Source: Acidobacteriota bacterium
Lineage (GTDB): Bacteria; Acidobacteriota; UBA4820; DSQY01
DNA length: 35,744 nt
Assembly: GCA_040752915.1 (NCBI GenBank)
Contig: JBFMHB010000033.1
Location: 1 to 35,744 of the forward strand
Reading direction: 5' to 3'
Positions 1-35,744 of this stretch are shown here, piece by piece; position 1 is the stretch's first letter; the number at the start of each line of letters is the position of its first letter. Below the pieces are notes generated by a model. That model saw only the letters and a program-made list of their open reading frames with translations, was not told where the DNA came from and ran no database searches. The position numbers and the translations under genes were made by a program.

Positions 1-35
1 TGATCTACATCGCGGGGGCGGTGGAACACCACTGA
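1..35 (+). CDS. atpB: ATP synthase F0 subunit a, C-terminal end (partial)
   Basis: Only the last ten codons are in the window. Read from base 3 they give IYIAGAVEHH and a TGA stop at 33-35. A hydrophobic tail with a YIxGA motif and a charged or His end is typical of the last helix of F0 subunit a, the stator channel protein that works against the c-ring. The call rests mainly on position: the gene ends 30 nt before atpE on the same strand, the usual atpB-atpE order. The rest of the gene lies outside the window. Confidence 0.7.
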   Translation, partial: IYIAGAVEHH

Positions 36-65
36 GGGAAGCTCGGTAGCGAAAGGAGGAAGTCC

Positions 66-383
66 GTGAGGAAAAAGGCACTGACGATTCTGGTGGGAGC
101 TCTGCTCCTGATGTTGGCGGCACCGGCCTTCGCCGAAGAGGGAGCCGCCGCGGCCGCCGGTATGGGCAAGGACACCCTGGGCGTTCTGGCCGCCGGCTTC
201 TCCATGGCCTTCGCCTCCGCCATCTGCGGCCTCGCGCAGGGCAAGGCGATCTCCGCGGCCTGCGAGGGTTCGGCCCGGAACCCCGGTATGGCCGACAAGC
301 TGCAGATCATGATGATCATCGGTCTGGCCTTCATCGAGTCCCTGGCCCTCTACACGATGGTGATCATCTTCGTGAAGATGTGA
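66..383 (+). CDS. atpE: ATP synthase F0 subunit c
   Basis: This is the rotor-ring proteolipid of the F1F0-ATP synthase in the inner membrane. The 105-aa product starts at GTG, 4 nt after an AAAGGAGGA ribosome-binding site at 53-61. Residues 1-23 look like a cleavable signal peptide ending AFA, as in other long c subunits. Two membrane helices follow, joined by the polar loop ARNPG (70-74). The ion-binding Glu91 lies in FIESLALY. Gln58 on helix 1 sits exactly 33 residues before Glu91, and Ser92 and Tyr96 follow. This Gln/Glu-Ser/Tyr set matches the Na+ ligands of the Ilyobacter c-ring, except that its Thr is Leu93 here (see findings). A perfect terminator hairpin follows at once, so the F1 genes are not co-transcribed downstream. 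Confidence 0.95.
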   Translation: MRKKALTILVGALLLMLAAPAFAEEGAAAAAGMGKDTLGVLAAGFSMAFASAICGLAQGKAISAACEGSARNPGMADKLQIMMIIGLAFIESLALYTMVIIFVKM

Positions 384-392
384 CGAACCACC

Positions 393-420
393 GGGGAGTC
401 CCGCCCGTGCGGGACTCCCC
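393..420 (+). terminator. Rho-independent terminator after atpE
   Basis: A perfect 12-bp stem (393-404 with 409-420, GGGGAGTCCCGC arm) closes a CCGT loop and is followed by a pyrimidine-rich TCGTCTCTCTT. It begins 10 nt after the atpE stop, so it should end the atpBE transcript. It also argues against starting aroB upstream of it at 380. Confidence 0.8.
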
Positions 421-433
421 TCGTCTCTCTTCA

Positions 434-1531
434 GTGCGCGCGACTCGTCCCGCCCCTGTCCCCCTTTCCCTCCATCCGGTGCTTGTGTGCCCCTTCCTCG
501 AGGACGCGGAGTCCTTCCTCCGCGAGGCCGTGGGGAATAGGCGCCCCGTCTTGTGCACCGAAACGCGCCTCCTGCCTGTCCTGAACCGCGCCATCACCGG
601 CCTGGAACGGATGTTTCCCGGCCTCGCGCGGGTGTGCATCCGAGGGGGGGAGCGGAACAAGACGCGCCGCCAGAAGGAACGGCTGGAGGACGCCCTCTTC
701 GCGGAGGGGCTCGACCGACAGGGGGTCGTCCTCGCCCTGGGCGGCGGAGTCGTGATGGACCTGGTTGGATTCGCCGCGGGCACCTTCATGCGCGGCGTGC
801 CGTTCATCAACCTCCCCACCACCCTCCTCGGGATGGTGGACGCCTCCGTGGGCGGCAAGGTGGCTGTCAATACCCCGGCCGGCAAGAACCTGGTGGGCCT
901 GTTCCACCCGCCCGCGGCCGTCTGCGCGGTCCTGTCCACCTTGTCCACCCTTCCCATGGCGGAGATCCGTTCCGGACTCGTGGAGTGCCTCAAGCACGGC
1001 CTCATCGCCGACGAGGACCACTTCGAAGCCGCCGGGTCCGCCCAGCCCGGCCGCATGGCCCGGGACCCAAGCGCCTTCTCGGGGTTCGTGGAGCGCTCCA
1101 TCCGAATCAAAGGGGCCGTGGTCGACCGGGACCCGGAGGAACGCACCGGGGAACGGAACCTGCTGAACGCCGGCCACACGGTAGGGCATGCCCTGGAACG
1201 CCTGTCCGGCTATCGCCTGCGCCACGGCGACGCGGTGGCCGCCGGCCTCTGTTGGGAGGCGGCGCTGTCCGTCGCGCAAGGGTACGCCGCGCCTCCGCTC
1301 CTGGTCCGCGTCCAGGCCGCCGTGCGACGGCTCGGCCTGGACCCCATGCGGGACGAGTGGCCGGATCGGGACATCCTGGAAGCGGCCCGGTCCGACAAGA
1401 AGAACGCCGCGTCCCAGGTGCGGTATATTCCTCTCGGGGACGTGGGCCGTCCGGCGCTGCCTTCTCCCTACCTGGCCGCCATCGGTCCAGGTGACCTGCG
1501 GAAAGCCCGCGCCCTTCTCGGGAGGAGATGA
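434..1531 (+). CDS. aroB: 3-dehydroquinate synthase
   Basis: Converts DAHP to 3-dehydroquinate, the second step of the shikimate pathway, in the cytoplasm with NAD+ and a divalent metal. The nucleotide-binding signature GGGVVMDLVGFAAG is present with Met where Gly is usual, followed by GVPFINLPTTLLGMVDASVGGKVAVN. Metal ligands appear in SGLVECLKHG (Glu), NAGHTVGHALE (His) and RHGDAVAAGL (His). The frame is open from GTG 380, but that start would put the terminator hairpin inside the gene. GTG 434 gives 365 aa, close to the usual length of about 360; GTG 479 (350 aa) is the alternative. Neither has a clear ribosome-binding site. The stop lies 1 nt before the next start. Confidence 0.9.
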   Translation: MRATRPAPVPLSLHPVLVCPFLEDAESFLREAVGNRRPVLCTETRLLPVLNRAITGLERMFPGLARVCIRGGERNKTRRQKERLEDALFAEGLDRQGVVLALGGGVVMDLVGFAAGTFMRGVPFINLPTTLLGMVDASVGGKVAVNTPAGKNLVGLFHPPAAVCAVLSTLSTLPMAEIRSGLVECLKHGLIADEDHFEAAGSAQPGRMARDPSAFSGFVERSIRIKGAVVDRDPEERTGERNLLNAGHTVGHALERLSGYRLRHGDAVAAGLCWEAALSVAQGYAAPPLLVRVQAAVRRLGLDPMRDEWPDRDILEAARSDKKNAASQVRYIPLGDVGRPALPSPYLAAIGPGDLRKARALLGRR

Positions 1532-1532
1532 G

Positions 1533-2255
1533 GTGGACATCCTGTACGGCATCCACCCCGTCGCCGAATGCCTCAAGGCGGCACGGCGGCCGGTCCGGAA
1601 ACTCTGGGTCACCAGTGCGGACCGCCTGTGGGAATTGGCCCGGGCGGCGGGGGCCGAACCGTCCGTGAAGCCCTTCTTCGTGAACCGGGAGGCCTGCGAC
1701 CGGCTCTGCGGGTCCCCGAACCACCAGGGCGTGGCCGCCGAGGTGGGCGATTTCCCGTACGCGGACTGGAGGGACCTCCTGGAGCCGTCGGAGAACGCGC
1801 TGGTGGCCGCCCTGGACAACCTGACGGACCCCCAGAACGTGGGGGCCATCCTGCGAAGCGCCCTCTGCGCCGGAGCCACCGGCGTCACCCTCCGGAGCCA
1901 CCACGCGGCGAGGATCACTCCCGCCGTGGCGAAGGCTTCGGCGGGCGCCTGCGAGCACCTCCGGGTGGCCCTGGTCTCCAATCAAAGCCTGTTTCTGCGG
2001 GCCGCGGGTCAGGCGGGGATGGTCCGCATCGGCCTGGACGCATCGGGGGCCTCCTTGTGGACCGCGTCCGTCCCGTGGGAGTCCGGTGCGGTGATCGTGG
2101 TGGGCGCGGAGGGGCGTGGGCTGTCCAGGCTGGTGGGCGAACTCTGCGACTTGAAACTCAAGATCCCCATGGCCGGGGAGTTTGACTCCCTCAACGCTTC
2201 GGTGGCCGCCTCCCTGGCCCTCTTCGAAGCGGCCAGGAAAAGGGCCTCGCGATGA
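1533..2255 (+). CDS. rlmB: SpoU/TrmH-family RNA 2'-O-methyltransferase (RlmB-like)
   Basis: A 240-aa SPOUT methyltransferase that uses SAM to methylate a ribose 2'-OH, probably in 23S rRNA. The GTG start follows GGAGGAG at 1521-1527, which lies in the end of aroB. The N-terminal part (YGIHPVAECLKA, then HQGVAAEV) matches the substrate-binding domain of RlmB-type enzymes. The three catalytic motifs are LDNLTDPQNVGAILRSA, VGAEGRGL and IPMAGEFDSLNASVAASLALFE, which form the C-terminal trefoil knot. An open frame extends further upstream, but it is only the shadow of aroB. The exact target (Gm2251 or another site) cannot be told from sequence alone. Confidence 0.88.
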   Translation: MDILYGIHPVAECLKAARRPVRKLWVTSADRLWELARAAGAEPSVKPFFVNREACDRLCGSPNHQGVAAEVGDFPYADWRDLLEPSENALVAALDNLTDPQNVGAILRSALCAGATGVTLRSHHAARITPAVAKASAGACEHLRVALVSNQSLFLRAAGQAGMVRIGLDASGASLWTASVPWESGAVIVVGAEGRGLSRLVGELCDLKLKIPMAGEFDSLNASVAASLALFEAARKRASR

Positions 2256-2310
2256 AGGCCGCCTTGCCGACCGGGAGGCCCGTCGAGCCTCTCTTTCCCG
2301 AGGAGTCCCG

Positions 2311-4125
2311 ATGACCGGACACGACAAGATCGCGGTGGTGGATTTCGGCGGGCAGTACGCGCACCTCATCGCCACCAAGGTCCGCCGCCTGAAGGTCCTC
2401 GCCGAAATCCTCCAGCCCGAGGATCCCGCCGAGCGGTTCGCCGCCTACAAGGGCATCATCCTCTCGGGCAGTCCGGCCCTCTCTTCCCACGACGAGGACA
2501 GCGCCTACGACAAGGCCATCTACGACCTGCCCATTCCGATCCTGGGATTCTGCTTCGGCCACCAGGAGATCGCCAAACGGTACGGGGGCCAGGTGGAGCA
2601 CGCCCAGCGGGAATATGGCCCCGCCATCCTGCGAATCCTTGGAACAAGCCCCATCTTCGAGGGGCTCGGGGAGGAAGAAACCGTCTGGATGAGCCACGGG
2701 GACACGGTGACGGTCCTTCCGCCCGGGTTCCGGGAAATCGGGGCCTCCATCGTCCCCGGAGGAGACCCGCACCCGAACGCGGCCATCGCTAACGACGGAC
2801 TGAAACGGTACGGTTTTCAGTTCCACCCCGAAGTGGACGACACCGTCCACGGCGAGGCGATGATCGCGAACTTCGTCCTCAAAATCTGCGGCTGCCGCCC
2901 GGACTGGACCGTCCAGCGCGTGGAGGAGGAGGTCTTGGAGGAGATCCGGCGCCAGGCGGGCGACCGCCCCGTTTTCCTCCTCGCCAGCGGGGGAGTGGAT
3001 TCCACGGTGTGCGCCGTCCTGCTCGGCACGGCCCTGGGGCCCGAGAAGGTCCACCTCCTCCACGTGGACAACGGCCTCATGCGGAAGGGGGAATGCGACG
3101 CCGTCCTGGCCGAATTCCGCCGCCGGGGCTGGGAGGCCAATCTCCACTTCGCGGACGCTTCGGCCCGGTTTCTGGAGGCGCTGAAGGGGGTCGTGGCCCC
3201 CGAGGCGAAGCGCCGGATCATCGGGGACACCTTTTTGGAGGTTTTCGAGGACGAGGCCGCGCGTCTGGACCTGGGGGGCTGCCTCCTGGCCCAGGGGACC
3301 ATCTACCCGGACACCATCGAGACGGGCGGCACCCGGCGAGCCGACGTCATCAAGACCCACCACAACCGCGTGCCCGCCGTGGAGGCCATGATCGCCGAAG
3401 GGCGGGTCATCGAGCCCCTGAAGGACCTGTACAAGGTGGAAGTTCGGGAGCTGGGTGAAGCGCTTGGGCTTCCCGACTTCCTCGTCTGGCGCCACCCCTT
3501 CCCGGGCCCCGGATTGGGCATCCGGCTCTTGTGCTCGGACGGGGAGCCCGTGATGCCGGAGCCCGGAGCGGCCGAGGCCCTGGGCCGCCTGGCGCGGGGC
3601 GCGGGGATCGGCGCGGGTCTCCTCCCCATTCGGTCCGTGGGCGTGAAGGCCGACCTCCGCTCCTACGAGCATCCGGTCCTGATCTGGAAGGCCCGCCCCG
3701 CCGATGCCGAAACCCTTGCCGCCCGGATTTTTCAAGAGGTGCCGGGCGTGAACCGCTGCGTCCTCGATCTGTCAGGAAAGGGTTTTTCCCGGATCCGCCC
3801 CCTGCCCGCGACGGTCACCCGCGAGCGCCTGGACCTTCTGCGCGAGGCGGACGCGCTCGTGATGGAGGGGCTGAGGCGCCACGGCCTGTACCGGGAGGTG
3901 TGGCAATGCCCCACGGTCCTGGTTCCGCTCGAGGTGGACGGGGCGGGCCGGGAGTTTATCGTGGTCCGCCCGGTCTTGTCGGAGCGCGCCATGACGGCTC
4001 GACCCGCGGTGCTCCCTCAAAGCCTCCTGAGGGAGCTTGCCGAGTCCCTTTCCGTGCTGCCGGGGATCTCGGGCGTGGGTCTGGATGTGACGACCAAGCC
4101 GCCGGGCACGATCGAGTGGGAATGA
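2311..4125 (+). CDS. guaA: GMP synthase (glutamine-hydrolysing), long human-type form
   Basis: Converts XMP to GMP with ATP and glutamine, the last step of GMP synthesis. The ATG follows GAGGAG at 2300-2305. The N-terminal class I glutaminase domain has the nucleophile Cys in GFCFGHQ and the His-Glu pair in FQFHPEV. The ATP-pyrophosphatase domain has the P-loop ASGGVDST, GTIYPDTIETGG and RHPFPGPGLGIRLL. At 604 aa it is about 80 residues longer than the E. coli enzyme (525 aa). The extra block lies after GLGIRLLC and contains LLPIRSVGVKADLRSY and a VNRCVLDLSG segment. These resemble the D1 insertion of animal GMP synthetase, where LLPIKTVGVQGDCRSY occurs. The C-terminus TTKPPGTIEWE is canonical. 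Confidence 0.95.
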   Translation: MTGHDKIAVVDFGGQYAHLIATKVRRLKVLAEILQPEDPAERFAAYKGIILSGSPALSSHDEDSAYDKAIYDLPIPILGFCFGHQEIAKRYGGQVEHAQREYGPAILRILGTSPIFEGLGEEETVWMSHGDTVTVLPPGFREIGASIVPGGDPHPNAAIANDGLKRYGFQFHPEVDDTVHGEAMIANFVLKICGCRPDWTVQRVEEEVLEEIRRQAGDRPVFLLASGGVDSTVCAVLLGTALGPEKVHLLHVDNGLMRKGECDAVLAEFRRRGWEANLHFADASARFLEALKGVVAPEAKRRIIGDTFLEVFEDEAARLDLGGCLLAQGTIYPDTIETGGTRRADVIKTHHNRVPAVEAMIAEGRVIEPLKDLYKVEVRELGEALGLPDFLVWRHPFPGPGLGIRLLCSDGEPVMPEPGAAEALGRLARGAGIGAGLLPIRSVGVKADLRSYEHPVLIWKARPADAETLAARIFQEVPGVNRCVLDLSGKGFSRIRPLPATVTRERLDLLREADALVMEGLRRHGLYREVWQCPTVLVPLEVDGAGREFIVVRPVLSERAMTARPAVLPQSLLRELAESLSVLPGISGVGLDVTTKPPGTIEWE

Positions 4126-4237
4126 GGGCGAAGCCGGGCGCCCGCGCCTTCCGCTCCGAAAGGGCGCGGCGGGCGCGAGGCGCGAACCGGGCTCCCGTCT
4201 GGATGGCGGACCCCATAGGGTCCTCGAAGGAGACGCG

Positions 4238-4846
4238 GTGATTCGGGACCTTTCCAGGCCCTACCAGGCCCGTCAGGGGGCGCCCCGGATCCGGGCGGTC
4301 CACGAGGCCATCTTCCGGCGGACCTACTTCGCGGACTGCCGAGCCTGCTCGTTCTGCAAGGACCAATGTTGCTCCTGGGGAGTGGACGTGGACACGTCGA
4401 ACATGGCGCGGCTGTTCGCCCACGCCGGGCCCCTCGAAGTTCGGATGGGCAAGTCGAGGGAGCGGTGGTTCGAGACCGAAATCCGGGCGGATCTGGAGTT
4501 CCCCGGCGGCCGGGTGGGCCGGACCCGGGCGGAGGAAGGCGCGTGCGTCTTCTTGGACCGGGACGGCCGGGGCTGCCACATTCACGCCTACTGTCTCGAA
4601 TCGGGCCTGGAAGTGTACGGGCTCAAACCCCTCGTGAGCGCCCTCTTTCCCTTGACCTTCGCGGAGGGAACCCTGGTTCCCGCCCTGGAAGTGGAGGACG
4701 GGTCCCTCGCCTGCCTGGGATCCGGCAAGAGCCTGTACCGGGGATCGCGCGACGCGCTGGCGTACCACTTCGGGGACGAATTCGTCCTGGAACTGGACGG
4801 GCTCGAACGTCTCCTCCCGGGAACGGGGGGGGTGGGCATCCGGTGA
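4238..4846 (+). CDS. YkgJ-like Cys-cluster (metal-binding) protein
   Basis: A 202-aa soluble protein of unknown function. GTG start 5 nt after GAAGGAG at 4226-4232. The N-terminal cluster Cys34, Cys37, Cys40, Cys44-Cys45 (CxxCxxCxxxCC) and later cysteines in EGACVFLDRDGRGCHIHAYC match the zinc/iron-chelating family PF03692 (YkgJ-like). The family probably coordinates a metal or Fe-S centre, but no reaction is established for it. Its stop overlaps the start of the DUF5916 gene (GTGA), so the two are probably translated together. The 112-nt gap to guaA contains inverted repeats, for example around 4209-4224, but no T-tract terminator. Confidence 0.7.
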   Translation: MIRDLSRPYQARQGAPRIRAVHEAIFRRTYFADCRACSFCKDQCCSWGVDVDTSNMARLFAHAGPLEVRMGKSRERWFETEIRADLEFPGGRVGRTRAEEGACVFLDRDGRGCHIHAYCLESGLEVYGLKPLVSALFPLTFAEGTLVPALEVEDGSLACLGSGKSLYRGSRDALAYHFGDEFVLELDGLERLLPGTGGVGIR

Positions 4847-7071
4847 AGACGCTCCCGCTCGTCGGGCTCATGGCGGGTCTTTCTTGGCGGGCGGCCGCCG
4901 CCCCCGCGCCCGCCTCCCCTCCGGAACCGCTCCGAGTGCCCCGAATCGAGAGCCCCGTGAAGGTGGACGGGCTCCTCGATGAGCCAGCCTGGAGGCAAGC
5001 CCTCTCCATCCCCGTGAACACGGAGGTCCGTCCCGGGGAGAACATCGCCGCCCCCGTTGAGACTACGGTCTATCTGGCCTTCGGCCCCCGCCATCTGTAC
5101 GCGGCCTTTCTGGCCAAGGACCCGGATCCATCTCAGATCCTGGCCCGGTTCTCGGATCGGGACGACATCTACGACGACGACTGGGTGGCCCTGGTTCTGG
5201 ATACGTTCAACGATGCCCGAAGGGCCTACGATTTCGTCTGCAATCCCCTCGGAATTCAAGGGGACTCCATTGAGGTCACGGGAGGAGGGGAGAGCGGCGC
5301 CTGGGACGCCATCTGGGATTCGGCGGGCCGGATCACCCCCGAAGGGTACGTGGTGGAGATGTCCATACCGTTCAGCTCCCTGCGGTTTCAGCCGAGCCGG
5401 GAGGACCAGGTCTGGCGCTTTGACGCCGTGCGCAGTTACCCAAGGGGCGTGCGGCATCACATCGGCGCCTTCCCGAGAGATCGCGGAAACAACTGCTACC
5501 TGTGCCAAGCGATACTCATCCAAGGGTTCGCGGGGGCCGATCCGGGCCGCAACATGGAACTGGACCCGACCCTGACGGGGACTGTGTCGGAACGCAGGCA
5601 GGGCTTTCCGGACGGGCCCTTCGAGCGAACGGAGTCCAAGCTGGACCCGGGGATCACGGCGAGGTGGAGCCTCACCCCCAACGTAACCCTCAACGGGACG
5701 GTCAACCCGGACTTCTCCCAGGTGGAAGCGGACGCCGCCCAGCTCGACGTGAACACCCGATTCGCCCTCTACTACCCTGAGAAGAGGCCCTTTTTCCTGG
5801 AGGGAATGGACTACTTCCAACTGCCGATGGACGTGGTGTACACCCGGACCCTGGCCGATCCCGCGTGGGGGGCCAAGGTCTCCGGGAAGGTGGGCAAGGG
5901 GGTGCTGGGCGCCTTCTTCGTGCAGGATGAGACCACCAATCTTCTTCTTCCCTCGAGCCAGTTCTCCCGGGAAACCACCTTGGATGGGCCGAGCCAGGCG
6001 GGCGCGCTCCGGTACCGATACGACCTCGGAAGGTCTTCCACGGTGGGCCTCATCGCGACGGACCGGGCTGGGGAGGGGGGCTATTTCAACCGGATCCTCG
6101 GAGCCGACGCGGCGCTCCGGTTCACGCCCGAGCACACGCTGCGGGTCACGGCCGTAGGGTCCAAGACCCGATACCCGGAGAGGGTTGCGGAATCCCTCGG
6201 GGAGCCGTCGGGCGCCTTCCGGGGGGCGGCCTTCGACCTCATGTACATGCACGAGACCAGGGACTGGGAGCAGTACGTTCACGTCCAGCGGTTCTCGGAC
6301 GAGTTCCGATCCGACCTGGGCTTTGTACCCCAGGTCGGCTTCACCTTCCTGGATACGGGGATCCTCCGGAACTGGTACAGCGACGACCCCCGCCACTGGT
6401 TCAACGAGGCCCAGATGTGGGTGGGCTACGAACTCACTCGAGATTCGTCGGGCCGTCGTCTGCGGGAGGTGTACGGGGCATTCGTCGAGCACCACGGTCC
6501 TCGCCAGTCCAGGGTCTATGGACTTGTGTACTCGGGCCGCCAGTCTTACCGGGGCAAGGAATTTGGCCACGACAACCTGCGCCTGAGCGCGGGTTTCCAG
6601 CCGGCCGGGAACCTGATTCTGGAATGGAACTCCTTTTTCGGCGACGACGTGGATTACTCGGACGCGCGCCGGGCCAGGCGACTTCGGCTCAACCCCGAGG
6701 TCCGCATGACGTCGGGCAGGCGCTTCCGGCTGGCCCTCGGTCACGTCTACGAGCGGCTGTGGGTCCCCCAAGGCCTTCTCTATCGGGCCCACCTGACGGA
6801 ACTTCGCGCGGTCTACCAGATCGACGCCCGGGCCTTCCTGCGGGTCATCCTTCAGCGGGCGGACTATGCCTTTCGCGAGTCTCTCTACGCCGACCCGCCC
6901 GCTCCGCGCCACCGCGAACTCTTGAGCCAGATCTTGTTCAGCTACCGGGTCAACCCTCAAACGGGCCTGTACCTGGGTTATTCGGACCGGTATCTCGGGA
7001 CCGCCCAGGTCGGCCTGACCCAGACCGATCGGACGGTCTTCTTCAAAGTCGGCTACGCCTGGGTCATGTGA
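4843..7071 (+). CDS. DUF5916 outer-membrane protein with CBM9-like domain
   Basis: A 742-aa exported protein. GTG start overlaps the upstream stop by 3 nt; the signal peptide is short (hydrophobic LVGLMAGLSW, then an Ala/Pro-rich segment). Residues about 25-230 form a carbohydrate-binding-family-9-like beta domain: VDGLLDEPAW, then a DDIYDDDWVALVLDTF segment. The DUF5916 hallmark follows: VNPDFSQVEADAAQLDV and YYPEKRPFFLEGMDYF. The C-terminal half is rich in alternating aromatic strands and ends in FFKVGYAWVM, consistent with an outer-membrane beta-barrel. The family is common in Acidobacteriota and Bacteroidota, and its substrate is unknown. Transport or sensing of an oligosaccharide or peptide is only inference. 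Confidence 0.85.
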   Translation: MKTLPLVGLMAGLSWRAAAAPAPASPPEPLRVPRIESPVKVDGLLDEPAWRQALSIPVNTEVRPGENIAAPVETTVYLAFGPRHLYAAFLAKDPDPSQILARFSDRDDIYDDDWVALVLDTFNDARRAYDFVCNPLGIQGDSIEVTGGGESGAWDAIWDSAGRITPEGYVVEMSIPFSSLRFQPSREDQVWRFDAVRSYPRGVRHHIGAFPRDRGNNCYLCQAILIQGFAGADPGRNMELDPTLTGTVSERRQGFPDGPFERTESKLDPGITARWSLTPNVTLNGTVNPDFSQVEADAAQLDVNTRFALYYPEKRPFFLEGMDYFQLPMDVVYTRTLADPAWGAKVSGKVGKGVLGAFFVQDETTNLLLPSSQFSRETTLDGPSQAGALRYRYDLGRSSTVGLIATDRAGEGGYFNRILGADAALRFTPEHTLRVTAVGSKTRYPERVAESLGEPSGAFRGAAFDLMYMHETRDWEQYVHVQRFSDEFRSDLGFVPQVGFTFLDTGILRNWYSDDPRHWFNEAQMWVGYELTRDSSGRRLREVYGAFVEHHGPRQSRVYGLVYSGRQSYRGKEFGHDNLRLSAGFQPAGNLILEWNSFFGDDVDYSDARRARRLRLNPEVRMTSGRRFRLALGHVYERLWVPQGLLYRAHLTELRAVYQIDARAFLRVILQRADYAFRESLYADPPAPRHRELLSQILFSYRVNPQTGLYLGYSDRYLGTAQVGLTQTDRTVFFKVGYAWVM

Positions 7072-7100
7072 GGGGTGGGAACGGGGCCAGGAAAAGAGGA

Positions 7101-7122
7101 GGGCCGGGGAACGCCCCGGCCC
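7101..7122. terminator. Bidirectional terminator between convergent genes
   Basis: A perfect 9-bp stem (GGGCCGGGG at 7101-7109 with CCCCGGCCC at 7114-7122) and a 4-nt AACG loop, flanked by AGAGGA and TTCCGC, which extend the pairing slightly. It lies between the stops of the DUF5916 gene (plus) and pstS (minus), so it can serve both. Confidence 0.7.
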
Positions 7123-7153
7123 TTCCGCATCATTGACGCGGGGTCAACGGACG

Positions 7154-8206
7154 TCACTTCGTTTGCATGGAGGCGTTCCAGACGGGCTTGCCCTTGCACT
7201 TGACCTGGGTCGCCCAGGTCTGCGAGATCTGATCGACGACCGGAGCGGGGAGAGGGCCGTAGTCCATTTCCTCCGCCAGCTTCCCTCCCTTGCGGAGGGA
7301 CCAGTCGAAGAACTTCAGCAGGGTCTGGGCGCGGTCCATGTCCGGCTGATCCTTGTAAATGAGGATCCAGGTGGCGCCGACGATGGGCCATGTGTCCTTC
7401 CCGGGCTGGTCCGTAAGGATCACCGCGTAGTTCGGCGTGTTCTTCCAATCGGCGCTGGCGGCGGCCGCCTGGAAGGAGGCCAGATTGGGAGCCACGAACT
7501 GTCCGTCCCGGTTCTTCAGAAGGACGGTGGTCAGGTTGTTCTGCTTGGCGTAGGCGTATTCCACGTACCCGATTCCGCCGTTCACCTGCTTGACGTAGGC
7601 CGCCACGCCCTCGTTGCCCTTGCCGCCGAGGCCCACGGGCCAGCTCACCGACTTGTCGTTGCCCACCTTGTCCTTCCATTCCTTGGAGACCTTGGACAGG
7701 TAGTTGGTGAAAATCCAGGTGGTGCCCGAACCGTCGGCGCGATGGACGACGACGATGTCCTTGGAGGGGAGCTTGACTCCCGGGTTCAGGCCGGCCAGAC
7801 GAGGATCGTTCCACTTGGTGATCTTCCCCAGGAAGATGTCGGCGAGCGCATCCGGCGTCAGACGGATCTGGTTGGAGGCGATCCCGTCCAGATTGACGAT
7901 GGCCACGACCCCGCCCATCACCGTGGGGAACTGGACCTGCCCCCGCTGGGCGAGATCCTCATCCTTCACCGGGGCGTCGCTGGCCCCGAAGTCCACCGTG
8001 CGGTTGTTGATTTGCTGGATGCCGCCCCCGGAACCGATGGACTGGTAATTCAGGCCCACGCCCGATGCCTTCTTGTACTCGTAGGACCACTTGGCGTAGA
8101 TGGGGTAGGGGAAGGTCGCACCGGCCCCGTTCAGGGTCCGGACGTCCTGGGCGAGAGCCCCCATGGCCAGGGCCGCCAGGGTTCCTGAGATCAGCCACTT
8201 TTTCAT
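7154..8206 (-). CDS. pstS: Periplasmic phosphate-binding protein PstS
   Basis: The substrate-binding protein of the high-affinity phosphate ABC transporter. The signal peptide MKKWLISGTLAALAMGALAQ is followed by the mature start DVRTLNGAGATFPYPIYAKW. The phosphate-binding motifs are visible: GAGATFP, SIGSGGGIQQI, DFGASDAPV and HRADGSGTTWIFTNYLS. The length (350 aa) is normal. ATG with a GAGGAGGAG ribosome-binding site just upstream on the minus strand. No pstC, pstA, pstB or phoU lies next to it: downstream is the convergent DUF5916 gene and upstream, 102 nt away, is carD. It is therefore an orphan copy whose permease must be elsewhere. No convincing Pho box was seen. Confidence 0.95.
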   Translation of the reverse strand: MKKWLISGTLAALAMGALAQDVRTLNGAGATFPYPIYAKWSYEYKKASGVGLNYQSIGSGGGIQQINNRTVDFGASDAPVKDEDLAQRGQVQFPTVMGGVVAIVNLDGIASNQIRLTPDALADIFLGKITKWNDPRLAGLNPGVKLPSKDIVVVHRADGSGTTWIFTNYLSKVSKEWKDKVGNDKSVSWPVGLGGKGNEGVAAYVKQVNGGIGYVEYAYAKQNNLTTVLLKNRDGQFVAPNLASFQAAAASADWKNTPNYAVILTDQPGKDTWPIVGATWILIYKDQPDMDRAQTLLKFFDWSLRKGGKLAEEMDYGPLPAPVVDQISQTWATQVKCKGKPVWNASMQTK

Positions 8207-8308
8207 CGTCTCCTCCTCAATGGACCGCTTTCATGGAAGGCCATTCTCGGGGGAGCGGGTTTCTCCCGCTTGGCGCCCGTCTTACGGATTCGCAGCAATG
8301 AGGGTGGT

Positions 8309-8827
8309 TCAGGTGCGGCCGAGACCGGCGAGGCGCTCGAGGACTTCGGCTTCCATCTGGGCACGCGGGCGGGACAGGGCGTGCCCCACTTCCGCAGAAA
8401 GAAGGAGCAAGGCCTTTTGGTACATCTTCTTTTCGCGGAAGGAGAGGGGTTTTCTGGAGTTGAGAACGTACAGGGCCTTCAGGACCTTCGCGATGGATGC
8501 GAGGTCGCCCTGGGCGAGCATCTCCCCGTGGGCCGAGAACCGCTCGCGCCATGAGGAGACGATGTCCGCCGGAGAGCCCGACAGATAGGCGAGGGCCTCC
8601 TCGGCCTCCTTGGGTGTGGAGGGGCGGCGGAGACGGACTTCTTGAACGTTGTCCATGGGGATCATGACCTTGGATTCGCTGTCCGCCTCGCGCACCAGCA
8701 GGACGCAGAAGACCCGCGTCCGGCCGTCCATGGTCCGTTCCTGGATCTCCTGGACCTGCCCCACGCCATAGCCGGGGTACACCAGGGTGTCCCCCACCGA
8801 AAACCACACCTTTCCCTCGGCCGCCAT
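8309..8827 (-). CDS. carD: CarD/CdnL-family transcription regulator
   Basis: A 172-aa RNA polymerase-binding regulator. The N-terminal RID domain starts at FSVGDTLVYPGYGVGQVQEI, as in CarD/CdnL, which contacts the RNAP beta subunit and stabilises open complexes at rRNA and other promoters. The helical C-terminal DNA-binding region (about 75-172) includes a helix beginning FREKKMYQKALLLLSAEVGHAL. ATG 8827 has no ribosome-binding site, but an extended -10 (TGC TATATT) ends 6 nt before it, so the mRNA may be leaderless. GTG at codon 7 is an alternative start. Transcription runs towards pstS and co-transcription is possible. Confidence 0.88.
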   Translation of the reverse strand: MAAEGKVWFSVGDTLVYPGYGVGQVQEIQERTMDGRTRVFCVLLVREADSESKVMIPMDNVQEVRLRRPSTPKEAEEALAYLSGSPADIVSSWRERFSAHGEMLAQGDLASIAKVLKALYVLNSRKPLSFREKKMYQKALLLLSAEVGHALSRPRAQMEAEVLERLAGLGRT

Positions 8828-8833
8828 ACGCTA

Positions 8834-8842
8834 AATATAGCA
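8834..8842 (-). promoter_or_regulatory. Extended -10 promoter of carD
   Basis: On the minus strand TGC TATATT ends 6 nt before the carD ATG, which puts the expected +1 on or next to the start codon. The A+T-rich near-palindrome GCTAAATATAGC (8830-8841) stands out in G+C-rich surroundings. No good -35 was found, so the TGn extension would have to carry recognition. Confidence 0.5.
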
Positions 8843-8867
8843 CATTCAAGGCCGGGGAGGTAGCGCG

Positions 8868-8897
8868 TTGACCCGTCTCGATCGAGGGCCGTATCCT
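8868..8897 (+). promoter_or_regulatory. Predicted promoter of the secreted protein at 8904
   Basis: TTGACC (8868-8873), an 18-nt spacer and TATCCT (8892-8897). Only 6 nt separate the -10 from ATG 8904, and no ribosome-binding site is present. Together these suggest a leaderless transcript. Confidence 0.5.
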
Positions 8898-8903
8898 GGC
8901 TTC

Positions 8904-10022
8904 ATGCGGAGATCCCACACCCTCGTCTGCACCTGGATCCTGGCCGCGCTTCTTGCGATGGCCCGGGTTCCGGCGGCCGAGGCCGCCGAGGGCGAGGCCC
9001 GTTTCGCCGAGACCACCATCCGGATCCTCACCATGGGAGAATCCCAGGCGCTTCGGGAGGCGGGGGCTTTTTCGGCCCACCTTCCCCTGGGGAAGCCGGC
9101 GGAATTGCTCCGCCGCCTCCAGGTGGAAAACGCCTCCCGGAAAGCCCGCCTGGACCTTGGGCTCCGCCTCTTGGTCCGGCCCGTCGTGGGAGAAGACGGG
9201 GTCCTTCGACTGATCCTTCTCTCGGAGTCCACACCGATGGGCGGGGAGGTGGTCAGCCGGGCCCGCGAGATGGCCTTCACCCACCCGGGCGAGCAGGTGA
9301 TGGAGGCTTTCGTGGATCCGGGGACCGGCACCCGCGTCGTGTACTCCGTGTCCGCCTCGCTCGACGAGGCTCCCCCCCCGGCTCGGGCGCCCCTACCGCC
9401 GATGGGGTTCCTCGTCCGGGTCGAGAAGTGGATCGGGGCCCACCGAGTGGAGCTGGAGGCGTTGCAGCTCCAGTCCCTGGAGGGGCAAGCCGTGAGCCAC
9501 CACTACGAGCGAAAGGTGCCGCGGTGGAGCGACGGTACAGCCTCCGGCGAAGAGTCGGACTGGACGGAGGGTCTTCCCGTGATCCAGCCGGGGCAGGAGC
9601 CGCCCCAGCTCAAGGCGGGTCAGAGCTTCTCCATCGCTGTGGAGCCGGAGTCGGGGAAAAAGAAGAAGGAAAAGGACAGGAAGAAGGCCGACGGGGCTTC
9701 GGATCTCCCCTCCCCGGAGGCCCCCCCGAGAAAAGTGGTCTGGGAGACCGAGGCGTACGATCTGACGCTGAAACCGCTGTCCATCGAATCGGGGCGCCTC
9801 TGCCTGAAAGTGGAGGTGGCGGGGCGCATGCTCTCCGCTTCCAAGTTGCCTCTTCCCCTCCTGTCCATCGAGGACGAAAAGTGCCTCCTCGCCGGCGAAC
9901 CGGCCCCCTTCTACCTCACCCGCGAAGGGGCCGAGGGCCCGATGGGCTATGTCGTCTGGGTCGTCCCTCGATGGGAGGGATCCGACGGGTCCGGGACCCC
10001 TCTCCAGGCCCCTTCGAAATAG
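8904..10022 (+). CDS. Secreted protein of unknown function
   Basis: A 372-aa predicted periplasmic protein that I do not recognise. An in-frame upstream extension exists from about 8868, but ATG 8904 starts a good signal peptide (MRRSHTLVCTWILAALLAMA, cleavage near AEAAEGE). The mature part looks like mixed beta sheet without repeats: RKARLDLGLRLLVRPVVGEDG, then GYVVWVVPRWEGSDGSG at the end. A very basic linker (SGKKKKEKDRKKADG, about residue 250) separates two halves. There is no transmembrane helix after the signal peptide and no catalytic motif. It lies 8 nt upstream of the LolA-like gene and is probably co-transcribed with it, which points to the cell envelope. No better function can be given. 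Confidence 0.75.
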   Translation: MRRSHTLVCTWILAALLAMARVPAAEAAEGEARFAETTIRILTMGESQALREAGAFSAHLPLGKPAELLRRLQVENASRKARLDLGLRLLVRPVVGEDGVLRLILLSESTPMGGEVVSRAREMAFTHPGEQVMEAFVDPGTGTRVVYSVSASLDEAPPPARAPLPPMGFLVRVEKWIGAHRVELEALQLQSLEGQAVSHHYERKVPRWSDGTASGEESDWTEGLPVIQPGQEPPQLKAGQSFSIAVEPESGKKKKEKDRKKADGASDLPSPEAPPRKVVWETEAYDLTLKPLSIESGRLCLKVEVAGRMLSASKLPLPLLSIEDEKCLLAGEPAPFYLTREGAEGPMGYVVWVVPRWEGSDGSGTPLQAPSK

Positions 10023-10030
10023 GACAGGTC

Positions 10031-10702
10031 ATGACTCTCCCTCGCCCCATACTGCGCAGGCTTTTCCTCTCCGGGTTGTTGGCCCTTGTTTTCTGCCTCC
10101 CAGAGGCATGGGGGGACGAGCCGCCCGCGCCGTGTGCGGAGACGTTCCGGAAGGTGCTGCAAGCCACCCGGGGCGCCGCGGGAGTCCGGGCCGGATTCCG
10201 CCACGTCCTCCGATCCCCCTCCCTGAACCAGAACGAGACCGAGGAGGGCACGCTGATTCTGGCCGAGGGGGGGCGGACCCGGTGGGAGTACACCGTACCC
10301 CCTGGCAAGCTGGCCGTGGCGGATGGGAAACGGTCCGTCCTCTATTTGCCGGCCGAGCGGCAGGCCTTCGTGCGGCGGATGGACGCGGGCGATGCTCCCG
10401 TGGCTCTGAGGCTCCTGTCCGGCGAAGGCAACCTCGAAGCGGAAGTGGTCTGCGAGGGCGTGGAGCGGCTCGGTCGTCTCCTCATCCTGAAGCTGGCCCT
10501 GAAAGACACCACTTCGGGGGTGCGGAACCTTGAGGCGGCCGCGGACGCGTCCACCGGAAGACTGAATCGGGTCTACTTCCGGGACGCCCTCGGGAACGAG
10601 ATCACCCTTGAATTGTCGGGCCTGGAGCCTCTGGACCGGGTGGACCCGTCCCTCTTCGCCTTCGAACCTCCGCCGGGAACCGCAGTGCTTCAGGGTCCGT
10701 GA
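10031..10702 (+). CDS. lolA: LolA-like outer-membrane lipoprotein carrier
   Basis: A 223-aa periplasmic protein with signal peptide (hydrophobic LFLSGLLALVFCLPEAWG). The core follows the LolA pattern: EGTLILAEGGRTRWEYTVPPGK, VADGKRSVLYLPAERQAFVRR and a half-barrel of beta strands ending GLEPLDRVDPSLFAFEPPPGT. LolA takes lipoproteins released by LolCDE across the periplasm. Here the family match is clear, but a role as general carrier or as a LolA paralogue for a special lipid cannot be separated. ATG 10031 has AGGACAGG upstream. It is adjacent to the secreted unknown (8-nt gap), and its stop lies 1 nt from the convergent folE stop. Confidence 0.78.
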   Translation: MTLPRPILRRLFLSGLLALVFCLPEAWGDEPPAPCAETFRKVLQATRGAAGVRAGFRHVLRSPSLNQNETEEGTLILAEGGRTRWEYTVPPGKLAVADGKRSVLYLPAERQAFVRRMDAGDAPVALRLLSGEGNLEAEVVCEGVERLGRLLILKLALKDTTSGVRNLEAAADASTGRLNRVYFRDALGNEITLELSGLEPLDRVDPSLFAFEPPPGTAVLQGP

Positions 10703-10703
10703 C

Positions 10704-11288
10704 TCACGGGCCTCGGTGGTCCCAGCCGGTATCCTCCGGCCCCCCCGCCGACCGGATCAGCCCGAGAAACTCGGCACGCGTCCTGGCGTCTCGCAGAAAG
10801 GATCCCCGCAAGGCGGAAGTGGCCGCGGAACTTCCCTCCTTTTGCACGCCCCGCATGACCATGCAGAGGTGGGTCGCTTCCAGCACGACCCCCAGCCCCC
10901 GTGGCTTCAAGGCCTCGGTGAGCGTGTCCGCCACCTGCTCCGTGAGCCGCTCCTGGACCTGCAGGCGGCGGGCGTAATGATCCAGGATCCTGGGGATCTT
11001 GGAGAGCCCCATCAATCGGCCGTTCGGGACATAGGCGACGTGGGCCTTACCGAAGAAGGGCAGGAGGTGGTGTTCGCAAAGGCTGTAAAAGGGGATGCCT
11101 TTGACCAGGACCATGGCCTCGGAGGGGTCTTCGAAGACGGAGCCCTCCAGGATCGGCTCAAGAGGTTCCCGATGCCCCCGCGTCAGCTCCAGGAGGCTTT
11201 CGGCCACCCGCGTCGGAGTCTTTTTCAGGCCGGGCCGATCCGGATTCTCCCCCAGGGCCGCCAACAGGCGTCGGACCGCATCCTCCAT
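10704..11288 (-). CDS. folE: GTP cyclohydrolase I
   Basis: Converts GTP to 7,8-dihydroneopterin triphosphate, the first step of folate/pterin synthesis. The 194-aa length is typical. Zinc and catalytic motifs are present: [17 protein letters not shown] (Cys and His ligands) and the C-terminal [15 protein letters not shown] (second Cys ligand). The ATG has CGGAGG about 10 nt upstream on the minus strand, and a TACAAT -10 at 11309-11314. The convergent lolA stop is only 1 nt away, with no room for a terminator between them. Confidence 0.95.
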
Positions 11289-11473
11289 CGTGAACCCTCC
11301 GCACGGTCATTGTACACGCTCTGGACCTGGGGGAGGGCGCATCCCTGGGAATGCGGCCGGGCACCCAGGAATTGGAACGGCGTTTTCAGCCCTGGTCCCG
11401 ATTGGAAACCGGGCTATGTATATGCGAAGAAAGGGGGGCGAGCCGGCAGAGGCCAATTCCCCCAAGGAGCCGT

Positions 11474-11490
11474 GAACGAAGTATTCGTTC
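11474..11490. promoter_or_regulatory. Palindrome upstream of the fmdB promoter (possible operator)
   Basis: A perfect inverted repeat GAACGAA-GTA-TTCGTTC lies 13 nt upstream of the -35 box of the promoter at 11504. The dyad fits a dimeric regulator site, but no second copy was found in the window and the binding protein is unknown. Confidence 0.4.
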
Positions 11491-11503
11491 TGGACCTGAG
11501 GAC

Positions 11504-11532
11504 TTGACAAGAAGGTCCCGACGGACTAAACT
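11504..11532 (+). promoter_or_regulatory. Sigma-70 type promoter of the FmdB-type gene
   Basis: Perfect -35 TTGACA (11504-11509), a 17-nt spacer and TAAACT (11527-11532, 4 of 6). The start codon lies 31 nt after the -10. It is one of the best promoter matches in the window. Confidence 0.75.
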
Positions 11533-11563
11533 TGCCTCCGGAATAAAGAAGACGGTGCGAGAA

Positions 11564-11827
11564 ATGCCCATTTACGAGTACGAATGCGAACTGTGCCGCC
11601 GGAGATTCGAGAGGATCCAGAAGCTCTCGGATCCCCTGGTCACGTCCTGCCCGAACTGCGGAGGATCGGTGCACAAGATGTTTTCCGTTCCAGCGCTGCA
11701 GTTCAAGGGTTCGGGATTTTACGTGACCGATTACGCGCGCCCCGCGGGAGGGGGCGCGTCCTCCGAAGGCGCCGGTTCGGCTCCTGCAGCCAAGCCGACC
11801 GGGACCACCGGGGGCAGCCATGCTTAA
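11564..11827 (+). CDS. FmdB-family zinc-ribbon protein
   Basis: An 87-aa protein. The N-terminus MPIYEYECELCRRRFERIQK and the later SCPNCGG form the CxxC...CxxC zinc ribbon of the FmdB/CxxC_CXXC_SSSS family. The tail (about 50-87) is Gly/Ala/Ser-rich and low in complexity. The family is small and widespread; regulatory roles have been proposed, but no activity is established. It is a single-gene unit, with a strong promoter upstream and a hairpin terminator about 100 nt downstream. Confidence 0.85.
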   Translation: MPIYEYECELCRRRFERIQKLSDPLVTSCPNCGGSVHKMFSVPALQFKGSGFYVTDYARPAGGGASSEGAGSAPAAKPTGTTGGSHA

Positions 11828-11929
11828 ACCCCACCTGAGATGCTCTTTCCTGACAACAAGGGCGCCGCTGGCGACCTCCTTCCTCAACCGTTTCCCCACC
11901 TAAAATCGAACCCTACCTCAACCCTCACT

Positions 11930-11967
11930 CCCCGGCCGGAACTCCGGCCGGGGGGCCCACCTTTTTT
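11930..11967 (+). terminator. Rho-independent terminator between fmdB and ileS
   Basis: A perfect 10-bp stem (CCCCGGCCGG, 11930-11939, with 11944-11953) and an AACT loop; two more pairs are possible outside. A run of six T lies at 11962-11967, a few bases after the stem. Confidence 0.7.
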
Positions 11968-12057
11968 CGGCCCCGGGGCCGCTTCCCCTGGTGGTCCGCG
12001 TTCCAGGCCCCTCCGACGGGCACCCGTCGCTCCGGGCGCACCAACCGGCCGTTTGCG

Positions 12058-12086
12058 TTGATGAGGGAAGGGCTCTGTTGTAAAAT
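12058..12086 (+). promoter_or_regulatory. Sigma-70 type promoter of the ileS cluster
   Basis: TTGATG (12058-12063), a 17-nt spacer and TAAAAT (12081-12086), 21 nt before the ileS GTG. No T-box leader features lie between this promoter and the gene, so ileS is probably not controlled by tRNA-sensing antitermination. Confidence 0.7.
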
Positions 12087-12107
12087 CAATCGTTTCAGGA
12101 GGAAGCC

Positions 12108-14867
12108 GTGGGCGCGGACTGGAAAGACACCCTGAACCTTCCCAAGACGGACTTTCCCATGAAGGCCAACTTGGCCCAGCGGGAGCCGAAACAGCTCGAT
12201 GCTTGGAGAAAGGCGGGGATCTACACCCAGATTCAGTCCGCACGCAGGGGGTGTCCGGTGTACTCCTTCCACGATGGCCCGCCCTACGCCAACGGGCGCA
12301 TTCACCTGGGCCACGCACTCAACAAGGTGCTCAAGGACTTCATCATCAAGTCCAAGACCATGGAAGGCTACCGGGTGACCTACCGGCCGGGCTGGGACTG
12401 CCATGGCCTGCCCATCGAGCTTCAGATCGAAAAGGAGAAGGGCCGGAAGGTCCGCGAGGAGGACATCCACACCTTCCGCCGCCACTGCCGGGAATACGCG
12501 GAGAAGTTCATCGCCATCCAGCGGGAGGAGTTCATTCGGTTGGGGGTCTTCGGGGACTGGGAGAACCCGTACAGGACCATGGACTATCCGTACGAGGCCT
12601 CCATCGCCTCTGCCTTCCACGAGTGCTTCCAGAAGGGGTACGCGTACAAGGGGATGAAATCCGTCCAGTGGTGCATCCACTGCGAAACGGCCCTGGCCGA
12701 GGCGGAAGTGGAATACGCGGACCATCGGTCCCCGACCGTCTTCGTCAAGTTCCCCGTGGCGGCGGGGCAGGAAGGCGCCCTCCCCGACGGGCTGGGCCGC
12801 CCCGGCACCTCCGTGGTGATCTGGACCACCACCCCCTGGACCCTTCCGGCGAACCTTGCCGTGGCCTTTCATCCCGAATTCCCGTACGTGGCCATCGAAA
12901 GCGAAGGGGAGGTCCTCGTCGTGGCCGAGGCGCTGGCCGAGTCCTTTCTCAAGGAAATCGGGCGGGAGGGGAGGGTGGTAGGGGCGTTCAAGGGCGCCCG
13001 GATGGAGGGTCTGCGGCTCAGGCACCCGTTCCTCGATCGGGACTCGCTCTGCATCGTGGCGGATTACGTGACCTCCGACACGGGGACGGGGTGCGTGCAC
13101 ACGGCGCCGGGCCACGGCCAGGACGACTACCTTACGGGGGTCCGTTACGGCCTTCCCATCCTCAGCCCCGTGGATCGCCGCGGCCGGTTCATGGCCGACG
13201 TGGAGCACTTTGCCGGGATGAACGTCTTCGACGCGAATCCGGAGGTCGTCAAACTCCTGGAGTCCAGGGGGGCCCTCCTTCGGGCCGGAACCATCACCCA
13301 CTCCTACCCCCACTGCTGGCGCTGCAAGAATCCTCTTATTTTTCGGGCCACCGAACAGTGGTTCATCTCCATGGCGCACGACGACCTTCGGGCGAAGGCG
13401 CTCAAGGCGATCGACGCGGTGGACTGGGTGCCCGCCTGGGGCCGGAACCGGATCTACTCGATGATGGAAGGCCGGCCGGACTGGTGCCTTTCCCGCCAGC
13501 GTCGGTGGGGGGTGCCCATCGCGGTCATCTTCTGCGAGTCCTGCGGGGAGCCGGTCCGGGATGGCCGGTTCTTCGAGGCCGTGCGGCGCGAGATCTCCGT
13601 CCGGGGGGCCGGCGTCTGGTACGAAGGCGATGCGGGCCGGTTCCTGCCGCCGGGGTACGCCTGTTCGAAATGCGGGGGAAAGGCCTTCCGGCCCGAGACC
13701 GACATCCTGGACGTCTGGTTCGATTCGGGGGTCAGCCACAGGGCCATCCTCGGCCACGACCTGGATACCCCGTGGCCTTCGGAGGTGTACCTGGAGGGGA
13801 GCGACCAGCATCGAGGCTGGTTCCACACTTCCCTTCTGACGGCTCTCATGCTCAAGGGGGCGCCGCCCTACAAGAAGGTGATCACCCACGGCTTCGTGCT
13901 CGACGGCGAGGGGCGGGCCATGTCCAAGTCCATGGGCAACGTCATCTCACCGGAGGAGGCCCTGAAAAAGCACGGGGCGGAGATCCTGCGCCTCTGGGTG
14001 TCCATGGTGGATTACCGGGACGACGTCCGCTTTTCATGGGACATGCTCCAGAGGAACGCCGACGCTTACCTGAAGATCCGGAACACGCTCCGGTACCTGC
14101 TGGGCAATCTCTTCGACTTCACCCCCGCGGAGGCCGTGGCCCATGCGGACCTGCCGGAGATGGACCGGTATGCGCTGATTCTGCTGGACCGGGTCATCCA
14201 CCGCGTTCTGAAGGCCTACCGGGAGTTTGCCTTCCACCTCGTTTACCACGAACTCCTCCAGTTCTGCACGGTGACCTTGTCGGCCTTCTACCTGGACGTG
14301 CTCAAGGACCGGCTGTACTGCAGCGCCGCGGCCTCCCCGGAACGCCGTTCGGCCCAGACCGTTCTCTACCGGCTGGCGGACTCTCTGGTGCGGCTCATGG
14401 CTCCCATTCTGCCGTTCACGGCCGAGGAGGTCTGGTCGTACCTCCCGGAGCGCGAAACGCCCTCCGTGCACATGGCTCGCTTTCCGGAGGCCTCCGGCCG
14501 CGGCGACGAAGCCCTTGCGGAGCGGTGGGAACGGCTCCGGGGCATGAGGGAAGCCGTGAACAAAGCCCTGGAGGAGGCCCGACAGCGAGGGGAAATCGGG
14601 AAATCCCTGGAGGCCGAGGTGACCCTCCGCGCCGGGACGGAGGAGGAGGTCGAATTCCTGCGGCGATACGCCGGCGTCCTCCCGGAGCTCTTCATCGTCT
14701 CGTCCGTGCGCCTGGAGGGCGCCGGATCCCACGCGCCGGCGGTGACCGTCTCGAAGGCCGGCGGCGAGAAGTGCGCGCGGTGTTGGACGATCACCTCCGC
14801 GCCCATCCGGCACGAGGAATCGGCCCTCTGTCCGCGGTGCGCCTTGGTCACCGGGATTCGCGCCTGA
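12108..14867 (+). CDS. ileS: Isoleucyl-tRNA synthetase
   Basis: Charges tRNA-Ile. The 919-aa class I synthetase starts at GTG, 5 nt after AGGAGG (12097-12102). The HIGH motif is HLGH at residues 66-69 in PPYANGRIHLGHALNK. The editing (CP1) domain has the segments VVIWTTTPWTLPANLAVAF and GTGCVHTAPGHGQDDY. The KMSKS loop reads AMSKS at 604-608, with the first Lys replaced. The C-terminal zinc ribbon is CARCW...CPRC. The normal length and CP1 sequence indicate the bacterial type. It is the first gene of a tightly packed cluster; lspA starts 1 nt after its stop. Confidence 0.97.
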   Translation: MGADWKDTLNLPKTDFPMKANLAQREPKQLDAWRKAGIYTQIQSARRGCPVYSFHDGPPYANGRIHLGHALNKVLKDFIIKSKTMEGYRVTYRPGWDCHGLPIELQIEKEKGRKVREEDIHTFRRHCREYAEKFIAIQREEFIRLGVFGDWENPYRTMDYPYEASIASAFHECFQKGYAYKGMKSVQWCIHCETALAEAEVEYADHRSPTVFVKFPVAAGQEGALPDGLGRPGTSVVIWTTTPWTLPANLAVAFHPEFPYVAIESEGEVLVVAEALAESFLKEIGREGRVVGAFKGARMEGLRLRHPFLDRDSLCIVADYVTSDTGTGCVHTAPGHGQDDYLTGVRYGLPILSPVDRRGRFMADVEHFAGMNVFDANPEVVKLLESRGALLRAGTITHSYPHCWRCKNPLIFRATEQWFISMAHDDLRAKALKAIDAVDWVPAWGRNRIYSMMEGRPDWCLSRQRRWGVPIAVIFCESCGEPVRDGRFFEAVRREISVRGAGVWYEGDAGRFLPPGYACSKCGGKAFRPETDILDVWFDSGVSHRAILGHDLDTPWPSEVYLEGSDQHRGWFHTSLLTALMLKGAPPYKKVITHGFVLDGEGRAMSKSMGNVISPEEALKKHGAEILRLWVSMVDYRDDVRFSWDMLQRNADAYLKIRNTLRYLLGNLFDFTPAEAVAHADLPEMDRYALILLDRVIHRVLKAYREFAFHLVYHELLQFCTVTLSAFYLDVLKDRLYCSAAASPERRSAQTVLYRLADSLVRLMAPILPFTAEEVWSYLPERETPSVHMARFPEASGRGDEALAERWERLRGMREAVNKALEEARQRGEIGKSLEAEVTLRAGTEEEVEFLRRYAGVLPELFIVSSVRLEGAGSHAPAVTVSKAGGEKCARCWTITSAPIRHEESALCPRCALVTGIRA

Positions 14868-14868
14868 T

Positions 14869-15372
14869 ATGGCCCGGCGCGTTCCCCTTGTCGCGACGGC
14901 GGGCATCCTGATCCTGGACCAGGCCACAAAGGTCTGGCTGGCCCATTCCCTCCCTTTCGGGGGGGAGCGCGTCGTGACACCATGGTTCTCCCTCGTGCAC
15001 TGGCACAATCCCGGAGGGCTCTTCGGGATGTTGGACCGTCTGCCCGAGTGGGGGCGCCTCGCCGTTTTCCTCGCCATACCCCTTCTGGGCGTGTCCCTCC
15101 TCGGCTACCTGTATGCAAAGAGCGACCGGGACCTGGATCGGTGGCTCCTCGCGGCCATCCTGGGCGGGGCGGCGGGGAACCTCCTGGACAGGATCCGGCT
15201 GGGAGCGGTAGTGGATTTCCTTTATTTCCACATTCCCGACGGACCGGGCTGGCCCGCCTTCAACGTGGCCGACGCCACCCTCTCCACGGGGATCCTGGTG
15301 TTCGTGGCCCTCGCGTTCCTGCGCCCGGAAAAGGAGAAGGACCGTGCATCCGATCCTCTTTCAAATCGGTGA
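14869..15372 (+). CDS. lspA: Signal peptidase II (lipoprotein signal peptidase)
   Basis: Cleaves the signal peptide of prolipoproteins after Lgt has lipidated the Cys. The 167-aa inner-membrane protein has four predicted helices. Conserved motifs include ILDQATKVW, HWHNPGGLFGML, GNLLDRIRLGAVVDFLYF (first catalytic Asp region) and FNVADATLSTG (second catalytic Asp). The ileS-lspA order is common in bacteria. The end overlaps the lgt start by 29 nt. Confidence 0.95.
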   Translation: MARRVPLVATAGILILDQATKVWLAHSLPFGGERVVTPWFSLVHWHNPGGLFGMLDRLPEWGRLAVFLAIPLLGVSLLGYLYAKSDRDLDRWLLAAILGGAAGNLLDRIRLGAVVDFLYFHIPDGPGWPAFNVADATLSTGILVFVALAFLRPEKEKDRASDPLSNR

Positions 15373-16114
15373 CTTCGCCGTCGGCACGTACGGGATCCTC
15401 CTCGCGCTTTCTGCCCTGGCGGCCCTGGGGCTCGGGAGGATGCTCTCGCCAAGGGTGGACCTGGATCCCGAACGCGTGACCGATCTCTTCGTTTACAGCC
15501 TGCTCTCCGCCTTCGTGGGCGCCAAGGTGGCCCTGGTGATCGGGGACTTCCGTGCCTTCTCCGCCGATCCGGTCGGGTACCTTCTCGAGAACCTCCGCTC
15601 CTTCGGGGCCTTCTACGGCGGATTCCTGTGCGCCGCCGGGGTGGCGGCCTACTACCTTCGGCGCCACGGGATCCCCTTCTGGCCGGCGGCGGACGTGACG
15701 GCCGTCTGCCTCTCCCTCGGGCAGGCCATGGGCCGATGGGGTTGCTTCTTCGCGGGATGCTGCTACGGGAAGCCCACCGATCTCCCTTGGGGACTGGTGT
15801 TTCCGGCTGTCCCCACGTGCTCCGACGGAACCCACATCCATCCCTGGCCGATTTACGAGAGCCTGGCGGACCTGGCCATCTTCGCCGTCCTGTGGAGGCT
15901 CTTTCACCGAAAGGGCCTTCCGGGCCGGGTCTTTCTCGCCTACGTTCTGTTGTACGGAACGGCGCGTTTCTTCCTCGAGTTCCTCAGGGGGGACAGCCTC
16001 CGCGGCCTCTACTTCGGGGACGCGCTCTCGCTCTCCCAGATCGTGGCCCTCGGGGCTGTGGCCGCCGCCGGGGCGGCGTGGGCGTTCCGCCGGGCGAGAA
16101 GCCGGGAGGCTTGA
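15344..16114 (+). CDS. lgt: Prolipoprotein diacylglyceryl transferase
   Basis: Transfers diacylglycerol from phosphatidylglycerol to the lipobox Cys, the first step of lipoprotein maturation. The 256-aa protein has about seven helices. The signature GQAMGRWGCFFAGCCYGKPTDL has Cys residues where E. coli has Asn/Glu-Leu; the essential Arg of GRxG is kept. IYESLADLAIF and FFLEFLRGD are also present. GTG start inside the lspA end (29-nt overlap) implies translational coupling of the two lipoprotein enzymes. The stop lies 1 nt before the rluD start. Confidence 0.95.
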   Translation: MHPILFQIGDFAVGTYGILLALSALAALGLGRMLSPRVDLDPERVTDLFVYSLLSAFVGAKVALVIGDFRAFSADPVGYLLENLRSFGAFYGGFLCAAGVAAYYLRRHGIPFWPAADVTAVCLSLGQAMGRWGCFFAGCCYGKPTDLPWGLVFPAVPTCSDGTHIHPWPIYESLADLAIFAVLWRLFHRKGLPGRVFLAYVLLYGTARFFLEFLRGDSLRGLYFGDALSLSQIVALGAVAAAGAAWAFRRARSREA

Positions 16115-16115
16115 C

Positions 16116-17060
16116 GTGCCGCGCCTGTCGCTCACGGTGGAAAGCCCCGCGCGCCGGCTGGATGCCTACCTGGCGTCCCGCCTCAAAGACAGGGGCCTGA
16201 GCCGGTCCGCCTTGAGTCGCCTCTTGGAGGCGGGCCGCATCCTCCTGGACGGCAGACGGGCCAAACCGTCGGCGGAGATCCGAGCGGGCCAACGGGTGGA
16301 CCTGGACCTTCCCGACGTGCGGCCCTTCGAGCTGGTCCCGAAGGAGGGGGCCCTCTCGGTCCTCTACGAGGACGAATCCTGCCTCGCCGTCGACAAGCCG
16401 GCCGGCCTGGTGACGCATCCGGCCAGGGGCCACTGGGACGACACTTTCGTCAACGTCCTGGTGGGTTGCGGAGTCGCTCTGTCTCCGGGCGGTCCGGAGA
16501 GCCGCCCCGGGATCGTCCACCGCCTGGACAAGGAGACCTCGGGGGTGCTCCTGCTGGCCAAGACCGAAGGGGCCCGGCTGTCGCTGATGGAACAATTCCG
16601 GGCCAGGAGAACGGAAAAGGTCTACTGGGCCCTGGTCTGGGGCCGTCTACCCTCGGAGGAGATGGACGTCGCGCTCCCCATAGGGCGGGACCCCCGCCGG
16701 CGGTCCCGCATGGCGGTCGTGGCGGGAGGACGGGAGGCGAGCACGACCTTCCGAACGCTGGAGGTCCTGCCTCACGTCAGCCTGGTGGAGGCCTGTCCCC
16801 GGTCGGGGCGCACCCACCAGATCCGCGTCCACCTCTCCCACGTCAAGCATCCGGTGGTCGGCGACACGGTTTACGGGGGCCACCCCGAGAACGGCCTGCC
16901 CTCGGCCCTCCTCCGCCATCGCGTGCGAGAGGCCGGGCGGTTCTTTCTGCACGCCCACCGCCTCACCTTCGAGAGTCCCGCCGCGGGCCGTGTGACGGTG
17001 GTCTCACCGATGCCCCAGGAGTTTCACGACCTGTTGGAGGCCTTCAGGCGCCATGGATAG
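16116..17060 (+). CDS. rluD: RluA-family 23S rRNA pseudouridine synthase (RluD-like)
   Basis: A 314-aa enzyme with an N-terminal S4 RNA-binding domain (about 12-70) and a C-terminal catalytic domain. The family motif HRLDKETSG is at 135-143, with catalytic Asp138. LAVDKPAGLVTHPARGH and GRTHQIRVHLSHVKHPVVGD are also diagnostic. The presence of S4 and the common position next to lspA/lgt favour RluD (positions 1911/1915/1917), but RluC or RluB-like specificity cannot be excluded. GTG start. Its end overlaps the next gene by 8 nt. Confidence 0.9.
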   Translation: MPRLSLTVESPARRLDAYLASRLKDRGLSRSALSRLLEAGRILLDGRRAKPSAEIRAGQRVDLDLPDVRPFELVPKEGALSVLYEDESCLAVDKPAGLVTHPARGHWDDTFVNVLVGCGVALSPGGPESRPGIVHRLDKETSGVLLLAKTEGARLSLMEQFRARRTEKVYWALVWGRLPSEEMDVALPIGRDPRRRSRMAVVAGGREASTTFRTLEVLPHVSLVEACPRSGRTHQIRVHLSHVKHPVVGDTVYGGHPENGLPSALLRHRVREAGRFFLHAHRLTFESPAAGRVTVVSPMPQEFHDLLEAFRRHG

Positions 17061-17931
17061 GACCTTTACGCTCATCGGTTGCGGCAAGGCGGGACTTTCG
17101 GTGGCCCTCGCGCTCAAGGGGTCGGGCTGGCGCGTGGAGGCGTGCGCTTCGCGAACGCCCGAATCGGCGCGCACGGGGGCCGAGTGGCTGGCTTGCCCGG
17201 TCCTGCCATCCTTGAACGATCTTCCAAGGGAGGGGCATCTCCTGCTGGGTGTTCCCGATACGGCCCTCAGGGATGTGGATCGGGCCGTGGCCGCTTCGGA
17301 TCCCTACCTTCGCGGGAGGGTGGTTCTGCACCTGAGCGGGGCCCTTCCCGCCCGAATCCTGGAATCGTGCCGGCTTCGCGGGGCGAGCGTGGGGTCCATT
17401 CACCCCATCATGACCCTTCCCGATCCCCTGACGGGGGCTAAGAATCTCCGACAGGCCACCTTCGCCCTCGAGGGCCGGCCCGACGCCATGACCGCCATGA
17501 AGGCCATGGTCCAGTCCATGTCGGGGAAGTCCTTCACCCTTTCCCCGAGAGGAAAGACGCTCTACCACGCGGCCGCGGTGGTTGCGGCGAACCACCTCGT
17601 GGCCCTCATCGCGGACAGCCAGGAGATGCTGCGCCTGGCCGGGGCGGACCCGTCGGTCTCCCTGCCCGCCTTTCAGAGCCTCATGGTGGGGACCGTCTCC
17701 AACGTCTTCGCCAGCGGACCCGTGGCGGCGATCACCGGGCCCATCGAGCGTTCCGACCAAGAGATCATCCGCAATCACCTCCAGGCCCTCAAACGATGGC
17801 CCCGCCTGAGCGAGCGCTACAGGGCCATGGCCTTGGGAGCCTTGGGACTCGTGCGGGAGAGGCATCCCGAGCGGCGGGAAGCCCTCGACGCCCTTGAAAA
17901 GGCCCTGTCCGGGTGGCACAGTAGCCCCTGA
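17053..17931 (+). CDS. Rossmann-like and DUF2520 domain protein
   Basis: A 292-aa predicted NAD(P)-binding oxidoreductase. The N-terminal FTLIGCGKAGLSVALAL is a GxGxxG-like Rossmann motif. LLLGVPDTALRDV and VGSIHPIMTLPDP follow, then the all-helical C-terminal domain of DUF2520 (ANHLVALIADSQEMLRLAG, TGPIERSDQEII). The fold resembles 6-phosphogluconate dehydrogenase and ketopantoate reductase-like enzymes, but no substrate is established for the family. ATG start overlaps rluD by 8 nt, so it belongs to the ileS cluster. In other genomes the family is often next to pantothenate genes; that is not so here. Confidence 0.8.
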   Translation: MDRTFTLIGCGKAGLSVALALKGSGWRVEACASRTPESARTGAEWLACPVLPSLNDLPREGHLLLGVPDTALRDVDRAVAASDPYLRGRVVLHLSGALPARILESCRLRGASVGSIHPIMTLPDPLTGAKNLRQATFALEGRPDAMTAMKAMVQSMSGKSFTLSPRGKTLYHAAAVVAANHLVALIADSQEMLRLAGADPSVSLPAFQSLMVGTVSNVFASGPVAAITGPIERSDQEIIRNHLQALKRWPRLSERYRAMALGALGLVRERHPERREALDALEKALSGWHSSP

Positions 17932-17942
17932 GGGACTCGTCC

Positions 17943-19088
17943 ATGGCTTTCTTCAACTATGCGACCATGCAGATGGCGGCCAAGATCGTCTATTACGGCC
18001 CCGGCCTCTGCGGAAAGACCACCAACCTGCAGTACATCTACAACAAGACCTCCCCGAAGAGCCGCGGCGAGATGGTCTCCCTCGAAACCGAATCGGACCG
18101 GACCCTTTTCTTCGACCTGCTTCCCCTCGAAGTGGGTGTCATCGCGGGATTTCGGACCCGGTTCCAGCTCTACACCGTTCCCGGGCAGGTCTTTTACGGC
18201 GAAACCCGGAGGATGGTGCTGAAGGGTGTGGACGGGGTGGTCTTCGTGGCCGACTCCCAGGTTCCGGTCAGGGAAGCCAACATCGAGAGCCTCAAGGACC
18301 TGGAGAAGAACTTGCACGAAATGGGGATTCACCTCAAGGACATCCCCATGGTCTTCCAGTACAACAAGAGGGACCTCTCCAACCTCCTGACGGTGGAGCA
18401 ACTGGAGGCGGACCTGAATCCCTTTCACCGTCCCTCCTTCGAAGCGAGCGCGGTGAACGGGGCCGGGGTGTTCGACACGCTCAAGGGAATCAGCCGCCTC
18501 ACCCTCCAGTCCCTCAAGGCCAAACTGGTCAGGCCCTCGGAGGCCCCTGTGGCCCAGCCCCGAGAGGTCCCCCCGCCCGCTCCGGCGCCCAGGCCTCCGG
18601 AGCCGGCGGTCGCCGCATCCCCCGCTTTGGATCGCGCCCCTTCCGTTCCCGTGCCCTCTGCGTCCCCGGTTCCAGAGGTCGAGTTCGCCACCCTGAAGAC
18701 GCGGGCCAGCGATTCGGAGCTGGCGCGCACCGCGCCCAAGATCAAGACCGTGGCCACGACCAGCCGCCGGATCTCGGTGGAATTGGATCGAATACGGGAC
18801 AGCCTCCTGACCCCGATTCTGACGGCCACCAAACCACGGGTCAGGGACTTGGCGCCCGCCCTCGATGAGCTGGCACGGGCGGGTCGAGGCACCTCGCCTG
18901 GAGACCTGGTTCTCGACGTGCCCGAGTCGGCCCTCCGGGGCTCCGGCGAGATCAGCCTGCTGATGGATTTCGGGAAAGACACGGGAGGAAAGCCCGTGTC
19001 GGTGACCGCCGTGGCCGCCCGAGAGCTCCTTCAGGAAACGCCCGATGGCTGGGTCCTCCGGGTCAAACTGGTGGCTAAAAAAGCTTGA
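17943..19088 (+). CDS. MglA-like small GTPase with a long C-terminal extension
   Basis: Residues 1-195 match bacterial Ras-like MglA GTPases, which set cell polarity and gliding or pilus switching. The P-loop GPGLCGKTT is at 19-27, TVPGQVFYGETRR (the MglA form of switch 2) at 78-90 and NKRD at 141-144. MglA itself is about 195 aa; this protein is 381 aa. A Pro/Ala-rich linker (about 198-240) leads to a further domain (about 250-381) with a helical segment RISVELDRIRDSLLTPIL and a beta-rich end. I do not recognise that domain. No mglB-like gene is in the window. It is the last gene of the ileS cluster and overlaps the merR stop by 14 nt. Confidence 0.85.
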   Translation: MAFFNYATMQMAAKIVYYGPGLCGKTTNLQYIYNKTSPKSRGEMVSLETESDRTLFFDLLPLEVGVIAGFRTRFQLYTVPGQVFYGETRRMVLKGVDGVVFVADSQVPVREANIESLKDLEKNLHEMGIHLKDIPMVFQYNKRDLSNLLTVEQLEADLNPFHRPSFEASAVNGAGVFDTLKGISRLTLQSLKAKLVRPSEAPVAQPREVPPPAPAPRPPEPAVAASPALDRAPSVPVPSASPVPEVEFATLKTRASDSELARTAPKIKTVATTSRRISVELDRIRDSLLTPILTATKPRVRDLAPALDELARAGRGTSPGDLVLDVPESALRGSGEISLLMDFGKDTGGKPVSVTAVAARELLQETPDGWVLRVKLVAKKA

Positions 19089-19485
19089 AGCGCCGTTTCC
19101 GCCGCTCCTCCTCCAGGGCCACCACCCGCTCGGTCAGTTCCTGGATGGCTTGGTGGAGCTTCACGTTCTCCTGCACGAGGTTTTCAAAGACCTCCAGGAG
19201 CAGGTCCAGGTCCCTCCTCAGGCAGACCGGATCCAGCTCGGAAACCAGCGTTTCCCGGACCTCCTTGAGCGGGCGGCCCAATTCGTGCGCGAGGTGGTGG
19301 ATTCGCTTGAGCCGCTCCACGTCGTCCGGCCGGTACCTTCTGTGGCCGCCCGTTGTCTTCCGGGGGCGCAGGTACCCCGCAAACTCCTTTTCGTAGAAGC
19401 GGATGGTGCTGACGGTGAGGCCCGTGGTCCGGGCGACCTGGCCGATCGTCAGCGTGGCCTGGTCATCCCCCGGCTCCTCGGCCAT
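19075..19485 (-). CDS. MerR-family transcriptional regulator
   Basis: A 136-aa regulator. The N-terminal winged helix-turn-helix reads TIGQVARTTGLTVSTIRFYEKE, with RPRKTTGGHRRYRPDDVERLKRI as the wing. The remainder is a coiled-coil dimerisation helix (LLLEVFENLVQENVKLHQAIQEL). No Cys pair for metal binding is visible, so the signal is unknown. ATG with AGGAGG 6 nt upstream on the minus strand. Its 3' end overlaps the convergent GTPase gene by 14 nt. The 245 bp upstream (19486-19730) hold no gene that I can support. Confidence 0.88.
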   Translation of the reverse strand: MAEEPGDDQATLTIGQVARTTGLTVSTIRFYEKEFAGYLRPRKTTGGHRRYRPDDVERLKRIHHLAHELGRPLKEVRETLVSELDPVCLRRDLDLLLEVFENLVQENVKLHQAIQELTERVVALEEERRKRRFKLF

Positions 19486-19730
19486 TCATCCCTCCTGCGG
19501 ACCCCACCACATTACTCAAAGCCCGGTCCGGCCCGCAAGGGCCGCCGTCCTCCCGGCAGGACAGGGGCCGGAAAAGGGAACGCAATCCTCCGGACAGCGG
19601 GACGGGTCGCCGGATCCCGCCCCCCCGCGGCGCACCAGTCCGTGAGGGCCGGGGAGGGGTGGGACCGGGAAGGGGGAACCTGGTACGGACGTTGCTAGAG
19701 TAAGATGTGTTCAGAGAACGGAGGTCGAAC

Positions 19731-20330
19731 ATGGGTATCAAGCACATCCACCTGAGCCTTGCGGCCGCGGCCCTGGCCACCTCTCTTCTGGCGGCGGGTC
19801 CGTCGGTTTCCAAGGTGTCCACGTACGGATTCGCGGGCCGCAGCGGAGAGGTCACCCTGCTCGTGGACATGGACGCGGCTCGGTACCGCGGGGGGGAGAA
19901 ATACGTCCCCCTCCTGATCTACCTGGGCCACACCGAACGGAAGACCCTTCACGCGGACCGGACCACCTTCACCCTGACGGACCCCTCCGGAGCCAGGCAC
20001 CCCCTTCCGGCGCCCGAGGTGGTCACGGAGGCCTACGGACCCAACCTCGTGTCCAACGATTACACGTACCTGGGCCGGTTGCCCGATTACGGCTCGATGC
20101 TGTTTCTGGCGAACGTCCAGATTCCCCGAGTGGCCTTCTTTGCGAACCCTTCCGGTCCCCCGCGAATTCTTTACGACAAGGTCGAACTGCCCAACCGCAC
20201 CTTCTTCATCGCCCTCCTCTATTTCCCCAACCCCATGGGAAAGGCCTCTGGCACCTATACCTTGACCTATGACGATCCCCAAAGCGGGACGCGGATCGAG
20301 GTGCCTTTCGCCATCCCCTGGGCTCCTTGA
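19731..20330 (+). CDS. Secreted protein of unknown function
   Basis: A 199-aa exported protein that I do not recognise. ATG 19731 has GGAGGT at 19720-19725; the in-frame ATG at 19707 has no ribosome-binding site. The signal peptide is about residues 1-22 (SLAAAALATSLLAAG). The mature part looks like a single beta sandwich: SGEVTLLVDMDAARYRGGEKYVPLLIYLGH, TFTLTDPSGARHPLPAPEVV and GTYTLTYDDPQSGTRIEVPFAIPW. It resembles immunoglobulin-like or transglutaminase-cofactor folds only in outline. A clear terminator follows, so it is probably a single-gene unit. Confidence 0.75.
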   Translation: MGIKHIHLSLAAAALATSLLAAGPSVSKVSTYGFAGRSGEVTLLVDMDAARYRGGEKYVPLLIYLGHTERKTLHADRTTFTLTDPSGARHPLPAPEVVTEAYGPNLVSNDYTYLGRLPDYGSMLFLANVQIPRVAFFANPSGPPRILYDKVELPNRTFFIALLYFPNPMGKASGTYTLTYDDPQSGTRIEVPFAIPWAP

Positions 20331-20345
20331 CCACGAACCCCCTGA

Positions 20346-20380
20346 GGGGGCCGGGGCCGCCCCCGGCCCCCTTTGCTTTT
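20346..20380 (+). terminator. Rho-independent terminator before rsmI
   Basis: A perfect 11-bp stem (GGGGGCCGGGG 20346-20356 with 20361-20371), CCGC loop, then TTTGCTTTT. It ends the gene at 19731 and lies just upstream of the rsmI promoter. Confidence 0.8.
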
Positions 20381-20395
20381 CCCATGAACGTTGTG

Positions 20396-20404
20396 TGCTA
20401 TAAT
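20396..20404 (+). promoter_or_regulatory. Extended -10 promoter of rsmI
   Basis: TGC TATAAT, a perfect extended -10 element, 23 nt before the rsmI ATG. No -35 at standard spacing. It probably drives the rsmI-nrnA pair. Confidence 0.65.
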
Positions 20405-20427
20405 CCGCGTCCCTTAAGGCGGGGGAG

Positions 20428-21249
20428 ATGGGGACTCTCTACGTGGTGGCCACGCCCATCGGAAACTTGTCCGACATTACGCTGCGCGCCCTGGAGGTGC
20501 TCAAAGGGGTGGATCGGGTCTGTTGCGAGGACACCCGGCACACTCGCAAACTCCTCACCCACTTCGGTATCTCCAAGCCGCTGTCCTCCTATTTCGCGGG
20601 GAACGAAAGCCAGCGGACCGAGGAGATCCTGTCTCGACTCGAAAACGGGGAGTCCATCGCCCTCGTGAGCGACGCCGGGACTCCCGGAATCTCCGATCCG
20701 GGATACCTTCTGGTTCGCGCCTGCCGGGAGAAGGGCATTCCCGTGGTTCCCGTCCCAGGCCCCTCTGCGCTCGCCGCGGCCCTCAGCGTCGCGGGGATCC
20801 CGACGGACCGGGTTCTCTTCCTCGGTTTTCCCCCCCGAGGGAGGGGTGACCGCGAGCGTCTCCTAGGGTCGCTGGCGTCCGATTCCTCCACCCTTGTCTT
20901 CTACGAAGCCCCCCACCGGGTGCGCGCCTTTCTGCGCGAGGCGGCGGCCCTGCTGCCGGGCCGCGAGTGCGTCGTGGCGAGGGAACTCACCAAGCGGTTC
21001 GAGTCGGTCGCCCCCTCCGCGTCGCCTGAGGACGTGCCCGAGAGGGGCGAATTCGTCCTCCTCTTCGGGCCGCCCGCCTTGGCGCCGAGGGCGGATTCGG
21101 ACGAACCGGGGCTTTCGGAGGAAGTGGAGGCGCTGGTGGCCGCGGGCCACCGTGAAAAAGAGGCCATTCGGGCGGCGGCGAGAAGGCGTGGCATGAGCCG
21201 GCGGGAGGCGTATTCTCTGCTGAAAGTGAGGCCCCGTGAAGATTCCTAA
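20428..21249 (+). CDS. rsmI: 16S rRNA (cytidine1402-2'-O)-methyltransferase
   Basis: Methylates the 2'-O of C1402 in 16S rRNA with SAM. The 273-aa protein shows the tetrapyrrole-methylase fold: MGTLYVVATPIGNLSDIT, CEDTRHTRKLL, ALVSDAGTPGISDPG and PVPGPSALAAALSVAG are all RsmI signatures. The C-terminal helical RsmI domain (about 225-273) includes EKEAIRAAARRRGMSRREAY. GGGGGAG precedes the ATG closely. The gene overlaps nrnA by 14 nt. Confidence 0.95.
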   Translation: MGTLYVVATPIGNLSDITLRALEVLKGVDRVCCEDTRHTRKLLTHFGISKPLSSYFAGNESQRTEEILSRLENGESIALVSDAGTPGISDPGYLLVRACREKGIPVVPVPGPSALAAALSVAGIPTDRVLFLGFPPRGRGDRERLLGSLASDSSTLVFYEAPHRVRAFLREAAALLPGRECVVARELTKRFESVAPSASPEDVPERGEFVLLFGPPALAPRADSDEPGLSEEVEALVAAGHREKEAIRAAARRRGMSRREAYSLLKVRPREDS

Positions 21250-22258
21250 GGATTCCCTGGATTCCGCCGCCGCCGCCCTGCTCGCGGCCCGGCGTCTCTG
21301 GCTCACGACCCACGTCAAGAGCGACGGCGACGGCATCGGCTGCGAACTCTCCCTGCTGAGGGCCCTGAGGTCGATGGGAAAGGAGGCGAGGGTCATCAAC
21401 GACACCCTGGTCCCCAAGGCGCTCGGGTTTCTCCTCGCCTCCCCGGACGAAATCCAGGTGTACGACCCCCCCGCCCACGACGGATTCCTCGAGAAGGTGG
21501 ACACGGTGGTGGTCCTGGACGTGGGCCTGACTTACCGCCTGGGCCGTCTGGAGCCGGTCTTCAGCCGAAGCCGTGCCGTGAAGGTCTGCCTCGACCACCA
21601 CTCCGAGTGCGACCACGGCTTCGACCACGTCCTCTCGGACACGGGCATGGGCTCCACGGGGGAGATCCTGTATCGGCTCCTGCGGGCCATGGGCGTGGAA
21701 TTGGACGCATCCATGGCCTCGCCGCTCTTCGCGGCCATCAGCATCGACTCGGGCTCCTTCGCCTTCGAGCGGTGCACCCCCGAGACCTTCCACGTGGCCG
21801 CCCGGCTCGTGGAGGCGGGGGCGGAGCCCTACGCCATCCACCGCGGTCTGAATTGGCAGCGCCGCCTGGACGAAGTGAAGCTCGAGGGGGAGGTCATCCA
21901 GAACCTCCGCCTCGACCCCACCGGCCGGATCGCCTATTCGGAGGTCTCCCGGGACATGCTCCGCCGCTACCAGATCGATCCCATGGAGATGCCGACGGTG
22001 GTGAACATCCCCTTGTCGGTGGCGGCGGTGGAAATCGCCCTCCTCTTTGTGGAGGTGGAGCCTTGCATGGTCAGCGTCTCGGCCAGGAGCAAGGGCCAGG
22101 TGGCCATCAACGATCTGGCCCAGCGCTTCGGAGGCGGCGGGCATCCCCTCGCGGCGGGCTTCTCCCTGTCGGGGCCCCTCGAGGAAGTGAAGGCTCGGGT
22201 CCTCGGGGAAGCGCGCCGGTTGTTGCGGGGAACCGCACGGCTCTGCGGCCAGGGATGA
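21236..22258 (+). CDS. nrnA: DHH/DHHA1 phosphoesterase (NrnA-like oligoribonuclease)
   Basis: A 340-aa cytoplasmic phosphoesterase that degrades 2-5 nt RNAs (nanoRNase) and, in some species, pAp. The metal-binding motifs are TTHVKSDGDGIG (His26, Asp30, Asp32), VVLDVG and LDHH. The C-terminal DHHA1 substrate-binding domain has FGGGGHPLAAGF. Family members usually have THxNPDGD; here Lys-Ser replaces Asn-Pro. GTG start inside the rsmI end, so the two are probably co-translated. Confidence 0.9.
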   Translation: MKIPKDSLDSAAAALLAARRLWLTTHVKSDGDGIGCELSLLRALRSMGKEARVINDTLVPKALGFLLASPDEIQVYDPPAHDGFLEKVDTVVVLDVGLTYRLGRLEPVFSRSRAVKVCLDHHSECDHGFDHVLSDTGMGSTGEILYRLLRAMGVELDASMASPLFAAISIDSGSFAFERCTPETFHVAARLVEAGAEPYAIHRGLNWQRRLDEVKLEGEVIQNLRLDPTGRIAYSEVSRDMLRRYQIDPMEMPTVVNIPLSVAAVEIALLFVEVEPCMVSVSARSKGQVAINDLAQRFGGGGHPLAAGFSLSGPLEEVKARVLGEARRLLRGTARLCGQG

Positions 22259-22337
22259 CGGTGCCGCCGCGCCGGTCGTCCTCCTGGGCCGGGGTTCCGG
22301 ATGAACTCGGAGCAGGGGACACGGGAGACGGAGACCC

Positions 22338-23327
22338 ATGGACGTGAAGACGAGTCTCCGAAGGGGAGCGCTCCTGAGCCTGGGCCTTGCGGCCCTCGTG
22401 GTCCTGGGCACGGCGGGCTATATCCTTCTCGAGGACATGTCCCTCGTGGATGCGCTCTACACAACGGTGGTGGTCCTTTCCACCGTGGGCCTGGGCGCCT
22501 GGAAACCCATGGGGGAGGCCGGCAAGCTCTTCACCATCTTTCTCATCGTGGTCGGGGTGGCGGTCTTTTCCTACTATCTGACCCGGTTCTTCGGGTTCGT
22601 GGTCGAAAGAGGCCTCGTTGAGGCCCTGGAGCGCAGACGGATGAACAGGAAGATTCAAGAAGCCGGCGGCCACTACGTCGTGTGCGGCCACGGGCGCATC
22701 GGGTCCGTGGTGCTCTCCGAGTTCGCTTTCAAGAAGATCCCCGTCGTGGTCATCGAGAGACGGGCCGAAGAGGTGGAGCGCCTCGCCGCGGAGGGTGTCC
22801 TGGCCATCCAGGGCGATGCCCGGGAGGAGACGGTCCTGCGGTCCGCGGGCCTGGAGCGGGCCAAGGGCCTCATCGCCCTCCTGCCCGACGATCCCGACAA
22901 CCTCTACGTCATCCTGACGGCCCGGGACATGAATCCGGGGCTGGTCATTTTCGCCCGCGCCAACGACCCGTCGGGGGAGCGCCGGCTTCTCCAAGCGGGG
23001 GCCAACCACGTGATCAGCCCCCACCGGGAGGGCGGCAAGCGCATCGCGCGGATGGTGTTGAACCCCAACGTGACCGATTTCATCGAAATGGCCACCGAAA
23101 AGCAGAACCTCCACCTTCAGATGGAGGAGTTCACCGTCCGCCCAAGGAGCCCCCTCGCCGGGAGAACGCTCACCGAAACAGGACTGCTCAAGCGCCACCG
23201 GATCCTGGTGGTGGCCATCAAGCGGGCCGACGGGTCCATGACCTTCAACCCCGAGGGAAACACCGAGATCCACGAGGGGGACGCGCTCATCGTCCTCGGC
23301 CCCGGCATCCGGGAGGACCTCTTCTGA
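22338..23327 (+). CDS. Two-helix K+ channel with RCK (TrkA) domains
   Basis: A 329-aa inner-membrane channel subunit. Transmembrane helices are at about 10-30 and 63-82, with the pore helix and selectivity filter between (STVGLG, Thr49-Gly53; the usual form is TVGYG or TVGFG). The RCK_N domain begins HYVVCGHGRIGSVVL (about 112), a nucleotide-binding GxGxxG. It continues with VIERRAEEVERL and GDAREETVL, and RCK_C occupies about 245-329. The order pore-RCK_N-RCK_C matches MthK/GsuK-type channels, gated by ligands such as Ca2+ or NAD. K+ selectivity is inferred, because the Leu in the filter is unusual. The ATG is preceded by GGAGA. Confidence 0.88.
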   Translation: MDVKTSLRRGALLSLGLAALVVLGTAGYILLEDMSLVDALYTTVVVLSTVGLGAWKPMGEAGKLFTIFLIVVGVAVFSYYLTRFFGFVVERGLVEALERRRMNRKIQEAGGHYVVCGHGRIGSVVLSEFAFKKIPVVVIERRAEEVERLAAEGVLAIQGDAREETVLRSAGLERAKGLIALLPDDPDNLYVILTARDMNPGLVIFARANDPSGERRLLQAGANHVISPHREGGKRIARMVLNPNVTDFIEMATEKQNLHLQMEEFTVRPRSPLAGRTLTETGLLKRHRILVVAIKRADGSMTFNPEGNTEIHEGDALIVLGPGIREDLF

Positions 23328-23422
23328 CTGGCGTCGAGGGCCCGTCGCGCGTATCCTGGGGGTCTTGAAACCACGGGGGGCCGGCTGGCCGCCCGTCCGC
23401 GAAACCACAAGGGGAGGTCGCC

Positions 23423-24604
23423 ATGTCGGACATCGTCATCCTCTCGGGCGCCCGCACGGGCATCGCCAAGTTCATGGGCCCGTTTTCGCCCTTCTCGGCT
23501 CCGGAATTGGGGTCCTTCGCCCTCAAGGAGGCCCTCCGGCGCGGCCAGGTCGCGCCGGACGAGGTGGACGAAGCGATCATGGGGATCGTTCTTCAAGCGG
23601 GAGTGGGTCAGAATCCCGCCCGCCAGGCGGCCTTGAAGGCGGGCTGTCCCGTGTCCATTCCCGCCTTCACGGTCAACAAGGTCTGCGGCTCGGGCCTGAA
23701 GGCCGTCATGCTGGCCGCCCAGGCCGTCAAGGCCGGCGATGCCCGCGTGGTGGCCGCGGGCGGAATGGAGTCCATGACCAACGCCCCCTACATGCTCAAG
23801 CAGGCGAGGACGGGCCTCCGCCTCGGTTCGGGCGAAGTCCTCGACTCCATGGTGGCCGACGGCCTCACCGACGCCTACGACGGCGAGCACATGGGTCTCA
23901 CGGCGGAACTCGTGGCCTCGGAATACGGGATTTCGCGTGAGGCCATGGACGCCTATTCGGTTCGCAGCCATCAGAAGGCGGATGCCGCCTGGAAGGCCGG
24001 AAAGTTCGATGGAGAGACCTTCCCCGTGCTGATCCCGCAGAAGAAGGGGGAACCCATCGCCTTTCGGCAGGACGACGGCATCCGGGGGGACGTTGGGTTG
24101 GAGGCTCTCGCCAAGTTGAGGCCCGCCTTCAAGAAGGACGGCGTCGTCACGGCCGGAAACGCCAGCCAGATCAACGACGCCGGAGCGGCGGTCGTGGTTT
24201 GCGACCGGAGCTTTGCCGAGGCAAAGGGCGTGGAGCCCCTCGGGCGGATCGTGGCCTACGGCACGGCCGGCCTGGAGCCGCGCTGGGTCATGATGACCCC
24301 GGAGCCCGCGGTCCGGATGGTCGCCGAGAGGGCCGGCTGGACGCTGGACCAGGTGGATCTCTTTGAACTCAACGAGGCTTTTGCGGCCCAGTCGGTGGCG
24401 CTCCTCAAGGTCCTTGGGATTCCCGAGGAGAAGGTCAACGTCCACGGAGGAGCCGTGGCCCTGGGCCATCCCATCGGGGCCTCGGGCACCCGTTGTCTCC
24501 TCACGCTCTTGCACGCCATGAAAGACCGCGGCGCAAAGCGCGGCATCGTCAGCCTCTGCCTCGGCGGAGGGAACGGCGTGGCGATGGCGGTGGAGCGGAT
24601 CTAG
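23423..24604 (+). CDS. Acetyl-CoA acetyltransferase (thiolase)
   Basis: A 393-aa thiolase that condenses or cleaves acyl-CoA with CoA. The acylated Cys88 lies in [28 protein letters not shown] gives the catalytic His and [12 protein letters not shown] the second Cys. It is of the degradative/biosynthetic type II class, distinct from the archaeal-type thiolase at 31124. ATG with GGGGAGGT upstream. It is not in an operon with other beta-oxidation genes. The last 31 coding bases before the final ERI codons are duplicated 224 bp downstream, next to a stop and a terminator, so this C-terminus may be a derived one (see findings). Confidence 0.93.
24565..24595 (+). repeat. 31-bp direct repeat, copy 1 (inside the thiolase gene)
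   Basis: Encodes [10 protein letters not shown], nearly the end of the thiolase. It is identical to 24789-24819. The spacing between copies is 224 bp. Confidence 0.85.
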
Positions 24605-24629
24605 GGCACAGCCAAAGACGAAGGCAAAC

Positions 24630-24707
24630 CGCCGAGGCAGGTCGAAGGGGTCCGGGGGAACGGGGAGGTTCCCCCGGGCGGAGGACGGCCCGCGTGAGGG
24701 CGGGGGG
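24630..24707. repeat. 78-bp dispersed repeat, copy 1
   Basis: Matches 24955-25032 at 77 of 78 positions. It contains a perfect 10-bp hairpin (24652-24661 with 24668-24677) and a second GGCCC...GGGC stem that is imperfect in this copy. The form resembles REP-type extragenic elements. Confidence 0.8.
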
Positions 24708-24788
24708 GTGACCGCCCGCCGAAGGCGGGCACCAGAGGGGGGCGGCGGAGCCCCCCGATGGGGAGCGCCTCCGGCGCGACGCCTGGGT

Positions 24789-24819
24789 CGGAGGGAACGG
24801 CGTGGCGATGGCGGTGGAG
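24789..24819 (+). repeat. 31-bp direct repeat, copy 2 (thiolase tail remnant)
   Basis: Identical to the thiolase 3' end at 24565-24595. Read in the same frame it gives [12 protein letters not shown] and a TAG stop at 24826-24828. It is therefore a non-coding remnant or the original 3' end of a thiolase gene. Confidence 0.8.
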
Positions 24820-24825
24820 TGTCTC

Positions 24826-24856
24826 TAGGGGGGAGGGCTTCCGGCCCTCCCCCCTA
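24826..24856 (+). terminator. Terminator hairpin at the duplicated thiolase tail
   Basis: A perfect 13-bp stem (24826-24838 with 24844-24856) and a TTCCG loop. The left arm begins at the TAG stop of the thiolase tail copy, as expected for a gene's own terminator. No T-run follows, so its strength is uncertain. Confidence 0.6.
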
Positions 24857-24954
24857 TGCGCTCAGCACCCAGCGGGTGCTCCGCTGACCCCCCACCTGGA
24901 GGGGCTTGCGCTCCAGCCGAAGTGAATTCGGCTTCGCGCGTTTGTGTCCACCAG

Positions 24955-25032
24955 CGCCGAGGCAGGTCGAAGGGGTCCGGGGGAACGGGGAGGTTCCCCC
25001 GGGCGGAGGACCGCCCGCGTGAGGGCGGGGGG
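24955..25032. repeat. 78-bp dispersed repeat, copy 2
   Basis: Copy of 24630-24707 with one substitution at 25012 (C for G). That change restores full pairing of the second stem (CCGCCC...GGGCGG), which suggests the structure matters or that this copy is the intact one. Confidence 0.8.
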
Positions 25033-25037
25033 TGGAG

Positions 25038-25086
25038 AGGCGGAAGGCGGAAGGCGAAAGGCGAAAGGCGAAAGGCCGAAGGCGGA
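25038..25086. repeat. Seven tandem 7-bp units (AGGCGRA)
   Basis: Seven consecutive heptamers with consensus AGGCGRA; one unit is AGGCCGA. The array begins 6 bp after 78-bp repeat copy 2. Four GGGAYTT-type heptamers follow at 25106-25133. Confidence 0.85.
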
Positions 25087-25189
25087 AGGGAATGAAAGGG
25101 CGTTGGGGACTTGGGATTTCGGATTTGGGAAAAGGGGACGAAGGCCCTGGACGGGAAATGGGGATCCGCCCACGAAGAGGGGGCCTCTC

Positions 25190-25245
25190 CTAATCCCCCA
25201 GTCCCCGAGTCTCCTGGTCCCTCAGTCCCGCGGTCTCCGAGTCCC
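25190..25245. repeat. Seven tandem 8-bp units (NNRGTCYC)
   Basis: Seven consecutive octamers in exact 8-bp register: CTAATCCC, CCAGTCCC, CGAGTCTC, CTGGTCCC, TCAGTCCC, GCGGTCTC, CGAGTCCC. The array ends 17 bp before the cutA stop, so it lies 3' to cutA. Confidence 0.8.
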
Positions 25246-25262
25246 CCTCGGGGCTTGCGGTC

Positions 25263-25619
25263 CTATCCCTCCTTGCCGACCTCGGCTTTCTTGGTGTTCA
25301 GGTCGAGGGTGGCGTCCAGGATCCAGGCCTGGACCTTCTCGTCGGCCTGGCCGATGGGAACGCACAGGACCTCCGGAAGTTCGTAGGAGTGGAGGGAGCG
25401 AATCGTCTCGCGCACCTGGGGGAAGAGGCTCTCTCGGGTCTTGACGAGAAGGAGGAACTCCTCGTCGTCCCAGATCTCCCCCTTCCACCGGTAGATGGAA
25501 CGGATCTTCTTGATGATGTTGACGCAAGCCGCGTGGCCCTTTTCCACAAGGGTCTCGGCGATCTGGATGCCCTGGTCTTCCGATCCGACGGTGGTCATCA
25601 CGAGGACGATGGACTCCAT
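25263..25619 (-). CDS. cutA: CutA1 divalent-ion tolerance protein
   Basis: A small trimeric cytoplasmic protein linked to copper and divalent metal tolerance; its molecular role is unsettled. The 118-aa product starts at ATG 25619 with GGGGAGGAG upstream on the minus strand; the longer frame has no support. Family motifs: GHAACVNIIKKIRSIYRWKGEIWDDEE, LLLVKTRESL, LHSYELPEVLCVPI. Its 3' side faces the repeat block. Confidence 0.93.
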   Translation of the reverse strand: MESIVLVMTTVGSEDQGIQIAETLVEKGHAACVNIIKKIRSIYRWKGEIWDDEEFLLLVKTRESLFPQVRETIRSLHSYELPEVLCVPIGQADEKVQAWILDATLDLNTKKAEVGKEG

Positions 25620-25680
25620 GGCGCTCCTCCCCGGGCCAGCATAGGAACCCTCTCCCCGGGTGTCAAGAGAAGTCCACGCG

Positions 25681-25710
25681 TTGTAGGGCGTGAAGGGACA
25701 AGGGTACACT
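25681..25710 (+). promoter_or_regulatory. Predicted promoter of glnE
   Basis: TTGTAG (25681-25686), an 18-nt spacer and TACACT (25705-25710). Only 7 nt lie between the -10 and ATG 25718. This is the same geometry as at 8868 and 29973, again suggesting a leaderless start. Confidence 0.5.
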
Positions 25711-25717
25711 CGGAGCC

Positions 25718-28603
25718 ATGGACGGCGCCGAAGCCGCACGCCGGCTCGCGGACCACCTCACCCCCTCCCAGGGCCGGCTCCTGGCCTCCCATTGGGATCG
25801 CCTTCCCCGAAGAAAAGCCGCCGTCTCGCTCCTGGAGAGGTGGGCGGAGGGTCCGGGACTCCCCAGAGAGGACCTTCCCTTCCTTCACCTCCTCTACCTC
25901 GCCACGACGAGCGAGACCCTCTTCCTCGGCCTCCTGCGCCGTCCCTCGGAATGGCCCGGGCTCTCGGCCCGGGTGGCTCGAACGGATGGCCGCGGCCGGG
26001 AGGACATCGAGGAGGCGCTGGCCCGCTTCTTCCTCCTCCAGAGGGGGAACGAACCGTCCGCCGTCCTCTCCGCCTTCCGGACCCTGGAGACGGCCCGGAT
26101 CCTCCTCCAGGACATCCTGGGCATCCTGGACACCGAGAGCGTCACCCGCGACCTGAGCGTGCTCGCCGACGTTCTCATCGCCCGGAGTTTCTCCCTCACC
26201 TTCCAACCCCTGAAGGAGTCCATGGGCCAGCCCCTTCACGCCGGACCCGACGCTCGCCCCGTGCCGTGCCCCCTCGCCGTCTTCGCCTTGGGCAAACTGG
26301 GCGGGCGCGAGCTGAATTACTCCTCGGACGTGGATCTCGTGGCCTTCTACCGGGCCGAAGGGGAAACCGACCGGGGTGGGAGCAACGGCGCCTTCTTCAA
26401 CGCCTGGTTTCAGTCCGCCGTGTCCCTGCTCTCGAGGCCGACTCCGGACGGCCCCTGTTTGCGGGTGGACACGGCCCTGAGGCCCAGGGGCCGGGACGGC
26501 GAACTCACGCTCTCCTTCGACGCGGCCCTCGCCTACTACCGGGAATGGGCCGACCTGTGGGAGCGGCAGGCCTGGATCAAGGCGAGGGCCTGCGCGGGCG
26601 ACGAGGAGGCGGGCGCCCTCTTTCTCCGGCGGATGGAGCCGGTGATCTACCAGGAGTATTCGTTCGCGGGCATCGCCGAGAACAACCGGAGGATGCGGGC
26701 CAAGTCCGTGGAGGAGCTTCGGAGGGCGGGGCGGTCCGAGCCGGCCAGGAACGTGAAGGAGGGGCCGGGGAGCATCCGGGACGCCGAATTCTCCATCCAG
26801 GCCCTTCAGATGGCCCACGGGCAGAGAGATCCCTGGGTCCGGGAGGGCCAGACCCTCCTCGCCGCCACCAAGCTCCAGCAGAAGGGCCTCCTCTCGCCGA
26901 GCCTCCGGTCCGAATTCGGCGCGGCTTACCTGCTCCTGCGCCGCGCGGAGCACTGGGCGCAGGTTCAGAACATGCGGCAGACCCACCACCTCCCCGAGGA
27001 TCCGGAAGGGTGGGAAGAGCTGGCGCGGTTCCTGCGTCTGCCGGGCGGGACCGCCGCCCGGAAAGCCGTGGAGCAGGCCCGGGGCACCCTCTCGGCGCTC
27101 ATGGCCCGCGTCCTTGAGGAGCTCCGGGAGGGCCAGCCCGAGGGCGACGAGGTGGCCCGCCTCCTCTCGCCCGAGGGGATGCGGGAGGTCCTCGCCGCCG
27201 GCGGGTTTTCCGATCCGGACCGGGTCCTTCCCTATCTCTCCGCCCTCTACGAGGTCCTGGCGCCCCACCTGGGCGGGGCCCAGCGCCGTCAGCATTTCCT
27301 GAGAATCCACTACTCGCTGGAACGGGAGTTCCGCAGGGCGCCGGATCCGCATCGGGGCCTCGTTTCCCTGTCGAGGTACGTCTCCTCCATCGCCAGCGAG
27401 CCGCGCCTGGCGGCCCTTCTCCTCGACCATCCGCGCACGCCGCGCCTCGCCTTTCGCCTCATGAGCCGGAGCGCTCCGCTGGAGGAAGCCCTCGGGCGCT
27501 GGCCGGACCTCATCGAGGACCTGACCTTCGAGAGGATGCGGGCGGTGGAGGCCGAGGTCCTGGACCTGGGAGGGCGGACGGAGGAGGGGCCGGACGACCT
27601 GCGCCGGTCCCAGAAGCGCCTGTTCTTCCTGGCCCGGGCCCGGGAGATCCTCATGGGCGACGGCGTCGCCTGGTCCCGCCGGATCCACACCCGCATCGCC
27701 GAGAGCCTCACCGCGAAGGTCTTCACGTCCGCCTTGAGGAGAACCGAAGCCGCCGAGGGCCTCCCGCCGGGGCTTTTGGAGGGTCGCTTCGCCCTTCTGG
27801 GGCTGGGGCGGCTGGGATCCCGGGACATGCAGCCGCGCTCGGACCTGGACCTGGTCTGCCTGAAGTCGGGGCCGTGGGCGCTCCCGGAGGATCCCGACCG
27901 ATCGGCGCGGATCGAATCCCGCCTCGTGGGCGCCCTCACCGACGGCTTTACGGCGGTCACCCGCCACGGCGCCCTTTACGACGTGGACTGGCGGCTGAGA
28001 CCCTACGGCGATTCGGGCCCTCCCGTCGTCTCGCCGGACGCCCTGACGCACTATTTTGCGGGGCCGGCGCGCTTGTGGGAGCGCCTCTCCTATCTCAAGG
28101 CCCGCCCGGTGGCCGGCGAGGCGGGCCTGGGCTGGAGGGTCCTGGAAGAGGTGTGGGACCTCATCGGAACAAGTGGGGCGCCCGGCGCGGAGATCCAAGA
28201 GCTTCTGGAGGTCCTTCGAAAACTCGGTGCGTCGGCGTCAGACCTGGAGGGAGCGCTGAAATTCTGGGAGGGCGGCCTCTGGCACGCCGACCTCCTGGCG
28301 GGGGTGATGGCCCTTCGCGAGGGGCGCCTGCCCGCGCGGGGCCCGGGATGGGAACCCTTTGCGGGCCTCCCCGGAGACCTTACCCGCGCGCGCCGCTTTC
28401 AGGACACCCTCCTCCACCGCATTCGGGTTCACTTCGAACGGCCTCCGTCCCTCCCCCGGCTCCGACAGGCCCTGACGGACCTCCGCGTTCTCTGGGCCGC
28501 CTCGGCCCATTCCCTGGAGGAGGGCCCGCCCCCCGAGGATCTGGCGGTCGAATGGGGGAGAAAGAGGGAAGTGGTTCAAGAGGTCTGGAGAGATTGGGAA
28601 TAG
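25718..28603 (+). CDS. glnE: Glutamine synthetase adenylyltransferase/deadenylylase
   Basis: Adds AMP to, and removes it from, glutamine synthetase according to nitrogen status, under PII control. The 961-aa length matches the E. coli enzyme (946). Two nucleotidyltransferase domains are present. The N-terminal deadenylylase has GKLGGRELNYSSDVDLV at about 191. The C-terminal adenylylase has GLGRLGSRDMQPRSDLDLV at about 692. Both keep the DxD pair. A GlnD_UR_UTase-type helical domain follows each. No glnA or glnB gene is in the window. The ATG has a predicted promoter whose -10 ends 7 nt upstream. It is convergent with pgi (68-nt gap, no clear terminator). Confidence 0.95.
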   Translation: MDGAEAARRLADHLTPSQGRLLASHWDRLPRRKAAVSLLERWAEGPGLPREDLPFLHLLYLATTSETLFLGLLRRPSEWPGLSARVARTDGRGREDIEEALARFFLLQRGNEPSAVLSAFRTLETARILLQDILGILDTESVTRDLSVLADVLIARSFSLTFQPLKESMGQPLHAGPDARPVPCPLAVFALGKLGGRELNYSSDVDLVAFYRAEGETDRGGSNGAFFNAWFQSAVSLLSRPTPDGPCLRVDTALRPRGRDGELTLSFDAALAYYREWADLWERQAWIKARACAGDEEAGALFLRRMEPVIYQEYSFAGIAENNRRMRAKSVEELRRAGRSEPARNVKEGPGSIRDAEFSIQALQMAHGQRDPWVREGQTLLAATKLQQKGLLSPSLRSEFGAAYLLLRRAEHWAQVQNMRQTHHLPEDPEGWEELARFLRLPGGTAARKAVEQARGTLSALMARVLEELREGQPEGDEVARLLSPEGMREVLAAGGFSDPDRVLPYLSALYEVLAPHLGGAQRRQHFLRIHYSLEREFRRAPDPHRGLVSLSRYVSSIASEPRLAALLLDHPRTPRLAFRLMSRSAPLEEALGRWPDLIEDLTFERMRAVEAEVLDLGGRTEEGPDDLRRSQKRLFFLARAREILMGDGVAWSRRIHTRIAESLTAKVFTSALRRTEAAEGLPPGLLEGRFALLGLGRLGSRDMQPRSDLDLVCLKSGPWALPEDPDRSARIESRLVGALTDGFTAVTRHGALYDVDWRLRPYGDSGPPVVSPDALTHYFAGPARLWERLSYLKARPVAGEAGLGWRVLEEVWDLIGTSGAPGAEIQELLEVLRKLGASASDLEGALKFWEGGLWHADLLAGVMALREGRLPARGPGWEPFAGLPGDLTRARRFQDTLLHRIRVHFERPPSLPRLRQALTDLRVLWAASAHSLEEGPPPEDLAVEWGRKREVVQEVWRDWE

Positions 28604-28671
28604 GGAAAACCAGCGGCCGTGAACGGTGTGGCTTTCTTGCGCCGCGCCGGGGGGATCGAGGGCGGGGATCC

Positions 28672-29937
28672 CTAGACGGCCCCGAGGATTTCCCGCGTCC
28701 GCCGCTTTCCGGCTTCGACGCCGGGCTGGCCGAAGGGGTCTACCTCGAAGAGGGCGGCGGCGTAAACTGTGGCGGCCATGAAGACGAAGAAGGCCTCGCC
28801 GAGGGAGGCGGCGTCGGCTCCGCCCAGGCCGTAACGCGCCACGGGAACCCCGGCTTCGCAAAGGGCCCGCGCCGTCCCCTCGCACAGGGCTCGTTGGACG
28901 GCGCCCACGTTGGCCGCGGCGGGAGGCAGGCCCGCGAAGGCGCGGGCCTCGGCGGAAAGGGGCGGCCCGGGGGAATCCTCGGAAAAGACCAGGAGCCACC
29001 GGGTGCGGGGGCCGTCCGAGAAGAGCTGTAGGAGGGAGTGCTGGTCCTCGCTCCCCAGGCACGCCAGGGGCGTCGGCCCGATGCGGTGGCCGTCCTCCCC
29101 GCCCACTTTGCGGCCCAGGGACTCGCCCCACAATTGCTGGATCCAACGGGCGAACAGGTAAGGGCGCTCCCCGTAGCCCCACAGGTCCACCTCCTTCAGG
29201 CCCTGGGCGTAGAACTGGACGAGAAGGAGGGCGAGGGCGAGGGCCGGGTTGCGGCTTCCCGTCAGGAGGAGAGCCTTGTCGGCGCCCAGCCGGGCGCCCG
29301 AGAGAACCGCCGAGGGGTCCACGCCGTCGAAGGCCGCCGGCAGAAGGCCCACGGGTGTCAGGACCGAATAGCGCCCGCCCACGGGGGAAGGGATGTCCAG
29401 GCGGGGGATGCCTTCCGCCTCGGCCCAGCGGTGGAGGGGGCCGCTCCCCGGGGAGGCCACGAGCACCGTCCGCTGTCTCCACCTCTGCGGGCAGGCCTTG
29501 CGCAGGGCCTCGAGGGCGAGGGCCGCGTTGACGAGGGTCTCCAGCGTCCCCCCCGACTTGGAAACCACGCACAGGGACGCCCGGTCCCACGGGACGGCCT
29601 GGAGGCGCGCGGAGAGGGAGGACGGGTCCAGCCCCTCGAGGAAGCGCACCCGGCTCCGAGGCCCGGCGCAGAGGACCCGCGCCCCCAGGGAGGAGCCACC
29701 GATGCCGGCGACCACCAGGACCTCGGCCTCCCGGCGCAGGAGGCGGGCCTGGTGGCGCACGGAGGCTTCGAGGGCGGCGTCTCCGGGGGTGTGGCGGAAG
29801 GGGTGCTCCTCGTGGCGCGTGAGGGCGAGGACCGTCTGGCGAAGGCCCTCCAGGGTCGGGCCCATGCGGTCGAAGAGGTCCGGCGCGAGGTGGGGCGCCG
29901 GGCCTTGAAGGATCCCCCCGAGGTCGAGTTCCGGCAT
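28672..29937 (-). CDS. pgi: Glucose-6-phosphate isomerase
   Basis: Interconverts glucose-6-phosphate and fructose-6-phosphate in glycolysis/gluconeogenesis. The two SIS domains show VVAGIGGSSLGARVL, VVSKSGGTLETLVNAALAL and SPVGGRYSVLTPVGLLPA. LGSEDQHSLLQLFSDGP and the C-terminal PFGQPGVEAGKRRT are also present. At 421 aa it belongs to the short bacterial class (about 450 aa), not the 550-aa E. coli type. ATG 29937 has no ribosome-binding site; a TTG 12 codons upstream is possible. A promoter whose -10 ends 6 nt before ATG 29937 supports the shorter form with a leaderless mRNA. Confidence 0.93.
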   Translation of the reverse strand: MPELDLGGILQGPAPHLAPDLFDRMGPTLEGLRQTVLALTRHEEHPFRHTPGDAALEASVRHQARLLRREAEVLVVAGIGGSSLGARVLCAGPRSRVRFLEGLDPSSLSARLQAVPWDRASLCVVSKSGGTLETLVNAALALEALRKACPQRWRQRTVLVASPGSGPLHRWAEAEGIPRLDIPSPVGGRYSVLTPVGLLPAAFDGVDPSAVLSGARLGADKALLLTGSRNPALALALLLVQFYAQGLKEVDLWGYGERPYLFARWIQQLWGESLGRKVGGEDGHRIGPTPLACLGSEDQHSLLQLFSDGPRTRWLLVFSEDSPGPPLSAEARAFAGLPPAAANVGAVQRALCEGTARALCEAGVPVARYGLGGADAASLGEAFFVFMAATVYAAALFEVDPFGQPGVEAGKRRTREILGAV

Positions 29938-29943
29938 GAAAGG

Positions 29944-29973
29944 AGTATGGACCCGTTGGCCCCTCCCCTTCAA
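29944..29973 (-). promoter_or_regulatory. Predicted promoter of pgi
   Basis: On the minus strand: TTGAAG (29973-29968), an 18-nt spacer and CATACT (29949-29944). The -10 ends 6 nt before ATG 29937 and no ribosome-binding site lies between. Confidence 0.5.
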
Positions 29974-29991
29974 GCGGGCGGGGGCGGCCCC

Positions 29992-30020
29992 TTGCTTTCA
30001 TGGTCTGAAAACCATAGACT
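29992..30020 (+). promoter_or_regulatory. Sigma-70 type promoter of the HMG-CoA synthase operon
   Basis: TTGCTT (29992-29997), a 17-nt spacer and TAGACT (30015-30020), 46 nt before ATG 30067. A short inverted repeat (ATGGT/ACCAT, about 29999-30015) lies in the spacer and might bind a regulator. Confidence 0.6.
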
Positions 30021-30066
30021 TTTCCCTCGTTTCGAGCCCAGGGGGATCCCGAAAAGGAGGAGCCGC

Positions 30067-31119
30067 ATGGTCGGAATCGTGGGATATGGGGCGTACATTC
30101 CCCGCTACCGGATCAAGGTGGAGGAGATCGCCAAGGTCTGGGGGGCGGACGCGCCCAGCTACAAGAAGGGCCTGATGCTGCGGGAGAAGTCCGTACCCGG
30201 CCCGGATCAGGACGTGATCACCATTGCCGTGGAAGCGGCGAAGAACGCCATCCGGCGGGCCGGCGTTTCGGGCGAAAGGGTGGGGGCCGTGTACGTGGGC
30301 TCCGAATCGCACCCGTACGCGGTGAAACCCACGGGCACGGCGGTGGCCGAAGTGATCGGCGCCGTGAGCGACTGCCACTGCGCGGACCTGGAGTTCGCCT
30401 GCAAGGCGGGCTCCGAGGGCATGTTCCTGGCCTACGGCCTCGTGAAATCCGGCGAGGTGGAGTACGCCCTGGGCATCGGCGCCGACACCTCCCAGGGCGC
30501 CCCCGGCGACGCGCTCGAGTACAGCGCGGCGGCCGGTGGCGCGGCTTTTCTCATGGGCACCCAGAACGTGGTGGCCACCGTGGACTGCCAGTACTCCTTC
30601 ATGACCGACACCCCCGACTTCTGGCGCCGGGAGTACATGCACTATCCCCGCCACGGCGGCCGATTCACGGGAGACATGGCCTACTTCAAGCACGTGCGCG
30701 GAGGAGTGGAAGGCATCCTCAAGAAGGCCAAGGCCAAGGCGAAGGACTTCAAGTACGCCGTTTTTCACCAGCCCAACGGCAAGTTCCCCATGAAGATGGC
30801 CAAGGACCTGGGCTTCACCGAAGAGCAGATGAAGACGGGCCTCCTCGTCCCCACCCTGGGCAACACCTACTCGGGCGCTTCGCCCCTGGGGCTGTCGGCC
30901 ATCCTGGACGAGGCCAGGCCCGGCGACCGCATCCTCATGTGCTCCTTCGGATCGGGCGCGGGCTCCGACGCCTTCGTCTTCACGTGCACCAAAAACCTCC
31001 CCAAGGTTCAGGGCAAGGCGAAGAAGACCCGGGACTACCTGGACAAGAACCCCTTCTACCTGGACTACGGCACGTATGTGAAGTTCCGCCGGAAGATCCG
31101 GAAGAACGTGGAGGATTGA
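30067..31119 (+). CDS. mvaS: Archaeal-type HMG-CoA synthase
   Basis: Condenses acetoacetyl-CoA with acetyl-CoA to 3-hydroxy-3-methylglutaryl-CoA. The 350-aa length and the [21 protein letters not shown] start match the archaeal family rather than the eukaryotic/Gram-positive enzymes (about 390-520 aa). The predicted catalytic residues are Cys112 ([11 protein letters not shown]), Glu80 ([12 protein letters not shown]) and His234 ([10 protein letters not shown]). ATG with AAAAGGAGGAG just upstream. The thiolase follows after 4 nt and the DUF35 gene overlaps that, the order known from archaea, where the three proteins form one channelling complex. An HMG-CoA reductase is not in the window. Confidence 0.93.
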
Positions 31120-31123
31120 GCCC

Positions 31124-32284
31124 ATGCGCGACGTAGCCATCATCGGGATCGGCATGACGGACTTCGGGGAGCTGTGGAACGACTCCCTGAGGGACCTCTT
31201 CGTGAAGGCCGCGCTGGAGGCCATCGCCGACGCCGGCGTGGACCATGTGGATTCCCTCGTGGCGGGATGCATGACGCCGGGCCTCTTCACGGGCCAGGAG
31301 CACCTCGGGTCCCTCCTCGCCGACTACCTCGGCCAGGGCCCCATCCCCGGCACGCGGGTCGAATCGGCCTGCGCCTCCGGAGGCCTGGCCCTGCGCGTGG
31401 GCTTCATGGAGGTGGCCTCGGGGATGAGCGACGTGGTCCTCGTGGGGGGCGTCGAGAAGATGACCGACGTCTCCGGCGCCCAGGCCACCTACGCCCTGGC
31501 CACCGCCGCGGACCAGGACTACGAGGCCTTCCACGGCGCCACCTTCCCCGGCCTCTACGCCCTCATCGCCTCGGCCCACATGCACAAGTACGGCACCAAG
31601 CGGGAAGACCTGGCCCAGGTGGCGGTGAAGAACCACGACAACGGCCTCCTCAACCCCCACGCCCAGTACCGCATGAAGATCACCGTGGACCAGGTGATCC
31701 AGAGCGTGAAGGTGGCGGACCCCCTCAACATCCTCGACTGCTCGCCCATCACCGACGGAGCGGCCTGCGCGGTCCTCTGCCCCCTGGAGATGGCGCGCAA
31801 GATGCGGCCCAGGAAGCCCGTGGTGAAGATCGCCGCCTCGGCCCACGCCACCGACACCATCGCCCTCCACCAGCGCGAGGACCTCACCTTCCTCAAATCC
31901 ACCTGGGAGGCGGCCCAGAAGGCGTACAAGATGGCCGGGATCAAGGCGTCGGACGTGGATTTCGCCGAAGTGCACGACTGCTTCACCATCGCCGAAATCT
32001 GCGTGCTCGAGGCCCTCGGCGTCGTCAAGAGGGGCCAAGGCGGCAAGGCCACCCGGGACGGCCTTACGGCCCGGGACGGCAAATTCCCCGTGAACCCCTC
32101 GGGCGGCCTCAAGTCCAAGGGCCATCCCGTGGGCGCCACGGGTGTCGCGCAGATCCACGAGATCGTCTCCCAGCTCCGCGGGGAGGCGGGGGCCCGCCAG
32201 CTCAAGAACGTGAAGCGCGGGCTGGCCCAGAACATGGGCGGCTCCGGAGGGAGCGCCATCGTTCACATCCTGGAGGTGCTGTGA
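31124..32284 (+). CDS. Archaeal-type acetoacetyl-CoA thiolase
   Basis: A 386-aa thiolase of the SCP-x/archaeal class: nucleophile Cys83 in [23 protein letters not shown] instead of the NEAFA motif of bacterial thiolases, and [14 protein letters not shown] with the catalytic His. In archaea this class makes acetoacetyl-CoA and hands it to HMG-CoA synthase through the DUF35 partner. The gene pair with mvaS (4-nt gap) and DUF35 (1-nt overlap) supports that role here. A sterol-carrier or lipid-degradation thiolase is the alternative if context were ignored. Confidence 0.9.
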
Positions 32285-32676
32285 TGAACACGCCCGCCAC
32301 CGTCCGCCGCAACACCCCCCAGCGTTACCGCATGGAGGCGGGGAAATGCGCCTCCTGCGGGAAGGTCTACTTCCCCCCGCGGGTCGTCTGCGCCTGCGGC
32401 TCCCGGAAGTTCAAGGCCTACAGCCTGCCCTCCGAGGGCAAGGTCGTCGCCCACACCGTCATCCGGACGGCCCCGCGCGGCTTCGGGGACGAAGCGCCCT
32501 ACTGCATGGGCATCGTGGAGCTGAAGGACGGAACGCGAATCCTCTGCCAGATCGCCGACTGCGAGCCCGAGCGCCTGAAAGTGGGGCTCCCCGTGGCGCT
32601 GGAGTTCCGCAAGATCCAGGAGGCCGGCGAGTCCGGCGTCATCGCCTACGGCTACAAGGCCGTGCCCGAAAGGTAG
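32284..32676 (+). CDS. DUF35 zinc-ribbon/OB-fold protein
   Basis: A 130-aa protein. The N-terminal zinc ribbon has Cys22, Cys25, Cys36 and Cys38 (CASCGKVYFPPRVVCACGS); an OB-fold (about 50-125) follows: GKVVAHTVIRTAPRGFG, YCMGIVELKDGTRILCQI. In the archaeal complex this protein bridges thiolase and HMG-CoA synthase and supplies a shared CoA-binding site. The start codon overlaps the thiolase stop (TGATG), which fits strict coupling. It is the last gene of the operon; a hairpin terminator follows. Confidence 0.9.
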   Translation: MNTPATVRRNTPQRYRMEAGKCASCGKVYFPPRVVCACGSRKFKAYSLPSEGKVVAHTVIRTAPRGFGDEAPYCMGIVELKDGTRILCQIADCEPERLKVGLPVALEFRKIQEAGESGVIAYGYKAVPER

Positions 32677-32701
32677 CGGTTTTTTCCGGCGAGTTCCACC
32701 C

Positions 32702-32740
32702 GCGGGCGGGCGCCTCACGGCTCCCGCCCGCTTGCCTTTT
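32702..32740. terminator. Terminator of the mvaS operon
   Basis: A 9-bp perfect stem (GCGGGCGGG 32702-32710 with 32723-32731), a 12-nt loop and TTGCCTTTT after it. It lies between two convergent transcripts and may also serve the minus-strand nucleotidyltransferase gene. Confidence 0.65.
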
Positions 32741-32766
32741 CGAATCGGCCTGCCCGGAGCGCCCCC

Positions 32767-33311
32767 TCAGCGGAGCCGGAGGTAGTTCTGCCAGATGGCG
32801 GGGCGATCGAGCAGGTCGGCGAGTTCGCGGAGCCTGGGCTCGAGGTAGGCGGTGTCGAGGGAGCCGCGCCGGACGGCGAGGACCCCGCGCAGGTCTTCGA
32901 GGTACTTGGGCCGCTCGGAAAGGGCCTTGTGCAGGATGAGATCCTCGGCCGAACAGAACCGGACGGGCCTGCCGGCCACCTCCTTCTGGACTGCCCGATC
33001 GATGGCCGTCCGCTCGTAGGGCAGGAGGGCGAAGAGCACGTCGGCGCGGACGCCGTCCACGTCGAGCGGCAACACACGGGTCTGTCGGAGGAAGCCCAGC
33101 GGGTCGGGCACCAGGGGACGAAATCGGGCGCACAGCCCATCCACGACCTCATTCAGCCTGGGTTCATCGACCCAGACGGTGACACCCACGTCCAGGGTCG
33201 CTCGCGGAACGCCCCAACGGGCCACCGCAATGCCTCCGATGACCTGTAAGGAACCCCGGCCGCCGTCAGCGCGTCGTGGACCTTTACAAGGGCCCCCTCG
33301 AGGGCGCTCAA
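32767..33311 (-). pseudogene. Nucleotidyltransferase (AbiEii-like), frameshifted
   Basis: A minus-strand reading frame of about 180 residues that resembles AbiEii/NTase-fold proteins. The start is probably TTG 33311, overlapping the stop of the upstream small gene (TTGA). The N-terminus (LSALEGALVKVHDALTAAGVPY) is in one frame. The continuation (VIGGIAVARWGVPRATLDVGV and onwards to DLLDRPAIWQNYLRLR) is in another, so a base has been lost near 33243-33248. The catalytic pair, usually DxD, reads Asp-Val-Gly here, so the second Asp is missing as well. ADVLFALLP fits the third acidic site. Two independent lesions suggest real decay, though the frameshift alone could be a sequencing error. Confidence 0.7.
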
Positions 33312-33547
33312 GGTTCCCCATCCAGCACGGCCAAGGCGGCGTGCAGAATGGCCACGCCTTCGTAGTCGGAGGGGCGGCGGGGGCCGGGAGGGGCGGGATC
33401 CAGAAGTCTGAACAGGGCGTCGAGATCGGAGAGGACATTCTCCCGCGCCGGGGCGGGGGGCTGCTCGCGCTCCCAGGCGGCGAACCGCTCCAGCGCGCGG
33501 CGCCGGGCCTCGAGGCCCTCTCGGCTGAAGAGCCCGGACGGTTCCAT
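33308..33547 (-). CDS. Small protein upstream of the nucleotidyltransferase
   Basis: A 79-aa acidic helical protein with no domain I recognise. ATG 33547 (MEPSGLFSREGLEARRRALERF) has GGAGG 6 nt upstream on the minus strand, better than the in-frame ATG 18 nt before. Its TGA overlaps the TTG start of the nucleotidyltransferase, so the two were co-translated. The pairing resembles a two-gene toxin-antitoxin or defence module, but no antitoxin motif is visible, so that is only an idea. Confidence 0.6.
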   Translation of the reverse strand: MEPSGLFSREGLEARRRALERFAAWEREQPPAPARENVLSDLDALFRLLDPAPPGPRRPSDYEGVAILHAALAVLDGEP

Positions 33548-34058
33548 GAAATCCTCCAATCCCATTGTAATTCAGCACTTTGGCCTCGGCAAGGCGGGCC
33601 GGGGACCCACATCCCGCGATGGGAAAGGAGAAGGTCTCCGAAGGTCGATACGGAAGTCCGGTTCCGTGAGCGACGGTCGTTTCCCACGAAAGGATTTGGG
33701 TGGCCTCCGAGCCCGGCTCCAAGCCGGGCGAGGAAGCCCCTAGGGTGAGGTGGGGCACCGGCGGGCTCTGCCCGCGGGGCGGGGAGGGGCCGGCCCTCCC
33801 CGTCCAAGAGACAAAGCCTTCCCTCCATGAACCCGAAAACCGTCCAAAACCACCCGTGTTTCAATCGCGGAATTTGGGGGAGAGGGAGGGGGATGCAGGG
33901 TCGGTCCGGGTTGGGTCCAGCCCGGCACCCGGATGTGGCCTCCCCTACGGACGCCGTCCTTGGGCGCGTCTATCTCCCAGCCCCTTGACAGGGCGGTGGG
34001 GGGGGGGGGGGTATCTTTGGTGCACGGTGTTTGCGAAACGCGAAAGAGGAGGGGGAGA
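33548..34058. other. Intergenic region with hairpins and a poly-G promoter
   Basis: About 510 bp with no gene I can support; the open frames across it are low-complexity Pro/Arg/Gly products. It holds a perfect 8-bp hairpin (GCCCGGCT 33711-33718 with 33722-33729), a second one (GGGGAGGG 33781-33788 with 33794-33801), and the poly-G promoter at its right end. Base composition becomes less G+C-rich from here to the window end. Confidence 0.6.
33985..34017 (+). promoter_or_regulatory. Promoter with a G14 tract in the spacer (candidate phase-variable)
   Basis: A perfect -35 TTGACA (33985-33990), then 7 nt and fourteen G (33998-34011), then TATCTT (34012-34017, 4 of 6 of the -10 consensus). The spacer is 21 nt as sequenced; ten G would give the optimal 17. 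The ATG of the secreted-protein gene lies 41 nt after the -10. Confidence 0.65.
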
Positions 34059-35069
34059 ATGAGGCTAAGTTTTCTGCGTGGTTTGAGAATGGGAGGGGCG
34101 GTTGGATTGGCTATTTGGATTTGCACGGCGGGGCAAGCCCAGAACCTGCCGACCGAACCGCTTCCGACGCCGCTCACGCCCTGGATTTGCACCGAGCCCA
34201 CCATTCCCAACTATACCAAATGCGCGGGCCATCCGGAGGTGGAACTCTTGACCTACGATTTCTACACGGGATGTTACGACATCCAAGACGGGCACTCCTT
34301 AAATTGTCAGAACACCTGGATCGAGTACTTCTCGACCGAGGGGGTGGCGCCTGAGATGATGGACTACTGGACGGGAGCCCACCTTCACTCGAGGATGGAA
34401 GGAAACCCCGTGAATAACCTGGGCGGCCTGCGGCTGGATTTCATGGATCGCCCGGCCCTGGCCACGGGGGAATGGGAGACGGAGTCGAGGACGCACTCCG
34501 GGGTTGTGCGGATCCCGGAGGTCTCGGGAGTGGTCCGCACGTTCATCTACTGGGTGGTACCGCGGGGGTATGTGTGCGTACCCGACGAGGTCTGGGAGCG
34601 GGATCCAGCGGATCGGACATGCCGCTCCTGCATGGGCACGCTTCTCGTGGAGGCGCACGTGGAGGGCCTGGAAGCCCTTCCATCAAGCGAATACTACGAT
34701 ACCGCCTCCGACCCGAAAGGCCATACGGCCGGCCAGCAATATTACGGCACGCCGCAGATGATCCGGGCGCTCACGGAGCTGGCCAAGCAGTATCGGGAAT
34801 GGTATGAAAAGGAAAATGGCAAGCTGGTCAAGGTCTCCTACAACGATCTCAGCCTCGTGTACGGCGGCATTTACGACATCGATGAGAACCGTCGCTGGGA
34901 TTGCCACCATTCCTTGCACCGGGTGGGCAATTCGGTGGATGTGAATACAACAGATCGCCCGTGGATGATAAAGACAAAAATGGATGAACTGGCAAAACAG
35001 CTTAATCTCAGCCAGTGCCACAAGAGTGGCACCAAGATCCACTACGAGCTTAATCCCTGCAATTGTTAA
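34059..35069 (+). CDS. Secreted protein with a metallopeptidase-like (LAS/M15-type) C-terminus
   Basis: A 336-aa exported protein. ATG 34059 follows AGAGGAGGGGGAG; the frame is open upstream but not coding. The signal peptide ends near AGQAQ (about 27). The middle part has many Cys and Trp/Tyr residues. The end carries LVYGGIYDIDENRRW and then HSLHRVGNSVDVN, with His287 and Asp294, and KIHYEL with His328. The HxxxxxxD...H pattern matches the zinc ligands of LAS peptidases (D-Ala-D-Ala carboxypeptidase, VanX, Hedgehog). Zinc binding and peptidase activity are inferred only; a non-catalytic binding role is possible. The next gene lies 11 nt downstream. Confidence 0.7.
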   Translation: MRLSFLRGLRMGGAVGLAIWICTAGQAQNLPTEPLPTPLTPWICTEPTIPNYTKCAGHPEVELLTYDFYTGCYDIQDGHSLNCQNTWIEYFSTEGVAPEMMDYWTGAHLHSRMEGNPVNNLGGLRLDFMDRPALATGEWETESRTHSGVVRIPEVSGVVRTFIYWVVPRGYVCVPDEVWERDPADRTCRSCMGTLLVEAHVEGLEALPSSEYYDTASDPKGHTAGQQYYGTPQMIRALTELAKQYREWYEKENGKLVKVSYNDLSLVYGGIYDIDENRRWDCHHSLHRVGNSVDVNTTDRPWMIKTKMDELAKQLNLSQCHKSGTKIHYELNPCNC

Positions 35070-35080
35070 TGAGGGGAAAG

Positions 35081-35744
35081 ATGAAGAGCAAATCGAAAGT
35101 GGTCTTTTTCGTGATCTTACTCTTCCAGGTGGCCAGTGGCGCGCAGAATGCTCCCCCTCTTCCCACCTTCGAAAGGCTTACGGTCCGTGGTTCCTGCACG
35201 GCCCTTGCCGGAGGGCTGTACAGACTTGAGTACCTTGTGACGAATCCGGCGGAAAACACCGTCGGTTTGTGGACGGTTGAATTGTCATTGGGGGGCGAGT
35301 TCGAGACGCTCTCTGACCCGTATGGGCCGCCTGGTTGGTCATGGACAAAATGGAGTCGGCAATACAATCCAGACCCGGTAGATAGCCCGGAAAAGCCGAG
35401 CTTTTCATGGAATATAACAGACTCGCAAATCGGAATGCACCCCGGCGATTTGATCCCGCCCATGGGCTTTTCCATCTCGGCTCCGCCCAGCATCCGCGAG
35501 GTTTGGATTAAGCCTTGGCTCGATCCTTGGTTCGAGGCGTACTTCGAGGCAACGGGCGAGGATGAGTTCCCAGGCTCTGTAGCGCTGGAACGCAGTTACA
35601 TCCGCAAGATCCCCACGCTGGCGCCCCTGCCCGTTCCCCCCGGGACCTTCGAACACTGGGACGTGTTTCTGTCGGACGTTGCGAAGGCGGGGGAATTGGG
35701 GTGGGTGTCGGATGCCGGGCTCCTTGCGGGGATCCGGGAAAACC
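35081..35744 (+). CDS. Secreted protein of unknown function (partial)
   Basis: An open frame from ATG 35081 to the window edge, 221 codons without a stop, preceded by GAGGGGAAAG. The signal peptide is MKSKSKVVFFVILLFQVASGA. The start of the mature part (GLYRLEYLVTNPAENTVGLWTVEL) looks like one beta sandwich; a Trp-rich middle follows (GWSWTKWSRQYNPDPVDSPE). The last residues before the edge (VFLSDVAKAGELGWVSDAGLLAGI) resemble a C-terminal helical FIMAH-like segment. The gene is 11 nt after the peptidase-like gene, so both are probably controlled by the poly-G promoter. Function unknown. Confidence 0.75.
   Translation, partial: MKSKSKVVFFVILLFQVASGAQNAPPLPTFERLTVRGSCTALAGGLYRLEYLVTNPAENTVGLWTVELSLGGEFETLSDPYGPPGWSWTKWSRQYNPDPVDSPEKPSFSWNITDSQIGMHPGDLIPPMGFSISAPPSIREVWIKPWLDPWFEAYFEATGEDEFPGSVALERSYIRKIPTLAPLPVPPGTFEHWDVFLSDVAKAGELGWVSDAGLLAGIREN

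Follow-up and report, generated by a model that had tools for sequence, protein, structure and literature searches.

Most studies of phase variation through promoter spacers concern host-adapted pathogens, and the primary work on the porA promoter is reportedly that of van der Ende in 1995. In the porA promoter of Neisseria meningitidis a poly-G tract lies between the -35 and -10 elements, with a spacing of about 17 nt giving the most transcription, and in that of Treponema pallidum tp0126, which encodes an OmpW homolog, poly-G again lies in the spacer and transcription is best when this totals 17 nt (PMC7864442). The length of a G tract also controls transcription of the T. pallidum outer-membrane genes tprE/G/J/L, and the promoter of opc, a surface protein of N. 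meningitidis, contains a poly-C homopolymer (PMC7864442).

A putative promoter of comparable architecture is found in the DNA analysed here, a stretch of 35,744 nucleotides (the window) that makes up essentially all of contig C33 of a 3.07-Mb Acidobacteriota MAG of 153 contigs; judged by the thiolase gene, its nearest named relatives (82-87% identical) are MAGs that bear the name Acidobacteria bacterium or Candidatus Aminicenantes. On the plus strand, the -35 element TTGACA (33985-33990), a hexamer of the type used throughout the genome, is followed by the non-repeat spacer segment GGGCGGT (33991-33997), by a run of fourteen G (33998-34011) that is the proposed site of slippage, and by the -10 element TATCTT (34012-34017), which fits the TANNNT of the genome's other promoters. 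The spacer formed by GGGCGGT and the G14 tract is exactly 21 nt, so that the description in the earlier note (TTGACA, seven nucleotides, fourteen G, TATCTT) is correct to the base. Its remark that no other homopolymer in the window is as long is also borne out, the next being runs of 8; from the decay of G and C run lengths, about 0.002 runs of at least 14 would be expected in the window. The pattern TTGACA-N7-G12 has a single match in all 3.07 Mb of the genome, at this promoter. The tract as assembled exceeds the length of about 8 or more that was taken as capable of slippage, and folding of the DNA of the promoter region gave nothing remarkable. Downstream, a Shine-Dalgarno-like GAGGAGGGG at 34046-34054 (plus strand; the paralog in contig C47 has the same type, GAGGGAGGGG) precedes the ATG at 34059 of a gene for a secreted protein, which lies 41 nt beyond TATCTT.

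The recognisable -35 and -10 elements flank the homopolymer as in the spacer promoters of the porA and tp0126 type. Like porA, the C33 promoter has its poly-G tract in the spacer and an exported product; unlike porA, it comes from an uncultured Acidobacteriota MAG, its products belong to an unnamed secreted family, and its switching is predicted. The tp0126 spacer also contains the poly-G within it, but belongs to a host-bound pathogen in which the effects of length are proven, and tp0126 has no known relation to the C33 genes. The tprE/G/J/L genes have a poly-G promoter tract as well, though that of tprL overlaps the -10 region, so that hexamer spacing is not what changes there. With opc the likeness is that of a surface-protein promoter containing a homopolymer, the C33 tract preceding genes for secreted proteins; the opc poly-C, however, includes the -35 region, and C tracts show no excess in Acidobacteriota genomes.

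We consider it likely that the site is a promoter of the sigma-70 type and that a slippage-prone G tract sets the spacing between its two elements, with transcription of the secreted-protein genes varying randomly between cells. During replication the tract would gain or lose Gs by slippage. With 10-11 G the spacer would measure 17-18 nt, RNA polymerase could contact both elements and the promoter would be on; the 14 G of the assembly, with their 21-nt spacer, would leave it weak or off, as would short tracts such as that of the C47 paralog, with a spacer of 15. Tract length would in this way set the distance between the hexamers and, through it, the level of transcription. That the tract might instead be translated, its length setting the reading frame of a product begun at an ATG at 33933, is scarcely credible: from 33933 to 34058 (plus strand) the frame is indeed open across G14 and joins that of the ATG at 34059 without a shift, but it is the latter ATG that has a strong Shine-Dalgarno sequence with a signal peptide directly behind it, both of which the upstream frame lacks, and in the C47 paralog a TAG stands directly after the G8 tract.

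The spacing preferred by this genome can be read from its other promoters. The pattern TTGACA-N13-21-TANNNT matches the genome at 90 places and its reversed control at 5, and this hexamer pair is genuinely in use. Among 84 distinct sites the spacer is 17 nt in 54, 18 nt in 21 and 16 nt in 3; the preferred spacing is 17-18 nt (75 of 84 promoters), and a spacer of 21 nt therefore predicts a weak or inactive promoter. The six remaining spacers comprise two of 19 nt and others of 14, 15, 15 and 21, and these last are exactly the four sites at which at least six G abut the -10 element (G10 at C30:36806, G8 in C47, G6 at C10:27774 and G14 in C33). Thus 78 of the 80 sites that do not have a tract fall at 16-18 nt, against none of the four that do (Fisher p = 8e-6, in a test defined, like the next, after the pattern had been seen). 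The same tendency, weaker, is present in genome G054, which holds six G-tract promoters: four of these six lie outside 16-18 nt, compared with 9 of 55 others (p = 0.016).

The tract recurs in front of homologous genes. Contig C47 (21517-23230) carries a paralogous two-gene locus behind a G8 promoter, TTGACA-AAGGACC-G8-TAGGCT, with a spacer of 15 nt before the homologous secreted gene, which comes first in the locus and is frameshifted in the assembly. In another family of the order, the homolog of genome G009 is preceded by TTGACA-AATCGT-G10-TATAAT (spacer 16) and that of G012 by TTGACA-AATTG-T15-ACAAT, whose -10 element is TACAAT and whose spacer is 19. Between genes and species, homologs of the first gene thus have tracts of G14, G8, G10 and T15. 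Apart from the tract and the two hexamers, these promoters are largely unrelated, their flanks having diverged, so that the tract has been retained through changes in its length and even in its base. A lack of the tract in relatives, which in the earlier note would have counted against its reading, was not borne out: the tract is present at C47, G009 and G012, although three of the homologs with a readable upstream region (in G009 contig C54, G010 and G005) have no long tract.

It is very unlikely that the promoter is simply a decayed one, its tract grown neutrally and its genes silent or transcribed from elsewhere. A spacer far from the optimum and the frameshifted first gene of the C47 paralog would fit decay; yet in C33 the gene is intact and neither the -35 nor the -10 element has been lost, and homologs that have diverged still have the tract.

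T tracts occupy promoter spacers more widely in G009-G012, relatives from another family (for example G012:C152:2273-2303 and G011:C134:271-297), where the T-tract spacer pattern gave 6 matches in the four genomes against 1 for the control. Two of these T-tract promoters have the leader TTAAATAGAAAGGAGGAGA in common; in G011 one with a closely similar leader stands before a different secreted protein.

Across the phylum, the pattern TTGACN1-12-G7-N0-2-TANNNT was sought in 149 Acidobacteriota genomes, with the reversed pattern as control, and gave 33 matches against 5. The spacers of these G-tract promoters vary widely, mostly between 12 and 20 nt. The symmetrical alternative, a C-tract version, showed no excess in the same 149 genomes (15 against 18 for its control). 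Such enrichment on the coding strand for G and not for C would fit a fixed structural element, for instance a G-quadruplex, or a stiff spacer rich in G, in the non-template strand, which would adjust promoter strength without switching it by changes in length, and GGGCGGT with G14 could form a quadruplex. A fixed element should, however, keep a functional spacing, and spacers here are 14, 15, 15 and 21 nt and scattered in the phylum; moreover the T tracts of G012 and G011 cannot form a quadruplex, and the known spacer tracts of porA and tp0126 act through their length (PMC7864442). We regard this explanation as unlikely and retain that of a length-switched spacer.

In four secreted-protein families the tract occurs at two or more genes or genomes, its length differing each time and its base once. 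Besides the family described above, these show G16 and G7 before proteins that are 69% identical, G9 and G11 (61%) and G9 and G10 (51%), in different genomes. When closer orthologs of another putatively tract-controlled gene were sought across a genus, in 41 genomes, only two species clearly had the gene, and both had the tract. A signal peptide is encoded downstream of 10 of the 15 promoters with G9 or longer, as against 7 of 50 generic ones (p = 2e-4); these counts come from a crude rule, and three others among the 15 qualify on visual inspection. Where the tract is shorter (G7-8), several of the matches stand before genes for cytosolic proteins. The tract architecture, then, accompanies secreted proteins. 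It is not exclusive to Acidobacteriota, since in a small control of 29 named genomes other phyla gave three matches, two in Riflebacteria and one in Zixibacteria.

The earlier note's reading of the site as a phase-variable promoter like that of porA is well supported on comparative grounds, by the tracts of paralog and homologs, the recurrence in the phylum and the link with secreted proteins, all of which point to switching as the probable behaviour. The chances seem about even that Acidobacteriota more generally keep homopolymer contingency promoters, built on G or, in AT-rich lineages, on T, together with matching tracts in coding regions, that randomly diversify the secretome; this would amount to phase variation outside the host-pathogen setting. 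The Acidobacteriota are a large phylum, mostly uncultured and not known as a source of pathogens. If true, the proposal would extend bet-hedging by hypermutable promoters to uncultured bacteria beyond that setting, possibly -- and this is speculation -- against phages, predators or competitors. The titles and abstracts of the literature on phase variation in Acidobacteria or Acidobacteriota yield only a few papers, in which the subject looks incidental. The mechanism is already known; its recurrence in Acidobacteriota appears to be undescribed in the literature that could be searched.

The claim that two secreted proteins are encoded downstream agrees with inspection of the sequence, both genes beginning with signal peptides. 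The first gene (34059-35069, plus strand) is intact and encodes, behind the strong Shine-Dalgarno sequence, a secreted protein of 336 aa, with its signal peptide at the start. It gave no convincing match in Pfam, PHROG or PDB, the named genomes scanned with it held no relatives, and its AlphaFold model is poor (pLDDT 50). The homologs have the motifs HR.G.S.D.N and IH.E in common, and HRVGNSVD and IHYE of the first protein are largely conserved among them; judged by eye, this HxxGxxxD and HxE combination suggests a zinc peptidase of the M15 type. The second gene (35081-35743, plus strand), with a signal peptide at its start, is truncated by the end of the contig; its counterpart in genome G005 encodes a large surface protein of the CARDB/Ig type. 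The contig probably stops here because its last 144 nt (35600-35743, plus strand; 99% identical by sequence comparison) also end the paralogous contig C47, and the assembly of C33 probably broke at this common repeat. Elsewhere in the window, a 693-aa open frame at 29038-31119 has no match over its first 343 residues and matches HMG-CoA synthase over residues 344-688; it may be a fusion or have had its start set too early.

A false or overlong G run, from the poly-G of two-colour chemistry or from homopolymer errors in sequencing or assembly, would also produce long tracts, and the collection does contain suspicious ones. Contig C10 ends in 68 G, the G15 of contig C22 lies eight bases from a contig end, and in genome G002 copies with G14 and G20 flank an N10 gap. 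The C33 tract, in contrast, is internal to its contig, between unique flanks on either side, and tracts are found at the same promoter position in the paralog and in the assemblies of other species; an artefact would not select promoter spacers. We judge an artefactual origin very improbable. Poly-G is nevertheless hard to assemble, as the 68 G of C10 and the G002 gap illustrate, and exact tract lengths, including that of G14, are therefore uncertain. The C10 run (positions 1-68, minus strand, at the contig end) resembles the poly-G artefact of two-colour chemistry. The G002 site (C64:513-650) has the same G-tract and -10 arrangement on both sides of its scaffold gap, which could be a fault of assembly or genuine length variation in a single promoter.

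The genome has ten places with G10 or longer, including the C10 run; the other nine are the promoter spacers of C33 and C30, tracts in C51 and C74, a coding tract in C9, and tracts in C20, C22, C39 and C67. A tract just after a signal peptide, with a broken frame, is the usual anatomy of translational phase variation. In contig C51 a C12 tract (18320-18331, coding strand) directly follows the signal peptide of the secreted protein MASIRWGLCVLALGWVAGLGSPSRAQS, and the reading frame is broken at the tract and resumes one frame over; on its sequence, this is a candidate for translational phase variation. In contig C74 a G11 tract (6266-6276) lies a short way beyond the signal peptide of a further secreted protein, MAWRTGAVVWFLGLMGLASRAFA, where the frame is again broken and resumes one frame over. 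Behind both the G15 tract of C22 (43506-43520) and a G9 tract in G004 (C130:22884) lies a very short ORF, 25-26 aa in length (MLSFTIAALVFTVCSPVMGAIWGTGA and MCTILFLITVLVCSPSGGVVWGTTS), and these resemble lone signal peptides ending in WGTxx.
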